DNA from: Deltaproteobacteria bacterium Ga0077550
GTDB lineage: Bacteria > Myxococcota_A > Polyangia > Nannocystales > Nannocystaceae
Direction: 5' to 3'
Length of the DNA: 64,000 nucleotides
NCBI GenBank assembly: GCA_001464385.1
Contig: LNFB01000238.1
Span: 1 to 64,000, forward strand
Numbering within the stretch: position 1 is the stretch's first letter; each line of letters opens with the position of its first letter. Below, piece after piece: positions 1 through 64,000 of the stretch. The position numbers and the translations under genes are program-made. Under the pieces are notes generated by a model. It saw nothing but the letters and a program-made list of their open reading frames with translations, did no database searches and was not told the origin of the DNA.

Positions 1-1458
<1,458 letters not shown>

Positions 1459-1466
1459 AGCCGACC

Positions 1467-1826
1467 ATGCCGAAGATCACGTTCATCGACCCGTCGGGTG
1501 CGCGCTGCGAGGTCGAGGTGAAGCCGGGCGAGGACGACCTGCTGGCGATCGCCGAGGAGCACGACGTGCGCATGGGCAGCGCGTGCGGAGGCGTCTGCGC
1601 CTGCTCGTCGTGCCACGTCTACGTGCGCGAGGGCCTGGCGAGCCTGCCCGAGATGAGCGAGATGGAGGAGGACCGGCTCGACATGGGCTTCGATGTGCGG
1701 CCGTACAGCCGCCTCGGCTGCCAGTGCGTCGTCGGCAAGGCGGACCTCGTCGTCGAGATCACGCAGGAGTCGCTGCAGGTGTGGTTCAACGAGCACCCGC
1801 AGCACCGACCTGCACGCGGTGGCTGA
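1467..1826 (+). CDS. fdx: Isc-type [2Fe-2S] ferredoxin
   Basis: A 119-residue ferredoxin of the Isc system, thought to supply electrons for Fe-S cluster assembly. Cysteine ligands are visible in the segment CGGVCACSSCHVY and in RLGCQC near residue 85, matching the adrenodoxin-like spacing of Isc ferredoxins. An extra Cys in GCQC is not a usual ligand. It sits 8 bases after hscA on the same strand, so the two are very probably cotranscribed. The last 15 or so residues form an unconserved tail. Confidence 0.93.
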   Translation: MPKITFIDPSGARCEVEVKPGEDDLLAIAEEHDVRMGSACGGVCACSSCHVYVREGLASLPEMSEMEEDRLDMGFDVRPYSRLGCQCVVGKADLVVEITQESLQVWFNEHPQHRPARGG

Positions 1827-1884
1827 GGGAGCGCGGTCTCGCCCGGGAACCGCAGTGTCGTGTCGGCAACTCCGGCCGCACCGC

Positions 1885-3492
1885 ATGCGACGCACCCTCG
1901 CCCTGATCCTGGTCACCGTCGCCTGCGCCGGCGACCTGCGCGACGACGACGACCCCGCCGCCACCGTCCCGAGCACGCTCGAGGGCGGCGACGAGACCGG
2001 CGCGCCCGGCACCGCGGGGTCGAGCCCCGAGGGCGACGACGACGGCGCGTCGGCGGACACGACCGCCGCGGCGAGCAGCAGCGACGGCGGCTTCCTCTTC
2101 GACCTCGGCTCCGGCGAGGGCGGCGAGGGCGGTGGGGTGCCGACGACCTGCGACGAGCTCGGCGAGACCGAGACCACGGTCGGCTGCACCTTCTTCGCGG
2201 TCGACCTGGATCAGGCGCAGATCTTCGAGAACCAGCAGTTCGCCGTGGTCGTGTCGAACGTCCAGGGGGCAGCGGCGGCCGAGGTCGTCGTCGAGGCCCG
2301 TGAGGGTGGGGCGTGGGTCACCGTCGCGGGGCCGCTCGATGTGCCGGCGATGGGGCTGTACACGTTCGAGCTCGACAACCGCGTGCAGACCGGCAGCGGC
2401 GTGCGCGTCGGCGGGGCCTACCGCGTGCGCTCGAGCATCCCGATCATCGCGTACCAGTTCAACCCGCTGGTCATGGGCTGGTGGAGCAGCGACGCGTCGC
2501 TGCTGTACCCGCTCGAGGCCTGGGACACGATCGTCGACGTCGTCCACTGGGGCGAGGGGTCGGGCCGCGGCTACATCACGATCGTCGCCGCGGAGGACGG
2601 CACGCAGGTGCAGGTGCGGCCGACGACCGCGACCGCGGGCGCCGGTGGGGTGCCGCCGGGCGTCGCCGGTGGCACGTTCGCCGTGACGCTCGACGAGGGC
2701 GACGTCGCCCAGGTGATGGTCGCGGCGGACAACGCGTCGCTCACCGGCACGCGGGTCGAGAGCGATCGGCCGATCGCGGTGTTCACCGGCCACGAGTGCG
2801 CGTTCGTGCCGGGCAACAAGTACGCCTGCGATCACCTCGAGGAGCAGATGGCCGGCCTGCGGCTGTGGGGCAAGAGCTTCGTCGCGGCCCGGGTGCCGCC
2901 GCGGATCCCCGAGAGCCCCGAGACCTCGCTGTGGCAGATCTACGCCTCCGAGGACGACACGACGATCGACTTCGACGTGCCCGCGGGCGTGACCGGCGTG
3001 CCCGACGGGCCGCTCGTGCTGCAGCGCGGCGAGGAGCTCCAGTTCTACACCGGGGGCAACATCGCGGCGCCGGGCGACTTCTACGTCGAGTCGGATCGGC
3101 CGATCGCGGTGTTCAACTACATGACCGGCTACGAGAACATCGCCGGCGCGCCGCAGATCGGCGACCCGGCGATGCTGCAGCTCGCCCCGATCGAGCAGCA
3201 CCTCGAGCGCTACGTGTTGCTGGTGCCGAGCCAGTGGACCTGGGACTTTCTCGTGATCACCCGACCGCAGGGCGTCAGCGTCACCGTGGACGGCGTCGCC
3301 CTCGACGACGCGATCTTCTTCGACGCCGGCGGCGGCTTCGAGGTCGGCCGCGCGCCGGTCGACGACGGCGTGCACGAGGTCGGCGGCGCGGCACCGCTCT
3401 CGGTGGCGGTGGTCGGCTACGACACCGCCGACAGCTACGCGTACCTGGGCGGCGGCGGCACGGGCGTCATCAACCCCGAACCGGCGGGCTGA
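1885..3492 (+). CDS. IgGFc-binding-like secreted lipoprotein
   Basis: A 535-residue surface or periplasmic lipoprotein. The N-terminus is a short signal peptide ending in a lipobox-like TVAC (Cys about residue 13), then an acidic and Ser/Thr/Gly-rich linker to about residue 90. The rest resembles the IgGFc_binding domain common in myxobacteria: repeated SDRPIAVF segments, CDHLEEQM and WGKSFVAARVPPR. The real ligand in bacteria is unknown; the name comes from the animal protein. The ATG at 1885 is chosen because it places the lipobox correctly; the frame is open upstream but with non-protein-like composition. No operon partner is evident. Confidence 0.8.
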   Translation: MRRTLALILVTVACAGDLRDDDDPAATVPSTLEGGDETGAPGTAGSSPEGDDDGASADTTAAASSSDGGFLFDLGSGEGGEGGGVPTTCDELGETETTVGCTFFAVDLDQAQIFENQQFAVVVSNVQGAAAAEVVVEAREGGAWVTVAGPLDVPAMGLYTFELDNRVQTGSGVRVGGAYRVRSSIPIIAYQFNPLVMGWWSSDASLLYPLEAWDTIVDVVHWGEGSGRGYITIVAAEDGTQVQVRPTTATAGAGGVPPGVAGGTFAVTLDEGDVAQVMVAADNASLTGTRVESDRPIAVFTGHECAFVPGNKYACDHLEEQMAGLRLWGKSFVAARVPPRIPESPETSLWQIYASEDDTTIDFDVPAGVTGVPDGPLVLQRGEELQFYTGGNIAAPGDFYVESDRPIAVFNYMTGYENIAGAPQIGDPAMLQLAPIEQHLERYVLLVPSQWTWDFLVITRPQGVSVTVDGVALDDAIFFDAGGGFEVGRAPVDDGVHEVGGAAPLSVAVVGYDTADSYAYLGGGGTGVINPEPAG

Positions 3493-3507
3493 GGCCCATC
3501 GTCGCGG

Positions 3508-4089
3508 TCACCGCGGGAGGTCGTCGAGCGTCGCGGTGATCTGACCGTAGATCGCGAGGAGATCGTCGCGGTCGAGGTCGTGGACGTCCGCCAACCACCG
3601 GCACGCCTCGTCGAGCGACCCGAACACGCGCAGGATGCTGGCGCGGCGGAACAGCCGGATGAACCCTGCGACGGCGAGCCGAGCGATCGACGCCGCGAAG
3701 CCCGTCGTGAGGATCACGACCGCCGAGCTCCCGGCGCGGTCCTGGTGGCTCCGGATCATCTCTTCGAACACGGCCCGAACCCGCGGGTCCATGCCGCCGG
3801 ACATGTTCCGCCGCCCGACGACGTAGAGCACGCCGCCGCGGACGCCCGCAGCGACGGCCTCGGCGGCGCGGCGCTGGATCTCGCGGGCCTCGGCCTCGTG
3901 GGGGGACCGTGTGAACACGGCGATGAGCAGCGGGTTGTAGCGGGCGATGACGTGGCCCGCGTCGGCCGAGTCGATCACGAGCTGGCCGCGGACGGGCTGC
4001 ACTGCGGCAGGAGTAGCAGAGGGTCGTGGATCGAGGTAGTCGACCGCGAGCGCTGCTCCCGCGGTCCTGCGCGCGGGCTCAGAGCCCAC
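3508..4089 (-). CDS. STAS-like / DUF-type cytoplasmic protein
   Basis: About 193 residues with an alternating beta/alpha pattern from VRGQLVIDSADAG onward, including the hydrophobic strand GGVLYVVG and a C-terminal helix rich in Asp and Leu. It resembles the small STAS/SEC14-like proteins that are frequent in myxobacteria, but I cannot name a function. The start is uncertain: GTG at 4089 overlaps the upstream small gene by 11 bases, while GTG at 4002 would give 164 residues and begin right at the conserved part. Neither has a clear ribosome binding site. Its neighbour upstream is a 53-residue membrane protein, probably cotranscribed. Confidence 0.6.
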   Translation of the reverse strand: MGSEPARRTAGAALAVDYLDPRPSATPAAVQPVRGQLVIDSADAGHVIARYNPLLIAVFTRSPHEAEAREIQRRAAEAVAAGVRGGVLYVVGRRNMSGGMDPRVRAVFEEMIRSHQDRAGSSAVVILTTGFAASIARLAVAGFIRLFRRASILRVFGSLDEACRWLADVHDLDRDDLLAIYGQITATLDDLPR

Positions 4090-4240
4090 GGTAGAGCCCC
4101 GGCGGATCCGCGCGGGGACGGCCGCGCAGCCAGAGGCCGAGGCCGACGACGAGGGCCCCGACGACGAGGACGGACAGACCCATGCCCACGAACGCCCCGA
4201 GATCGACGAGCTCGAACGCCAGCACCATGCCGTGAAGCAT
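4079..4240 (-). CDS. small single-span membrane protein
   Basis: A 53-residue product starting MLHGMVLAF with one or two hydrophobic stretches (about residues 10-38, rich in Gly, Val and Leu) followed by a basic RGRPR and a short tail. The frame continues upstream, but with proline/arginine-rich, non-protein-like composition, so the ATG at 4240 is preferred. The stop overlaps the GTG start of the STAS-like gene, which suggests translational coupling. Function unknown; it may anchor or regulate its partner. Confidence 0.5.
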   Translation of the reverse strand: MLHGMVLAFELVDLGAFVGMGLSVLVVGALVVGLGLWLRGRPRADPPGLYRGL

Positions 4241-4386
4241 GCCCGGAGGCGGGTGCGGTCGCGGTGTCGATCCGCGCGAAACCTTTGCGCAGCGCCAGCA
4301 TCGGGGGGGTGTGCGTCTACTTGCCGAGGCAACGCACGGAATTCTCTGCGCTTCGCCCCGTCGCGGCTGCCCGACACGCTGGAGCG

Positions 4387-6840
4387 GTGTCGGGATCGCA
4401 CGCTTGGACTTCGCTGCTCGCGGCTGCAACACGTACCCCGAACCTCGACGCGCAGGCGCTCTCGCCGACGCTCGGTGGGTGGGTCCTGCTCGCGGTCTTC
4501 GCCTTCGTCGCGCTGTGCATCGTGCACGCCGAGACATGGCGGCGCCTGTGGATGCGCGCCGAGGATCCGCGCACGATCGGGCTGTTCCGCATCCTGTTCT
4601 CGGTGCTGCTGCTGCTCAACCTCGTCGGGCTCTGGGAGCACCTCGAGTTCCTGTTCACCGACGAGGGCCTCTTCTACACCGACACCGCGCGCAAGGTCCT
4701 GGCCGCCAAGCAGTTCGCCCACTACCGTGAGGATGCGGGGCTCGACTTCGCGACCGCGCTGTCCCTCCTCACCGGGCCGCGACACTCGCTGCTGCTGCTT
4801 CGCAGCGATCCGACGTTCTTCTGGATCCACCTCTGGGTGTACGTCGCCGCGGTCGTGGCGATGATGGTCGGCTGGCGGACCCGCACCGCCACCGTGGTGG
4901 TGTGGTTCCTGATGAACAGCCTGAGCGGGCGGAACCCCATCTACCTCACCGGCGCCGACGACGTGTTCAAGGTCTTCGGCTTCCTGATGATGTGGACCCG
5001 CAGCGGTCACGCCTACAGCGTCGACAATTGGCTGCGGTGCCGACGACTGCGTCGCGACAACCGCCTGTCCGAGCGCACGGGCGCGGGCGGAGGCGCCGGG
5101 CTGGCCCCCGACGCCGAACATCCGTACGGCCTCGAGGCGATCTATCGCCGCATCCCGGCGTGGCCGCGGATGCTGATGATGCTGCAGCTCGCGACGATCT
5201 ACCTGTACACCGGCAGCGCCAAGACCGGCGGCATCTGGTCGGCGGGCGACTCGCTGTACTACGCGCTCAACCTCGACCACTTCTATCGGGCGCCGCCGCA
5301 GTTCATGTCGTCGCTGTTCGGGACCAACGTGTTCCGGCTGATGACGTGGGGCGTCCACTTCTGGCAGATCGGCTTCCCGCTGATGCTCGTCGGGCTGGTC
5401 GCGCGCTTCGCCCTGCGCGAGGGCTTGGTGCCCGTCACCGGGTGGCGGCGCGGCGCGTCGCGGCTGCTGTGGATCACGATCGGCGTCGCCGTGCTCGGCG
5501 TCGTCATCGTGGCGCTGCCCGTGCACGTCGCGGCCGGCGGTGGGCCCAGCGTCGCCGCGATCCAGTGGATGGTCGGCGTCGGCGGTGCGCTCGGGATGCT
5601 CGTCATCGGCTGGGGCTGGCGACGGCTCCGCGACCGTCCCTTCGTGCTGCGCGCTCGCGGGCGCACGGTGGCCATCGACCTCGACGGCTTCGCCACGTGG
5701 GTGCTGGGCCGCCGCCTGTGGCTGACGATCGGCGTCTTCTTCCACGTGCAGATCTTCATGCTGATGAACATCGGCATGTTCGCGCCGGTGATGATCCTCG
5801 TGTACCTCGTGTGCATCAACGGCACCGAGACCGCGTCGCTGCTGCGCGCGCTCGGTCGCGTCGCCACGCGACTGCGCGTGCCGGGGATGGCAGCGCTCGT
5901 CCGGCCGGGCGAGGCCGCGATCCCGCCCGAGGACCCGTCGCTCCCGCGGCTGCACCGCGATCGCGGCCGCATGCCGACGTGGGCGCTGGTCGCCGCGATG
6001 ATCGCCGCGCTCGGCGTGGTGCTGACCAAGGTGTTCGCGACCGGGCAGGCCTCGCTGGTGGTGGTGGCCTCGGCCGGCGCGCTCGCGCTCGTCGCAGGCG
6101 GCGTGCTCGGGCGCCGCGGCGGTGCGCCGCTGCCGGCGGCCGCAGCCCCGTGGGCCTACGGCCCGCTCGGGCGCGGGCTCGCGACGACATTCGTCGTCGT
6201 GCACATCACCGCTGTCGCGCTGCACTGCATCCCCAACAAGGACTCGTGCCACGCGTTCCGGCCGGCGGCGACGTCGTTCGTCGCGCCGTGGATGAACCTG
6301 ACCCAGACCGGCCAGGCGTGGGAGATGTTCGCGCCCAACCCCATGCGCACCAACGACTTCCTCGAGGTCCTCGTGACCGACCAGGACGGCGAGGTCTGGG
6401 ATCTTCGCACCGACGCCAACTCGCCGCGCAACAAGCCGACACCGTGGATCTGGTACGACCGCGCCGGCAAGATCACGCGCCGCGTCAACGGCGAGGGCAA
6501 GTGGTACCGGCCGTGGCTGGGCCGCTACCACTGTCGGCAGTGGGCGCTCGAGCACGACGGCGTGTTGCCGCGATCCGTCGAGCTGGTGAAGGTCTGGTAC
6601 GACATCCCCAAGCCCGAGGTCGTCGCCGCCCGCGGCTACTACCGCCCGGCCGATCTGCTCGAGCGTGCGGGCCATCGCACCTCGATGCTGACGGTCCGAT
6701 GCGCGCGCGAGGAGGACGCGCAGCCGACCAACGCGGTGCGGGCCCGCCACGGCCTCGCGCCCGTCGACGAGGGGACGATCGTCCGCCGCGTGCCCAAGGT
6801 GAAGCAGGCGCCGGACGAGCTCGACGAGGTCGGCGGCTGA
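4387..6840 (+). CDS. HTTM / vitamin-K carboxylase-like polytopic membrane protein
   Basis: An 817-residue inner-membrane protein with about nine to eleven hydrophobic segments. The N-terminal half (ETWRRLWMRAEDPRTIGLFR, MVGWRTRTATVV, YLTGADDVFKVFGF, QLATIYLYTGSAKTG) matches the HTTM (horizontally transferred transmembrane) domain related to gamma-glutamyl carboxylase. The C-terminal 200 residues are soluble with a WEMFAPNP segment typical of these proteins. The GTG at 4387 follows GGAG closely; ATG at 4552 is an alternative that would lose the first membrane span. Bacterial HTTM proteins have no settled function, and no catalytic claim is made. Confidence 0.75.
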   Translation: MSGSHAWTSLLAAATRTPNLDAQALSPTLGGWVLLAVFAFVALCIVHAETWRRLWMRAEDPRTIGLFRILFSVLLLLNLVGLWEHLEFLFTDEGLFYTDTARKVLAAKQFAHYREDAGLDFATALSLLTGPRHSLLLLRSDPTFFWIHLWVYVAAVVAMMVGWRTRTATVVVWFLMNSLSGRNPIYLTGADDVFKVFGFLMMWTRSGHAYSVDNWLRCRRLRRDNRLSERTGAGGGAGLAPDAEHPYGLEAIYRRIPAWPRMLMMLQLATIYLYTGSAKTGGIWSAGDSLYYALNLDHFYRAPPQFMSSLFGTNVFRLMTWGVHFWQIGFPLMLVGLVARFALREGLVPVTGWRRGASRLLWITIGVAVLGVVIVALPVHVAAGGGPSVAAIQWMVGVGGALGMLVIGWGWRRLRDRPFVLRARGRTVAIDLDGFATWVLGRRLWLTIGVFFHVQIFMLMNIGMFAPVMILVYLVCINGTETASLLRALGRVATRLRVPGMAALVRPGEAAIPPEDPSLPRLHRDRGRMPTWALVAAMIAALGVVLTKVFATGQASLVVVASAGALALVAGGVLGRRGGAPLPAAAAPWAYGPLGRGLATTFVVVHITAVALHCIPNKDSCHAFRPAATSFVAPWMNLTQTGQAWEMFAPNPMRTNDFLEVLVTDQDGEVWDLRTDANSPRNKPTPWIWYDRAGKITRRVNGEGKWYRPWLGRYHCRQWALEHDGVLPRSVELVKVWYDIPKPEVVAARGYYRPADLLERAGHRTSMLTVRCAREEDAQPTNAVRARHGLAPVDEGTIVRRVPKVKQAPDELDEVGG

Positions 6841-6899
6841 ACCCCGGCCTGGGACGCTTCGGTGAAATCGACGCGGTGGCCCGGCGTTGACCGGGCGCC

Positions 6900-7865
6900 A
6901 TGCGACACCGCGCCTTGCTCGTGCTCGCGTCCCTCGTCGCCGTCGGCGCCTGTCAGCGGCCACCGCCGACCTCCCCCTGGGGCGTCGACGACGCGACGCT
7001 GCAGCGCGACGGCGTCGTGGTCGCCTACAACCTCGGCTGCGAGCGGGGCTGCGATCGCGTCGCGAGGGGCGATGTGCTGTGGAGCATCGACGACCGTCGC
7101 GTGCGGACCAGCGCCGACGTCGACGCGGTGCGGCTGACCGACGGCGCGCCGCACCGGATCCAGCTCTGGCCCCGTCGCGGCGAGCTCACCACGATCGAGG
7201 TCGTCGCGAAGCCGCGCTCCGATCTGCCGCCGCTCGACGACGTCCCGCCCTTCTGGACCGTCGGCGCCGCCGAGCTCGATCGCGCCCCCGCGTGGGCCCG
7301 GCGGCGCATGTTCGGCCACGCGAGCCCCATGGTGCAGCTCGTCGCGATCGACGGCGGCATCCTCGACGGTCGCCAGCTCGTCGGGAAGAAGCGCCTCATG
7401 GTGTACTGGGACTGGGGCGATCGGGTGGAGCAGGCGAACGCCGTGGCCTTCATGCAGGTGCTGCAGAAGGCAGAGGCCGATCTCGCGGCGAAGAGCGTGG
7501 AGATCATGTTCACGCACCTGCCGTTCCCGACCGCCCGGAAGCAGCCGATGAACGACAGCGACCTGCGGGCGTTCGCCGAGCGCTGGGCGGTGAAGGGATC
7601 CGACGGCGCCGTGCTCCCCGCGATCCCGTTCTACCGGAGGCCCAACAAGACCGAGTACAACGCCGCCCGCGAGCTCGGCCTCGAGAACGCATACACGGTG
7701 ATGGAGAACCTCGGGCAGAGCCCCGCGATCGTCGTGCTCGACCAGCGGGGCATCGTGCGGTGGCACTCCGAGGGGCTCGCGACGCCGCCGCAGGACGCGG
7801 CCGTGCAGGCGCCGGAGCAGTACACGATCATCGAGGCGGTGACCTTCGCCCTCGAGTCGCTGTGA
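6900..7865 (+). CDS. lipoprotein with PDZ-like and thioredoxin-fold domains
   Basis: A 321-residue secreted lipoprotein; the signal peptide ends at VGAC (Cys about residue 18). Residues about 35-105 look like a degenerate PDZ domain (GDVLWSIDDRRV followed by basic strands). Residues about 140-315 have a thioredoxin/redoxin pattern: RLMVYWDWGDRVEQ at the position of the active-site helix and SPAIVVLDQRGIVRW near the end. The usual Cys-X-X-Cys is absent, so a redox role is unlikely and a binding or chaperone role is more plausible. It follows the HTTM gene by 59 bases on the same strand. Confidence 0.65.
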   Translation: MRHRALLVLASLVAVGACQRPPPTSPWGVDDATLQRDGVVVAYNLGCERGCDRVARGDVLWSIDDRRVRTSADVDAVRLTDGAPHRIQLWPRRGELTTIEVVAKPRSDLPPLDDVPPFWTVGAAELDRAPAWARRRMFGHASPMVQLVAIDGGILDGRQLVGKKRLMVYWDWGDRVEQANAVAFMQVLQKAEADLAAKSVEIMFTHLPFPTARKQPMNDSDLRAFAERWAVKGSDGAVLPAIPFYRRPNKTEYNAARELGLENAYTVMENLGQSPAIVVLDQRGIVRWHSEGLATPPQDAAVQAPEQYTIIEAVTFALESL

Positions 7866-7877
7866 CGTCCGCGACCG

Positions 7878-8669
7878 TCACGTCCCGCTGAAGTTCGGCG
7901 CGCGCTTCTCGAGGTACGCCGCCAAGCCCTCGCCGGCGTCGTCGCCCTCGAACAGGCGCTGCTGGAGCTCGCGCTCGAGCGAGAGGCCCTCGGACAGGCT
8001 CACCTCGGCGCCGCTCTGGCACGCGCGCTTGATGAAGCCGACCGCCCGCGAGGGCGCCTTCGGGGGCACGAACTCGCTGGCCCACGCCAGCACGTGGGCG
8101 TGGAAGCTCGCGTGGTCCGGGTCGTCCCAGACGTGGTTGAGCAGGCCCATGCGCTCCGCGGTCTCGAAGTCGAACGTCGCGCCGGTGGCCATCAGCTCGA
8201 TCGCGCGGGCCTTGCCGACGGCGCGGACCAATCGCTGCGTCCCGCCGGTCCCCGGCAGCACGCCGAGCTTCACCTCGGGCAGGCCGCACTTGCCGGAGCC
8301 CTTGCGCGCGACCCGGAGGTCGGCCGCCATCGCGATCTCGAGTCCGCCGCCGACGCAGTGGCCGTCGATCGCCGCGATGACGAGCTTCGGCGTCTGCTCG
8401 AGGCGCAGCAGCGTCTCGTTGGCGTGGAGGCAGAAGTTGTACTTGAAGTAGGGATCGGCGCCGCGGAGCATCGCGATGTCGGCTCCGGCGCAGAAGAACT
8501 TCTCGCCCGCGCCGCGCAGCACGATCGCGTGGACGCCGGCATCGAAGCGCGCGCGGACGATCGCGGCGTCGAGCTCGGTCATCATCTCGTGGGAGTAGCA
8601 GTTCGCCGGGGGTGCGACGAGGCTGATGCGGGCGATGCCGGAGAGGGTCTCGTACTCGACGAGGGACAT
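7878..8669 (-). CDS. enoyl-CoA hydratase/isomerase family protein
   Basis: A 263-residue crotonase-fold enzyme acting on acyl-CoA thioesters. Visible family features are the oxyanion-hole segment KFFCAGADIAML, the second oxyanion loop DGHCVGGGLEIAMAADLRVA, and PEVKLGVLPGTGGTQRL, which carries the Glu expected for hydratase activity; the second catalytic Glu is less clear (GGTQR). It diverges from a thioesterase gene with only 24 bases between the two starts. Together they suggest acyl-CoA degradation or remodelling, but the substrate cannot be read from sequence. Confidence 0.85.
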   Translation of the reverse strand: MSLVEYETLSGIARISLVAPPANCYSHEMMTELDAAIVRARFDAGVHAIVLRGAGEKFFCAGADIAMLRGADPYFKYNFCLHANETLLRLEQTPKLVIAAIDGHCVGGGLEIAMAADLRVARKGSGKCGLPEVKLGVLPGTGGTQRLVRAVGKARAIELMATGATFDFETAERMGLLNHVWDDPDHASFHAHVLAWASEFVPPKAPSRAVGFIKRACQSGAEVSLSEGLSLERELQQRLFEGDDAGEGLAAYLEKRAPNFSGT

Positions 8670-8675
8670 GGGCGG

Positions 8676-8681
8676 AGCATA
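8676..8681 (-). promoter_or_regulatory. -10-like hexamer TATGCT for the enoyl-CoA hydratase gene
   Basis: On the minus strand TATGCT lies 6 bases upstream of the ATG at 8669, so transcription would begin at or next to the start codon. It shares bases with a plus-strand hexamer for the opposite gene. No convincing -35 element. Confidence 0.4.
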
Positions 8682-8685
8682 CACT
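8680..8685 (+). promoter_or_regulatory. -10-like hexamer TACACT for the thioesterase gene
   Basis: TACACT ends 8 bases before the GTG at 8694, which predicts a leaderless or nearly leaderless transcript. It overlaps the opposite-strand hexamer at 8676-8681, so the two polymerases could not be bound at once. Confidence 0.4.
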
Positions 8686-8693
8686 GTCGGCCC

Positions 8694-9170
8694 GTGACGA
8701 CGCCCCACGACGAACCCACCGCTGGCGGCGTGCACGTGCTGCCGGTCGACGTCGGGTGGGGGCACTGCGATCCCGCGGGCATCGTGTACTTCCCGCGGTT
8801 CTTCGAGATGTTCCACGCCGCGATGGAATCGTGGTTCGGCGCCGCGCCACCGACGGGCCTGGGCCTGCCGTATCAGGCGGTGATCGTCGGCCGTCGACTC
8901 GGCTTCCCCGCGGTCCACACCGAGGCCGACTTCCGCGCGCCGACGCACTTCGGCGAGCGCATCGGCGTCGAGCTGCGGGTCGCCAAGCTCGGGCGGACCT
9001 CGATCACGCTGGCCTACGTGCTGCGCGGCGGGGCGGGCGACGTGCGGGCGACGGGGCGCACGGTGGTCGCCGTCATGGATCTCGATCCGAGCAGCCCGAC
9101 GCACCACCGCGGCTGCCCGCTGCCCGACGACATCCGGGCGGCCATCGAGGCGTTCGGCGTGGCGCCGTAG
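8694..9170 (+). CDS. acyl-CoA thioesterase, 4-hydroxybenzoyl-CoA thioesterase family
   Basis: A 158-residue hotdog-fold thioesterase. The motif WGHCDPAGIVYFPRFF carries the catalytic Asp expected in the 4-hydroxybenzoyl-CoA thioesterase/YbgC family, and the following helix and beta strands (LGRTSITLAYVL) fit the fold. Length is normal for the family. The GTG start is fixed by the divergent gene 24 bases away. The likely reaction is hydrolysis of an aromatic or short acyl-CoA in the cytoplasm; the substrate is not determined. Confidence 0.85.
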   Translation: MTTPHDEPTAGGVHVLPVDVGWGHCDPAGIVYFPRFFEMFHAAMESWFGAAPPTGLGLPYQAVIVGRRLGFPAVHTEADFRAPTHFGERIGVELRVAKLGRTSITLAYVLRGGAGDVRATGRTVVAVMDLDPSSPTHHRGCPLPDDIRAAIEAFGVAP

Positions 9171-9193
9171 CCCCGCGCGCGGGGCCGCCGGCT

Positions 9194-9222
9194 TTGGCGT
9201 CGGCGACGACGGCGGGTATGCT
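9194..9222 (+). promoter_or_regulatory. sigma-70-type promoter of the M28 peptidase gene
   Basis: TTGGCG (9194-9199), a 17-base spacer and TATGCT (9217-9222). The -10 ends 9 bases before the ATG at 9232, leaving almost no leader. Confidence 0.5.
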
Positions 9223-9231
9223 CCGCCCGCC

Positions 9232-11037
9232 ATGTCCGCGCCCCGTCCCGCCCTCGCTCGCCTGGTCCTGACGCTCGCCGCCGCGCCGCTGTTGGCCTGC
9301 GGCCCCAAGCCTGCCACGGTGGCGCCCGCCGAGGTCGCCGCGCCGGTCGCCGCGCCCGCGCCGGTGGTGATCGACGCCGCGACGATCCGCGACCACGTGG
9401 CGTTCCTCGCCGACGACGCGCAGCAGGGCCGCGCCCCCGGGAGCGACGCGGACGGTCGGGTGCAGCAGTACGTGGTCGAGCGGATGAAGGCGGCGATGCT
9501 CCAGCCCGGCTTCGCGGGCACGTTCGTGCAGAAGTTCGAGGTCAACGACGGCGTGCGCCTGCGCGCCGGCCAGGAGACCGTGCTCGACGTCTCGGGGATC
9601 CCGGTCGCGCACGCGATGGTGCCGTTCTCGGCCGACACCGCCGCGCCCGTGGTCGCGCGGCTGGTCTACGTGGGGCACGGCATCGTCAAAGAGGGCAAGG
9701 GCACCGGCGACTACGCCAAGCTCGAGAAGAAGGTCGCGGGCGCGATCGTCGTCGCGCTCGTGGGCGGGCCCGACGATCCGCACCTGTCGCCCGCGAGCAC
9801 GCGCGCGGCGACCAAGGCGATCGCGGCCCGCGATCACGGCGCGGTCGGCTTCATCCTCTGGGACCCCGCGGGCGCCAGCTACCCCAACCACGGAGAGGCG
9901 TCGGATCTGGGGCTGCCCGCGGTGTTCGTCGGCAAGGCCGGGAGCGCGGCGCTGGTCACCGCGCTGGTCGGCAAGGCCAAGGGCGCCGATCCGGTCGCCG
10001 CGGATCTGCGTCGGGGCCACCGCAGCCGCAAGCCGGGCACGCTCTCGACGCCCGTCGAGCGCGTGCGCCTCGCGACGGCGAACATCGCCGGCCGCCTGCC
10101 GGGCTCGGGCAAGAGCGATCGCGTGATCGTGATCGGCGCGCACATGGATCATCTCGGCTTCGGCACCGATTCTTCGCTCGCGCCGGGCGAGCACGCGATC
10201 CACAACGGCGCCGACGACAACGCCTCGGGCGTCGCCGCGATGCTCGAGATCTGCCGACGCGTCGCCGCGACGCCGGTGGCCGAGCGCCCGTTCGACGTGG
10301 TGTGCCTGGCCTTCGGCGCCGAGGAGATGGGTCTGCTCGGCTCGAAGCACTACGTGCAGACACTGCCCGAGGCCGAGCGCAAGCGCATCGCGGCGATGCT
10401 CAACTTCGACATGGTCGGTCGGCTCGGGCCCGAGGGCCTCGTCGTCGCGGGCGCCGGCACCTCGAAGGCCTGGCCCGCGCTCATCGAGGGCCACCGCGGC
10501 GGTCTCACGGTGCGCACCACCGACGACGGCTACGGGCCCTCGGATCACGGCAGCTTCTACGAGGCCCAGATCCCCGTGCTGCACTTCTTCACCGGCCCGC
10601 ACGAGGACTACCACCGCCCCAGCGACGACCTCGACAAGATCAACGTCGACGGCGCCGCGACCGTCGCGACGTTGGCCGCGGACCTCGTCGACGCGATGCA
10701 GCGCGACACGCTGGTGCCCGACTACGTCGAGGTCGCGCGCCCGGCCACGCCCCGCGGCGGCGGCTTCCGGGTCTCGCTCGGCACCATCCCCGACTACGGC
10801 GCCAAGGTCGACGGCGTGCGTCTGTCGGGTGTGCGCAAGGACGGCGCCGCCGAGAAGGCCGGCATGGCCAAGGGCGATGTCATCACGCGCATGGGCGAGC
10901 GCGAGATCCACAACCTCGACGACTACATGGCCGCGTTCGCCGAGATGAAGCCCGACGTCGCCATCCCGGTGACGGTCATGCGCGACGGCAAGGCCGTGGA
11001 GCTGACGCTCGTCCCCCAGGCCCCCAAGGCGAGGTAG
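9232..11037 (+). CDS. M28 family zinc aminopeptidase lipoprotein with PA and PDZ domains
   Basis: A 601-residue exported metallopeptidase. The signal peptide ends in a lipobox LLAC near residue 23. A PA-like insert covers about residues 145-260, the M28 catalytic domain about 280-495 and a PDZ domain about 505-600. All expected zinc ligands or catalytic residues are seen: His in IGAHMDHLG, Asp in NGADDNASG, the Glu pair in FGAEEMGLLG, Asp in NFDMVGR and His in FTGPHEDYHRP. It probably trims peptides in the periplasm or at the cell surface. A possible hairpin follows the stop, and alaS starts 82 bases downstream. Confidence 0.9.
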   Translation: MSAPRPALARLVLTLAAAPLLACGPKPATVAPAEVAAPVAAPAPVVIDAATIRDHVAFLADDAQQGRAPGSDADGRVQQYVVERMKAAMLQPGFAGTFVQKFEVNDGVRLRAGQETVLDVSGIPVAHAMVPFSADTAAPVVARLVYVGHGIVKEGKGTGDYAKLEKKVAGAIVVALVGGPDDPHLSPASTRAATKAIAARDHGAVGFILWDPAGASYPNHGEASDLGLPAVFVGKAGSAALVTALVGKAKGADPVAADLRRGHRSRKPGTLSTPVERVRLATANIAGRLPGSGKSDRVIVIGAHMDHLGFGTDSSLAPGEHAIHNGADDNASGVAAMLEICRRVAATPVAERPFDVVCLAFGAEEMGLLGSKHYVQTLPEAERKRIAAMLNFDMVGRLGPEGLVVAGAGTSKAWPALIEGHRGGLTVRTTDDGYGPSDHGSFYEAQIPVLHFFTGPHEDYHRPSDDLDKINVDGAATVATLAADLVDAMQRDTLVPDYVEVARPATPRGGGFRVSLGTIPDYGAKVDGVRLSGVRKDGAAEKAGMAKGDVITRMGEREIHNLDDYMAAFAEMKPDVAIPVTVMRDGKAVELTLVPQAPKAR

Positions 11038-11046
11038 CAGGCGCGC

Positions 11047-11070
11047 TCCCGGGCCGGGCCGCGCCCGGGA
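11047..11070 (+). terminator. GC-rich hairpin after the M28 peptidase gene
   Basis: An 8-bp perfect stem (TCCCGGGC with GCCCGGGA) and 8-base loop lie 9 bases after the stop codon. There is no T run, so it may be a Rho-assisted end or only an RNA stabiliser. Confidence 0.35.
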
Positions 11071-11100
11071 CGGGGCCGTGCCCGGCGGCGTAGCGGCTGC

Positions 11101-11106
11101 TACACT
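11101..11106 (+). promoter_or_regulatory. -10-like hexamer TACACT for alaS
   Basis: TACACT ends 13 bases before the ATG of alaS, in the same arrangement as several other genes here. No -35 match was seen. Confidence 0.35.
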
Positions 11107-11119
11107 CCGCCCCCTCGCC

Positions 11120-13780
11120 ATGGCCTCCGCCCACGACATCCGCAAGCGCTTCGTCGAGTTCTTCACCGCACGTGGCCACACGCACGTGCCCTCGAGCTCG
11201 CTCGTGCCGCGCAACGACCCGACGCTGCTGTTCGTCAACGCCGGGATGAACCAGTTCAAGGACGTGTTCACGGGCCGCGAGCAGCGCCCGTACACCCGCG
11301 CCGTGACGGTGCAGCGCTGCGTCCGCGCCGGTGGCAAGCACAACGACCTCGACAACGTCGGGTTCACGCCGCGCCACCACACGTTGTTCGAGATGCTGGG
11401 CAACTTCTCGTTCGGCGACTACTTCAAGGCCGACGCGATCCGCTGGGGCTGGGAGTTCCTCACCGGCGAGGTCGGGCTGCCGGCCGATCGTCTGGTCGTC
11501 ACGGTGTTCGACGGCACCGGCGAGGCCGCCGACGCCGACGACGAGGCCGCGGAGATGTGGCGCGAGTTCTTGCCTGCGAGCCGCATCTACCGCTGCAGCG
11601 CGAAGGACAACTTCTGGGCGATGGGCGACACGGGCCCGTGCGGGCCGTGCTCGGAGATCCACCTCTTCAAGGGCGACGTCGCGCCGCCGGACGCCGGCAT
11701 CGCCGGTCGCGGCCCCGCGTTCGAGGACAACGCCTACGTCGAGCTGTGGAACCTCGTGTTCATGCAGTACGAGAAGCACCCCGACGGCACGATGAGCAAG
11801 CTGCCCAAGCCGAGCATCGACACCGGCTCGGGCCTCGAGCGGGTCGCGGCTGCCGTGGAGAAGGTCGGCTCGAACTACGAGACCGATCTCTTGATTCCGA
11901 TGGTCGAGTGCGCGCGCGCGCTCGCGGGCTCGCGGCGGCCGCTCGACCGCGGCGAGGCGCCGCTGCGCGTCATCGCCGATCATGCCCGCGCCACCGCGTT
12001 CCTCGTCGCCGACGGGGTGTTCCCCGACAAGGGCGGCCGCAACTACGTGCTGCGCCGGATCATGCGCCGCGCGATCCGCCACGGCACGGAGATCGGGCTC
12101 GACCGCCCGTTCTTCCACGAGGTCTGCGCCAAGGTCGTCGAGAACTTCTCCGACGTGTACCCCGAGCTGGCCGAGCGCGCCGCGACCATCGACGAGGTCG
12201 TGCGCGGCGAGGAGGAGTCCTTCCGCCGCACGCTCGATCGCGGCCTGCGTCGCGTGCAGGTGGCGGTGGGCGAGCACGACCGCGCCGCGGGCACGGCGTT
12301 CTCGCCCGCGGTCGCGGCGGATCTCTACGACACCTACGGCTTCCCCCTCGATCTCACCGCGGTCATCGTCGCCGAGCACGGGCTGTCGCTCGACGAGGCC
12401 GCCGCCGAGAAGGCGCTCAAGGAGCGCCAGGCTGCCGGCGAGGGCAACACCAACCTCGGCGAGGAGCGGGCGGTCGCGGACCTCTACTTCGCGCTGCACG
12501 GCGAGCTCGGCGACACCACGTTCGTCGGCTACGACAGCACGGAGGCCGACGCGGTCGTGCGCGCGCTGGTCGTCGACGGCCGCGCCGTCGACGAGGCGCC
12601 CGATGGCGCCGAGGTCGAGCTCGTCCTCGATCGCACGCCGATGTACGGCGAGAGCGGTGGTCAGGTCGGCGACACGGGCACGATCACGGCCGCGGGAGTC
12701 ACCGTCGAGGTGACCGACACGCACAAGCCCCGGGGGGCGATGCACGTGCACCGCGGTCGACTGAGCGGCGGCACCCTCCGCAAGGGCGATGCCGTCCACG
12801 TCGCCGTCGACACCGCGCGTCGCGACGCGATCCGTCGCAACCACAGCGCGACCCACCTGCTGCACCACGCGCTGCGCAAGCACCTCGGCGACCACGTGCT
12901 GCAGAAGGGCTCGCTGGTCACCCCCGACCGGCTGCGCTTCGACTTCAGTCACAACCGTCCGATCACTCCGGAGCAGCGCCGCGAGATCGAGGCCACCGTC
13001 GCGCAGATGGTCCTCGCCAACGCGGCCGCGGACGTGCGTCAGCAGTCGATGGACGAGGCCAAGGCCCGCCGGGCGATCGGGTTGTTCGAGGCCAAGTACG
13101 GCGAGACGGTGCGCGTGGTCCAGTTCGGCGCCAGCATCGAGCTGTGCGGCGGCACCCACGTCGGCCGCACGGGTGATATCGGCCTGCTCGCGATCGTGTC
13201 CGAGGCGAGCATCGCCCAGGGCGTACGCCGCATCGAGGCCGTCACCGGCATGGGCGCGCTCGCCCACCTGCAGGGCCTCGTCGAGCTCGTCGACGGCACG
13301 CGGACCCAGCTGCACGCTCACACCGTCGAGGATGTGCCCGTGAAGATCGAGCGCCTGCAGCACGACCTCAAGGCGCAGCAGCGAGAGGTCGCGCGCCTGC
13401 AGCAGGAGCTCGCGACGGGCGGCGGCGGCGGGGCCTCGGACATCACGGAGGTCGCCGGCATCAAGGTCCAGGTGCGGCGGGTCGCGAGCCCCGACGCCAA
13501 GGCCCTGCGCGCGGCTGCGGACGCGCTGCGTGACAAGCTCGGCTCGGGCATCGTCGTGCTCGGGGCCGAGGCCGACGGCAAGGCGATGCTGCTGGTCGCG
13601 GTCACGAAGGACCTCGAGGCGCGCGTGCCCGCCGGGAAGCTCATCGCCGTGCTCGCGCCGCACGTCGACGGCAAGGGTGGGGGACGCCCCGAACTCGCGC
13701 AGGCGGGCGGCCCCAACGTCGCCGGCCTCGACGCCGCCCTCGCGGCGGCGACCGGTGCGATCGCCAGCCTCGCCGGCTGA
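11120..13780 (+). CDS. alaS: alanyl-tRNA synthetase
   Basis: An 886-residue class II synthetase that charges tRNA-Ala, close to the usual 870-890 residues. The N-terminus IRKRFVEFFTARGHTHVPS and NAGMNQFKDVFTG are diagnostic. The editing domain has the zinc-binding HSATHLLHHAL (HxxxH) and CGGTHVGRTGDIG motifs. A C-terminal coiled coil (about residues 750-785) leads into the C-Ala domain with a Gly-rich end, which keeps GKGGGRPELAQAGG. The ATG at 11120 matches the family start; the upstream in-frame extension is low-complexity. Confidence 0.97.
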   Translation: MASAHDIRKRFVEFFTARGHTHVPSSSLVPRNDPTLLFVNAGMNQFKDVFTGREQRPYTRAVTVQRCVRAGGKHNDLDNVGFTPRHHTLFEMLGNFSFGDYFKADAIRWGWEFLTGEVGLPADRLVVTVFDGTGEAADADDEAAEMWREFLPASRIYRCSAKDNFWAMGDTGPCGPCSEIHLFKGDVAPPDAGIAGRGPAFEDNAYVELWNLVFMQYEKHPDGTMSKLPKPSIDTGSGLERVAAAVEKVGSNYETDLLIPMVECARALAGSRRPLDRGEAPLRVIADHARATAFLVADGVFPDKGGRNYVLRRIMRRAIRHGTEIGLDRPFFHEVCAKVVENFSDVYPELAERAATIDEVVRGEEESFRRTLDRGLRRVQVAVGEHDRAAGTAFSPAVAADLYDTYGFPLDLTAVIVAEHGLSLDEAAAEKALKERQAAGEGNTNLGEERAVADLYFALHGELGDTTFVGYDSTEADAVVRALVVDGRAVDEAPDGAEVELVLDRTPMYGESGGQVGDTGTITAAGVTVEVTDTHKPRGAMHVHRGRLSGGTLRKGDAVHVAVDTARRDAIRRNHSATHLLHHALRKHLGDHVLQKGSLVTPDRLRFDFSHNRPITPEQRREIEATVAQMVLANAAADVRQQSMDEAKARRAIGLFEAKYGETVRVVQFGASIELCGGTHVGRTGDIGLLAIVSEASIAQGVRRIEAVTGMGALAHLQGLVELVDGTRTQLHAHTVEDVPVKIERLQHDLKAQQREVARLQQELATGGGGGASDITEVAGIKVQVRRVASPDAKALRAAADALRDKLGSGIVVLGAEADGKAMLLVAVTKDLEARVPAGKLIAVLAPHVDGKGGGRPELAQAGGPNVAGLDAALAAATGAIASLAG

Positions 13781-13816
13781 GCGGGGCGGCCGAGGCCGCG
13801 GCCCAGCGACGCCACG

Positions 13817-14347
13817 TCAGGGCGCGGACTCGGAGCTCCCGGCCGCGCCCTCGTCGGTCTCGACGACGTGGAGCTCGACGCGGCGGTTGCTCTCGCGCCC
13901 CTCGTCGGTGTCGTTGTCTGCGATCGGCTTGGCCTCGCCGAAGCCCTCGGCGACGAGCACGGCCTCGGAGACGCCGTGCTCGGTGAGGTACCGACGCACG
14001 GCCTGGGCACGCCGCGTCGAGAGGTCGAGGTTGTGCGCGTCGTTGCCGTCGGCGCTCGCATGGCCCTCGACACGGATCTTGCGGATGCGGGGCTCCGCGA
14101 GGATCTCGGCCACCGCCTCGTCGAGGACCACGTGCGAGACCTCGAGGATGCGATCGGAGTCGCGGGCGAACTGGACCTTCTCGCGCAGCTCGATGCGGGC
14201 GGGGACCGCCGCGCGAACCGGCGCCGCGACCGGTGTCGCTGCGATCGTCAGCACGGTGCCGTCGCTGAACACCCGCGGGGCGCAGGCCCCGAGGCTGGGG
14301 AGGACGGCGACGAGGGCGAGGGCGAGGCGGAGCGTTCGGGGGGTCAT
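13817..14347 (-). CDS. OmpA-family peptidoglycan-binding lipoprotein
   Basis: A 176-residue lipoprotein; the signal peptide ends LGAC (Cys about residue 22). Residues about 50-165 form an OmpA C-terminal domain: IRVEGHASADGNDAHNLDLS, TRRAQAVRRYL and GFGEAKPIADNDTDEGRESNRRV, including the Asp and Arg that hold meso-diaminopimelate in this family. It probably links the outer membrane to peptidoglycan (Pal-like), but it lacks the tol gene context. It converges on alaS with 36 bases between stops. Confidence 0.88.
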   Translation of the reverse strand: MTPRTLRLALALVAVLPSLGACAPRVFSDGTVLTIAATPVAAPVRAAVPARIELREKVQFARDSDRILEVSHVVLDEAVAEILAEPRIRKIRVEGHASADGNDAHNLDLSTRRAQAVRRYLTEHGVSEAVLVAEGFGEAKPIADNDTDEGRESNRRVELHVVETDEGAAGSSESAP

Positions 14348-14504
14348 GCGAGCGTCCGCTTCGCAAGCCGCGTGCCGCGGGGCTTCCTCAATGTCCGAGC
14401 CGGTGCCGCGGCGTCGATGGCCCGCGTTGCCCGACTTGGGCGCCCACGGTGCCCCACCGGGGCAGCCCGGCGGGGCATGTTGCCCGTGTCCGCAGCGCAC
14501 CGCG

Positions 14505-14975
14505 TCACAGCCCGCCGAGCGGATCGTCGCTGTCGTCGATCTGGATCCGCTTGCGCGGTGCGTCGGCGTGGATCACGAACACGACCTCGGCCTTGCCGTC
14601 CTCGCTCGCCAGTCGGACCGGCTCGGCGAGGTTCGCCGCGACGTCGCGCTCCGTGACCACCGTCGCTCCGTCGAGCACATAGCTCACCGCCACGTGGATC
14701 CGCTGGCCGTCGTCGCTGCGACGCAGGCCGATCGCGACGGCGTGCTCGTGCTCGTCGGCCGACTTTCGCAGCGCCGCGCTGCCGTCCCACGCGACCTGTC
14801 GCGCGCCGAGGTGCACGGCGTCGGCGCCATTCGACTTCACCGTGACGTCGATCTGGGCGGTGGTCTCGGGTTGCGCCCCCTCGGTCTGGGCGGCGTGGAC
14901 GGGGGCGGCGAGCGGCGCGAGGCCGAGGGCGAAGAACGACGTACCGACGGCGAAGGCGAGGGTGCGAAGCTGCAT
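14505..14975 (-). CDS. secreted protein of unknown function
   Basis: A 156-residue product starting MQLRTLAFAVG with a cleavable signal peptide (likely cleavage after VHAA, about residue 29). The mature part is rich in beta strands and charged residues, ends in an acidic DDSDDPLGGL, and shows no motif I recognise. Regular alternation of hydrophobic residues such as HVAVSYVL suggests a beta-sandwich. It lies upstream of the OmpA-like gene on the same strand with a 157-base gap, so it may or may not be cotranscribed. Confidence 0.65.
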   Translation of the reverse strand: MQLRTLAFAVGTSFFALGLAPLAAPVHAAQTEGAQPETTAQIDVTVKSNGADAVHLGARQVAWDGSAALRKSADEHEHAVAIGLRRSDDGQRIHVAVSYVLDGATVVTERDVAANLAEPVRLASEDGKAEVVFVIHADAPRKRIQIDDSDDPLGGL

Positions 14976-15549
14976 GGAGACTCCGACGGCGACGCTCGGT
15001 CCGTGATGGCGGTGGGGCAATGCTGGCAGCTCACGACACGGCCGCCATGGGGCGCGGGGGATGCGTTCGGCCTCGCTCAGCCTCGATTCCCGCGAATTCG
15101 AGGGCCGGCCCGATTCGCCCCGGGCCGCGCTGTCGCGGTGCACCCTCGGGCGGTGTCCGTTTCGCGGTGTCCGCGTCCGGCTTCCGCCGTCCGATGCCGG
15201 GATCGTGGCCCCGCGGGCGGCATCGCCCTGTCCCGCGGGCGGGAATGTGCACGGCGCCCGAAACAACGGCGCGTCGTCGCTAGTCTGCAGTGTCGTCCGA
15301 CGCGTAGGGGAATGACGCGACGGGCTTCTTCGCGAGCCACCCGCAGGCCGCGGCCCCCCGGTGCCCTCCGGTGCCGTGGCCGCGGGTCGGACGCGGCGAT
15401 CCCTTCCACGAGGTGACCACCAGTCTAGCGAGCCGCTCGGGTGAGCGGCTCGGGCGAGCAGCTCGGCAACCGGCTCGGGCGGGCCCGCGGGCGGCCGACG
15501 CGGGTCCCGCTCGCGATCGGTCGGTCCGTGATACCGTGGCGGCCGCTCC
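14976..15549 (+). other. intergenic region, 574 bases
   Basis: Between the divergent genes at 14505-14975 and 15550-16098 I see no convincing gene on either strand. The only structures noted are a 9-bp perfect inverted repeat (GAGCCGCTC, 4-base spacer, 15430-15451) within a run of degenerate GGCTCGGG repeats, and a -10-like TACCGT just before the downstream start. The open frames across it have arginine/proline-rich shadow composition. Confidence 0.5.
15532..15537 (+). promoter_or_regulatory. -10-like hexamer TACCGT for the acidic protein gene
   Basis: TACCGT ends 12 bases before the ATG at 15550, the spacing seen at several other genes in the window. Confidence 0.3.
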
Positions 15550-16098
15550 ATGGACGATGCGGACATCACGGCGCTCGCCGAGCAGGTCGGGCTCGACGCG
15601 CCGATCGCAGAGGTCCTCGCCTGGGCGCGGCAACGCACCGACGCCGTCCTCGCCGAGGGCCTCGATCCCGACCTCGCGGGCCTGCTCGAGGGGCGGGCCG
15701 TGGTGGTCGAGCCGACCGAGCGGCCGGTGCTGCCCGCGCGGACGGGGACGCAGCCCGGTGTGCCGCTGCCCGGCCCCGTCGAGGTCCAGCGCATGCCCCT
15801 GCCGCCGGTGCCGCAGCGGCCCGACCTCGCCGCGCGACCGCCCCACGACAGCGCCGACGATCTCGAGATGCTCGACGAGGACGACCTCGAGCTCGTCGAG
15901 GACCTCGGCGAGGGCGAAGGCGACGGCGAGGGCGATGGCGAAGGCGAAGGCGATGGCGAACGCGAACGCGATGACGATCGCGAGGCCACCGAGCCGGGCG
16001 ACGGCGATGCCGGCGCGGACGCCGAGCCGCACGAACGCGGCCCCGCCGTGAGCAGCCCCGAGTGGAAGCGCGCCCTCGCAGACGCCCAGGGCGAGTGA
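15550..16098 (+). CDS. acidic low-complexity protein of unknown function
   Basis: A 182-residue protein. Residues 1-50 look folded and helical (DADITALAEQVGLDAPI). The middle is proline-rich. Residues about 100-160 are extremely acidic, with a Gly-Glu/Gly-Asp repeat. No signal peptide or catalytic motif is visible. The GGCGA-based DNA repeat encoding the acidic tract makes the length prone to change. It converges with the helicase gene, 18 bases between stops. Function unknown. Confidence 0.55.
   Translation: MDDADITALAEQVGLDAPIAEVLAWARQRTDAVLAEGLDPDLAGLLEGRAVVVEPTERPVLPARTGTQPGVPLPGPVEVQRMPLPPVPQRPDLAARPPHDSADDLEMLDEDDLELVEDLGEGEGDGEGDGEGEGDGERERDDDREATEPGDGDAGADAEPHERGPAVSSPEWKRALADAQGE
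15906..15968 (+). repeat. in-frame GGCGAx tandem repeat
   Basis: Imperfect six-base units (GGCGAA, GGCGAC, GGCGAG, GGCGAT) encode alternating Gly and acidic residues. The unit is a multiple of three, so copy changes do not shift frame. Confidence 0.75.
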
Positions 16099-16116
16099 CG
16101 GCCGCCGAGCTCGGCG

Positions 16117-18222
16117 CTACGGTGCGGGCTCGGGCGGCGGCCGCGTCATCGCGAGGAAGGCCGCGGCCATGTCCTCGATCGCGTTCGGCGACAGCTCCTC
16201 CTGCTGCGCGATCTCATAGCTGCGGATGCTGTCCGCCGGCAGCTCCTCGACGAAGCGGCTGGGCGGGCGCGGCAGCTCGCGGCCGCGATCGAGGCGCATC
16301 GCCGTCCGCGTCAGCCACAGCCGCTCGCGCGCGCGTGTGATGCCCACGTAGAACAACCGCCGCTCCTCCTCGAGGTCGCCCGCGATCGCGTCGCTGATCC
16401 GCGGCGCCGCCACGCGGCGATGGGGCAGGTTGCCCTCCTCGAGCCCGATCAGGAACACGAAGTCCCACTCGAGCCCCTTGGCGCTGTGCAGGGTCGCCAG
16501 CGTGATCTCGCCGCGGTTGGCGAGGGATTCCTCGGGGTCGGCCTCGGCGTCGGGCTCGGTCGCCGACTTGTCGAGGGCGACCGTGCCGAAGTACTCCGAC
16601 CACCGCACCGGCTTGCCCCGCTCCTTGCGGCGCTGCTCGTAGCGATCGACCGAGCCGAGCAGCCACTCGACCCCGGTCATCCGGTGATCGGTCGCGGTGT
16701 CCGAGCCCATCTCGCGCCGGACGTGGTCCTTGAAGCCGATGTGGTCGAGGACGCCGCGCAGGGCCGCCGCCGCGCTGCCCTCGGCGCGGGCACGGGCCTG
16801 TGCCGCGCGGACCATGGCCGAGAACTGCCCGAGCGCCGCCACGGCGCGCGTCGGTACGCCCTCGACCGCCCCGTTGCCCGCACCCGCCGCGTGGACCGCA
16901 TCGCACAAGGGGACGTTCTTCGCCGTCGCGTGGCGCTTGAGCGCCTCGATCGTCTGGCGGCCGATGCCCCGCGGCGGGGTCTCGAGCGCGCGGCGCAGCG
17001 CGAGCTCGTCGCGCGGGGACACGATCGCCTTCAGGTACGCCAGCGCGTCCTTGATCTCCTTCTTGTCGTAGACCGACTGGCCGCCGAGCACGCGGTAGCG
17101 GATGCCATGGAGCTGGAGCTGCTCCTCGATCGCCTTGGCCTGCATCGCCGAGCGGTACAGCACGGCGATCTCGTTCCCGCTGATGTCCTGCTCGACGAGG
17201 AGCTTTCGGATCTGCCGACCGACCCACTGCGCCTCCTGATCGCCGTCGGCCGCGACGACCAGGTCGACCGGCTCGCCGCCCTTCTTCGTCGGGATCAAGG
17301 TCTTGTCGTTGCGCGCGGTGTTGTTGCGGACGACCGAGTTGGCGCAGGCGAGGATGTGCGGGCGCGACCGGTAGTTGTACTCGAGCTTGACCGTCGCGGC
17401 GCCCTCGAACATCTCGGTGAATCGCAGGATGTTCTCGATCTTCGCGCCACGCCACCCATAGATGGCCTGGTCGTCGTCGCCGACGACGCAGAGGTTGTGC
17501 GGAGGACCGCACATCTGCACGAGCATCTGCAGCTGGGCCGTGTTGGTGTCCTGGTACTCGTCGACCAAGAAGTAGTCGAAGCGGCTGCGCCAGTCCTCGC
17601 GCGCCTCGTGGTTGGCGGCCAGGGACTTGCCGATGAGACACACGAGGTCGTCGAAGTCGACCGCGCCCAGCGAGCGCAGGCGGTCCTCGTAGGCGTCGTA
17701 GATCGACGCACCGACGACGTCGTACTCGTCCACGATCTCGCGCTCGAGGTCGGCGCTGGTGAAGAACGCGTTCTTCCACAGGCTGAGTCGCCCGGTGACG
17801 CCGGCGATGTCGAAGCGGCGATCATCGGCGCCGTGGTGGCCGTGCTCGCGCAGCAGGCCGCGGACGATGCCGAGCACGTCGCCCTGATCGAGGATGCTGA
17901 ACCGTGGGCTGTCCAGGCCGAAGGTCTCGGGCTCGGTGCGGATCATCTGCGCGCCGATGCTGTGGAACGTGCCCAACACCAGCGAGCTGGCGGTCGAGCG
18001 CCCGACCATCGTCGCGATGCGCTCGCGCATCTCGCCGGCGGCCTTGTTCGTGAACGTGACCGCGACGATGCGCTCGGGCGGCACGCCGAGCTCGAGCAGG
18101 TACGCGATGCGGTGGGTGATGACGCGGGTCTTGCCCGAGCCGGCGCCGGCGAGGACGACGAGCGGCCCCTCCGTGCGCAGCACGGCCTCGCGTTGGGGTG
18201 GATTGAGGCCGGAGAGATCCAC
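16117..18222 (-). CDS. UvrD/PcrA/Rep-type superfamily 1 DNA helicase
   Basis: A 701-residue 3'-5' helicase for repair or replication restart. Motifs in order: Q motif LNPPQREAV, Walker A AGAGSGKTRV, VTFTNKAAGEM (Ia), VDEYQDTN (II), GDDDQAIYGWRGA (III), TLHSAKGLEWDFVFL (V) and FYVGITRARERL (VI). Length is typical of PcrA/Rep. GTG at 18222 starts the family-like DLSGLNPPQ; a longer form from GTG at 18285 adds 21 unconserved residues. Which of UvrD, PcrA or Rep it corresponds to cannot be settled, so no symbol is given. Confidence 0.93.
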   Translation of the reverse strand: MDLSGLNPPQREAVLRTEGPLVVLAGAGSGKTRVITHRIAYLLELGVPPERIVAVTFTNKAAGEMRERIATMVGRSTASSLVLGTFHSIGAQMIRTEPETFGLDSPRFSILDQGDVLGIVRGLLREHGHHGADDRRFDIAGVTGRLSLWKNAFFTSADLEREIVDEYDVVGASIYDAYEDRLRSLGAVDFDDLVCLIGKSLAANHEAREDWRSRFDYFLVDEYQDTNTAQLQMLVQMCGPPHNLCVVGDDDQAIYGWRGAKIENILRFTEMFEGAATVKLEYNYRSRPHILACANSVVRNNTARNDKTLIPTKKGGEPVDLVVAADGDQEAQWVGRQIRKLLVEQDISGNEIAVLYRSAMQAKAIEEQLQLHGIRYRVLGGQSVYDKKEIKDALAYLKAIVSPRDELALRRALETPPRGIGRQTIEALKRHATAKNVPLCDAVHAAGAGNGAVEGVPTRAVAALGQFSAMVRAAQARARAEGSAAAALRGVLDHIGFKDHVRREMGSDTATDHRMTGVEWLLGSVDRYEQRRKERGKPVRWSEYFGTVALDKSATEPDAEADPEESLANRGEITLATLHSAKGLEWDFVFLIGLEEGNLPHRRVAAPRISDAIAGDLEEERRLFYVGITRARERLWLTRTAMRLDRGRELPRPPSRFVEELPADSIRSYEIAQQEELSPNAIEDMAAAFLAMTRPPPEPAP

Positions 18223-18315
18223 GGAGCGCTGGCAATTACCGCCGTCGCCCGCGGCGATCAAGCCGACGCCGCGGGACACGGCCACGCAGCACAGGCGACC
18301 CGAGGAGATCTCGCG

Positions 18316-19114
18316 CTACGGACGACCCGGCACCAGGTCGTACGTGACGTTGACGCCGACGAGGAACGTGAGCAGCGTGCGTCGCTCGGGGTCGTCGTCG
18401 GAGAGCGTGCGCGTCGATCGCGGCCCGACCATCAGCCCGCCCCACAGCTCCGCGCCCATGCGCTGCTTGAACGGGAGCCGCGCCCCCGCGCTGAACAACC
18501 CCGAATGATGTCCCCACCGATCGCGCCCCTGGTTGCGCTCGCCGAAGGGTCGCGCGAAGTGATCGTCGCCGAACGTGTCGACCAACAGGTACTCCGCGCG
18601 ACCGAACACGCGCCGCCCATACGCCCCGAACCCGAGGCCACCGCCATACAACCCGCGGTGCACCGGATCGCGCGGCGACACGTTGCCCACCAAGATCCCC
18701 CGCGCATGCACGTACAGCGGCCGGAACACGCGCGCCCGGAGCTCCACGTTCAGCCCGAGCCCGAGGAACGTCCCATGCGTCTCACACCGCCGCTCCTCAC
18801 TCCGACACTCCTCCGTCCCAAACGTGTGCGGCCCGACGATCGGCCCCCCCGCCAACACCAACCGCGGATACCGCGGCCTCCCCACCTTCTTCGACTCCAC
18901 CTCGACCGCGGGCGCGCCCGTGGTGGACGTGGACGTGGACGTGGACGTGGACGTGGACGTGGACGTGGCCGTGGACGTGGACGTGGCCGCCGCCGCGTCC
19001 TCCTGCCGCCCGCTCCCCCTCGAACGCCCGCGGCTCCGCCCTCACCACCGCAGGCCCGCCCGCCCCCACGAGCGCTCCCACGATCACCGCGAACACCCCG
19101 CCATTCCCCCGCAT
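18316..19114 (-). pseudogene. exported beta-barrel-like protein, frameshifted
   Basis: The gene reads in two frames. From ATG at 19114, behind a purine-rich GAGGGGG, the first frame gives a clear signal peptide (MRGNGGVFAVIVGAL, cleavage after VVRA). The second frame gives a (Thr-Ser)n linker and a C-terminal domain of about 195 residues with beta-barrel-like strands (LGLGLNVELRARVF, SAGARLPFKQRMGAELWGG). Removing one base from the five-C run at 19015-19019 (five G on the coding strand) joins them with no stop. In the first frame the repeat would read His-Val, which is not protein-like. Either a sequencing indel or a recent mutation. Function unknown; the family resembles hypothetical outer-membrane proteins. 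Confidence 0.65.
18923..18986 (+). repeat. hexanucleotide GTGGAC tandem repeat
   Basis: About ten copies of GTGGAC with two GTGGCC variants. On the minus strand in the restored frame it encodes a Thr-Ser linker. Because the unit is six bases, gain or loss changes linker length but not frame. Confidence 0.85.
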
Positions 19115-19211
19115 CACCCCCTCATCCTGCCCAATCCCACGACCCTCGGCAAAGCCGCTGGGACGGTTGCACCCTTGCCGCCCCCACGCCCGCACGGCAA
19201 CGTGCCCGCCC

Positions 19212-19861
19212 ATGACCCCCGAGGCCTTCGTCCGCACCCTGGGTCGCCACCGCACCACGGCGATCGTCCGCGCCAACGAGCCCGAGCTCGCCGCTGCGGC
19301 GATGGCGGCCGCGATCGCCGGCGGCATCCGCATCGTCGAGTTCACGCTCACCACACCCGGCGCCTACGAGCTCATCGCCGAGTTCTCGCGCCCCCGCGGA
19401 GGTGAGGACGAGGTCGTCGTCGGTGCGGGCACCGTGCTCGAGCTCGCCGACCTCGAGCGCGCGATCACGGCGGCTCGCCAGTGTTCGACCCCGTCCTCGT
19501 CCGCGCGGCGATCGACGCGAACGTCGCCGTGCTCCCCGGCGTGCACACGCCCACCGAGATGCTCCAGGCGCACCGCGTCGGAGCCCCGCTCCTCAAGCTG
19601 TTCCCCGCGCCCGCCGGCGGACCCGCGTGGCTGCGATCGGTGCTCGCCCCCCTGCCGAACCTGCGCGTGGTCCCGACCAACGGCGTCGCCCTCGACAACG
19701 TCGACGCGTGGCTCGACGCCGGCGCGTGGGCGGTGGGCCTCGTCGCCGACCTGTTCCGCCCCGCGTGGCTCGCCGCGCGTGACTTCGACGCGATCACGGC
19801 CCACGCCCGCGCGCTGCGGTCCGCCGTGCAGGCCCACGGCCCACACCCGCACGCCGCCTGA
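19212..19861 (+). pseudogene. eda: KDPG/KHG aldolase, frameshifted by a small deletion
   Basis: Class I aldolase of the Entner-Doudoroff pathway that splits 2-keto-3-deoxy-6-phosphogluconate into pyruvate and glyceraldehyde 3-phosphate. The first frame from ATG 19212 gives RTTAIVRANEPELA, the Glu-containing IVEFTLTTPGA and VVGAGTVLE. The second frame, from about 19475, gives SPVFDPVLVRAAID, the Schiff-base Lys in LLKLFPAPAGGP and the phosphate-binding end VPTNGV. At the junction (about 19470-19478) the beta strand normally reading like RFVVSP is mostly missing, so roughly 10-13 bases appear lost, not one base. As written the protein would not fold. It could be a real deletion or an assembly fault. 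Confidence 0.75.
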
Positions 19862-19892
19862 GCTTCGGACGCCGACGTCGCGCCGACGATCA

Positions 19893-20279
19893 TCAGCGGG
19901 CGTTGGTGGGACCGAACAGGCCGCCGCACCACCAGCCGAGCGCCACGGCGACGACGCCGCCGACCAGGTGCGCCGCGCACTGCAGCGCGAGGACCGCCCA
20001 CCGCCCCGTCGTGGCCGACTCGTAGGTGAGCAACGCGAAGCTCGAGTAGGTGGTGAAGCCGCCGAGCAGTCCCGTGGCGAGGACGGTGCGCCACGGACCG
20101 CGGGGCATCGCGGCCGCGACCAGCCCGATCGCGAAGCAACCCAGGAGGTTGACCGTCAGCGTGCCGACGTGGGGCAGCCGGAACCCCCGCTCGTCGAGTG
20201 CCGTCGACAGGAGCAGGCGGGCCGCCGCCCCCGCGCCCCCGGCCACGAACACGCCCACGACCTCGCGCAGCTCCGGCAC
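19893..20279 (-). CDS. crcB: CrcB/Fluc fluoride channel
   Basis: A 128-residue four-span membrane protein that exports fluoride as a dual-topology dimer. The family signature is complete: the N-terminal GGAGAAARLLL, the Asn-containing TLTVNLLGCF and GLLGGFTTYSSFAL with the conserved Phe and Thr residues. It starts with GTG and has a TACCGT hexamer 7 bases upstream. I looked for a fluoride riboswitch in the 76-base leader and saw none. It converges on the broken eda gene. Confidence 0.95.
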   Translation of the reverse strand: MPELREVVGVFVAGGAGAAARLLLSTALDERGFRLPHVGTLTVNLLGCFAIGLVAAAMPRGPWRTVLATGLLGGFTTYSSFALLTYESATTGRWAVLALQCAAHLVGGVVAVALGWWCGGLFGPTNAR

Positions 20280-20286
20280 GGCGTCG

Positions 20287-20292
20287 ACGGTA
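20287..20292 (-). promoter_or_regulatory. -10-like hexamer TACCGT for crcB
   Basis: On the minus strand TACCGT lies 7 bases before the GTG at 20279, predicting an almost leaderless mRNA. Confidence 0.35.
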
Positions 20293-20343
20293 TCGCCTCC
20301 GCCCGCCCGCGGCCAAGCCCGTGTGTCACGGTCGGCTTCGGGC

Positions 20344-20349
20344 TATGCT
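20344..20349 (+). promoter_or_regulatory. -10-like hexamer TATGCT for the first FG-GAP lipoprotein gene
   Basis: TATGCT ends 6 bases before the ATG at 20356, so the transcript would start at the codon itself. Confidence 0.4.
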
Positions 20350-20355
20350 GAGGTC

Positions 20356-21762
20356 ATGGTTGGCCCTCGGTTGGATCCGTCGCTGTGGAATCTGAGCGCT
20401 CCGGTCGCATTGCTCACCGCGTGCGGATCGTTGCTCGCCTGCGGTCCGATCGTCGCCGAGGGCGACACCGACTCCGGCTCGGCCTCCGCAGATTCCACCG
20501 ACACCAGCGTGATGTCGGCGACGTCGCCGAGCACGACGTCACCGAGCACGACGTCGCCGAGCACGACGTCGCCCAGCACGACCACACCGACGGGCTGCGT
20601 CGTCGACGAGGACTGTCCGGCCAACTACCGCTGCGACAACGGCACCTGCTACTACAACGGGTACTGCTACGACGAGTGCTGCGACCCCGACTGTGGCTGG
20701 TACAACGAGTGCTACTACAGCTTCGATTGCCCCACCGGCTCGCAGTGCCAGTACAACCTCTGCTACACCCTCGAGCCCGAGACGATCTGCGAGTCGGTGC
20801 CGTTCGGAATCGGCTTCGAGATCCCGGTCGGCACCGGGGTGTACAGCATGGCGTTCATCGAGTCGGACGGGAACGCGGAGCGCGAGCTGCTGATCGGTGG
20901 GTCCGGGGTGACGCTGGCGCGCATCGACGGGACCACCGATCTCATCGACCCGGATCCGTTCGTCTACGACCTCGACGTCGGTGACCTCGACGGCGACGGC
21001 GATCAAGACGTCGTGATGGCCGACGGGCAGGGCAACGCGCCGCGCGTGCTGTTCGCGGGCAACGGCTGGACCGCCGAGGAGGTGCCCGCGGCAGCGGTCA
21101 CCGAGCGGGTGACGCTGGTCGACCTCGACGGCGACGGCATCCAGGAGATCGTGACCTCCAGCGGATCCGACGACAGCATCGTCTACCAGTACGGCGGGCC
21201 CGGCTCATGGGCGAGCTCCTACGCGTGGGGTCCGTCCTACTTCGTCGGCTCGGGGTCGCTCGACGGCGACCCGTTCGAGGACCTCCTCTACTCGGGCCTC
21301 GGCGTCTTCGCGACGTTCGGCGGCTTCGCGTTCGAATCGATGCAGCTCTACAACGGCGCCGGCAACGCGTTCCAGCGCGGCGCGATCGGCAACTTCGACG
21401 GGGTGGGCGACCTCGACGTCATGGTCACCGAGTCGGCCAACGGCGGCACCGTCGCCTCGATGTGGCCGGGCTCGGTGAGCCAGGGCAACGGCTGGTGGTC
21501 GAGTTGGTGGCCCAACCCGGTCGACGTCACCGCGGCCGCAGACATCAACGGCGACGGCTTCGTGGACGTCGTCGGTGGCGGCGCCACCGGGCTCACGATC
21601 GCATACGGCGGCGCCGAGCCCGACGGCATCGTCTGCGTCTCCAGCGTCCCGACGCCGTACGGCGCGTATGTGCTGGCGATCGGCGACATGAGCGGCGATG
21701 GCCGCCTCGACATCGCGATCTCCGACGGCGGCACTGCGTACGTGATGTTGCGGACCGACTAG
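20356..21762 (+). CDS. FG-GAP repeat lipoprotein, copy 1
   Basis: A 468-residue secreted lipoprotein. A signal peptide ends at SLLAC (Cys about residue 29), followed by a Thr/Ser/Pro linker with TSPST repeats and a Cys-rich module (DEDCPANYRCDNGTCYY and further Cys pairs, about residues 78-135). The C-terminal two thirds has FG-GAP/VCBS-like calcium-binding motifs such as DLDGDGDQDVV, DINGDGFVDVV and GDMSGDGRLDIAI, which form a beta-propeller in integrin-like proteins. The DExDCP module is common in myxobacterial secreted proteins. A paralogue follows 33 bases later; role unknown, perhaps adhesion. Confidence 0.82.
   Translation: MVGPRLDPSLWNLSAPVALLTACGSLLACGPIVAEGDTDSGSASADSTDTSVMSATSPSTTSPSTTSPSTTSPSTTTPTGCVVDEDCPANYRCDNGTCYYNGYCYDECCDPDCGWYNECYYSFDCPTGSQCQYNLCYTLEPETICESVPFGIGFEIPVGTGVYSMAFIESDGNAERELLIGGSGVTLARIDGTTDLIDPDPFVYDLDVGDLDGDGDQDVVMADGQGNAPRVLFAGNGWTAEEVPAAAVTERVTLVDLDGDGIQEIVTSSGSDDSIVYQYGGPGSWASSYAWGPSYFVGSGSLDGDPFEDLLYSGLGVFATFGGFAFESMQLYNGAGNAFQRGAIGNFDGVGDLDVMVTESANGGTVASMWPGSVSQGNGWWSSWWPNPVDVTAAADINGDGFVDVVGGGATGLTIAYGGAEPDGIVCVSSVPTPYGAYVLAIGDMSGDGRLDIAISDGGTAYVMLRTD
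20516..20585 (+). repeat. 15-base tandem repeat encoding TSPST
   Basis: Four to five imperfect copies of a 15-base unit (AGCACGACGTCGCCG type) code for the linker of the lipoprotein at 20356. A matching array is in the paralogue at 22017-22082. Confidence 0.85.
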
Positions 21763-21783
21763 CCGCGGGCCCGGCGGGCCTGC

Positions 21784-21789
21784 TACCGT
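21784..21789 (+). promoter_or_regulatory. -10-like hexamer TACCGT for the second FG-GAP lipoprotein gene
   Basis: TACCGT ends 6 bases before the ATG at 21796. The second copy may therefore have its own promoter despite the short gap to copy 1. Confidence 0.3.
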
Positions 21790-21795
21790 CACCAC

Positions 21796-23250
21796 ATGGC
21801 CTGCTGCGATGACCATGTGGTTGGATTGTCCTCGGGAGATGGTTGCGCGCCTCGGGTGGATCCCTCGCGCTGGAACCTCGGCCTGTCGGTGGTGCTGATG
21901 GGTGCCTGTGCCCCGATGATCGCCTGCGGGCCCGTGATCCCCCTGGGCGACACCGACGCGGGCACCGGCTCGGCGAGCGCCGAGACGAGCGACACGATCG
22001 ACGACGCGACGGCGACATCGCCGAGCACGACGTCGCCGAGCACGACATCGCCGAGCACGACATCGCCGAGCACCACCTCGTCGACCGAGTGCGTCGTCGA
22101 CGAGGACTGCCCACCGAACTACCGCTGCGACAACGGCGTCTGCTACTACGAGGGCTGCGCCGACGGCTGCTGCTACGACGACGGCTGCTGGTACAACGAG
22201 TGCTACTACTCGAGCGACTGCGCGCCCGGGTACGCCTGCCAGTACAACTTCTGCGAGCTGCTCGAGCCCGAGGCGATCTGCGAGTCGGTGCCGTTCGGGA
22301 TCGGCTTCGACCTACCGATCCCGGGCGGGGCCGCGAGCCTCGCGTTCGTCGACGCGGACGGCGATGCGGCGCGCGACCTGCTGGTCGGCGGCGCCGGCCT
22401 CACCCTCGCGCGCGTCGACGCCAGCACGTCGCTCATCGACCCCGCGAGCCTCCCGTCCGCGCTCGCCGTGCGGGATCTCGACGGCGACGGCGACGACGAC
22501 GTCGCGCTCCTCGACGTCCAGACCGGCGGACCCCGCGTCCTGTACAACGACGGCGCGTGGTCGGCCACGGATCTCCCGCCGGTCGGGACGTTCACCGCCC
22601 TCGCGCTCGCCGACACCTCGGGCGGTGGCCTGCCCAACGTCGTCGCCACCGGGGCGGAGGGCACGTTCGGGTGGCGCAATGCCGGCGCGGGCGAGTGGCT
22701 CGACCCGGCCTACCTCTGGGAGCCGTCGATCTCGCTGTCGTCGGGGAATCTCGACGGCGACCAGTTCGAGGACCTCGCGGTGTTCGGCTACACCGCCTAC
22801 GCGCTCTACGGCAGCGAGTCGAGCAACGCGGTCGAGCTCTACAGCGGGAGCTACGGCGGCGTCCGCCGCATCGCGGTCGCGAACTTCGACGGCACGGGCG
22901 ATCCCGACGTCCTGCTGGTCGAGTCGACCGGCGTGGGAAGTGTGGTCCGCGGTTGGGCGGGGCCGGTGCTCTCGGGGACGCCCGCCTCGTCCCGCTGGTG
23001 GCCCCACGCCGTCGACGTCATCGCCGTCGCCGACGTGAACCAGGACGGGTTCGCCGACGTGGTGGGTGGTGGCGCTGGCCTCAGCATCGCCTATGGCGGC
23101 GCCGAGGCCGACGGCATCGCGTGCATCGCCGAGGTCGCGACGCCCATCTCTCCGCTCGTGGTCGCCGTGGGCGACATGAGCGGGGATGGGCGTCCGGATC
23201 TCGCGATCTCGGATTTCAACACGGTGCACGTCCTGCTGCGCACCGATTGA
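21796..23250 (+). CDS. FG-GAP repeat lipoprotein, copy 2
   Basis: A 484-residue paralogue of the preceding gene with the same order: signal peptide with lipobox MIAC, Thr/Ser/Pro linker, Cys-rich DEDCPPNYRCDNGVCYYE module, then FG-GAP-like motifs (DLDGDGDDDVA, DVNQDGFADVV, GDMSGDGRPDLAI). The Cys-rich module is slightly shorter than in copy 1 and the propeller has diverged while its motifs are kept, so this is an old duplication under selection. The N-terminus has about 16 extra residues before the hydrophobic segment. Ends 13 bases from the convergent ligase gene. Confidence 0.8.
   Translation: MACCDDHVVGLSSGDGCAPRVDPSRWNLGLSVVLMGACAPMIACGPVIPLGDTDAGTGSASAETSDTIDDATATSPSTTSPSTTSPSTTSPSTTSSTECVVDEDCPPNYRCDNGVCYYEGCADGCCYDDGCWYNECYYSSDCAPGYACQYNFCELLEPEAICESVPFGIGFDLPIPGGAASLAFVDADGDAARDLLVGGAGLTLARVDASTSLIDPASLPSALAVRDLDGDGDDDVALLDVQTGGPRVLYNDGAWSATDLPPVGTFTALALADTSGGGLPNVVATGAEGTFGWRNAGAGEWLDPAYLWEPSISLSSGNLDGDQFEDLAVFGYTAYALYGSESSNAVELYSGSYGGVRRIAVANFDGTGDPDVLLVESTGVGSVVRGWAGPVLSGTPASSRWWPHAVDVIAVADVNQDGFADVVGGGAGLSIAYGGAEADGIACIAEVATPISPLVVAVGDMSGDGRPDLAISDFNTVHVLLRTD
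22017..22082 (+). repeat. 15-base tandem repeat encoding TSPST
   Basis: Four copies of the same 15-base unit as in the neighbouring gene, again in the linker. Confidence 0.85.
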
Positions 23251-23263
23251 TCCGAGCCCAGCG

Positions 23264-25048
23264 CTAGTCGCCGCCGCCCTCGTAGAACGCGGCGATGTCG
23301 GAGGCGTACTTCTGGTTCACGACCTTGCGCTTGATCTTCATCGTCGGCGTCAGCTCGCCGCCCTCGATGCTCAGCTCGGCCGGAAGGACCTTGATGCGCT
23401 TGATCGTCTGCACGCGGGCGAGGGTCTTGTTGATCTCCTCGACCTGGGCCATGAGCCACGCCTCGACCTTGGGGTCCTTCGCGGCGTCGGCCATCGTCTT
23501 CGCCGAGCTGCCCGCCTCGCGCAGGGTGTCCTCGAGGCGGGTCTCGTCGAGCGTGACGAGGGCCGCGAGGAACTTCTGTCGATCGCCGATGACGACCGCC
23601 TGCGACAGCGCGCCGATGGCCTTGAGCCGGCCCTCCAGCACCTGCGGGGCGATGTTCTCGCCGCCGGCGGTGATGAGGAGGTCCTTCTTGCGATCGGTGA
23701 TGCGCAGGAACCCGTCGGCGTCGAACTCGCCGATGTCGCCCGAGTGGAGCCAGCCCTCCTCGTCGACGGTCTCCTTGGTCGCGCCCTCGTTCTTGAAGTA
23801 GCCCTTGAACACGTGGCGGCCGCGCATGCAGATCTCGCCGTCCGGGGCGATCTTTAGCTCGGTGCCGGCCATGATCTTGCCGACCGATCCGGTCTTGTAC
23901 TTGTTCGGCAGCGAGATGGTCGCAGGGCCGGTGCACTCCGACATGCCGTAGACCTCCATGATCGGCACGCCGAGGCTGAGGAAGAACTCGAGCGTCGACT
24001 TGGAGATCGGCGCAGCCGACGTGACGCAGATGCGGCACTGATCGAGGCCGAGCGCGTCACGGACCTTCGAGAAGACCAGCTTGTCGGCGAGCCCGTAGAG
24101 CAGCGGCTTGCCCTCGCCCTTTTGCTCGGCGTAGCCGCCGGCGAGGCCCTGACCGCGGGCCCACGCGCTGATCTTCTTCTTGATGCCGGTGTTCTTCGAG
24201 CCGATCGCGGCCATCTTGGCCTGGATCTTCTCCCAGACGCGCGGCACACCGAGGAACATCGTCGGGCGGATCTCTTTGAGGTTGTCGCTGAGCTTCTCCA
24301 TGCTCTCGGCGAATGCGGTGCACATGCCGGCTGCCATCGGGCCGTGGAGCGACACCACCTGCTCGGCGATGTGCGAGAACGGCAGGTAGCTGACGACGCG
24401 ATCGCCCTCCTGCGTGCCGAGCATCTCGAGCGCCGAGCGCGACGTCCACGTGATGTTGTCGTGGCTGATCATCACGGCCTTCGGGTCGCCCGTCGTGCCC
24501 GAGGTGTAGATGTACGTACAGACGTCGTCGGGCTTCTGCGCGTCGATGCGCTTCTGCAGCACGTCGTCGGAGACCTTCTTGCCGAGCTCGAGGAACTCGG
24601 GCCAGCTGTAGACGTCGGCGTCGCTGTCGTCGCCGTACATCATCACGATGGCCTTCAGCTCGGGGAGTTCCTTGCGGACCTCCTTGAACTTGGCCAGCTG
24701 CTCGCGGTTCTCGACGATGACGATCTGCGCGTCGCTGTGCCCGGCGATGTACTTGCACTGCTCGGCGGAGTTCGTGGTGTAGATGCCGGCGGGACAGCCA
24801 CCGGCGTAGATCGCGGCGATGTCACCGATGGCCCACTGCGGGCAGTTGAACCCGATGATCGCCACGCCCTTGCCGGGCTGCAGGCCGAGCTCGATGAAGG
24901 CCTTGGCCGCGGTACGGACCTGGGACCGGTACTCGGACCACGTGGTCGTGTGCCACGTGCCGCCCTTCTTGTGGCGGAGCGCCGGCTTGTCGCCGTGCTT
25001 GGTCCCGGTCTCTTCCATCACCTGCATCACGGTGCGCTTGTCGGACAT
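23264..25048 (-). CDS. long-chain acyl-CoA synthetase (AMP-forming)
   Basis: A 594-residue ANL-superfamily ligase that activates fatty acids to acyl-CoA through an acyl-adenylate. Visible motifs: the P-loop-like YTSGTTGDPKAVMISHDN, the substrate and adenine motif YGMSECTGPATIS, the hinge GEICMRGRHVFKGYF, HSGDIGEFDADGFLRITDRKKDLLITAGGE and the C-terminal catalytic-lysine region near LTPTMKIKRK. Length and order match long-chain FadD/Faa-type enzymes. The ATG at 25048 has AAGGAG about 10 bases upstream. Confidence 0.93.
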   Translation of the reverse strand: MSDKRTVMQVMEETGTKHGDKPALRHKKGGTWHTTTWSEYRSQVRTAAKAFIELGLQPGKGVAIIGFNCPQWAIGDIAAIYAGGCPAGIYTTNSAEQCKYIAGHSDAQIVIVENREQLAKFKEVRKELPELKAIVMMYGDDSDADVYSWPEFLELGKKVSDDVLQKRIDAQKPDDVCTYIYTSGTTGDPKAVMISHDNITWTSRSALEMLGTQEGDRVVSYLPFSHIAEQVVSLHGPMAAGMCTAFAESMEKLSDNLKEIRPTMFLGVPRVWEKIQAKMAAIGSKNTGIKKKISAWARGQGLAGGYAEQKGEGKPLLYGLADKLVFSKVRDALGLDQCRICVTSAAPISKSTLEFFLSLGVPIMEVYGMSECTGPATISLPNKYKTGSVGKIMAGTELKIAPDGEICMRGRHVFKGYFKNEGATKETVDEEGWLHSGDIGEFDADGFLRITDRKKDLLITAGGENIAPQVLEGRLKAIGALSQAVVIGDRQKFLAALVTLDETRLEDTLREAGSSAKTMADAAKDPKVEAWLMAQVEEINKTLARVQTIKRIKVLPAELSIEGGELTPTMKIKRKVVNQKYASDIAAFYEGGGD

Positions 25049-25221
25049 CGCTGCGATCGTCTCCTTGAGGCCGCGTCGACGCCGGCCCCGCCTTCGAGGG
25101 AAGGCCGGAGGGTAGCAGCGAGTCAGCGATGCGCGGCACCACGCGGTGCGGTTCGCGGCGGAACGGCCACAAACGGCGCTCCGCGGGACTTGTCGTGCCC
25201 CGCGGCCGCGGGCCTCGCCGG

Positions 25222-25797
25222 TCAGCGTCGCAGCTTGCGAACGGCGGCGCGGCCGTGGTGCTGGCGGCCCTCCGCATCGGTGCAGTCCACCACCAGGGCG
25301 TCGATGCCGACGGGGATCCCGAGCAGCCGACGCGCGCGGAGGCGGCCGGTGGTCGCCCGGCAGTGGCGGACCTCGACGCCGTCCTCGCGCACGACGTCGG
25401 TGAAGACGTGGGCCCGGCCTTCGTCGTCGAGCTCGATGTCGAAGCTGAATTCCTTGTGGTCGCCGCGGAGCTTGAGGCTCCAGTCATCCGGCGCGTTCTC
25501 GATGGTCACGACGTCGACGTACTTCTTGCTCCGGGTCGAGAGCGGGCTGCGCTGGTCCGCGGCGCTGGTCTTGACCCACCACAGCCGCACGTCGGCCAGC
25601 TCGTCGGGCGCGGCGCTCGGCGTCCAGGCGTCGACCACGAGGTCGAACTCCGGCTTGCCGAAGTCGCGGTCGATGCGCAGGGCCTCGTGGTGGGCGAGCC
25701 CCTGCGGCGCGAGGGCGTCGCACGCGGTCTCGGCGTTGGGGAGGCCAGCGGTGAGCGGGGCGGTGGCGGAGAGGGCGAAGGCGAGAAGCAGCGACAT
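25222..25797 (-). CDS. secreted protein of unknown function
   Basis: A 191-residue protein with a short signal peptide (MSLLLAFALSATAPLTAG). The mature part alternates charged and hydrophobic residues in the manner of a beta-rich domain (DFGKPEFDLVVDAW, KEFSFDIELDDEGRAHVF) and has two or three Cys, one in VDCTDAEG. No family recognised. It lies 173 bases upstream of the acyl-CoA ligase on the same strand, probably a separate unit. Confidence 0.6.
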   Translation of the reverse strand: MSLLLAFALSATAPLTAGLPNAETACDALAPQGLAHHEALRIDRDFGKPEFDLVVDAWTPSAAPDELADVRLWWVKTSAADQRSPLSTRSKKYVDVVTIENAPDDWSLKLRGDHKEFSFDIELDDEGRAHVFTDVVREDGVEVRHCRATTGRLRARRLLGIPVGIDALVVDCTDAEGRQHHGRAAVRKLRR

Positions 25798-26209
25798 GGC
25801 GAGCAGTCCCCGGAGTTGGCAGCGGTCTTTACAACCCCCGTGCCAGTGATCGATCGCCGCCGAAGCGGCCTATCGTTACGACGATTCCCGAACCTGGCTG
25901 TTGCCGTTCGCGACGCAACGATCACGGACGAGGTGTCGATCTGTGGCGATTCCCGGACGATGTGTGTCCGGGGGTCCGTCGTGAGCGCCGTCACTGGCTC
26001 GGGGTTGGGCGGCGTGCACAGGGGGTCGAACACCGGCGGAGCCCGCGAGTGTCCCGGCGGGGAGGGACGTGCCGACGATCGCGGGTCGGGTGGCCCACGC
26101 ACCGGCCGGCCGGCCCGCCCACGGGCCGTCGGTGGCCCGTCGGCGGGCCGCGTCGAGGCGTGTCACTGGGCTTTCGCGCGGCACGACCCTTGCTCGGGCG
26201 CCCGCCACC
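25798..26209 (+). other. intergenic region, 412 bases
   Basis: The region between the divergent secreted-protein gene and comM has no supported gene. It contains the strong hairpin at 26112-26149 described separately and a comparatively AT-richer part near 25820-25960. Open frames through it have shadow composition. Confidence 0.5.
26112..26149 (+). promoter_or_regulatory. long hairpin in the comM leader
   Basis: An inverted repeat pairs 26112-26119 with 26142-26149 (8 bp) and 26121-26127 with 26134-26140 (7 bp), with one C-C mismatch and a 6-base loop. No T run follows. It lies 60 bases upstream of the comM start and could be an attenuator, an mRNA stabiliser or a dispersed palindrome. Confidence 0.5.
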
Positions 26210-27736
26210 ATGATGTCTCGCAGTCTCACCGCGGCGTTGCAGGGCGTCGATGGCTCGCTGGTGACGGTCGAGGCGGATGTCCGCCTCGGGCTGCCGGGGC
26301 TGACGATCGTCGGGCGGGCGGCCGGCGCGGTCGCGGAGGCCCGCGAGCGGGTGCGCAGCGCCCTGTCGCACTGCGGCCACGAGCTGCGGCCGCGCAAGCA
26401 GGTGGTCAACCTCGCGCCGGCCGACGTGCGCAAGGACAGCCCGGGGATCGATCTCGCGGTTGCGGCCGCGCTGCTCGCCAGCCACGAGATCGTGCCGTCG
26501 ACGGTGCTCGATCGCGTGCTGCTCTGGGGCGAGCTCGCGCTCGACGGGCAGGTGCGGGCGGCCGGGGGCGCGCTCGTGGTCGCCGACACCGCGCGGCGGC
26601 ACGGCGTGTCGACGATCGTGATCGCCCGCGACAACGCCGACGAGGCCGCGCTCATCCCGGGCCTCGAGGTGCTCGCGGTGTCGAGTCTGCCCGAGCTCGT
26701 CGCCCACCTGCGCGGCGATCGGACGATCCCCGCCCACGTCCGCAGCCCCGGCGAGGCGATCGCCCCGAGGTCGCCCGACATGGCGGACGTCCGCGGCCTC
26801 GCGACGGCGCGCCTCGGCCTCGAGGTGATGATCGCCGGCGGTCACAACCTGCTGCTGCACGGCCCGCCGGGCGTCGGCAAGACGATGCTCGCGCGGCGGG
26901 CCGCGGGCCTGCTCCCCGATCTCGACGATGCCGCGGCCCTCGAGGTCACCAAGATCCACGGCGTCTCACGGGGGCGGGTCGCGAGCGATCTCATCCGGCG
27001 GCCTCCGGTCCGCATGCCGCACCACACCGTCAGCGTCGCGGGCCTCCTCGGCGGCGGCACGCCGGTGCGTCCGGGCGAGGTGAGCCTCGCGCACCGCGGC
27101 ATGCTCTTCCTCGACGAGCTGCTCGAGTTCCCCCGGGCGTGCCTCGAGGGGCTCCGCGAGCCGCTGGAGGACGGCGACGTCACGATCGTGCGGGCCAGCG
27201 GCGTGCTGCGCCTGCCGGCCCGATTCCAGCTCATGGGCGCGATGAACCCGTGCCCCTGCGGCTACCTCGGCCACCCGGAGCGGGTGTGCATCGATCCTGC
27301 GACGGCCGTCGCACGGTACCGTCGTCGCCTCTCCGGTCCGTTGATGGACCGCGTCGATCTCGTGGTGCCGATCGTGCCGCAATCCGGGGATGCACCGGAG
27401 CTGCCCGAGGGGGAATCGAGCGCGGGGATCCGCGCTCGCATCGACGCCGCGCGCGATCGACAGCGCGAGCGCCTCGTCGGCACGCCGTGGCGCACCAACG
27501 CGGAGATCCCCGCGGACGCCGGCGCGATCGAGACCCACTGCGCCCTCGAGCCGCCGGCGCGTGCGCTGCTGCGTGACCTCGTGCGCATCCGTCGGCTGAG
27601 TCCGCGGGCGCAGCACCGGCTGCGGCGGGTGGCGCGGACGCTCGCGGACCTCCACGCGGATCGCGATCCGACCGCCGCGATCACGGCCGACGAGCTGGCT
27701 CAGGCGGCGGCCCTGCGGTGCCTGCCCGACGCATGA
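26210..27736 (+). CDS. comM: ComM/YifB family Mg-chelatase-like AAA+ ATPase
   Basis: A 508-residue hexameric helicase-like ATPase that promotes branch migration during natural transformation in the bacteria where it is studied. It has the N-terminal ChlI-like domain (LGLPGLTIVGRAAGAVAEARERVRSAL), Walker A GPPGVGKTMLARR, Walker B LFLDELLEF, the sensor and zinc-finger-like MGAMNPCPCGYLGHPERVC, and the C-terminal Mg-chelatase domain. Two adjacent ATG codons (26210 and 26213) could each start it. A strong hairpin precedes it. Whether this organism is naturally competent is not shown here. Confidence 0.92.
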   Translation: MMSRSLTAALQGVDGSLVTVEADVRLGLPGLTIVGRAAGAVAEARERVRSALSHCGHELRPRKQVVNLAPADVRKDSPGIDLAVAAALLASHEIVPSTVLDRVLLWGELALDGQVRAAGGALVVADTARRHGVSTIVIARDNADEAALIPGLEVLAVSSLPELVAHLRGDRTIPAHVRSPGEAIAPRSPDMADVRGLATARLGLEVMIAGGHNLLLHGPPGVGKTMLARRAAGLLPDLDDAAALEVTKIHGVSRGRVASDLIRRPPVRMPHHTVSVAGLLGGGTPVRPGEVSLAHRGMLFLDELLEFPRACLEGLREPLEDGDVTIVRASGVLRLPARFQLMGAMNPCPCGYLGHPERVCIDPATAVARYRRRLSGPLMDRVDLVVPIVPQSGDAPELPEGESSAGIRARIDAARDRQRERLVGTPWRTNAEIPADAGAIETHCALEPPARALLRDLVRIRRLSPRAQHRLRRVARTLADLHADRDPTAAITADELAQAAALRCLPDA

Positions 27737-27792
27737 CGAGACGGGGTCCGCGACGCCGTGCTTCGCCGCTGGGCAAGCCCTCGCCGGGCAGA

Positions 27793-27798
27793 TAGCCT
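27793..27798 (+). promoter_or_regulatory. -10-like hexamer TAGCCT for the DagK-like gene
   Basis: TAGCCT ends 9 bases before the GTG at 27808. Confidence 0.3.
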
Positions 27799-27807
27799 CC
27801 GGGCGCC

Positions 27808-28785
27808 GTGCATCCCGGAGGCGTCCTCGCGATCGTCAACCCCGCGTCGTCGAGCGGACGGACCCTGCGACGCGTCCCTGCGCTGCAGCGCGCGCTCGCG
27901 TCGCGGATCCCCGAGATCCAGATCCGATCGACCGAGGGCCCAGGACACGCGACGCTGCTCGCCCGGCGAGCGCTCGAGGCCGGCGCGCGCCTCGTCGTCA
28001 GCGTCGGCGGTGACGGCACGAACTCCGAGGTCCTCGCGGGCTTCGTCGACGGGCAGGGGCGCAACCGGTTCCCCGACGCCGAGCTCGGCCTGCTGCACGC
28101 CGGCACGGGCGGCGATTTCCTGCGTCACCTCGGTCGACGATCCGCCGACCAGGCCATCGACGCCCTCGCGGCGGGGGCGGCCACCTCGGTCGACTACGGG
28201 GTCGCGACCTACGTGGACGACGACGGTCGCACCGCGGTGCGGCCGTTCCTCAACGTGGCGAGCGCTGGCGTCAGCGGCCTGGTCGACTACCACGTGCGAC
28301 GATCGAACCGCTGGCTCGGTCCCACGGCGACCTACCTGCTCGGATCGGTGCGGGGCATCGTCGAGTTCCGGGCCAAGCCCGTCGCGATCGCGATCGACGG
28401 CGGTGCGCCGGTCGAGCTCTCGATGGCGCTGGGTGTCGTGGCGAACGGGCAGTACTTCGGCGGCGGCATGTGGGTCGCGCCGCGCGGCCGCTGCGACGAC
28501 GGCGTATTCGAGATCCTCCACACGCCGGGCGGCTCTCGGGCAGGCCTGCTGTCCCTGCTCGCGCAGGTGTTCCGCGGGCGCCACGTGGACGCGGCGACGG
28601 TGACCTCGACGCGGGGGCGCGTCGTCGAGATGCGGCCGCTCGATCCCGACGATGTCGTGCTGCTCGATCTCGACGGCGAGCAGCCGGGCCGCTTGCCGGC
28701 GCGATTCCACATCGAGGCGGGGGCGCTGCGCCTGCGGGCGGCCGGGCTCCCGGGCCCAGCGCGGACGCTCGGCGCCCGAGGGTAA
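27808..28785 (+). CDS. diacylglycerol kinase-like lipid kinase (DagK/YegS family)
   Basis: A 325-residue lipid kinase that would phosphorylate diacylglycerol or a related lipid at the membrane. Family marks: AIVNPASSSGRTL at the start, the nucleotide-binding VVSVGGDGTNSEVLAGF, LGLLHAGTGGDFLRHL, and GVVANGQYFGGGMWVAPRGRCDDGVFE in the second domain. Length is normal. The start is GTG. It follows comM by 71 bases with its own -10-like hexamer and converges on the amidase gene. Confidence 0.88.
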   Translation: MHPGGVLAIVNPASSSGRTLRRVPALQRALASRIPEIQIRSTEGPGHATLLARRALEAGARLVVSVGGDGTNSEVLAGFVDGQGRNRFPDAELGLLHAGTGGDFLRHLGRRSADQAIDALAAGAATSVDYGVATYVDDDGRTAVRPFLNVASAGVSGLVDYHVRRSNRWLGPTATYLLGSVRGIVEFRAKPVAIAIDGGAPVELSMALGVVANGQYFGGGMWVAPRGRCDDGVFEILHTPGGSRAGLLSLLAQVFRGRHVDAATVTSTRGRVVEMRPLDPDDVVLLDLDGEQPGRLPARFHIEAGALRLRAAGLPGPARTLGARG

Positions 28786-28801
28786 CTCCATCCCCGCGCT
28801 C

Positions 28802-30544
28802 TCAGATCATCGGTCGCCGCGCCTGCGCCTCGACGAACTCCCGCTCCAGCGCGACGCCCACGCGGGCGAGCGTGCCCTCGTCGAACAGCCGGCCCCACGC
28901 CGTGATGCCGTGGGGGGCCGCGAAGGGCGTGGTGTCCTCGGGCGGCCGTCCGTCCGTGCTCGGCTCCGGGGTGCGCATCGCGAACCCGGTGCGCACCACG
29001 ACGCACGGGTGTCCGGTCATGTTGGTGACCAGCAACATCGGGCCCGCGAAGCTCGGTCCGACGATCACTGCGACGTCGTCGAAGATGTCCTGCATCGCGC
29101 GCATGACCACCCGCCGGAGCCGCTCGGCGTTCACCAGATCGATCGCGGTGATGAACCGCGCCGCGCGGAACGTGTTGGGCCAGGCCTCGGCGCCCTGCCA
29201 GCGAAGCGCATCGTCGTCGTCACCGAGCGTCAGCGGCTCGAACGCGGCGGCGGCCTCGGCCAGCAGCGTGGTCGACAGCGCGTCGTAGGGCAGGGCAGGC
29301 AGGGCGCACTCGACCAGCGTCGCGCCGCGGCGGCGCAGGGCGTCGAGTGCGGCACGATCGAGGCGAGCCGTCGCGTCGTCGCCCTCGAAGTGCGCGGGGA
29401 ACCACCCGATCCGCAGGCCGCGGACGTCGTCGCTACCGTCGTAGACCAGCGGGGCTCGGATGACGCTGGGATCGCGATCATCGACGCCCTGCATCGCCGC
29501 GAGGACCCACAGCGCATCCTCGACGCTGCGCGTGATCGGGCCGAGCTTGTCGAGCGACCAGCACAGCGGCATGCATCCCGTCCGCGGCACGCGGCCGAAG
29601 GTCGGGCGTAGGCCGGTGACGCCGCAGCGCATGGATGGCGAGACGATGGAGCCCAGGGTCTCGCTCCCGATCGCGAAGCCGACCAGACCCGCGGCCACCG
29701 CGGCCGCAGGGCCCGCGCTCGAGCCGCTCGCGCCCTCGTGCAGGTTCCAGGGATTGCGTGTGACGCCGCCGTCCCAGAGGTCGCCGTACGCGAGCGCGCC
29801 GGTGGTCAGCTTGGCGCAGAGCACGGCGCCGGCGCGGTGCATGCGTTCGACGACGGTTGCGTCGGCATCTGGCACGCGGCCGGCGAAGGGCTCGGCGCCC
29901 CACGTCGTCGCGATCCCGCGCGTGTCGATGATGTCCTTGCAGCCCCACGGAATCCCGTGGAGCGGGCCGAGGTCGGCGCCGCGGGCGAAGGCGCGATCGG
30001 CCGCGATCGCCTGCTCGCGCGCGAGGTCCTCGGTCGTTCGCGCGACGCACGACAGTCGCGCGCCCGTGGTGCGCAGTCGATCGAGGTGGAGCTCCGCGAG
30101 GCGCACCGCGGTGATCCGCCGCCGCCGCAGCCAGCCGCCCTGCTGTCGCAGCGGCGCGAAGGCGACGTCGTCGTCGGCGCGCGGCAGCGGCACGTCGTCG
30201 AAGCCCACGCGGATCTCGGTGCGCGGTGGGCCATAGGCGCGCCCGGGCAGCCGCGGATCGAAGCGCGTCGCCGGGGCGTCGTCGTCGGTCAGCGCGAGGG
30301 TGCGACGGGCGGCCGCGCGGCGGACCCCCGCGGCGACGACGAGGGCCATCGCGCCGCGCTCGGCCTCGGTGTAGCGCACGCCGGCCACGCGCTCGGCGGC
30401 GGCGATCGTCGCGGCGTCGAAGCCCGCGTCGTCGGGCGGCGTGGTCACCGGTGCGGCTCCCGGGGTCTCGGGCAGCTTGCGGCATGCGGCGAGGGCCATC
30501 GACGCCAACAGGAAGCTGCGGCGGTGCGGATCGACCACGGACAT
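28802..30544 (-). CDS. amidase-signature hydrolase, probable Tat lipoprotein
   Basis: A 580-residue amidase-signature enzyme with the Ser-cisSer-Lys triad: Lys in PWGCKDIIDTRG, and the two Ser in the Gly/Ser loop GASGSSAGPAAAVAAGLVG with IGSETLGSI. The N-terminus HRRSFLLASMALAAC combines a twin-arginine pattern with a lipobox, so it is probably exported folded and lipid-anchored. The export signal rules out a role as the tRNA amidotransferase subunit GatA. It lies 23 bases downstream of the glutaminyl-cyclase-like gene in a likely two-gene operon. Substrate unknown. Confidence 0.85.
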   Translation of the reverse strand: MSVVDPHRRSFLLASMALAACRKLPETPGAAPVTTPPDDAGFDAATIAAAERVAGVRYTEAERGAMALVVAAGVRRAAARRTLALTDDDAPATRFDPRLPGRAYGPPRTEIRVGFDDVPLPRADDDVAFAPLRQQGGWLRRRRITAVRLAELHLDRLRTTGARLSCVARTTEDLAREQAIAADRAFARGADLGPLHGIPWGCKDIIDTRGIATTWGAEPFAGRVPDADATVVERMHRAGAVLCAKLTTGALAYGDLWDGGVTRNPWNLHEGASGSSAGPAAAVAAGLVGFAIGSETLGSIVSPSMRCGVTGLRPTFGRVPRTGCMPLCWSLDKLGPITRSVEDALWVLAAMQGVDDRDPSVIRAPLVYDGSDDVRGLRIGWFPAHFEGDDATARLDRAALDALRRRGATLVECALPALPYDALSTTLLAEAAAAFEPLTLGDDDDALRWQGAEAWPNTFRAARFITAIDLVNAERLRRVVMRAMQDIFDDVAVIVGPSFAGPMLLVTNMTGHPCVVVRTGFAMRTPEPSTDGRPPEDTTPFAAPHGITAWGRLFDEGTLARVGVALEREFVEAQARRPMI

Positions 30545-30567
30545 GGCCCGGCAGTGTCGCACGCCGC

Positions 30568-31578
30568 TCAGCGCTCGTACCAGCGCACGGCCGCCTCGAG
30601 CACGACGTTGCCGACAGTGGCGAGGCTGTCGGCGGCGACGCGATCGATGGTGTCGTCGACGCGGTGCCACGCGACGTAGTCGCGATCGATGACGAGCACG
30701 CTGGGGATCCCCGCGAGGCTGAGGAACTTGTGGTCGTCGACGATGCCGACGCCGCGGACCTCGGGGTCGAACGCGGTGATGCCGAGGGCGCTCGCCGTGC
30801 CCCAGAGGTGATCGACCAGGCGGGGGTGGAACTGGATGGAGTTGGGCTCGGCGCGGATCCGCAGGTCGGCGTCGCCGACCATGTCGAGCACGACGCCGAA
30901 CTCCGCCGCCGCGAGGGTGGGGTGACTGCCCGCGGCGATGCGCTCCGCGAGGTGGCGTGACCCCATGCAGTACCCGCCCTGGCCGGGGCGGCCGAGCTCC
31001 TCGCCGTCGAAGAGGATGACCGAGAACCCGACGTCGTCGGGGAGGCGCGCGAGCAGTGGACCGACGAGCTCGAGCACCACCGCGAGCCCGCTGGTGCCGT
31101 CGTTCGCCCCGGGCACCGGGAACGAGCGGAGCGCGGGGTCGGGCTCCTCGTCCGCCCATGGCCGGGTGTCGAAGTGCGTCGCGAGGACGAAGCGACGCGG
31201 CGCGCCTTCCCGGAAGTGGGCGATGATCTCGACGAGGTCGTAGCTCCCGTCGGTCCCCGGACCGGCGGCGACGTGGGCGACGCGCTCGACGCGATCGGCC
31301 CCGCGGCGCGCGAGGTCCTGGGCGAGCGCGGCGATGCTCGCGACGCGTCGCGGGTCGCCGAGGCCCCGCGGCGCGTCGAGCCACGCACGCAGCGTCGCGA
31401 GGGCCCGCGCGCCGGAGACCGCTCCCACGACCTCGATGCGATCGTCGATCGTCGGCGCGAGGGTCGTGCGGCACGCGGCCAACCACAGCGCGACGGTGGC
31501 CAGGTGGCCCGCCAGCGGGCCACGCCGTCCAGCCAGCGGGCCACCTGGCCGGGGCGATGCGTCGTCGTGCGCGTCCAC
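30568..31578 (-). CDS. glutaminyl-peptide cyclotransferase-like M28 lipoprotein
   Basis: A 336-residue M28-fold protein closest in motif pattern to glutaminyl cyclases, which convert N-terminal Gln of peptides to pyroglutamate. Seen: [28 protein letters not shown] with the metal-site Asp, LFDGEELG with the Glu, and DDHKFL. A lipobox LWLAAC follows a hydrophobic segment at about residues 28-38. GTG 31578 is chosen to include the signal peptide, but the 25 residues before it come from inverted repeats at 31501-31547, so the start is uncertain. Peptidase activity is the alternative. Divergent from recA. Confidence 0.8.
31501..31547 (-). repeat. inverted repeat at the 5' end of the glutaminyl-cyclase-like gene
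   Basis: CAGGTGGCCCGC (31501-31512) and GCGGGCCACCTG (31536-31547) are a perfect 12-bp inverted repeat. A middle copy of GCGGGCCAC at 31513-31521 can pair with the left arm instead, giving two alternative hairpins. Confidence 0.75.
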
Positions 31579-31643
31579 GCTTGGGTTCGAGTTTGGCACG
31601 GCAGCCGCAAAGCGGGCGGTCAACTCCACCGGAGAAACCAACC

Positions 31644-32705
31644 ATGACTGCAGCACCACCCATCGGCGCCCTCAAGACCAAGAACGAAGACAAGAAGCCC
31701 GTCCGCGAAGCGATCGGACGCGCCGTCGAGACCATCGTCAGCCGCTTCGGCAAGGGCGCCCTCATGGCCCTGGGCGGCGATACCGGCGACGCGCCCAGGT
31801 ACGAGACGATCTCGACGGGCTCGTTCAACCTCGATCGCGCGCTCGGGATCGGCGGGATCCCCAAGGGGCGCATCGTCGAGATCTACGGCCCGGAGTCGTC
31901 GGGCAAGACGACGTTGACCCTGCACCTCGTCGCGGAGGCCCAGCGCCGCGGCATGCTGTGCGCCTTCCTCGACGCCGAGCACGCGTTCGACGTGTCGTAC
32001 GCGCGCAGCCTCGGCGTCGCCGTCGAGGACCTCCTGGTCGCGCAGCCGGACCATGGCGAGCAGGCGCTCGAGATCGCGGACACCCTGGCGCGCACCGGCA
32101 CGGTCGGGCTCATCGTGGTCGACTCGGTCGCCGCGCTGATCCCGAAGGCGGAACTCGAGGGCGACATGGGCGATCAGCACCTCGGACTGCAGGCGCGGCT
32201 GATGAGCCAGGCGATGCGGAAGATCGCTGGCGTCGCGCACCAGACCAACACCACGGTCGTGTTCATCAACCAGCTCCGCCACAAGATCGGGGTGCAGTTC
32301 GGGTCGCCCGAGACGACGACCGGCGGCAACGCGCTCAAGTACTTCGCCAGCGTGCGGCTCGACATCCGCAGGATCGCGACAGTCCGGGACGGCGACCGAG
32401 CGATCGCCTCGCGGACGCGGGTGAAGGTCGCGAAGAACAAGTGCGCGCCGCCGTTCGCGGAGGCGGAGTTCGAGATCACGTTCGGTCGCGGCATCGACCG
32501 CGAGGCGGAGATCCTCGACGCCGCGGTCGAGCGCGGCATCGTCGCGAAGAACGGGAGCTGGTTCTCGCACGGAACCACGCGCATCGGTCAAGGGAGAAGT
32601 GCGGCGATCGAGTGGCTCCGCGCTCACCCGAAGGAGCGCGACGAGATGCTCGCCCGCGAGCTGGCCACCCCAGCGCCGGCGGTTCGGCCTGCTGCCGCCG
32701 CGTGA
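31644..32705 (+). CDS. recA: RecA recombinase
   Basis: A 353-residue recombinase for homologous recombination and SOS signalling. Walker [13 protein letters not shown], Walker B region [36 protein letters not shown] (loop L1-L2 area), [20 protein letters not shown] and the C-terminal [13 protein letters not shown] are all intact. The ATG has GGAG about 9 bases upstream. Differences from the common form are EHAFD where EHALD is usual, and an Ala/Pro-rich tail instead of the acidic tail. Myxobacteria can carry two recA genes; which one this is cannot be told. No LexA-like box was seen in the 65-base upstream gap. Confidence 0.95.
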
Positions 32706-33035
32706 GTGTCGCGAGTCCTGTGGCTTCGCGTGGCCGGCCGCCACGCGGAGCCGCGGGGCCCTCGTTCCGCCGTCCCTACCGACGGCGGGCCGAGTTGGGC
32801 GTCGCCGCGGCCGCACGACCTCCCGCGATCGGTCTGGGGGCGGTCGCCGGATTCGGGACGCCCGACGGCGAGGCCACCTGCAGCCCGGCGCAAAAAGGGC
32901 CCGGCTCTGAGCGATCGCCCGAGGAACGTCGTCGTGGAGCGTCCGTGTCGCAACCGCGACGCCGTTGGTCCGTCGATCGCCCTTGCGCGCGCGAGGTCTG
33001 GTTGGGACACTCGCGCTCCCCCCTCGGAGGCACGT
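32706..33035 (+). other. intergenic region, 330 bases
   Basis: Between recA and the FHA gene I see a hairpin just after recA (32722-32752) and a good GGAGG ribosome binding site at 33026-33030. No gene on either strand is supported. Confidence 0.5.
32722..32752 (+). terminator. hairpin after recA
   Basis: A 12-bp stem (GGCTTCGCGTGG with CCACGCGGAGCC, one G-U pair on the transcript strand) and 7-base loop begin 17 bases after the recA stop. No T run follows, so it is terminator-like rather than certain. Confidence 0.5.
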
Positions 33036-34997
33036 GTGAGCAGCTACTTCGTCCTCAAGATCCAGTACGTCAACCGGCCGCCAGAGACGCGGAACATCAG
33101 CGCGCCGTCGACCTCGATCGGCCGCGAATCCGGTGACATCGTGTTGAACGATCCGCAGACGTCGGGTCGACACGCCGAGATCTTGTTCCAAGGCGGGCAG
33201 GTCCGCGTTCGGGATGCCGGCAGCACCAACGGCACCTGGTTCAACGGGCAGCGTCTCACCGAGTTCGTGCTCGAGCCCGGCCAGTGGTTCCAGGCCGGCC
33301 AGACCACGCTGCAGCTGATGGCGGTCCACGGCGAGCAGCCCGCCGCGCCCGCGCGCACCGTGATGGCCGTCGGTGTACCGCCGCCGCCCGGTGGAGCGCC
33401 GGCACCCGCTGCCCCCGCGGGCTGGGGCCCGCCTGGGAGCGCTCCGCCGCCCCGTCCGCCCGCGCCTGCGGCGCCCGGCTATCCTCCGGCCGCAGCTGCG
33501 CCCCCGGCCGCACCGTACGGGCCGCCCCCGGGCCCGCCGCCCGCGGCGGCTGCCCCTCCCGGATGGGGTCCTCCGCCTGGCCCGCCGCCCGGTCCGCCGC
33601 CCGGTGGTTTCGGGCCTCCGCCCGGTCCGCCGCCCGGTGGTTTCGGGCCTCCGCCCGGCCCGCCGCCCGGTGGATTCGGTCCCCCGCCTGGCCCGCCGCC
33701 CGGTGGATTCGGTCCTCCGCCGGGCCCGCCCGGTGGCTTTGGTCCTCCGCCCGGCCCCCCCGGTGGTTTCGGGGCGCCGCCTGGTCCCCCGATGGGCGGA
33801 CCTCCGATGGGCCCGCCGATGGGCGGACCTCCGATGGGCCCGCCGATGGGCGGACCTCCGATGGGCCCGCCGATGGGCGGACCGCCGATGGGCCCGCCGA
33901 TGGGTGGACCACCGATGGGCCCGCCGATGGGTGGACCTCCGATGGGTGGGCCTCCGATGGGGGCACCGATGGGTGGACCGCCGATGGGTGGACCGCCGAT
34001 GGGTGGACCGCCGATGGGTGGACCGCCGATGGGTCGACCCGGCGGACCGCCGGCGCCCATGGGTCCTGGGTTCGGTGCTCCGGCGCCGCAGGGCTTCGGG
34101 GGACCGCCGGCGATGGCCGGGGGTGGCGTCGGTGGCATCCGCCCGAACTTCCAGGGCACCGGCGGCGAGCTCTTCGTCACCTTCCTGGTCGGCTACCTGC
34201 TGACGGCGATCACGCTCGGCATCTACGCGCCGTGGTTCTACTGCAAGCTGCAGAACTTCACGATGTCGAACATGACGCTGGGACCCACGCGACGTGGGGA
34301 CCTGCGCCTCGAGTTCACCGGCAAGGGCGGTGAGCTGTTCGTGACGTTCCTGGTCGGCTACCTCCTCACGCTCATCACGATCGGCATCTACACGCCGTGG
34401 TTCATGGTGAAGCTGATCAAGTTCTTCGTCGGCAACACGACCGCGACCGCGCAGGACGGCACGCGCTACCGACTGAACTTCGAGGGGACCGGCGGTGAGC
34501 TGTTCGTGACCTTCCTGGTCGGCGGCCTGCTCAGCATGATCACGCTGTACATCTACCTGCCCTGGTTCATGTGCAAGCTCCGCAAGGTGATGTACTCGCG
34601 CACCGCGATCCTCGAGAACGAGCAGCCGGTCGGTAACCTCGACTTCGAGGGCACCGGTGGCCAGCTGTTCGTGACGTTCCTGGTCGGCGGCCTGCTCACG
34701 GTCATCACGCTGTACATCTACCTGCCCTGGTTCCAGGTGAAGATGACGAAGTTCTGGGCCGAGAACACCCGCATCCACTACCAGGGGCGTGTCTTCACCG
34801 CGGCCTTCCACGGCACCGGCGGCGAGTACTTCGTGACGTTCTTGGTCGGCTACCTGCTGACCCTCATCACGGCCGGGATCTACATGCCCTGGTTCTTGGT
34901 CAAGCTGTGGAAGTTCGACTACAACAACCACGAGTTCACCGAGATCGGTGGCGGTGGTGGCGGCGCGTTCCAGCCGATGATGCCGGCGCGACGCTGA
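33036..34997 (+). CDS. FHA domain protein with Pro/Gly/Met repeats and five DUF898 membrane repeats
   Basis: A 653-residue protein with three parts. Residues 1-95 are an FHA phosphothreonine-binding domain (GRESGDIVLNDPQTSGRHAEI, DAGSTNGTWFNG). Residues about 110-365 are a low-complexity Pro/Gly/Met linker with PPMGG and PPGPPPGGFG repeats. Residues about 370-638 hold five copies of a unit beginning GTGGELFVTFLVG, each with one membrane span ending IYxPWF, matching the DUF898/YjgN repeat. The start GTG is fixed by GGAGG five bases upstream. It probably places a phospho-dependent receiver at the inner membrane near a Ser/Thr kinase target. The linker is encoded by a minisatellite. Confidence 0.82.
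   Translation: MSSYFVLKIQYVNRPPETRNISAPSTSIGRESGDIVLNDPQTSGRHAEILFQGGQVRVRDAGSTNGTWFNGQRLTEFVLEPGQWFQAGQTTLQLMAVHGEQPAAPARTVMAVGVPPPPGGAPAPAAPAGWGPPGSAPPPRPPAPAAPGYPPAAAAPPAAPYGPPPGPPPAAAAPPGWGPPPGPPPGPPPGGFGPPPGPPPGGFGPPPGPPPGGFGPPPGPPPGGFGPPPGPPGGFGPPPGPPGGFGAPPGPPMGGPPMGPPMGGPPMGPPMGGPPMGPPMGGPPMGPPMGGPPMGPPMGGPPMGGPPMGAPMGGPPMGGPPMGGPPMGGPPMGRPGGPPAPMGPGFGAPAPQGFGGPPAMAGGGVGGIRPNFQGTGGELFVTFLVGYLLTAITLGIYAPWFYCKLQNFTMSNMTLGPTRRGDLRLEFTGKGGELFVTFLVGYLLTLITIGIYTPWFMVKLIKFFVGNTTATAQDGTRYRLNFEGTGGELFVTFLVGGLLSMITLYIYLPWFMCKLRKVMYSRTAILENEQPVGNLDFEGTGGQLFVTFLVGGLLTVITLYIYLPWFQVKMTKFWAENTRIHYQGRVFTAAFHGTGGEYFVTFLVGYLLTLITAGIYMPWFLVKLWKFDYNNHEFTEIGGGGGGAFQPMMPARR
33790..34038 (+). repeat. minisatellite encoding PPMGG/PPMGP units
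   Basis: Tandem 12- to 24-base units of the type ATGGGCGGACCTCCG and ATGGGCCCGCCG repeat about 17 times. Upstream (33580-33780) a longer related unit encodes PPGPPPGGFG. All units keep frame. Confidence 0.9.
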
Positions 34998-35040
34998 GCT
35001 GAAGCACCCGGGGCCACGCCCCGCGGACTCGGACGAGCAG

Positions 35041-35070
35041 AGGGAGGGCCACCGGTGGCCCTCCCTTTTT
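35041..35070 (+). terminator. rho-independent terminator after the FHA gene
   Basis: A perfect 26-base palindrome (35041-35066; 11-bp stem with a CCGG tetraloop, or 13 bp as duplex) is followed directly by TTTT after the final CT. It is 43 bases past the stop codon and is the best intrinsic terminator in the window. Confidence 0.88.
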
Positions 35071-35073
35071 CGT

Positions 35074-35136
35074 GGCCGACGGCCGTGGCCGAGGGACGGC
35101 CGACGGCCGTGGTCCTCGGATGGCCGACGGCCGTGG
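35074..35136 (+). repeat. 24-base tandem repeat, three copies
   Basis: The 15-base core GGCCGACGGCCGTGG occurs at 35074, 35098 and 35122, exactly 24 bases apart, with variable 9-base segments between. Each core contains the palindrome CGGCCG. Confidence 0.8.
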
Positions 35137-35283
35137 CCGATGGCGAGCGCCGATGGCCGAGCGTCGTACGCCACCGCAGCGGGGGCGCGTCTCGGTCGCC
35201 ACCGAACCACCCGGCGCCGCCCGCCGACGCAGGGCAGACGAGCGCCATGCCGCCACACACCTGGTGGAGCGCCGCGACGACGA

Positions 35284-35313
35284 AGGGCCGACCGTCCTTC
35301 GACGGTCGACCCT
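35284..35313 (-). terminator. terminator hairpin after the FecR-type anti-sigma gene
   Basis: On the minus strand a 13-bp stem (AGGGTCGACCGTC with GACGGTCGGCCCT) closes a GAAG tetraloop 31 bases past the stop. One pair is G-U in the minus-strand RNA but would be a C-A mismatch in plus-strand RNA, which supports the minus orientation. The following T content is weak. Confidence 0.6.
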
Positions 35314-35344
35314 CGGTGTTCACCCCCGGCGCACGGCCGGTCGC

Positions 35345-37003
35345 CTACAGCTCGGACTTCAGCTCGGGGAAGCGCTGCAGCACCTTGCCGACGTACTTGC
35401 CGTTCGGATAGCGCTGCAGGTACTTGCGGCCCCGCTCGAGCGCCTCGCTGATGCGGCCGTTCTCGGTGCTCGCGAGGAGCATGCGATAGAGCGCGACCTC
35501 GGCGGAGGCGTGGTTCGGCGCGCGGCGCAGGAAGGTCTGGAAGGCCACCTCGGCGGCGTCGTAGTCGAGCGCGTAGTCCATGCGCAGGATGCCGACGAGC
35601 AGGTAGCCCTCGACCGCGAGCGGGTCGTCGCCGTACTTGTCGATGAAGGTGGACAGGCACTTCGCTGCGAGGTAGCGGGTCTCGACCGACTCGTAGAGGC
35701 CGCGGCACGAATCCAGCGCGCCGCGCAGCTCCTTGCGTCGGGTGAGCTCGGCGTCGCGGGTGAGGCGGGCGATGATGTCCTCGCCTTCGTCGTCGACCTG
35801 CCGCCCGTCGCGGGTCTCGACCGCGACCGCGCGCTCGGGGCGGCGCGACCGAGCGACGGTGACACCCGCGGCGTTCGACTCCGAGGCCCGGGCGGGGACG
35901 TAGTCGACGGTGCGGAAGCGGGGATCCTCTGGCAGGCCCGGCACGTTCCAGCCAGCAGGGATCCGCCCGTCCGCGAGTGCGAGCACCTCGGCCCCGGCCG
36001 CGTCCTCCTTGCCGTGGTCGTTCGACAGGGGCAGCGCCGCCTCGACCTCGGTCTTGCCCGGGTCGTCGAACGTCGACTTCGCGACGTCGTAGCGGAAGCC
36101 CGACTCGACCTCGGCGAGGAGCCGGTTGGTCTTCGGGTGCAACACCTCGACCTGTCCGCGGAGCACGGAGACGATCGTGTTCGAGTCGTCTTGGACCTCC
36201 ACCGTGAACACGGTGCCGATCACCCGAACCACCGCGGTGGGCGTCCGGATCTGCAGCACCGGGTCGGAGGCGCGGCGATCGTAGCGGACCGCGGCGATGC
36301 CCCGCTCGACCTGCAGCTCGAGCAAGCTCGGGGACGCGGCGGTCCACTCGATCTCGGACGAGGGCGTGAAGTTCGCGACGATCTTCCCGACCAGGCCGAC
36401 TTGGAGCGACTGATCGGGATCGACCGAGAAGCGCGTGCCGACGGGGAAGGTGTTCGAGCTCGCCGCCTGCTCGCCGGGCGGGAGGATGAGCGCCAGTCCC
36501 CCGACGACGCGGCCGTAGCTCTGCGCCGGGTGATCGATGCCACCCTCGGCGGAGTGGGCCGCCTCGTCGGCCGCAGAACCACCGAACGCACCCGCGAGCT
36601 GGTGGTGTGCGTCGTCCTCGCTCGGCGGGAGGGACAGCGCCTCGGGGGCGACGTCGAAGAGCGTCAGCGTCAGCACGGCCGCCGCGGTCGCGAGGCCGCC
36701 GACGGTGGCGCCGACGGCCCAACGGCGGTACCAGGGCTCGACCCGCTCGGTCTTCATGCGGCGCAGGATCGCGTGGAATTCCTTCTCTTCGCGCAGGCCC
36801 GCGCTCGCGGCCGGGACGATCGGCCCCTCGTAGACCGCGTACAGGGCCCGATGGACCCGTCGGCAGTCGCGGCACGATCGCAGGTGCTCGTCGTACCGCT
36901 CGCGGAGAACCGCGGTCGCCCGATCGCTCAGCACGAGCTCGGAATCCTCGCGGGCTTCCTGACAGCTGTACCGCGTGCGCGGCTGGGTTTCACGGTTGGA
37001 CAT
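35345..37003 (-). CDS. anti-sigma factor with zinc-finger, FecR and TPR-like regions
   Basis: A 552-residue inner-membrane protein. Residues 40-47 carry a ZAS-type zinc motif (His40, Cys44, Cys47 in EHLRSCRDC), one membrane span lies at about 95-116, a FecR-like periplasmic beta domain at about 180-295 (LQIRTPTAVVRVIGTVF), and helical TPR-like repeats at about 425-552. It very probably binds and holds the ECF sigma factor encoded just upstream. The ATG 37003 is 8 bases past the sigma stop; a TTG at 37015 overlaps that stop. A terminator follows. The signal sensed by the periplasmic part is unknown. Confidence 0.82.
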   Translation of the reverse strand: MSNRETQPRTRYSCQEAREDSELVLSDRATAVLRERYDEHLRSCRDCRRVHRALYAVYEGPIVPAASAGLREEKEFHAILRRMKTERVEPWYRRWAVGATVGGLATAAAVLTLTLFDVAPEALSLPPSEDDAHHQLAGAFGGSAADEAAHSAEGGIDHPAQSYGRVVGGLALILPPGEQAASSNTFPVGTRFSVDPDQSLQVGLVGKIVANFTPSSEIEWTAASPSLLELQVERGIAAVRYDRRASDPVLQIRTPTAVVRVIGTVFTVEVQDDSNTIVSVLRGQVEVLHPKTNRLLAEVESGFRYDVAKSTFDDPGKTEVEAALPLSNDHGKEDAAGAEVLALADGRIPAGWNVPGLPEDPRFRTVDYVPARASESNAAGVTVARSRRPERAVAVETRDGRQVDDEGEDIIARLTRDAELTRRKELRGALDSCRGLYESVETRYLAAKCLSTFIDKYGDDPLAVEGYLLVGILRMDYALDYDAAEVAFQTFLRRAPNHASAEVALYRMLLASTENGRISEALERGRKYLQRYPNGKYVGKVLQRFPELKSEL

Positions 37004-37011
37004 GGCGGACT

Positions 37012-37620
37012 TCAAGCGACGACGAGGTCGCGGAGCTGCTTGCGGGCGCGGGTGAGGCGATCACCGATCGTGCTGATCGGCTTCTCGAGGATCTCGCTGA
37101 TCTCCTGCAGGGTCAGTCCCTCATAGTGATAGAGGACGAAGACTTCGCGGAGATCGGGTCGGAGCTGCTGCAGGATGCGGTGCGCCTCGTCACGGGCCTC
37201 GACGCGGGTGGAACCGACGTTGGCCGTGCGGCCGGAGTTGAACCAGTTGAGCGCCGTCTTGACGCGCTCGCGTCGGAACCGCTGGCGCAGGAGGTTGTGG
37301 GTCGTGTTCGCGGTGATGCGGTAGAGCCAGGTCCCCAGGGACGAGTTGCCCTGGAATCGATCGAGCGCGTTGAAGGCCCGCGCGAAGACGATCTGCGTGA
37401 GGTCGTCGATCTCCGCGTCCTGGCCGAGCAACCGGTACAGGTGGGCGCGGACCTGGGCCTGGTAGGTCGAGTAGATCTGACGCAGGGCGCGGTGCTCACC
37501 GACCCGTGCACGTGCGACGAGTTGCCGTTCCTCTGGACTGAGGAACGTGCCGGACTCCGACGCGGCAGCCTCGTTCGGCTGTGCGTGAGCAATCGCAAAA
37601 TTCTCGACGTGCTCGAGCAT
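37012..37620 (-). CDS. ECF-type RNA polymerase sigma factor
   Basis: A 202-residue sigma-70 family factor. Region 2 is visible in YRLLGQDAEIDDLTQIVFARAFNALDRFQG with SLGTWLYRITANTTHNLLR, and region 4 in LRPDLREVFVLYHYEGLTLQEISEILEKPISTIGDRLTRARKQL. There is no region 3, as in ECF factors. It directs a small regulon and is paired with the anti-sigma gene downstream. ATG 37620 is preferred; the frame is open for 40 codons upstream. A candidate autoregulatory promoter lies at 37650-37676. Confidence 0.92.
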   Translation of the reverse strand: MLEHVENFAIAHAQPNEAAASESGTFLSPEERQLVARARVGEHRALRQIYSTYQAQVRAHLYRLLGQDAEIDDLTQIVFARAFNALDRFQGNSSLGTWLYRITANTTHNLLRQRFRRERVKTALNWFNSGRTANVGSTRVEARDEAHRILQQLRPDLREVFVLYHYEGLTLQEISEILEKPISTIGDRLTRARKQLRDLVVA

Positions 37621-37649
37621 CGAGGATTCGGAGCGGCCTTCCTGCACTG

Positions 37650-37676
37650 TAGGACAACCCTTCGGGGGAGTTTTCC
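37650..37676 (-). promoter_or_regulatory. candidate ECF-type promoter of the sigma/anti-sigma operon
   Basis: On the minus strand GGAAAAC (37676-37670), a 14-base spacer and GTCCTA (37655-37650) resemble the GGAA...GTC pattern of ECF promoters, about 30 bases before the ATG. Such factors often drive their own operon. This is a pattern match only. Confidence 0.3.
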
Positions 37677-37740
37677 GGACGCCCCAGCTTTCCACGACGC
37701 TTCGGGTTTGAAAAGAGGATCCGAGGCCCCGCGACCGCAC

Positions 37741-38313
37741 ATGCCCCGCGCCACCCCCCCAGCCGTTCCCTGGCGACCCTGCGCCCGCTGGCCCACGCCC
37801 GAGGCATTCTGGGCGGAGCCGATGGGCGTCGCAGAGGTCGCCGACCTCGAGGTCAAGTACTCGTCATTGCTGTGCTTGATCGCGATGCGACCCGGGCTCG
37901 AGCGGGACCGCGGGCTGCGGGCGCTCGCTGCCCGGTGGCCCGGCGTATTGCGGGAGGGCCAGCTCGCCCCGCTCGAGGCGCTGCGGGCCCGGGCGCGGGC
38001 CCTGGTCGAGATCGGGGCGCTCGACCGCGCGGCCTGGCGCGATCGTGGGCAGGCGGCCGTGCCGCTGTGGTCCGAGCTGCACCGGCTCCTCGGCGATCTC
38101 GCGGGCGTCCGCCGCTCGGGACCTCCGGCCGGCGGCGAGGCCGACGTGGTGATCGGCGGGGCCGCGGGCGCGCGGTGGCCGACGGACCCGACGTGGTGGT
38201 CGGCCCGGTCCTGGCCGCCCGGCGCCCAGCTACCGCGGTCGTGGCTCGCCGCGGTGAGCGGGGCGTCACCCCTCGATCTCGATCGGATGCTCCGCGGCTC
38301 GACCGAGCCGTGA
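37741..38313 (+). CDS. protein of unknown function
   Basis: A 190-residue protein rich in Arg, Ala, Trp and Pro. The middle (about residues 45-115) looks helical with regular Leu spacing (LRALAARWPGVLREGQLAPLEALRARARALVEI); the end has several Trp and a Pro-rich segment. No signal peptide, membrane span or catalytic motif. The ATG 37741 begins where the composition becomes protein-like. Followed 16 bases later by a membrane-anchored gene on the same strand. Confidence 0.5.
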   Translation: MPRATPPAVPWRPCARWPTPEAFWAEPMGVAEVADLEVKYSSLLCLIAMRPGLERDRGLRALAARWPGVLREGQLAPLEALRARARALVEIGALDRAAWRDRGQAAVPLWSELHRLLGDLAGVRRSGPPAGGEADVVIGGAAGARWPTDPTWWSARSWPPGAQLPRSWLAAVSGASPLDLDRMLRGSTEP

Positions 38314-38329
38314 GCGCCGGTCACGGGCC

Positions 38330-39238
38330 GTGCGATGCTCCGGCGTCGTGCTCGCGCAACGCCTCGGGGTCTCCGTCGCCCTCGCCCTCGCGGTGGTGAT
38401 CGGAACTTGGTTCTCGGGGAAGTTCGTCCGCGAGTCGGCGGCGCGCGTCACCGAGATCCGATCCCAGGAGCGCTCCGCCTCGTCTGCGCGGGCGCAGGTC
38501 GCCGAGCAGCGGGCGGTGCTCGAGGGTGGCGACGCCACGTTCGAGCGCCTGCTCGCCGACGACGCCGCGGAGTACGGGCTCGCGGCGCCGACGATCGAGA
38601 TGCTGGCCGCACCCAACCCCTACGCCCTCGAGCTCGACGCGCCGACGGTGCTGGCCGCGGGGCGCAGCTGGAGCTCGACCCATTTGCGCATCACCACCGT
38701 GGTCGAGAAGGTGATGTATCAGCAGCACGGCGCGTCGGTGTCCGCGAGCCACTCGATCGCGCGGATCGAGAACGTCGGCGCGACGCCCATCGCCTACTTC
38801 GTGCGGCTGTCGTCGGCGGAGCGCGGCCGCTGCGAGGTCCGCGGGTCGCGGATGCACAACGCGATCGCGCTGCGCGTCGGTGAGACCGCGGACGTCGTGG
38901 TGTGTGCGGGCGGCGGGTCGATCCGGATCGATCGCGTGGAGGTCCTCGAGCTCAGCGAGTTCAGCCACCGGCTGGTGAGCCAGCTGCCGCCGCGGGCCCT
39001 GGGCTACGATGAGGTGACCGCGAACGCCCACCGCCCGCTGCCGCAGGTCGAGACCTGCGCGGCGCTCGACGCGGCCTCGCTCGTGCAGATGATGCGCGAC
39101 GGCGCGGCCGGCTGGGCCGACGTCGTGGACTTCTACGCGCGGCACGACTGCCGCCGCTACGGGTTCGTGCCCGGCTATCGGCACGCCACGGCCCCTCTGG
39201 CCACACTTCCCGTTCCGACCGCCGGAGTGCCCCCTTGA
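38330..39238 (+). CDS. membrane-anchored or secreted protein of unknown function
   Basis: A 302-residue protein with an N-terminal hydrophobic segment (about residues 10-27, LGVSVALALAVVIGTWF) that serves as signal anchor. A helical stretch follows (residues 32-65), then a beta-rich domain with scattered Cys (RCEVRGSRMHN, VVVCAGGG, VETCAAL, HDCRRYGF). GTG at 38330 and GTG at 38348 are both possible starts. Probably cotranscribed with the gene before it. No family recognised. Confidence 0.6.
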   Translation: MRCSGVVLAQRLGVSVALALAVVIGTWFSGKFVRESAARVTEIRSQERSASSARAQVAEQRAVLEGGDATFERLLADDAAEYGLAAPTIEMLAAPNPYALELDAPTVLAAGRSWSSTHLRITTVVEKVMYQQHGASVSASHSIARIENVGATPIAYFVRLSSAERGRCEVRGSRMHNAIALRVGETADVVVCAGGGSIRIDRVEVLELSEFSHRLVSQLPPRALGYDEVTANAHRPLPQVETCAALDAASLVQMMRDGAAGWADVVDFYARHDCRRYGFVPGYRHATAPLATLPVPTAGVPP

Positions 39239-39264
39239 TATCGCTGGGTTTTTCCCCCTACCAT
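39235..39264 (+). promoter_or_regulatory. sigma-70-type promoter before the IHF/HU gene
   Basis: TTGATA (39235-39240), an 18-base spacer and TACCAT (39259-39264) match the consensus at 4 to 5 of 6 positions each. The -35 overlaps the stop codon of the upstream gene; the start codon is at 39303. Confidence 0.45.
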
Positions 39265-39302
39265 GGGACGCCCCAAGGTGACCCGGGGGCCGGGATCGTG
39301 CC

Positions 39303-39701
39303 GTGACGAAATCCGAACTCATCGAGCTCGTCGCGCAGGAAGCCAACCTCACCAAGGGGCGGGCGGAGCTGGTGATCAACACCATCTTCGAGTCCATGGT
39401 CGACGCGCTGCGTCGCGACGAGGGAATCGAGATCCGCGGCTTCGGCAGCTTCACCGTCCGTCAGTACAAGTCGTACGAGGGTCGCAATCCGCGGACCGGA
39501 GACACGGTCCACGTCGCGCCGAAGCGCCTGCCCTTCTTCAAGGTCGGCAAGGAGCTACGCAAGCGCATCAACGGCGAGCGGCCGGATGGCGCGGCCCCGG
39601 AGCCGCGGCGCACGCAGCCGCCGAAGCCCGCGACGCCGGCTCCGCAGGGCAGCAAGACGCCCGCCCGCCCCGGGACCGGCGTCTCCGAGGACGTCATCTA
39701 G
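39303..39701 (+). CDS. IHF/HU family DNA-bending protein
   Basis: A 132-residue histone-like protein. MTKSELIELVAQEANLTKGRAELVI, IEIRGFGSFTV, and YEGRNPRTGDTVHVAPKRLPFFKVGKELR are classic; the RNPRTG beta-arm with its Pro inserts in the minor groove. The arm sequence resembles IHF-beta more than HU. A Pro-rich tail of about 38 residues past the domain is an addition seen in some high-GC relatives. Starts GTG. Its stop overlaps the convergent gene by 8 bases. Confidence 0.93.
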   Translation: MTKSELIELVAQEANLTKGRAELVINTIFESMVDALRRDEGIEIRGFGSFTVRQYKSYEGRNPRTGDTVHVAPKRLPFFKVGKELRKRINGERPDGAAPEPRRTQPPKPATPAPQGSKTPARPGTGVSEDVI

Positions 39702-41511
39702 TCGCCCGCGGGCGCAGGACGCCGCGTCGCGTGTCGAGCTCGGCCGTCGTGCCGTCGACGAGGGTCCGCGCACCGCGGCAGCCCAACAGCGCCGACAGAC
39801 CGAGCTCGCGGACCATCAGCGCGGCGTGGCTCATCGCGCCGCCGTGCTCGCAGCAGATCGCGGTGAGCCCGAGCTCGTGGAGGATGATCGCCGCGGGCGC
39901 GGTGAGGGCGGGGAGCACCACGATGCTCCCCGGCGCCGGTGGAGCCGCGCGGAGGTGGGCGAGGTCGCGGCGCTGCGCGAGCGGCCCGGTGACCGAGGCG
40001 CCGAAGGGCAGGCCGTGGAGCCACCGCGAGGGGATCCCCGCGGGCTCGCCGTCGACGATGCGCCCCGGGGGCATGAGGAGGGCGGCGGCGCGGCCTTGGG
40101 CGGTGCGCGCCTGGATCTCCGCCCCGAGGTCGCGGCCGCCAAGCGCCGCGACGCACTCGTCGGTGGTCAGTTGGAACACGTCGCGGCCGAGCCCGGTGAG
40201 CGCGCCGACGCGGCGGTAGACTGCGGCGAGCGGGGCGAGGCCGAGGGCGAACAGGTGATCGTCCCACTCGCGGAGCAAGGTCGCCGCACCGGCGTCGTCG
40301 TTGGGCAGCGCCGGGGCATCGGCGAGGACGCGGCGAGCCCCCACGGTGTCTGCCGCGACATCCCACGACAGCGGCAGCACATCGAGCACGTCGGCGCGAC
40401 CGCGCAGGCACAGCGGATCGGTGGGGTCGGGGGCGAGCGCCGTGTGGCCCCGCCGCGCGGGGATCAGCTGCTCGACGTAGACGTCGATCATCGCGAAGAA
40501 GGCCGCGCGCGCCCGATCGAACAGCGCGGCGATCGCCTCCAGCGGCGCCGCTGCAGCCGCCTGCGCCACCGCGGTGTGGAGTGTCCGCGCGGCCGGGAGG
40601 ATCTCGCGCTGCAGCCGGAGCAGGACCTCGCGTGGACCCGCAGCGGCGGCCTCGACGTGTCGATCCGCGAGATCGCGGATCAACACGCGCGTGTACAGCC
40701 ACCCGGCGATCGGCACGAGGCCGCCGGTGCGTGGACGCAGGCGGGCCAGGTCGCGCACGAGCGACGCGTGTGCGTACGACAGCGGCTCGGGGTTGTGCTC
40801 GACGTCGAGGACGAGCACACCTCGGCTCGGGATCGCGTCGCCGGCGGCCGCGGCCGCGGCGACGAACGCGGGCCAGCCCGGGTGCAGAGGTGCGGTCAGC
40901 GGCCGCACCTGCACCACGTGCACGGCGTCGTGACCGTCGACGACGAGCTCGAGGTCGAGGCCGTGGGCCCCGGTGGGGAACGTCGCGCGCACGCGGGCCA
41001 CGACCGCCGCCGCGGCCGGCTGCGCGGGGGCGGGCCACGCGTGCAGCGGTCCGGAGTACGTCGGCGTCGCGCCGCCGCTGAACGCGTCGAGACTGCCGTC
41101 GTACTGCTCGACGTAGTCGCGCGTCGGCTCGCAGGCGAGGACGAGGCGCGCCGCCGCGATGATCTCGGCCTGCACGATGACCTGATCGGCGTCGTCGCGC
41201 GTGCGGCCCCCGGCGATCTCGCGGACGGCCTCGACGAAGGCCGCGGGGTCCCGCACGCCGCCGATCGAGATCCCGAGGCCGGCGCCGCTGTGGAGGGCGC
41301 CGTCTTCGAACGCGAGCGCCGAGCGGACGATCGTGGGCCCACCGCGCCACAGCTCGCGCAGTCCGGGATCGTCGGCGTACCGCGCCGCGTCGTGCAGCGG
41401 CAGGACCACGCCGCGTGGCACGTCGAGGCCCGCCGCCGCCGCGCGGGCCAGCTGCGCGGCCTTCGGCGCGAGCTCGGGTCGCGGCCCGTCGTGGAGCCAC
41501 CGCATCACCAT
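39694..41511 (-). CDS. compact PEP-utilising / pyruvate phosphate dikinase-like phosphotransferase
   Basis: A 605-residue protein. The N-terminus has the ATP-grasp pattern of PEP synthase/PPDK (APKAAQLARAAAAGLDVPRGVVLP, then RSALAFEDGALHSGAG and a VQVRPLTAP end). The C-terminus is the mobile phosphohistidine domain, with the catalytic His in EHGGAMSHAALMVRELG. The middle is unlike PPDK and the protein is shorter than PEP synthase or rifampicin phosphotransferase (about 800-870). No C-terminal PEP-binding barrel is present, so the acceptor is probably a small molecule bound by the middle part. Substrate unknown. Confidence 0.75.
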   Translation of the reverse strand: MVMRWLHDGPRPELAPKAAQLARAAAAGLDVPRGVVLPLHDAARYADDPGLRELWRGGPTIVRSALAFEDGALHSGAGLGISIGGVRDPAAFVEAVREIAGGRTRDDADQVIVQAEIIAAARLVLACEPTRDYVEQYDGSLDAFSGGATPTYSGPLHAWPAPAQPAAAAVVARVRATFPTGAHGLDLELVVDGHDAVHVVQVRPLTAPLHPGWPAFVAAAAAAGDAIPSRGVLVLDVEHNPEPLSYAHASLVRDLARLRPRTGGLVPIAGWLYTRVLIRDLADRHVEAAAAGPREVLLRLQREILPAARTLHTAVAQAAAAAPLEAIAALFDRARAAFFAMIDVYVEQLIPARRGHTALAPDPTDPLCLRGRADVLDVLPLSWDVAADTVGARRVLADAPALPNDDAGAATLLREWDDHLFALGLAPLAAVYRRVGALTGLGRDVFQLTTDECVAALGGRDLGAEIQARTAQGRAAALLMPPGRIVDGEPAGIPSRWLHGLPFGASVTGPLAQRRDLAHLRAAPPAPGSIVVLPALTAPAAIILHELGLTAICCEHGGAMSHAALMVRELGLSALLGCRGARTLVDGTTAELDTRRGVLRPRATR

Positions 41512-41552
41512 GGGTGCCGCGCCATGGTTCGAGATGGTAGAGAAACGCGGCC

Positions 41553-41984
41553 GTGCCGTCGTGGTTCGAAGATCACCTCCGCTGCGCGCCGTTGGGCGAG
41601 TGGCTGCCGGCGCTGCTCGACGACCGATCGGTCTGGATCGATGGCGGCGTCGCGGCTCCGCGGGCCCTCGCGCGGCTGCTCGCGTCGGTCCCGGGGGCGG
41701 AGGCCACGCCGGCGCGGACGGTGGTGCACACCGGCCCGCTCCACGCGGCGCCGGCGGACGGCCTCGATGCGCTCGCCCGCGCCGCCGATGTCGTGCTCGA
41801 CATCGCGTGGGTCACCGCGACCGCCGGTTGGATGCGGCTTCGTCCGTGGCGACGCGCGCCGATGCGCGACGACGTGGCGGCGCGCCTGGGCTGGATCACC
41901 GGCCTCGGGCTCGGCGCCCCGCAGCAGTGGGTGTGCACGCATCCGCTCGCGGTGGTCGTGACCGTGGCCCGCGCGCGGCGATAG
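41553..41984 (+). CDS. protein of unknown function
   Basis: A 143-residue protein starting GTG at 41553, diverging from the PEP-utilising enzyme gene 41 bases away. It has alternating helix and strand (LGEWLPALLDDRSVWIDGG, ADVVLDIAWVTATAGWMRLRPW) and ends basic. The middle resembles part of a Rossmann-like fold but no binding motif is complete. Its stop is 9 bases from the glpK stop on the other strand. Confidence 0.5.
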   Translation: MPSWFEDHLRCAPLGEWLPALLDDRSVWIDGGVAAPRALARLLASVPGAEATPARTVVHTGPLHAAPADGLDALARAADVVLDIAWVTATAGWMRLRPWRRAPMRDDVAARLGWITGLGLGAPQQWVCTHPLAVVVTVARARR

Positions 41985-41993
41985 TGCGTCGGT

Positions 41994-43478
<1,485 letters not shown>

Positions 43479-43491
43479 GGCGGGGGCTCCT

Positions 43492-44262
43492 TCACGTGGG
43501 GTCGCCGAGCTCGGCGAGGGCGAAACGTACCAAGGCCGCGACCGCGGCGTCGCGGTCGATGTCGAGGCCGACCATGTGGAAGGACTCCGGCAGCAGGCGC
43601 CGTGCGGCGCGGGGCGAGCCGACGCGCTGGACCAGGCGGGCGCTATCGGCCGGGTCGGCGGTGCGATCGAGGGCGCCGTGCAGCGCCAGCAGCGGCGCGA
43701 CGACGAACGGCAGCAGCGCGTCCACCTCTCGCTGGAGCGCGAGGAGCTGGGCCAACGCGGGGAAGGGCAGGGCACCTCGTCGCCCCGACGCCCCGCTGGC
43801 GCGACGCATGTCGGGGCCACCGGTCGGGAGCGCGCCGATCCAGCGTCCGAGCGGCCCGGTGCGCATCCGCGAGAGCCCGTGGATCGCGGCGCGCTGCCAC
43901 GCCGGCATCCCGAGCGGCACGGAGACCGTCGCGATCGCGGCGACGTCGGCCGGCCGCAGCGCCGCGAGGCGCAGGCCGAGCAGGCCACCCAGCGAGAACC
44001 CGACCACCAGCACGCGATCGCTGGTGGTCCGCAGGGCGTCGAGGGCCGCGCTCGCGCCCTCGTACCAGTCGCGCCAACCCGTGCGCTCCAGCGCATCGAC
44101 GTCGTCGTGACCTGGGAGCAGCGGCGTCGACACGGCGAGTCCGCGCGAGCCCAGCGCGTCGGCGAACGGGCGCATCTCGTCGGGCGAGCCCGTCAGTCCG
44201 TGCAGGAGGAGGGCGGCCGGCGACGCGGTCGACGCGACGGGAGGGCGAGAGCCGATACCCAC
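43492..44262 (-). CDS. alpha/beta hydrolase, carboxylesterase or monoacylglycerol lipase type
   Basis: A 256-residue hydrolase. The oxyanion loop LLHGLTGSPDEMRPFADAL and the nucleophile elbow GFSLGGLLG match bacterial monoacylglycerol lipase/carboxylesterase Est30-like enzymes; the Asp in HGALDRTADP and the His in PESFHMVGLDID complete the triad. No signal peptide. GTG 44262 has AGGA six bases upstream. With glpK 13 bases downstream, release of glycerol from monoacylglycerol followed by its phosphorylation is a reasonable inference. Confidence 0.87.
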   Translation of the reverse strand: MGIGSRPPVASTASPAALLLHGLTGSPDEMRPFADALGSRGLAVSTPLLPGHDDVDALERTGWRDWYEGASAALDALRTTSDRVLVVGFSLGGLLGLRLAALRPADVAAIATVSVPLGMPAWQRAAIHGLSRMRTGPLGRWIGALPTGGPDMRRASGASGRRGALPFPALAQLLALQREVDALLPFVVAPLLALHGALDRTADPADSARLVQRVGSPRAARRLLPESFHMVGLDIDRDAAVAALVRFALAELGDPT

Positions 44263-44276
44263 GGGAGTCCTGCGCA

Positions 44277-44282
44277 GCCTAG
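44277..44282 (-). promoter_or_regulatory. -10-like hexamer TAGGCT for the hydrolase-glpK operon
   Basis: On the minus strand TAGGCT lies 14 bases before the GTG at 44262. A plus-strand hexamer for the divergent regulator lies 10 bases away. Confidence 0.3.
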
Positions 44283-44292
44283 CAGCTTCGGG

Positions 44293-44298
44293 TATGAT
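44293..44298 (+). promoter_or_regulatory. -10-like hexamer TATGAT for the response-regulator gene
   Basis: TATGAT matches the -10 consensus at five of six bases and ends 12 bases before the ATG at 44311. No clear -35. Confidence 0.4.
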
Positions 44299-44310
44299 CC
44301 CGGCACGGCG

Positions 44311-45741
44311 ATGGCGAGTGCGGGCGAGGTCGTGACGCCGGTGCCGGGCGAGCCGATGGGGTTCTCGCGCGTGCTCGTCGTGGACGACGAGGAGGCGCTG
44401 CGGCACATGCTCGAGCTGCTGCTGCGGCGCGAGCGGTACACGGTGTTGCACGCCGGCAGCGCCGAGGCGGCGATCGAGCTGCTCGGCGGCCAGGACGTCG
44501 ACGTGGTGCTCTCCGACGTCCGGATGCCGGGCATGGGCGGGCTGGCCCTGGTCGAGTGGGTGCGGGCCAATCGCCCGGGCCTCACCACGATCGTGATGAG
44601 CGCGTTCGGGTCGATCGAGCTCGCGCTCGAGGCCATGCACGCGGGCGCCTACGACTACATCGCCAAGCCGTTCAAGCAGGACGAGGTGGTCCTCACCCTG
44701 CGCAAGGCCGAGGAGCGCGAGCGCCTGCGCCGCGAGAACCACGCCCTGCGCGAGCAGCTGCGGGACGCCGCGGCGACGACCGACTGGCTCGGTGGAATGC
44801 TGATCCGCAGCGCCTCGATGCAGCAGATCGCGCGGACGGTCCGCAAGGTCGCGCCGTTCAAGACCACGGTGCTCGTGACGGGCGAGTCGGGGGTCGGCAA
44901 GGAGCTGGTGAGCCGGGCGATCCACGGGTCGAGCCCGCGGGCGAGCGGGCCGTTCGTCGCGGTGAACTGCGGTGCAATCCCTGAGACCCTGCTCGAGTCG
45001 GAGCTGTTCGGTCACGTCCGCGGTGCGTTCACCGACGCCACCGCCGACAAGCGCGGTCTCTTCGAGGAGGCCAAGGGCGGCACCCTCTTCCTCGACGAGA
45101 TCGGCGAGCTCCCGCTCGCGCTCCAGGTGAAGCTGCTCCGCGCGCTGCAGGAAGAGGAGGTCCGCCGCGTCGGCGACGTCCGCTCGATCAAGATCGACGC
45201 GCGCGTCGTCACCGCGACGTCGCGCGATCTCGCCCAGATGGTGGACGAGGGGACCTTCCGCCAGGACCTCTACTACCGACTCAACGTGATGCCGATCGAG
45301 GTCCCCCCGCTCCGCGAGCGGCGGGACGACATCGGACCGCTGGTCGAGCATTTCATCCAGGCGCTCAACCGCCGCCTCGGCACCAAGGTCACCGCCGTGG
45401 ACGACGAGGCGTTCGCCCAGCTGCTCGCGTACCGCTGGCCGGGGAACGTGCGCGAGCTGGAGAACACCCTCGAGCACGCCGCGGTGATGGCCGAGCGCGG
45501 CGTGCTCTGCCCGGCGGACCTCCCCGATCGCGTGAGGCTCGCCCGTGTCCGGGCTCCCGGCTTCACGCTCGCGCTCCCCGAGGGCGACCTCTCGGTGAAG
45601 CGGGCCCAACGGACCCTCGAGCGGGAGTTCATCCTGCGCGCCCTGGCCCAGACGGACGGCAACCGCACCCACGCGGCCAAGCTCCTGGAGCTCAGCCACC
45701 GGGCCCTGCTGTACAAGATCAAGGAATTCGGCCTCGGCTGA
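44311..45741 (+). CDS. NtrC-family response regulator with GAFTDA loop
   Basis: A 476-residue regulator: receiver domain (about residues 16-130; VVDDEE, phosphorylated Asp in VVLSDVRMPGMGG, KPF), AAA+ domain (about 155-390; Walker A GESGVGKEL, Walker B GGTLFLDEIGELPL, RWPGNVRELENTLEH) and a C-terminal Fis-type helix-turn-helix (FILRALAQTDGNRTHAAKLL). The sigma-54 contact loop at 45022-45039 reads GAFTDA instead of GAFTGA. ATG 44356 is a possible second start. No sensor kinase gene is adjacent, so it is an orphan here. Confidence 0.92.
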   Translation: MASAGEVVTPVPGEPMGFSRVLVVDDEEALRHMLELLLRRERYTVLHAGSAEAAIELLGGQDVDVVLSDVRMPGMGGLALVEWVRANRPGLTTIVMSAFGSIELALEAMHAGAYDYIAKPFKQDEVVLTLRKAEERERLRRENHALREQLRDAAATTDWLGGMLIRSASMQQIARTVRKVAPFKTTVLVTGESGVGKELVSRAIHGSSPRASGPFVAVNCGAIPETLLESELFGHVRGAFTDATADKRGLFEEAKGGTLFLDEIGELPLALQVKLLRALQEEEVRRVGDVRSIKIDARVVTATSRDLAQMVDEGTFRQDLYYRLNVMPIEVPPLRERRDDIGPLVEHFIQALNRRLGTKVTAVDDEAFAQLLAYRWPGNVRELENTLEHAAVMAERGVLCPADLPDRVRLARVRAPGFTLALPEGDLSVKRAQRTLEREFILRALAQTDGNRTHAAKLLELSHRALLYKIKEFGLG

Positions 45742-45799
45742 CGCGGGTTCTGCGCGGACGATCCCGCGCGCCTCCATAGAAGGAAGGGCGGCGTGCGCT

Positions 45800-45821
45800 C
45801 CCGCGTTCGCGAGGCTTTTTT
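45800..45821 (+). terminator. probable terminator after the response-regulator gene
   Basis: A short CGCG-TT-CGCG hairpin extended by one or two mismatched pairs is followed by TTTTTT (45816-45821), about 60 bases past the stop. The stem is weak but such a T run is rare in this window. Confidence 0.45.
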
Positions 45822-45894
45822 GGGGTCCTGGCCCCGGCGTGGAATGCTTGTCCGGCTCGTCAGGGCTCGGACGTTTCAGTGCGCGATCTACGCT

Positions 45895-46011
45895 TATCAA
45901 CGATCTCGGGAACTTGCTCGTCGGCAGGGGCCTCACGCCGGCGTGCTGTGCGCGCTGGGATCACTTCAATGACCTATCAATGGCCTATCACTGTCATTCA
46001 ACTACATATCA
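45895..46011 (+). promoter_or_regulatory. TATCA site array upstream of the XRE gene
   Basis: TATCA occurs at 45895, 45975, 45986 and 46007. The last three start 11 and 21 bases apart, close to one and two helical turns, so they face one side of the DNA. They lie upstream of the promoter at 46031, a place typical for an activator or a cooperative regulator. Confidence 0.45.
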
Positions 46012-46030
46012 CTGAAGGCCAACGAACGCG

Positions 46031-46059
46031 TTGACGGATCACGGATCGGGACCGACAAT
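46031..46059 (+). promoter_or_regulatory. sigma-70-type promoter of the XRE gene
   Basis: TTGACG (46031-46036), 17-base spacer, GACAAT (46054-46059). Transcription would begin near 46066, about 11 bases before the ATG. Confidence 0.55.
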
Positions 46060-46076
46060 GGACGGGCTTCATCAGA

Positions 46077-46436
46077 ATGGATCCGGAACCCACGCAAGGC
46101 GCGAAGGCGGCGACTCCCGTCGCGACGCCCGAGCCCGACGAGCACGACGTCTCGCCCGTGTCGGCACCGCCGGCACCGGTGGCGCGTCGCCGTGGCAAGA
46201 CGCCTGCGCCGCGCGAGAACGAGGGCACGGTTCCGAACAACGTGAAGCGGCTGCGCCAGGCCGCGATGATGAGCAAGGCCGAGCTTGCTCGCCGCGCGGG
46301 GGTCAGCCCGCTGACGATCGACCGCGTCGAGTCCGGCTGTCCATGCCGGATGGACACAAAGCGCAAGATCCTCGAGGCACTCGGGCTCGCCCCCTCGGCG
46401 GCCAAAGAAGTCTTCCCCGACGAAGATCTCGGCTGA
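46077..46436 (+). CDS. XRE-family helix-turn-helix regulator
   Basis: A 119-residue protein with a disordered Pro/Ala-rich N-terminus (to about residue 50) and one Cro/C1-type helix-turn-helix (VKRLRQAAMMSKAELARRAG, then VSPLTIDRVESG). The recognition helix sits at about residues 76-86. It lies 86 bases upstream of pilM on the same strand and may regulate or simply precede the pilus operon. The TATCA array upstream is a candidate site for it. Confidence 0.8.
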   Translation: MDPEPTQGAKAATPVATPEPDEHDVSPVSAPPAPVARRRGKTPAPRENEGTVPNNVKRLRQAAMMSKAELARRAGVSPLTIDRVESGCPCRMDTKRKILEALGLAPSAAKEVFPDEDLG

Positions 46437-46522
46437 GGCCGCCGCAGCGCGCGCGCATTCGCGTGCGCGCCACCCTCCACGTTCCCGCGGCGCCGTGCGC
46501 CGTGCCAGGCTGAAGGACGCCC

Positions 46523-47568
46523 GTGGCCAAGCAGTGCATCGGTCTGGACATCGGCTCGAGCGCGATCAAGCTCGTGCAGCTCAAGCCCGCGGGCCGCGTG
46601 CTCGCGCTGCAGAACTTCGGCATCGAGCCGGTTCCGCCGCAAACCATCGTCGACGGCGTGATCCTCAACCACAGCGGGTTGGTGGACGCGATCAAGAACC
46701 TCACGCGCCGCATCCACCTCAAGGGGAAGGCGATGGCGCTGGCGGTGTCCGGCAACAGCGTGATCATCAAGCGCCTGACCATCCCCGCGATGGAGGGCGC
46801 CGCGCTCGACGAGCAGATGGAGTGGGAGGTCCGCCAGAACATCCCGTTCTCGCGCGATGACGTCGTCGTCGACTACGAGGTGCTGGTCAAGCAGACGCCG
46901 ACCGGCCAGATGGAGGTCCTGCTCGTCGCGGCCAAGCGCGAGATCGTGGCCCAGTACCAGCAAGTGGTCCGCGACGCCGGCTTCCAGCCGGTGATCGTCG
47001 ATGCCGCGGCCCTCGCGCTGCAGAACTCCGTCGAGCTCGGCATCGGCTTCGCCCCGGGCGACACCATCGCGATCATCAACGTCGGCGCGACGTACTCGAC
47101 GCTGTCGATCGTCTCGGGCGGTCGGCCGTCGTTCAACCGCGACCTCGGCACGGGCGGCAACACCTACACCGAGGCCATCCAGCGCCAGCTGGGCGTGAGC
47201 CTCGACGGTGCCGAGGCCTACAAGGTCGGCGGAGCGTTCGCGGCCGCGGGCGCGATGGCCGACGTCGTGCCGCAGGAGGTCCACCGCATCCTCTGGCAGG
47301 TCTCGGAACAGGTCGCCGAGGAGTTCCAGCGCTCGCTCGACTTCTACATGAACGACGCCATCGATGCGCGGCTGTCGCGCATCTACCTGAGCGGCGGCTC
47401 GTGCCTGGTGCCGCAGCTGCCCAAGGCGATCCAGGATCGCTCGCGCATCCCGGTCGAGATCATCAACCCATTTGCGCGAGTGGTGGTCGACACGCGACGA
47501 TTCGAAACGCGCCGGTGGCCACCGTCGCGTTCGGACTCGCGGCACGCCGCGCGGGAGATTCCGAATGA
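46523..47568 (+). pseudogene. pilM: type IV pilus assembly ATPase-like protein PilM, frameshifted near the end
   Basis: PilM is an actin-like cytoplasmic protein that binds the PilN N-terminus in the pilus alignment complex. From GTG 46523, with AAGGA five bases upstream, the frame gives GLDIGSSAIKLVQLK, the mid-domain SGNSVIIKRLTIPAM and the C-terminal IYLSGGSCLVPQLPKAI. After about 47504 the frame becomes Arg/Pro-rich. The normal end (APVATVAFGLAARRAGD) is in another frame from 47509, ending in TGA at 47566-47568 that overlaps the pilN ATG as ATGA. One base, or a few codons plus one base, is missing. An assembly error is likely, since a functional pilus locus surrounds it. Confidence 0.85.
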
Positions 47569-48272
47569 TCCGCATCAACCTCGCCCCGACCAAGCGCAAG
47601 CGCGCCACGGCCAGCGCTGGCCCGGCGCAGCCACGCGGTCAAGTCGCCGCGGGCTCGAACAGCGGCGCCGCGACCTTCGTGCTCATGCTCCTGGTGTGGG
47701 GCGGACTCGCCGGCGCCGGCTGGTACCTGCTCGGCATCGAGGACGACGCCGCGATGGCCGTGCGCGCCAAGGCGGCCGGCATCAGCAAGGAGGTCAACGA
47801 GATCAAGGCCGTCATCGACGAGGCCGGACTCAAGGCCCGCGAAGAAGAGATCAAGCGGCAAGAGGTCGCCATCGAGAAGCTCAAGTCCAAGCAGCGGACC
47901 CCCGTGTTCGTGATGTACGAGCTGGCGATGATGCTCACCGACGCCCAGCTCGGCGGCGGCGTCACGATCGACGAAGAGAAGTACAAGAAGAACAAGGCCG
48001 ACGACCCCCAGAGCGAGATCAACGAGCGCTGGGATCCCTCGGGCCTTTGGCTGAGCAGCGTCGAGGAGGCCGACGGTCGCCTGACGATCGAAGGCTCGGC
48101 CCGCGACGCCGCCGACCTCTCCGAGTTCACCCGCCGCCTGCGCGCCAGCGTGTGGTTCGGCGAAATCACCCACCCGAACTACGAACGCGCCGACAGCAAG
48201 TCGCGCGATCGCGAGGACACCCAGCGGCACCTGACGTGGAAGCTCGACGTCGCGGTCCGCAGGTGGAACTGA
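47565..48272 (+). CDS. pilN: type IV pilus assembly protein PilN
   Basis: A 235-residue bitopic inner-membrane protein. The N-terminus MIRINLAPTKRKRA is the conserved PilM-binding INL motif, one membrane span lies at about residues 35-56, then a coiled coil and a ferredoxin-like periplasmic domain (GRLTIEGSARDAADLSEFTRRL). It forms the alignment subcomplex with PilO. The ATG overlaps the restored pilM stop, and pilO starts 12 bases after its stop. Confidence 0.9.
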   Translation: MIRINLAPTKRKRATASAGPAQPRGQVAAGSNSGAATFVLMLLVWGGLAGAGWYLLGIEDDAAMAVRAKAAGISKEVNEIKAVIDEAGLKAREEEIKRQEVAIEKLKSKQRTPVFVMYELAMMLTDAQLGGGVTIDEEKYKKNKADDPQSEINERWDPSGLWLSSVEEADGRLTIEGSARDAADLSEFTRRLRASVWFGEITHPNYERADSKSRDREDTQRHLTWKLDVAVRRWN

Positions 48273-48284
48273 GGAGCGCCGAAC

Positions 48285-48929
48285 GTGTTCGACGGACTGG
48301 GCAAACTCCCGATCTGGCAGCGACTGCTGCTGTTCGTTGTCGTGGCCGCGGCGATCGTCGGCGGCTGGTACTACTTCTTCTACCTCGACGCCGTCGCGGC
48401 CCGGACCAGCGCCGAGGCGGCCGTCGTCGCCGCGCAGAAGGAGCTCGACGCGGCGAAGACCAAGCGCGACAACTTCGACGCCGAGAAGCAGAAGGTCGAG
48501 GAGGCCGAGAAGCGCCTCGACGCCCAGCGCGAGGTGCTGCCGCTCAACGCGTCGACCGTCGACAACCTGATGCAGACGTTCCAGCAGCAATCGCGGCTGG
48601 TCGGCATGACCGTGGAGGCCTGGACCAACGAGCCCGAGGAGTTCGAGGACTTCTACGCCCGCATGCCGATCCGCGTGCGCGCGACGGGGACCTGGACGCA
48701 GGTCGGCGAGTTCTTCCGCCGCGTCTCGGAGCTCAAGCGCATCGTGAGCGTCGACCGGCTCTCGCTGAAGTCGACGGTCAAGCCCACGAAGGACGGCGAG
48801 AAACCCGACGAGCACCCCGGCCTCGAGGTCGAGTTCGAGGCCGCGACGTACCGGTTCCTGACCGACGAGGAGCGGGCGGCCGCGGCCGCCAAGGGCCCCG
48901 CTGCGAAGAAGGGCAGGCGTAAGAAGTGA
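48285..48929 (+). CDS. pilO: type IV pilus assembly protein PilO
   Basis: A 214-residue bitopic protein with a membrane span at about residues 10-30, a coiled coil at about 30-90 (AQKELDAAKTKRDNFDAEKQ) and a ferredoxin-like periplasmic domain with MPIRVRATGTWTQVGEFFRRVSEL, the PilO signature. It pairs with PilN and contacts PilP. A basic/Ala-rich tail (KGPAAKKGRRKK) ends it. The stop overlaps the pilP start as GTGA. Confidence 0.9.
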   Translation: MFDGLGKLPIWQRLLLFVVVAAAIVGGWYYFFYLDAVAARTSAEAAVVAAQKELDAAKTKRDNFDAEKQKVEEAEKRLDAQREVLPLNASTVDNLMQTFQQQSRLVGMTVEAWTNEPEEFEDFYARMPIRVRATGTWTQVGEFFRRVSELKRIVSVDRLSLKSTVKPTKDGEKPDEHPGLEVEFEAATYRFLTDEERAAAAAKGPAAKKGRRKK

Positions 48930-49534
48930 AGACGTCGAACTGTTCAGCTCTGCTGTGGCTCACCCTCGGCCTCGCGGCCTGCGTCGACGACGGCGGGGCG
49001 GAGGTCAGCGCCAAGCGCGGCGCCCCGCCGCCGAAGGCCGGTGGAGCCGCCGGCGCCCCGGCCAAGGCCGCTCCGGCGACGCCCGGCGCGGGGACGCCGG
49101 CCGCCGGTGCCGCGGAGGAAGGTGAGGTGCTGCCCTCGCAGCTGCCCGCCCGTCCACCCGTGGCGCTCGACGCGAAGTCGTTCCAGCGCCGCCGCGATCC
49201 CTTCCTCAGCTTCGTCGCCAGCGAGGTCGTCGTGCCCGAGCCCGACCGGCCCCGGGCCGAGCGCAAGGTCGAGATGCAGCAGTACGCCTTCGAGGACCTC
49301 AAGCTCGTCGCCATCGTCAACGCCGGGCGCGGCATGAAGCCGCGGGCGCTGTTCGTCGCCTCGGATCGCAAGAGCCACTCGATCAAGCAGGGCGACTACT
49401 TCTCCAGTGCCGAGGTGCTCCTCGCCGCGGTCAACCGCGACTACGTCGAGATCGAGGTGGTCGACGACGACCTCGCCAGCAGCCTCAACCTCCAGCGCGG
49501 GGAGCGACGCGCCATTTATTTGCGAAACGAATGA
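48926..49534 (+). CDS. pilP: type IV pilus lipoprotein PilP
   Basis: A 202-residue inner-membrane lipoprotein: signal peptide ending LGLAAC (Cys about residue 19), an Ala/Pro-rich disordered linker to about residue 75, then the beta-sandwich domain (QQYAFEDLKLVAIVNAG, ALFVASDRKSHSIKQGDYF, VNRDYVEIEVVDDD). PilP links PilNO to the PilQ secretin. The GTG start overlaps the pilO stop. Length is normal. Confidence 0.9.
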   Translation: MKTSNCSALLWLTLGLAACVDDGGAEVSAKRGAPPPKAGGAAGAPAKAAPATPGAGTPAAGAAEEGEVLPSQLPARPPVALDAKSFQRRRDPFLSFVASEVVVPEPDRPRAERKVEMQQYAFEDLKLVAIVNAGRGMKPRALFVASDRKSHSIKQGDYFSSAEVLLAAVNRDYVEIEVVDDDLASSLNLQRGERRAIYLRNE

Positions 49535-49535
49535 G

Positions 49536-49555
49536 GTGGGAGCGATCCTCCCCAC
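49536..49555 (+). promoter_or_regulatory. hairpin covering the pilQ ribosome binding site
   Basis: GTGGGAG (49536-49542) can pair with CTCCCCAC (49548-49555) around a 5-base loop with one bulged C, ending at the base before the pilQ ATG. The GGGAG that would serve as the binding site is within the stem. Confidence 0.4.
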
Positions 49556-52500
49556 ATGCGCTTCGGTTCTGCACCCCGTACCGGAGTGCGTCGTGTGACG
49601 CCCCTGGGCCTGATGGCCGCTCCGCTGTCGCTGCTGCTCGCGCTGCGACCTGATGTCTCCCTCGCGGCGAGCCCGACAGCACCCGAATTCGCGGCCCTCC
49701 AGGCCCAGGCGGCCAGCGCTTCGGCGCCCAACCGCATCGACGGCCTCACGATCGAGGAACTCGACGACGGCACCACGACCCTGCGGCTGGTCGGCTCGGC
49801 GAAGCCGACCTTCAGCGTCTACCGCCTGCAGGATCCCGACCGCCTCGTGGTCGACATCGCCGGCAGCGAGCGCGGCAAGGTCGTCCCGCACCTGCCGCTC
49901 GACAACTGGGCGTGCGGCCGGCTGTCGGTCGACGACGTCACCGAGCAGGACGCGATGATGGTCCGGCTGGTGGTCGAGCTCAAGCGCGACGCCAGCTACA
50001 TCGTGGTGCCCGACGGCGAGAACCTGGTCGTCACCGTGACGCCGCGCCAGGTGCCGCCCGAGGCGTACTTCGCCCGCAAGAGCGCCTCGTCGCGCCGCGC
50101 GGAGATCGAGGCCGCCGAGCAGGCCGCCGCGCGCACGCTCGCCGACGCCAAGGACGCCCAGCGTAGCGCGAAGCACCACACCGCCGCGGCCGCCCGCGAG
50201 ATCGCCGACGCGCAGCAGCGCCTCGCCGATGCGCAGGAGGCCGAGTCGCGGGCCCGCACCGCCGAGAAGCGCGCCCTCGCGGCCCAGGCCCGCGCGCGCT
50301 CGGGCGTCGATGCGCGTCAGGGTCACCGCCTCGCGTCGCGTCGCGCCCTGAGACGCGCGGAGGCCGAGCTCGCCGCGGCCGAGAAGGCCCGCAAGCACGC
50401 CGAGTCCCAGGCCAAGGTCGCCGACGCAGCCCTCGCCAAGGCCCGCGCCGAGGCCCAGGCCGATCGCGCCGCCGCCGGAGACGCGCGCCGATCCGCAGAG
50501 GCGATGAAGGTCGCCGCGTCGCGCAAGCTCGAGGACGCCGAGGTCACCGCGCAGCAGCGGCTCGCGGCGGCCACCGAGCGCGCGACCGAGGTGCAGTCCG
50601 AGGCCGAGCGCGCGGCGGCGAAGAAGCTCGCCGCGGCGAAATCCCAGGCCAGCCTCACCGAGGCCGCGGCGCAGCGCAAGCTCGCCGACGCGCAGCGGGC
50701 GAAGGCCGACGCCGATCGGACCGAGGCCGCCGCCCGCGACAAGCTCGCGGCCGCCCAGCAGGCCGCCGCCGCCGCGCAGCGCGACGCGGAGGCGCTGCGC
50801 GCGAAGGCGGGTGCCGCGGACGCGAAGGCGGACGCGAAGCTCGCGGACGCGCAGGGCAAGCTCGGCGCCGCCGAGGGCAAGCTCGTCGCCGCGCAGCGCG
50901 AGCTCGACGCCGCCGCCGCGCAGGCGAAGGCGGCGCGGTCCAAGCTCGAGGGGGCCCAGAAGGCCGCCGAGGCCAAGCTCGCCGAGGCCGAGCAGACCCG
51001 CGCCGAGGCCGACCGCATCCTCGCGAGCGCCAAGCTCGAGGCCAAGGCCAAGCTGGCCGCCGCGCAGAAGACCGCCGACGAGACGGTCGCCGCCGCACAG
51101 CGTCGCGCCGACGCCCAGGCCTCCGCCAAGCTCGACGCGGCGGCACGCGACGCCGAGGCCCTGGTCGCCGGCGCCCGCCGCAAGGCCGACGCCGCGGTCG
51201 AGGCCCGCATGCGCGAGGCCGAGGCCGCTGCGCGCGACAAGATCGCCGAGGCCGAGCGCAAGGCCCGGTCGATCGCGCAGAAGGAGCTCGCGGCCGCCGA
51301 GCAGGAGGCCGAGCGCAAGCTCGCCGACGCGAAGAAGGAATCCAAGCGGCGCGCGGACGCCGAGGTGGCGGCGGCACGCAAGCAGGCCGTGGCCGACGCG
51401 GAGCGGGAGCTCGCGGCGCTGCGCAAGCGGGCCGAGCAGGAGACCGCGACCCAGGTCGCGGCGGCGCGCAAGCAGGCCGAGACAGAGGCTGCCCGTGATC
51501 TCGCCGCGGCGCGCGAGCGCGCGACCGCGGAGGCCGACAAGCAGGTCTCCGGGGCCAAGCAGCGCGCGACGGCCCTCGAGCGCCAGGCTGCGGACAAGCT
51601 CGCGGCGGCGGACCAGACCCTGGCGGCGGCCAAGCGCGAGCGGCAGTCCGCGGCATCGGCGAAGGCCGAGGCGGTGGCGCTGCGCGAGCAGGCCGAGTCG
51701 GCGTTGGCCAAGGCCCGCGCCGCGATGGACGACGCGGCGACCGAGAAGAAGGCCGCGATCGCGGCGCGCAAGGACGCCGATCGCGATCTCGTCGCGGCCA
51801 AGGCGGAGGCCTCGCGCGCCCGCAAGCGCGGCGAGATGACCGAACAGATGCAGGCCCGCGTCGACGCGGCCGAGCGCGCCCGCGACTCGGCCCTCGCGCG
51901 GCAGAAGCAGGCCGAGCAGGATCTGGCGAAGCTGAGCGGAGATCGCGAGCAGCTCGCGACCAAGCTCGCGGCCGAGCGCAAGTCCTCCGAGAAGCTCGCC
52001 CAGGCCGTGGACGATCGCGAACGCGAGCTCGTCGCCGCGCGCAAGCAGGTGGATGACGCGCGCGGCAAGCTGGCCGAGCTCGGCGGGCGCGCCACGCCCG
52101 AGGAGTTCGCCCGCGCGCAGGCCGAGACCCGAAAGGTCCAGGCGACCGCGACCGTGCTCGAGAAGCAGGTCGGTCGACTGCGCGGCGACGCCGACGAGGC
52201 CAAGGCCCGGGCGAGCGCCGCCGAGCGCAAGCTGCAGGAGCTCGAGGCCCAGGGCGCGCGACGCAAGAAGCTCGAGGCCGCCCGCGACGAGGCCGAGGCC
52301 GCACAGAAGGCGGCGAAGGCGGCGAAGGCCGAGCACCACGACGCCGACGTGCGGCTCGCCGCGCTCAACCGCGATCTCGCCGCGCGCAAGTCGGAGCTCG
52401 AGCAGCTCACGGCGGCGCGGGCCGAGCTCGAGACCCAGGGCGAGGCGCTGCGGGCCAAGAACGCCGCGGCGAAGCAGGCGCTCGCGCAGGCCGAGCAGAA

Positions 52501-54511
52501 GCTCACCACGCTCGAGAACAAGCTCGCCGGCGAGCGCAGCCGCCTCGGCGCGGTCGAGGACGAGATCCGTCGCGCACAGAGCCGCCTCGAGACCCGCGTC
52601 GAGCAGGTCGCCGCGCAGCGCAGCGCCCCCGCCGGGCAGCCCAAGGTGGCCCCGAAGGCGAGCGAGGACGCCGCGAAGGACGACGCGGCGCCGGCCGAGC
52701 CCACGCTCGCCGAGGCGAAGCCGCCCAAGCCGCCCAAGCCCCGCGGCGCCGCGACCAAGGTCCGCGATGTCCGCTTCGAGGACGATCGCGACGAGTCGCG
52801 GGTCATCATCGCGTTCGACGGCCCGATCTCGTACACCGGCAACACGCTCACGCCGACGATCCAGGTGCTGCAGCTCGACGGCGCGCGCATGCCCGGCGCG
52901 CTCGAGCGCAGCCTCGACGCGACCGCGTACGACGGGCCGATCAAGCTGGTGACCTCGTTCGTCGAGGGCGAGGACGCCAAGGTCGTGGTGTCGACTGCGA
53001 AGGCCTCGAAGCCGCGGCTCGAGGAGCGGCCCGGCGAGCTGGTGTGGCACTTCCCGCGCGTCGGCAAGGGCAAGCCCAGCGAGGCGGTCAGCATCGCCGG
53101 CACCAAGGTCGGCGGCTACGCGAGCGCGCCCCCGGCCGCCGCGATGGCGCCGGTTGGGGCCAGCGACGACGGCGTGGTCATGGACAGCCGTCCGACCCGC
53201 TCGCGCGGGCGCTGGCGCGGCGAGCGGATCGACATCGAGCTCCAGGACGCGCCGATCAAGGACGTGCTCCTGCTGTTCTCCGACATCGGCCGCGTCAACA
53301 TCATCGCGGGTCGCAACGTCGAGGGCAGCGTCACGATGAAGCTGAACTCGGTGCCGTGGGATCAGGCGCTCGACATCATCCTGCGCTCGCTGAACCTCGG
53401 CTCCAGCCGCGACGGCAACGTCATCCGGGTCGCCACGGTCGAGGACCTCGAGAACGAGCGGCGTGCTGCCATCGAGCGCGCCGCGGCCCGCGTCCAGCAG
53501 AAGCCGCTCGAGACCAAGCTGCTGCCGGTCTCGTACGCGACCGTCGACGAGATGGTGCCCAAGGTCCAGAGCGTGCTGAGCTCGCGAGGTTCGGTCACCC
53601 CCGACACCCGCACCAACACGCTCATCATCATGGACGTGTCGGAGAACATCGCGCTGGCCGAGAGCCTGGTCCAGCAGCTCGACACCCAGACGCCGCAGGT
53701 GCTCATCGAGGCCCGCATCGTCGAGGCGCGCACGAGCTTCGCCCGCCAGCTCGGCGTGCAGTGGGGCTTCGACTTCATCGCGAGCCCGGGCACCGGCAAC
53801 CCGACCGGGCTGCTGTTCCCCAACTCGGTCGGCGTCGGTGGCGGCGCGACCGGTTCGCCCGCCGATCGTCGCGGCCTGATCCTCCCCGGCGCGGCGGCGA
53901 GCCCCAACTACGCCGTCGACCTCCCGGTGCCGGTCGGCACCGGGACCGGTGGTGCGATCGGCTTCTCGTTCGGCAGCATCAGCGGCAACCTCAACACCAA
54001 CCTGCGTTTGTCGGCGTCGGAGAGCACCGGCGAGATCCGCATCATCAGCGCCCCGAAGATCGTCACGCTCGACAACAGCCAGGCGCAGATCGAGCAGGGC
54101 GTGCAGATCCCGATCTCGCAGGTCAGTGCGCAAGGCGTCAACACGCGGTTCGTCCGCGCGACCTTGGGGCTCACGGTCACGCCCCACGTGACCAACGAGG
54201 GGGCCATCCTGCTGGACGTCGTCGTCGAGAAGAACGAGGCCGACTTCGTCAACACGGGCGCCCGAGGCGACCCGACGATCCTCACCAAGCAGGCGCAGAG
54301 CCGCATGCTGATCAACGACAACGACACGGCGGTCATCGGCGGCATCTACACCCGCAGCAAGGCCGTCAACTACGACAAGATCCCATGGATCGCCGACGTG
54401 CCGATCATCGGGTGGTTCTTCAAGCAGAAGTCCGAGGCGGACGTCCGCTCCGAGGTCCTGATCTTCCTGACGCCGAAGATCGTCAACCGCGCGAGCAGCA
54501 TCGGCGGTTAG
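49556..54511 (+). CDS. pilQ: type IV pilus secretin PilQ with giant coiled-coil insertion
   Basis: Outer-membrane secretin through which the pilus passes. Order: signal peptide (cleavage near VSLAA, about residue 38), AMIN domain 1 (about 58-164, peptidoglycan binding), an Ala/Lys/Glu/Arg-rich coiled coil (about 170-1020), AMIN domain 2 (about 1064-1168), secretin N0/STN domain (IDIELQDAPIKDVLLLFSDI, about 1225-1300), N1 domain (about 1319-1395) and the secretin pore (IRIISAPKIVTLDNSQAQIEQG, PWIADVPIIGWFFK). At 1651 residues it is almost twice the roughly 900 of Myxococcus PilQ. The insertion has no proline for about 675 residues. The frame is continuous. aroK follows 10 bases later. Confidence 0.93.
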   Translation: MRFGSAPRTGVRRVTPLGLMAAPLSLLLALRPDVSLAASPTAPEFAALQAQAASASAPNRIDGLTIEELDDGTTTLRLVGSAKPTFSVYRLQDPDRLVVDIAGSERGKVVPHLPLDNWACGRLSVDDVTEQDAMMVRLVVELKRDASYIVVPDGENLVVTVTPRQVPPEAYFARKSASSRRAEIEAAEQAAARTLADAKDAQRSAKHHTAAAAREIADAQQRLADAQEAESRARTAEKRALAAQARARSGVDARQGHRLASRRALRRAEAELAAAEKARKHAESQAKVADAALAKARAEAQADRAAAGDARRSAEAMKVAASRKLEDAEVTAQQRLAAATERATEVQSEAERAAAKKLAAAKSQASLTEAAAQRKLADAQRAKADADRTEAAARDKLAAAQQAAAAAQRDAEALRAKAGAADAKADAKLADAQGKLGAAEGKLVAAQRELDAAAAQAKAARSKLEGAQKAAEAKLAEAEQTRAEADRILASAKLEAKAKLAAAQKTADETVAAAQRRADAQASAKLDAAARDAEALVAGARRKADAAVEARMREAEAAARDKIAEAERKARSIAQKELAAAEQEAERKLADAKKESKRRADAEVAAARKQAVADAERELAALRKRAEQETATQVAAARKQAETEAARDLAAARERATAEADKQVSGAKQRATALERQAADKLAAADQTLAAAKRERQSAASAKAEAVALREQAESALAKARAAMDDAATEKKAAIAARKDADRDLVAAKAEASRARKRGEMTEQMQARVDAAERARDSALARQKQAEQDLAKLSGDREQLATKLAAERKSSEKLAQAVDDRERELVAARKQVDDARGKLAELGGRATPEEFARAQAETRKVQATATVLEKQVGRLRGDADEAKARASAAERKLQELEAQGARRKKLEAARDEAEAAQKAAKAAKAEHHDADVRLAALNRDLAARKSELEQLTAARAELETQGEALRAKNAAAKQALAQAEQKLTTLENKLAGERSRLGAVEDEIRRAQSRLETRVEQVAAQRSAPAGQPKVAPKASEDAAKDDAAPAEPTLAEAKPPKPPKPRGAATKVRDVRFEDDRDESRVIIAFDGPISYTGNTLTPTIQVLQLDGARMPGALERSLDATAYDGPIKLVTSFVEGEDAKVVVSTAKASKPRLEERPGELVWHFPRVGKGKPSEAVSIAGTKVGGYASAPPAAAMAPVGASDDGVVMDSRPTRSRGRWRGERIDIELQDAPIKDVLLLFSDIGRVNIIAGRNVEGSVTMKLNSVPWDQALDIILRSLNLGSSRDGNVIRVATVEDLENERRAAIERAAARVQQKPLETKLLPVSYATVDEMVPKVQSVLSSRGSVTPDTRTNTLIIMDVSENIALAESLVQQLDTQTPQVLIEARIVEARTSFARQLGVQWGFDFIASPGTGNPTGLLFPNSVGVGGGATGSPADRRGLILPGAAASPNYAVDLPVPVGTGTGGAIGFSFGSISGNLNTNLRLSASESTGEIRIISAPKIVTLDNSQAQIEQGVQIPISQVSAQGVNTRFVRATLGLTVTPHVTNEGAILLDVVVEKNEADFVNTGARGDPTILTKQAQSRMLINDNDTAVIGGIYTRSKAVNYDKIPWIADVPIIGWFFKQKSEADVRSEVLIFLTPKIVNRASSIGG

Positions 54512-54521
54512 GACCTCGGCC

Positions 54522-55061
54522 ATGGACATGACCAGGCCGGTGTTCCTGGTCGGCATGATGGGCAGCGGCAAGACCACGGTGGGGCTGCGCCTCGCCGCGG
54601 CCTGCGGCCGAGTGTTCTGCGACCTCGACGGGCGCATCGAGCGGCTGTACGGCCGCTCTGTCGCCGCGGTCTTCGCCGCCGACGGCGAGGCGGGCTTCCG
54701 GGCGGCCGAGCGCGACGCGCTGCGATCCCTGCTCGACGAGCCCGGCTTCGGCGCCCGCGGCTGCGTCGTCGCCACGGGCGGCGGCGTGGTGCTCGCGGCC
54801 GAGCATCGCGCGATGATGCGGGCGGTGGGCACCGTGATCCTCCTCGACGTCGGCGTCGACGCGCTCGTGCGCCGACTTGTCGACGACGCCGCGACCCGGC
54901 CGCTGCTCGCCGACGCCGACCCGCGCGCGCGCCTCGAGTCGCTGTGGTCGGCGCGGCGCGACGCGTACCGCGATGGTGCGCTCGTCGTACCGGCCGAGGA
55001 CGCGCCCGACGACGTCGTCGCGCGGATCGTCGCGCACCTGCGGGGCCGGGGCGAGGCATGA
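54522..55061 (+). CDS. aroK: shikimate kinase
   Basis: A 179-residue kinase that makes shikimate 3-phosphate. Walker A GMMGSGKTTVGLRLA, the substrate Asp in FCDLDGRIE, Arg in FRAAERDAL, the ATGGGVVL motif and the lid region RPLLADADPRARL are present. The order pilMNOPQ-aroK-aroB is a long-known conserved arrangement in proteobacteria. The stop overlaps the aroB start as ATGA. Confidence 0.95.
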   Translation: MDMTRPVFLVGMMGSGKTTVGLRLAAACGRVFCDLDGRIERLYGRSVAAVFAADGEAGFRAAERDALRSLLDEPGFGARGCVVATGGGVVLAAEHRAMMRAVGTVILLDVGVDALVRRLVDDAATRPLLADADPRARLESLWSARRDAYRDGALVVPAEDAPDDVVARIVAHLRGRGEA

Positions 55062-56182
55062 CCGCCATCGTCTCGATCCAGGTCCCGGTGCCGCAGGCGG
55101 GCCCGCGCGGCTACCCGGTGCGCCTCGGGTCGGGCGTCGTCGCCGAGCTCCCCTCGCACCTGCGCCGCGCCGCCCCGAGGGCCCGGCGCGTCGGCATCCT
55201 CAGCGACGAGACCGTGTTCGCGCACCACGGCGACGCCTTGCTCGCGATCGTGCGCGACGCGGGCCTCGAGCCGGTCGTCCACGTCATCCCGCCGGGCGAG
55301 GCCAGCAAGACGGCGGCGGTGCTGGGCGGCTGCCTCGACGCGTGGGTCGCAGGCGGCCTCGCCCGCAGCGACGCGGCGGTCGCGTTCGGCGGCGGCGTCG
55401 TCGGCGATCTCGGTGGCCTCGCCGCGCACCTCTACATGCGCGGCATCCCGATCGTGCAGTGCCCCACGTCGCTGCTCGCCCAGGTCGACGCGTCGACGGG
55501 GGGCAAGGTCGCGATCGATCACGGCGCCGCGAAGAACCTCATCGGCGCGTTCGAATTCCCCGCGGCGGTGCTCGTGGATCCGCGGTGGCTCGCGACCCTG
55601 CCGGCGCACGAGCTCGCCGGCGGCGCCGCCGAGATGGTGAAGCACGCGCTGTTGTTCTCCCCCGAGCACCTCGACGCGCTGCTGCGGCACGCGCCGCTGG
55701 TCGCCGACACCGAGCCCGAGGTGCTCGCGGGCCTGGTCGCGAGCTCGGTCGCGCTCAAGGCCGCGTGCGTCGCCGCCGATCCGTTCGAGCGCGCGCCGGC
55801 CGGCCGGGTGCTGCTCAACCTCGGGCACACCGTCGGCCACGCGATCGAGGCCGCGTCCGACTACGCCCTCGGGCACGGCCAGGCGGTGGCGTTGGGCCTG
55901 GTCGCGGCGGCTCGACTCTCGCGGGCGCAGGGGCTCGCCGCCCCCGCGCTCATCGGCAGGGTCACCGCGGTGCTCACGGCGCTCGGGCTACCGACCGACC
56001 TCGAGGCGTGGCTGGTCGGCCCTCGCCTCGAGCGCGTCCGCGCGGCGCTCGGCCACGACAAGAAGCGCAGCGGCGACGCGCTCACCTACATCGCGCTGCG
56101 CGATGTCGGGGCGCCGCAGGTCCTGTCGCTCGGGGTCGACGCAATTCTGACCGCGATCGCGGCGGGCGACGCGGGCTCCTAG
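55058..56182 (+). CDS. aroB: 3-dehydroquinate synthase
   Basis: A 374-residue NAD- and metal-dependent enzyme converting DAHP to 3-dehydroquinate. Seen: GGGVVGDLGGLAAHLYMRGI (NAD binding), PTSLLAQVDASTGGKVAIDH, the metal ligands Glu in ELAGGAAEMVKHAL and His in LNLGHTVGHAIEAAS and ALGHGQAVALG. Length is normal. It overlaps aroK by four bases, so the two steps are translationally coupled. Confidence 0.96.
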   Translation: MTAIVSIQVPVPQAGPRGYPVRLGSGVVAELPSHLRRAAPRARRVGILSDETVFAHHGDALLAIVRDAGLEPVVHVIPPGEASKTAAVLGGCLDAWVAGGLARSDAAVAFGGGVVGDLGGLAAHLYMRGIPIVQCPTSLLAQVDASTGGKVAIDHGAAKNLIGAFEFPAAVLVDPRWLATLPAHELAGGAAEMVKHALLFSPEHLDALLRHAPLVADTEPEVLAGLVASSVALKAACVAADPFERAPAGRVLLNLGHTVGHAIEAASDYALGHGQAVALGLVAAARLSRAQGLAAPALIGRVTAVLTALGLPTDLEAWLVGPRLERVRAALGHDKKRSGDALTYIALRDVGAPQVLSLGVDAILTAIAAGDAGS

Positions 56183-56226
56183 TGCGGGCGTCGGCCGCAT
56201 TCTTGCTGCGGTCGCGACCGCGGTGC

Positions 56227-56232
56227 TAGCCT
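56227..56232 (+). promoter_or_regulatory. -10-like hexamer TAGCCT upstream of the lipoprotein gene
   Basis: TAGCCT lies 50 bases upstream of the start at 56283. Unlike the short-leader cases, this one would leave a leader with two purine-rich ribosome binding sites (GGAGG at 56256 and GGAG at 56274). Confidence 0.3.
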
Positions 56233-56282
56233 GGAATTCGCTCGCATTCCCGTCAGGAGGGATGTCCGGGCCCGGAGAGACG

Positions 56283-57004
56283 ATGACGAAGCCCAGCCTG
56301 ACCGTGGTCACCCTGCTCGCGCTGCTCGGCACCGGCTGCGCCGAGAACGAGGAGTCGCTCATCGTGCTGAACGCCCCGGCCTGGACCGAGGACGGCTGCG
56401 TGATCACGGCCGACCCCAGCGCGGTGGGGCTCCCCTCGATCTCACCTACGCCACGCCCTACCTGATGCCGGTGATCGTCCTCAACAACACCGAGCCGCGC
56501 GACACCAGCAACGCCGGGATCGACACCAACGAGATGCAGTTGTTGAGCGTCGACGTCGAGCTGTCGATGCCCCAGGCCCCCGACGTGATCGATGCCATCC
56601 GCGACAGGGACGAGAGTCTCCTCGACTTCAACGCGCCGCTGGCCACCAACTCGCTGCCCGCCGGCGCCACCCAGGGCGTTGCGGTCGAGGTCATCCCGCA
56701 GCTGACCGCGCAGGCCCTCGCCGAGCTGATCCCCACGCAGTTCTCCCTCGACTCGCGGCTCACGATCGAGGCCACCGTCGTCTTCCACGCCAGTCGCTCC
56801 GGCAACGGCGTCGGGAAGGTGGGCGAGATCGATTCCCGCGACTTCACGTTCCCGATCCGGCTGTGCTTCGGCTGCCTGGTATGGTGCGGGGGTTGTCTGG
56901 ACGGTGAGTGCCCGCTCGACGCCACCGGTTGGGCCGGAGGCATCTGCGGCAACGCGCAGGACAACGTGGTCTACCCGTCGGTCTGCGAGCCCCCGGCCGA
57001 GTGA
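56283..57004 (+). pseudogene. lipoprotein of unknown function, frameshifted
   Basis: From ATG 56283, five bases after GGAG, the frame gives a signal peptide with lipobox LGTGC and ENEESLIVLNAPAW, then degrades to SPTPRPT. The protein continues in another frame from about 56432 (LDLTYATPYLMPVIVLNN) to the stop at 57004. Adding one base in the GGGGCTCCCC stretch (56426-56435) joins them into about 240 residues. The C-terminus has eight or so Cys (LCFGCLVWCGGCLDGEC) that could form disulphides. Similar lipoproteins occur in myxobacteria but the function is not known to me. Confidence 0.7.
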
Positions 57005-57058
57005 GCCGCCGCGCGCTTGACCGCGCCGGGGCTTTCGGGTGAAGTAACGGCGGCGTTC

Positions 57059-57421
57059 ATGCTCGGCGACCAACTCAAGAAGATCGTGGAGAACACCCCG
57101 GGGGCCGCGGGTGCGATCCTCATGGGCTTCGATGGCATCGCCGTGATGCAGTACGTCTCGGACGGCGCGGATGGGACGATCGACCTCGAGTCCACCGCGA
57201 TGGAGTTCTCGTTCCGCTTCATGGAACTCCGCCGCGCCGCCGCTTCGCTCGAGATGGGCGAGGTCCAGGACGTCACCGTCCGCGGTGCACGCCAGTCCTT
57301 CGTGTGCCGTGCCCTGTCGGACGACTACTTCGTCGGGGTCCTGCTGACCGACCCGTCGTTCCTGGGCAAGGGCCGATTCCTGCTGCGGACGTCCGCGGCG
57401 GAGCTGCTGAGCGATCTCTGA
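57059..57421 (+). CDS. roadblock/LC7 domain protein
   Basis: A 120-residue protein of the roadblock/LC7 fold (MLGDQLKKIVENTPGAAGAILMGFDGIAVMQYV, then strand-rich YFVGVLLTDPSFLGKGRFLL). This is the fold of MglB, the GTPase activating protein of MglA in Myxococcus, but the sequence is too diverged to call it MglB. ATG 57059 is preferred over a TTG 42 bases earlier. Its place between pilus/aro genes and a SgmX-like gene suggests a link to cell polarity. Confidence 0.82.
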   Translation: MLGDQLKKIVENTPGAAGAILMGFDGIAVMQYVSDGADGTIDLESTAMEFSFRFMELRRAAASLEMGEVQDVTVRGARQSFVCRALSDDYFVGVLLTDPSFLGKGRFLLRTSAAELLSDL

Positions 57422-57467
57422 ATCCCTCTGGCGCTCGTTGGCGATGGGCTCCACAATACGCCCCGCA

Positions 57468-57977
57468 ATGCCCCCGGCCACGAGCACGAGCGCAGGCGCG
57501 GGGCGACCGGCCGTGGTCGTCATCCACGGCCCCAACCTCGATCTGCTCGGCCAGCGCGAGCCCGCGATCTACGGCACGACGACGCTGCCGGAGCTCGACG
57601 CGCGACTCGTCGCCCTGGGCGATGCGCTCGGGGTCGACGTGCGTGCGCACCAGACCAACGGCGAGGGCGCGTTCATCGATCTCCTCCATGACGCCCGCGC
57701 CCGTTCCGAGGTTGCCGGCGTCATCGTCAACCCCGGCGGCTACACGCACACCAGCGTCGCGATCGCCGATGCACTCCACGCGCTCGACGTCCCCGTGGTC
57801 GAGGTGCACCTCTCCAACCTCTACGCCCGAGAGGGCTTCCGGCACGAGTCGCGCACCGCGACGGCGTGCCGGGGCGTGATCATGGGTCTCGGGCCCGACT
57901 CCTACCTCCTCGCCCTGCGTCACCTCGTGGCGTTCTCCTCCGATTCCGCACGCGCCGCGACCATGGAGCCTGCATGA
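57468..57977 (+). CDS. aroQ: type II 3-dehydroquinate dehydratase
   Basis: A 169-residue dodecameric dehydratase for the third shikimate-pathway step. The active-site Asn and Tyr are in HGPNLDLLGQREPAIYG, and NPGGYTHTSVAIADAL, the catalytic His in VEVHLSN and REGFRHES are all present. The final 15 residues are a non-conserved tail whose codons overlap the accB start (ATGA). ATG 57468 is preferred; an in-frame ATG at 57438 exists. With aroK and aroB nearby, three shikimate steps are in one locus. Confidence 0.95.
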   Translation: MPPATSTSAGAGRPAVVVIHGPNLDLLGQREPAIYGTTTLPELDARLVALGDALGVDVRAHQTNGEGAFIDLLHDARARSEVAGVIVNPGGYTHTSVAIADALHALDVPVVEVHLSNLYAREGFRHESRTATACRGVIMGLGPDSYLLALRHLVAFSSDSARAATMEPA

Positions 57978-58462
57978 CCGATCCAGCGGACCCCAAGTTC
58001 CCCGACCTTCGCTACGTCCGCGAGCTCGCGAAGGTGTTCCGTCAGTACGAGCTCGACGAGCTCGAGATCGAGGCCGGTGACCAGCGCATCTTGCTGCGCC
58101 AGTCCGACCACGCGCCCGCGGCCGCGGTCGCTCCGGCGCCGCAGGTCGTGCACGTCCCGGCCGCCGCACCGGCACCGCGCGCCGCCGTCGAGGCGCCCGT
58201 GGCCGCGCCGGCCGCCGAGGTCGGCGAGTACATCACCTCGCCGTTCGTGGGGACGTTCTACCGCTCGGCCCGCCCGGACACGCCGGCGTTCGTCGACGTC
58301 GGCAAGCGCGTGGCTGCGGGCGACGCGGTGTGCATCATCGAGGCGATGAAGCTGTTCAACGAGATCGAGGCCGACTGGGCCTGCGTGGTCGAGGACGTGC
58401 TCGTCGAGAACGCCTCGCCGGTCGAGTACGGCACCAAGCTGTTCCGGGTGCGGAAGCTGTGA
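57974..58462 (+). CDS. accB: biotin carboxyl carrier protein of acetyl-CoA carboxylase
   Basis: A 162-residue carrier: N-terminal helical part (LRYVRELAKVFRQYELDELEIEAG), an Ala/Pro-rich linker, then the biotinyl domain (ITSPFVGTFYRSARPDTPAFVDVG) with the biotin-accepting Lys in EAMKLFNEIEA. Starts within the aroQ stop and overlaps accC as GTGA, so accB and accC are translationally coupled. Confidence 0.96.
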   Translation: MTDPADPKFPDLRYVRELAKVFRQYELDELEIEAGDQRILLRQSDHAPAAAVAPAPQVVHVPAAAPAPRAAVEAPVAAPAAEVGEYITSPFVGTFYRSARPDTPAFVDVGKRVAAGDAVCIIEAMKLFNEIEADWACVVEDVLVENASPVEYGTKLFRVRKL

Positions 58463-59853
58463 CCATCACGCCGATTCGCAAGGTGCTGGTCGCGAACCGC
58501 GGCGAGATCGCCTTGCGTGTCATCCGTGCGTGCCGCGAGATGGGCATCCGCACCGTGGCCGTCCACTCGACGGTCGACGAGTCGGCGCTGCACGTGCGCT
58601 TCGCCGACGAGTCGGTGTGCGTCGGTCCCGGGCCCGCGACGCAGAGCTACCTGCACATCCCCAACCTCATCTCTGCCGCCGAGCTCACCGGCGCCGACGC
58701 GGTCCACCCCGGCTATGGCTTCCTGTCCGAGCGCGCCGACTTCGCCCGCGTCTGCGGCAAGTGCGGGCTGAACTTCATCGGCCCGCGCCCCGAGCACATG
58801 GCGATGATGGGCGACAAGGTCCGCGCCCGGCAGACGATGGCCGAGGCCGGCGTCCCGATCCTCCCCGGCACCGGCGTCATCGGCAGCCCCGACGAGGCCC
58901 TCGAGGCCGCGGCGCGCATCGGCCTGCCGGTCATCATCAAGGCGTCCGCCGGCGGAGGCGGCCGCGGGATGAAGATCGTCCGTGAGATGGACGTGCTCGT
59001 GCAGACCCTCGCCACCGCGCAGGCCGAGGCCCAGGCCGCGTTCGGCAACGGCGACGTCTACCTCGAGCGCTACGTCACCAGTCCGCGGCACATCGAGATC
59101 CAGGTCGTCGGCGACATGTACGGCGGCGGCATCGACCTGCTCGAGCGCGAGTGCTCGATCCAGCGGCGCCACCAGAAGATCATCGAAGAGGCCCCGTCGG
59201 CGGCGCTGTCGCCCGAGCTGCGGACCAAAATGCGCGAGGCGGCGGTCCGGGCGATCAAGGCCATCGGCTACCAGTCGGTGGGCACGCTCGAGTTCCTCCT
59301 CGACGAGGCCGCGCCCGACGGGCCCTCGTTCTACTTCATGGAGATGAACACGCGGATCCAGGTCGAGCACTGCGTGACGGAGATGATCACCGGCGTCGAC
59401 CTGGTGCAGGAGCAGATCCGGCTCGCCACCGGCGAGCCGCTCGCGCACCTCGACCGCGAGCACCAGGCGCGCGGCCACGCGATCGAGTGCCGCATCAACG
59501 CCGAGGACCCGATCAACTTCTCGCCGCAGCCGGGCACGATCACCGCGCTGCACTTCCCCGGGGGCTACGGCGTGCGCATCGACAGCCACGTCTACCAGGG
59601 CTACAAGGTCACGCCGTACTACGACTCGATGATCGGCAAGATCATCGTCCACGGCAAGGACCGCCCGCAGGCGATCGCGCGCATGCGTCGGGCCCTCGAC
59701 GAGACGGTGCTCGAGGGCATCCGCACCAACTTGCCGCTGCACCGCTGGCTGCTCAAGCAAGAGGCGTTCGTGACCGGGCGCTACGACACCCACTTCCTCG
59801 AGAACAACCTCGACCGCGAGGCCGTCCTCGCCGAACTCGATCCGCTGGGCTGA
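58459..59853 (+). CDS. accC: biotin carboxylase subunit of acetyl-CoA carboxylase
   Basis: A 464-residue ATP-grasp enzyme that carboxylates biotin on AccB, the first committed step of fatty acid synthesis. Visible: KVLVANRGEIALRVIRACREMGI, HPGYGFLSERADFA, the Gly-rich KASAGGGGRGMK, ECSIQRRHQKIIEEAPS, MNTRIQVEHCVTEMITGVDL and the carboxybiotin-site region. GTG 58459 is fixed by the overlap with accB. Length is slightly above the E. coli enzyme. Confidence 0.97.
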   Translation: MTITPIRKVLVANRGEIALRVIRACREMGIRTVAVHSTVDESALHVRFADESVCVGPGPATQSYLHIPNLISAAELTGADAVHPGYGFLSERADFARVCGKCGLNFIGPRPEHMAMMGDKVRARQTMAEAGVPILPGTGVIGSPDEALEAAARIGLPVIIKASAGGGGRGMKIVREMDVLVQTLATAQAEAQAAFGNGDVYLERYVTSPRHIEIQVVGDMYGGGIDLLERECSIQRRHQKIIEEAPSAALSPELRTKMREAAVRAIKAIGYQSVGTLEFLLDEAAPDGPSFYFMEMNTRIQVEHCVTEMITGVDLVQEQIRLATGEPLAHLDREHQARGHAIECRINAEDPINFSPQPGTITALHFPGGYGVRIDSHVYQGYKVTPYYDSMIGKIIVHGKDRPQAIARMRRALDETVLEGIRTNLPLHRWLLKQEAFVTGRYDTHFLENNLDREAVLAELDPLG

Positions 59854-59894
59854 AGCGTCAAGGGCGGCCAGCGCACAACAGGAGACCAAGGCGG

Positions 59895-62762
59895 TTGGCG
59901 TTCAGCAAAGAGAAGGCGCACGAGCGAGCCGAGAAGTTCGCGGCGAAGGGGCAGCACGACAAGGCCGCCCGCGAGTACCAGACGATCGTCGAGAACGATC
60001 CGAAGGACATCCGCGCGTGGCTGATGCTCGCCGATTGCCTCGTGCGTAGCGGTGACCGCAGCGGCGCGATCGATCGCTACATGCAGGTCGCCGGCTACTA
60101 CTCGGCGCAGCAGCAGCCGCAGAAGGCCCTGGCGGTGTACCGCCAGGTGGTCAACCTCGATCCGCGCCGCTTCGACGTCCACCAGCGGATCGCCCAGCTC
60201 AACCTCGATCTCGGCCGGGTCCCCGACGCGGTCGCGATCTACGAGCAGCTCGGGCAGGCGCAGCTCCAGGCGGGCGCAGTGGCCGAGGCCCTGGCGACGT
60301 TCGAGATCATCGCCAACGCGGAGCCCGCGGCGGTGCCCAAGCGCCTGCGGGTCGCCGAGCTGTACTCGCGCGAGCGCCAGGTCGACAAGGCGGTCGAGCA
60401 CTTCCGCATCGCGGGCGAGCAGCTGCTGCAGACCGGCCGGCACGCCGACTTCGTGCGCGTGGCCGAGCGGCTCGTCTACCACCAGCCCGACGACGGCGAG
60501 ACCATCCGCAAGCTCGCGCGCGTGTACCTCGTGCTCGGCGACGCCCGCCGAGCGCTGATGAAGCTCAACGCGCTGCTCCACGCCGACGCCCACGATCGCG
60601 TGGGCCTCGAGCTGCTCGCCGACACCTTCCTGGCGCTCGAGAAGCCCGACAAGGCGACGAGCGTGGCGATCGAGCTGGTCCGCCAGCTCGTCGCGGACGG
60701 CGACGCCGGGGCCGCCGAGGCGGTCCGCGTGGCCCGCAAGGCCCTCGCGTGGGATCCCAACAACGCCGAGCTGCGCTCCGCCGCGAACGCGGGCGCCGGT
60801 CCGCGCCCACGCCCCGAGGAGCCACGCATGCCCTCGCGCAGCGGTGGCACCCGTCCCACGCCGCAGGTCGATCCGCGGGCGTTCGGCGAGGTCGATCTCG
60901 ACGGCGACGACGAGGCCGACGCCGACGGGGAGATCGACGACGTGGTCGAGGCCGACGACGTCCTCGAGCTCGACGACGCCGACGTGATCGCAGAGGTCGG
61001 CGGCGAGCCGTCGTCCCGGCACCGCACCGCCAGCACGCCGGCGGCCGTCCAGGCGCCCGCGCCGACGATGACCCAGCGCGTCCTCGCCGACGCCGAGGCC
61101 CCGGCGCCCGGGGACAGCGGCGTCGACTTCGACAAGATCCTGTTCGAGGCCCGGGTCTACGTGAAGTACCGGCTGTTCGAGCACGCGATCGAGCACGTCG
61201 CCGATCTGCTCGCCAAGCAGCCCGAGCACACCGGCGCGCTCGCGCTGCGGGCCCGCGCCCTGGGCGAGCTGGGACGCCGGGGCGAAGCCGCCGACGCCCA
61301 CGTCCACGTCGCGCGCCTCGTTCTCGATCGCGACCCCCGGCTCGCGCGCGAGCACCTGGTCGCCGCCCTCGACTGCGACGCCACCCACGCCGGCGCGCTC
61401 GCGCTGCGGGCCGATCTCGACGGTGTCCCGCGGTCGGCCCCCGACGAGCTCGTCACGTCCAACTTCGACGACGGTGACAGCGGCCAGTTCGATCTCGTCG
61501 GCGCTGATGGGTCGGGGCCGATCTCGTCCGACGGCGACGACTTCACCATCGACGTCAGCGAGCCCGAGCCCGAGGCCGAGCCCACCCGCCCGATCGCCGT
61601 CGAGAACCGGTTCGGCCTCTCGGACGCGCGGCCGTTGCCCAGCCCCGACGAGCAGATCCCGACCGAGGACCTCGCCGGCGCGCTCGCGTCGGCGCGGGGC
61701 TTCGACGCGAGCACCGAGCACGCCGATCGCACCCCGCTGTTCGGCTACGCGGCGCGACCGCCCGTCGAGCCGCCCGCCCGCGCGCTCGAGCTGGCGGCGC
61801 ACGCGGGCGCCGATCTGCGGCACGAGCCGGATCTCAGCACGCAGCGGTTCGCTCCGGCCGATCTGGGCCGCCCCGCGCCCGTCACCCTGGCCGAACCCAC
61901 CGTCGATCTCGACATCAGCGAGCTCGACGACGCGGGCCTCGATTCCAGCGAGCTCGAACCCGTCTCCGCCGCGGAAGTCGTCGTCGCAGAAGAGCCCGTC
62001 ACCGAGGAGCGCGAGGTGCCGATTCCACCCGCCAAGCCACCCACGCCGCGCCGCCCGAGCTCGTCGATCAAGCCGCAATGGGCCGACCTGCAGGACGAGC
62101 TCGCCGAGATCCGCTTCTTCCTCGACCAGGGGCTCGACGACGACGCCAAGGCGAGCCTCGCCGAGCTCGAGCGCAAGCACCCGGGGCACCCGGACGTCGC
62201 GGCGCTGCAGGCGGAGTTCGAGCGCGACACCGCGAGGCCGTCGCACGACTCGGGCGCGAAGCCGCTGGTGTCCCTGCCGACGGAGCCCGCGCCGCCGAGC
62301 GAGGACGAGGACGAGGACGCGTACCTCTCGGCGATCTTCGGCGGCGGCGCGCCCAAGGCCAAGAAGAAGGACAAGCCCGTCGAGGTGCGCGCGGCCGGGG
62401 GTGTCGATCCGGCCGACGCGGCATCGGCCTACGACCTCGGCGTCGCCTACCGCGACATGGGCCTGGTCGACGACGCCATCGCGCAGTTCGAGCTCGCGGC
62501 GCGTGACGCCGTGTGGCAGGCGCGGGCCCTGGTGATGATGGGCATGCTCCGTGTCCACCGCGGCGAGACCGATCGCGCCGTCGCCGATCTGCGCGGGGCC
62601 ATCGACGCCGCGACCAACGAGGACGAGCTGTTCGAGGCGAAGTACGAGCTCGCGCTGATCTACGAGACGCTCGGCGACAACGACGCCGCGCTCGAGCAGC
62701 TGCTGACGATCTCCCCCGGATATCGCGAGCGCGACGACAAGATCGTCGCGCTCGGAGGCTGA
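59895..62762 (+). CDS. large TPR protein, probable SgmX-type MglA effector for type IV pili
   Basis: A 955-residue cytoplasmic protein. TPR repeats cover about residues 1-290 (EKFAAKGQHDKAAREYQTIVENDPKD), followed by an acidic, Pro/Ala-rich linker, a second TPR block about 415-515, a long acidic linker (about 520-710) and a third block to the end (FFLDQGLDDDAKASL, then AYDLGVAYRDMGLVDDAIAQF). TTG 59895 has GGAG 10 bases upstream. I remember that in M. xanthus SgmX, which binds MglA-GTP and stimulates pili at the leading pole, lies downstream of pilMNOPQ, and this position and repeat content fit. Orthology is inferred, not proven. Confidence 0.6.
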   Translation: MAFSKEKAHERAEKFAAKGQHDKAAREYQTIVENDPKDIRAWLMLADCLVRSGDRSGAIDRYMQVAGYYSAQQQPQKALAVYRQVVNLDPRRFDVHQRIAQLNLDLGRVPDAVAIYEQLGQAQLQAGAVAEALATFEIIANAEPAAVPKRLRVAELYSRERQVDKAVEHFRIAGEQLLQTGRHADFVRVAERLVYHQPDDGETIRKLARVYLVLGDARRALMKLNALLHADAHDRVGLELLADTFLALEKPDKATSVAIELVRQLVADGDAGAAEAVRVARKALAWDPNNAELRSAANAGAGPRPRPEEPRMPSRSGGTRPTPQVDPRAFGEVDLDGDDEADADGEIDDVVEADDVLELDDADVIAEVGGEPSSRHRTASTPAAVQAPAPTMTQRVLADAEAPAPGDSGVDFDKILFEARVYVKYRLFEHAIEHVADLLAKQPEHTGALALRARALGELGRRGEAADAHVHVARLVLDRDPRLAREHLVAALDCDATHAGALALRADLDGVPRSAPDELVTSNFDDGDSGQFDLVGADGSGPISSDGDDFTIDVSEPEPEAEPTRPIAVENRFGLSDARPLPSPDEQIPTEDLAGALASARGFDASTEHADRTPLFGYAARPPVEPPARALELAAHAGADLRHEPDLSTQRFAPADLGRPAPVTLAEPTVDLDISELDDAGLDSSELEPVSAAEVVVAEEPVTEEREVPIPPAKPPTPRRPSSSIKPQWADLQDELAEIRFFLDQGLDDDAKASLAELERKHPGHPDVAALQAEFERDTARPSHDSGAKPLVSLPTEPAPPSEDEDEDAYLSAIFGGGAPKAKKKDKPVEVRAAGGVDPADAASAYDLGVAYRDMGLVDDAIAQFELAARDAVWQARALVMMGMLRVHRGETDRAVADLRGAIDAATNEDELFEAKYELALIYETLGDNDAALEQLLTISPGYRERDDKIVALGG

Positions 62763-62768
62763 AGTCCG

Positions 62769-63953
62769 ATGGCCGAGACCCCGCGCCCCGGGCCGTCGAC
62801 GCTCGCGGTCCACGGCGGCGAGCCGAAGATCCGCGACGACCGTGCGCTCACACAGCCCGTGGTGCTGTCGTCGACCTATCCCTTCGCCGACACGGCCGAG
62901 CTCGTCGAGTACATGGAGGGCCGCCGCGAGCGACCGCCCGAGTACGGCCGCTACGGTAATCCCACGATCGCCGCCGCCGAGGCGAAGCTCGCGGCCCTCG
63001 AGGGGGCCGAGTCCGCGGTGCTCATGGCCTCGGGCATGGCCGCGATCACGACGACGCTGTTCGCGATGCTGCGCCAGGGCGCCCACCTCGTGCTGACCGA
63101 GGACGTGTATCGCAAGACCCGCGGCTTCGCCCGCGAGACGCTGGCGCGCTTCGGCGTCGAGGTCGACGTCGTCGCGCCCGATCGCGGCGCGATCGAGGCC
63201 GCGCTGCGCCCGACGACCCGCGTCATCTTCACCGAGACCCCGACGAACCCCTACCTCCGCGTCGTCGATCTGCGGGCGGTCGCCGAGCTCGCGCGCTCGC
63301 GTCGCATCAAGACCATCGTCGACGCGACGTTCGCGACCCCGGTGAACCTGCAGGCCTTGCGCCTCGGCGTCGATCTGGTCGTCCACTCGACGACGAAGTA
63401 CCTCGGCGGACACAACGACATCCTCGGCGGGGCGGTGATCGGCAAGCGGGCGGTCGTCGACGCGATCCGTGATCAGCTCGGCACGCTCGGCGGCATCGCG
63501 GATCCGATGGGCGCGTTCTTGCTGGTGCGCGGGATCAAGACGCTGGCGCTGCGAGTGGCGCGGCAGAACGCCAGCGCCCTCGAGCTCGCGACGATGCTCG
63601 AGGCCCACCCGGCGGTCGCGCGGGTCTGGTACCCGATGCTCGAGAGCCACCCCGACCACGGGATCGCCCGGCGCGATCTGGCCGGCGGCGGGGCGGTGAT
63701 CTCGTTCGAGCTGCGCGGTGGGCTCGCCGCGGGCACGCGCCTGGTCGACGCAGTGACGATCCCCAAGCTCGCCCCGAGCCTCGGCGGTGTCGAGAGCCTG
63801 ATCGAGCAGCCGGCCCTGATGAGCTACTACGAGCTGTCGCCGGAGGATCGCGCGGCGCTGGGCGTCCGCGAGGGCCTGGTGCGGCTGAGCGTCGGCATCG
63901 AGGACGTCGCCGACCTCCGCGCCGACCTGCAGGCCGCCCTCGACGCCCTCTAG
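62769..63953 (+). CDS. PLP-dependent transsulfuration enzyme (cystathionine gamma-synthase/lyase family)
   Basis: A 394-residue fold-type I enzyme of Cys/Met metabolism. The PLP Lys is in VHSTTKYLGGHND; YGRYGNPTIAAAEAKLAALEGAE and MASGMAAITTTLFAML bind cofactor and phosphate. PVVLSSTYPF and LSVGIEDVADLRADLQAAL complete the family pattern. Sequence alone does not separate gamma-synthase, gamma-lyase, beta-lyase and methionine gamma-lyase activities. It starts 6 bases after the TPR gene stop, so it is probably the end of the long operon. Confidence 0.9.
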   Translation: MAETPRPGPSTLAVHGGEPKIRDDRALTQPVVLSSTYPFADTAELVEYMEGRRERPPEYGRYGNPTIAAAEAKLAALEGAESAVLMASGMAAITTTLFAMLRQGAHLVLTEDVYRKTRGFARETLARFGVEVDVVAPDRGAIEAALRPTTRVIFTETPTNPYLRVVDLRAVAELARSRRIKTIVDATFATPVNLQALRLGVDLVVHSTTKYLGGHNDILGGAVIGKRAVVDAIRDQLGTLGGIADPMGAFLLVRGIKTLALRVARQNASALELATMLEAHPAVARVWYPMLESHPDHGIARRDLAGGGAVISFELRGGLAAGTRLVDAVTIPKLAPSLGGVESLIEQPALMSYYELSPEDRAALGVREGLVRLSVGIEDVADLRADLQAALDAL

Positions 63954-64000
63954 CCCGGGTGCGGCGCGGGTTCGGCCCGGGGCGAGCAGACTCACGCCCG

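Follow-up and report, generated by a model that had tools for sequence, protein, structure and literature searches.

A conserved coiled-coil insert between the AMIN domains of the type IV pilus secretin PilQ

The window, by which we mean the whole stretch of 64,000 nucleotides that was analyzed, contains a pilQ gene that raises the question of what about 850 residues of predicted coiled coil are doing in the middle of a type IV pilus secretin. Type IV pili pull with forces of >100 pN (PMC3724824). There is still debate about how the outer-membrane ring is held in place in the wall. What is known of the structure of myxobacterial PilQ comes from M. xanthus, whose protein lacks the architecture that, in this survey, most of the sampled families have.

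The pilQ gene and its insert

The gene (49556..54511, + strand, as are all features below unless stated) is complete and encodes a protein of 1651 residues with the order AMIN, coil, AMIN, N0, N1, secretin, in which Pfam detects all parts but the coil. A putative Sec-type N-terminal signal peptide, recognized by sequence inspection alone (49556..49669, aa ~1 to 38), precedes the first AMIN domain (AMIN1; 49751..50038), which is distal, past the coil, and was identified by PF11741 (28.8 bits), by our own HMM (89 bits) and by Foldseek matches to the AMIN domains of AmiC and PilQ. The insert between the two AMIN domains spans aa ~169 to 1025, and its coiled-coil part lies at 50078..52597 (aa ~175 to 1014), with AlphaFold helices at aa 177 to 1023. 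It is followed by a flexible Pro/Ala-rich linker (52598..52759; prolines at aa 1025 to 1062, pLDDT <50) and by the second AMIN domain (AMIN2; 52760..53050; PF11741, 33 bits), which adjoins the secretin part, made of the STN/N0 (53294..53431; PF07660), Secretin_N/N1 (53513..53698; PF03958) and secretin barrel domains (54017..54484, aa 1488 to 1643; PF00263, 3.8e-41). Both AMIN domains pass the Pfam cut-off, and the distance between them is 907 residues. The single open frame with AMIN1, insert, AMIN2 and secretin that the first-pass annotation had described is thus borne out.

A search of the PDB returned PilQ, not GspD, as the closest solved relative, and the half of the protein from AMIN2 to the secretin domain aligns throughout with M. 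xanthus PilQ (3jc8, E 8e-154). The long gap between the AMIN domains does not change this assignment, because the short linker of other PilQs is a matter of variation and does not define the family. The protein is therefore a true PilQ, i.e., a T4aP secretin, with a new, large and conserved architectural variation. Two further secretins encoded in the same genome, one of them a GspD beside a gspE-like gene, have no coil, which indicates that the trait belongs to PilQ.

Directly upstream of pilQ, in the usual order, are pilM (46523..47560), pilN (47565..48272), pilO (48285..48929) and a putative pilP (48926..49534; 202 aa), the last assigned from cluster position and sequence. PilN and PilO, of 235 and 214 residues, match the corresponding M. 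xanthus proteins of PDB 3jc8 (225 and 205 residues); their ordinary lengths argue that the rest of the pilus machine spans a normal periplasm, with no hint of a wider one. Around 47490-47520 the reading frame of pilM is lost at the C-terminal end, and near its 3′ end the gene is 19 nt shorter than that of the same-genus locus L113, whose alignment runs through. The broken frame is either a draft-assembly error or a real mutation.

On the opposite strand, an open frame of 2310 residues (48944-55876, −) faces pilP-pilQ and beyond. Despite this antisense frame, it is the + frame that codes for protein under purifying selection, as shown by a GC3 of 0.92 to 0.99 throughout the insert and by 136, 115 and 418 coil substitutions at codon positions 1, 2 and 3, respectively, between the window and its congener L113. 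By the codon-position evidence in pilQ, the frame on the − strand is a non-coding by-product of high GC3, and the same two observations rule out that the insert is an antisense or chance open frame.

Ala, Arg, Glu, Lys, Gln and Asp make up 77% of aa 166 to 1030. These residues are dominant as claimed earlier, although the wording "almost only" was slightly overstated, Leu, Ser, Thr and Val being the next commonest. The proline-free run, first put at about 675 residues, measures 679 (between P168 and P848). The heptad-like coiled coil read in the first pass was confirmed by a COILS-type predictor, with which 815 residues of the insert exceeded P = 0.5 but no residue of the AMIN domains or the secretin did, the scores being for comparative use. 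The periodicity of hydrophobic residues in the window coil is strongest at 3.56 residues, with a z of 5.5 relative to shuffled sequences, and in relatives it is strongest at 3.50 to 3.54 (z up to 20). Nearly all relatives show a heptad signal above shuffles, except L170 and L184, which are the richest in Ala, and L219, which is short. Coil Ala content runs from 4% to 48% between families. In the low-GC family f7 the coil is Lys/Leu-rich with 4 to 11% Ala and still has one of the strongest heptad signals (period 3.50, z 12 to 20), showing that the helix is conserved and not the composition. GC-driven drift toward Ala is ruled out by the coil retained in f7 with its period of 3.5, and a single alpha-helix without a hydrophobic seam is ruled out by the heptad signal in nearly all coils, L170 and L184 excepted.

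Distribution and history of the coil

A search of 98 relatives and a sample of the phylum, followed by extraction of the loci, yielded 135 PilQ loci. Both AMIN domains with a coil between them were found in 91, another 12 were cut at the 5′ end and have a coil, 28 are coil-less, and 4 were too short to be classified. The order AMIN1-coil-AMIN2-secretin is identical in 91 of 91 coil-bearing PilQs with both AMIN domains in the main survey, and relatives fetched afterwards have the same architecture. Rather than being absent from all relatives, as an artefact would be, the coil occurs at the same place in three congeners and in 28 of the 42 sampled families, with three single-contig genomes (G104, G172 and G233) among the carriers. 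In the majority of the families sampled, PilQ usually has this form; the model species M. xanthus is an exception. Outside the sampled phylum, none of 73 PilQ homologues, almost all of them belonging to other phyla, reaches 100 coil residues.

Between AMIN domains, coil-bearing PilQs have 240 to 2033 residues (median 682), an about eight-fold spread, compared with linkers of 22 to 40 residues in most coil-less relatives with two AMIN domains. Within the window's own family, f1, the distance ranges from 388 to 972. The longest PilQ, L187, has 2830 residues. Its coil (protein 184-2216) and those of L195 and L188, of 1690 to 2033 residues, contain internal duplications with repeat offsets of about 14 to 21, 200 to 230 and 319 residues. 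At G220:C37:11955-13232, a PilQ open frame of 2215 residues is listed with one internal TAA. Eleven genomes (G006, G011, G014, G016, G019, G022 and G024 to G028), belonging to three genera of the window's family and several of them nearly closed (10.9 to 13.2 Mb), yielded no PilQ-like secretin at E<=1e-40 and may have lost the T4aP.

In a secretin-domain tree (IQ-TREE, 112 rows), every coil-bearing PilQ falls on one side of a branch with 100/99 support. On the other side are M. xanthus, three Deltaproteobacteria MAGs, families f25, f26, f36 and f57, and the outgroup L041. The presence of the coil requires 6 changes on the tree (6 to 7 in bootstraps) versus 25 for shuffled labels. As such counts give no polarity by themselves, we used coil-less outgroups to polarize them; on this basis, one ancient gain followed by about five losses is the simplest and best-fitting history. 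The phylum-wide and ancient nature of the insert had not been anticipated in the first pass. The coil-less f5 loci L153, L154 and L156, as well as L155 and L171, also lack AMIN1, which leaves them one AMIN domain, except L155, in which none was found. Fission of the gene in coil-less lineages is ruled out, as the pilMNOPQ stretch of the inspected coil-less loci contains no separate AMIN-coil gene.

Register, domain conservation and predicted fold

Clean coil indels were scored only in disjoint sister pairs, i.e., pairs that share no sequence. Of 13 such indels, 7 are multiples of 7 residues (binomial p 0.0009 against 1/7), and 2 more are of 11 and 22 residues. This preference for multiples of 7 or 11 points to selection on the register of the coil while its length drifts freely. 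Large indels on one side that no matching change offsets, such as +204 residues in L195 and +63 at 0.35 in L114, argue against a strictly paired, fixed-register hairpin, and a single midpoint hairpin is ruled out by the lack of mirror-image indels. Of the two AMIN domains, AMIN1 is the better conserved in 72 to 76% of coil-bearing pairs versus 31 to 44% of coil-less pairs with two AMIN domains, the pairs being phylogenetically non-independent. That AMIN1 is the more conserved only in coil-bearing PilQs suggests a function for this domain past the coil.

As a straight helix the insert would measure 127 nm; the arithmetic of the first-pass annotation is correct, and so is the need it saw for the coil to fold back, bundle or lie sideways. 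Among those options, AlphaFold predicts a folded-back bundle with partly conserved glycine turns. The monomer model of aa 38 to 1215, built on a 15-row alignment (mean pLDDT 75.9, pTM 0.36), has helices of 77, 161, 175, 156, 80, 51 and 121 residues separated by turns of 4 to 5 residues, with disordered linkers before and after AMIN2. Gly or Pro occurs in 9 of 14 family members at the predicted turn at aa 254 to 257 (50315..50326), in 12 of 14 at aa 758 to 762 (KRG-EMT; 51827..51841), and in 9 of 14 at aa 843 to 847 (GGRAT-P848; 52082..52096), against a background of 1.9 on average (95th percentile, 7). The turn at aa 598 to 601 has no Gly/Pro support among the 14 relatives. In the model of a full-length f30 PilQ, the helices are of 63, 132 and 73 residues, and within f30 the first turn falls mostly, the second partly, on glycine.

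Rods of 132 to 175 residues correspond to about 20 to 26 nm, a size range shared by the two models despite a three-fold difference in total length; both are of monomers with pTM of only 0.36 and 0.27, from a program prone to folding long helices back. Foldseek matched the AMIN domain to AmiC and PilQ, and the coil weakly to antiparallel hairpins of the Smc/MukB type. We consider that the coil probably folds back into antiparallel rods of roughly 20 to 26 nm by means of glycine turns.

Possible roles and comparison with known systems

In the mechanism that we propose, a giant coiled-coil arm would stand where a PilQ normally has a short linker joining the first AMIN domain to the last; it would be anchored to AMIN2 and the secretin through the flexible Pro/Ala linker and carry AMIN1 at its other end. 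Unfolded, such arms would reach up to ~270 nm; folding back through glycine turns would let them fit a normal periplasm. Solved PilQ structures are rings of 12 to 15 subunits, so that one arm per subunit would give each machine at least a dozen, all tipped with AMIN1. By holding the cell wall at many points beyond the footprint of the ring, the arms would spread the retraction load and help fix the machine at the pole. The arm itself is well supported; its mechanical role we infer, and the oligomeric geometry, the grip on peptidoglycan and the spreading of load should be read in the same conditional sense.

In M. xanthus, the AMIN domains of PilQ bind peptidoglycan at the septum and the poles, and both multimerization and the recruitment and assembly at the pole depend on them (PMC10653833), which favors a wall-gripping arm; by analogy, AMIN1 of coil-bearing PilQs is a putative peptidoglycan-binding domain. 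Conversely, the T4aP of M. xanthus functions with no arm, and about five lineages that lost the arm still have PilQ. On balance, a folded arm on each PilQ subunit that presents a peptidoglycan-binding AMIN domain and grips the wall at many points is in our judgment an even call. More tentatively, the T4aP of most of the phylum might be "armed", the secretin ring gripping peptidoglycan by arms tens of nm long that act like outriggers; with ring-bound AMIN domains and TsaP as the other two, this would be a third way of anchoring, one that the model organism lacks. Of the three functions put forward in the first pass (spacer, collar and docking site), a spacer in the sense of a fixed-length ruler is disfavored by the about eight-fold variation in length, as PilN and PilO are of ordinary size.

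Alternatively, the arms might pack together into a bundle that surrounds the vestibule and stiffens the ring like a cage, a periplasmic collar in which AMIN1 would sit near AMIN2 and reach would be irrelevant. The constant predicted rod size in the two models fits this idea, as do the f30 helices, of which 63 + 73 residues nearly equal 132 and could bring both coil ends near the middle of a rod of ~20 nm. We nevertheless regard a collar as unlikely, since lengths of 240 to 2033 residues, and of 388 to 972 within f1 alone, exceed what a fitted cage should tolerate, and the coil indels are one-sided.

We think it quite unlikely that the insert is an ancient, loosely constrained spacer whose length changes by tandem duplication with little effect, and which is helical only as protection against misfolding or cutting. 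The internal duplications in L187, L195 and L188, a 90-nt tandem repeat inside the window coil, the wide length range and the about five losses are what such a linker would predict. However, the indels retain a heptad or hendecad register, selection at the codon level is purifying, the distal AMIN1 is extra conserved, and the coil is retained across at least 28 families.

A platform for docking a lineage-specific partner, e.g., a pilotin, a TsaP-like protein or a motility-regulation protein, would agree with the local conservation of the glycine turns, and long periplasmic coils are often scaffolds. This seems improbable to us, as no conserved surface patch was found beyond the heptad Ala/Leu and the turns, the Ala content shifts widely between families, and the pilMNOPQ stretch, the one covered, holds no extra conserved gene. 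Lastly, although the window genome is a 400-contig draft with a frameshifted pilM, an assembly or frame artefact is virtually inconceivable and is ruled out by the in-frame insert in many other, independent genomes across the genus, the family and the phylum, the three single-contig ones included.

In line with the first-pass claim of novelty, we found no description of a coil-bearing PilQ or other secretin in the open-access literature that was searched. The published AMIN survey (PMC10653833) does not mention a coil insert, nor does the available part of a survey of myxobacterial T4P (PMC6060248). For the wall-gripping arm that we favor, the natural eight-fold length range makes the anchoring role directly testable by comparison or deletion, and arms of such mass should show by cryo-tomography.

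Domain II of TolA is an Ala/Lys/Glu-rich periplasmic helix like the coil, but TolA is energized at the inner membrane and has neither a secretin nor an AMIN domain. Among secretins, M. xanthus PilQ (PDB 3jc8/3jc9, 901 residues; the sequence that we used agrees with 3jc8 except for one V/I difference) resembles the window protein in having AMIN domains followed by N0, N1 and secretin. However, it has three AMIN domains with short flexible linkers instead of two around a giant coil, only 29 of its residues exceed a coil P of 0.5 (maximum, 0.70), and it lies outside the coil-bearing clade. The PilQ proteins of Pseudomonas and Neisseria (PDB 6ve2 and 4av2) have two AMIN domains and a secretin like the window protein, but a short linker between the AMIN domains.

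SlpA/OmpM of Deinococcus and other bacteria (PMC9388160) combines an outer-membrane barrel, a long periplasmic coil and a wall-binding end, as the window PilQ would. Its coil, a trimeric stalk of 28 nm, matches an enlarged periplasm, and the protein is unrelated to PilQ, being an abundant connector with an SLH domain and a trimeric porin barrel that does not extrude a pilus (PMC9388160). Pfam detected neither an SLH domain nor a porin-type barrel in the window PilQ. What the two proteins share is a coil with an outer-membrane barrel on one side and a wall-binding domain on the other, a resemblance solely in how they would work.
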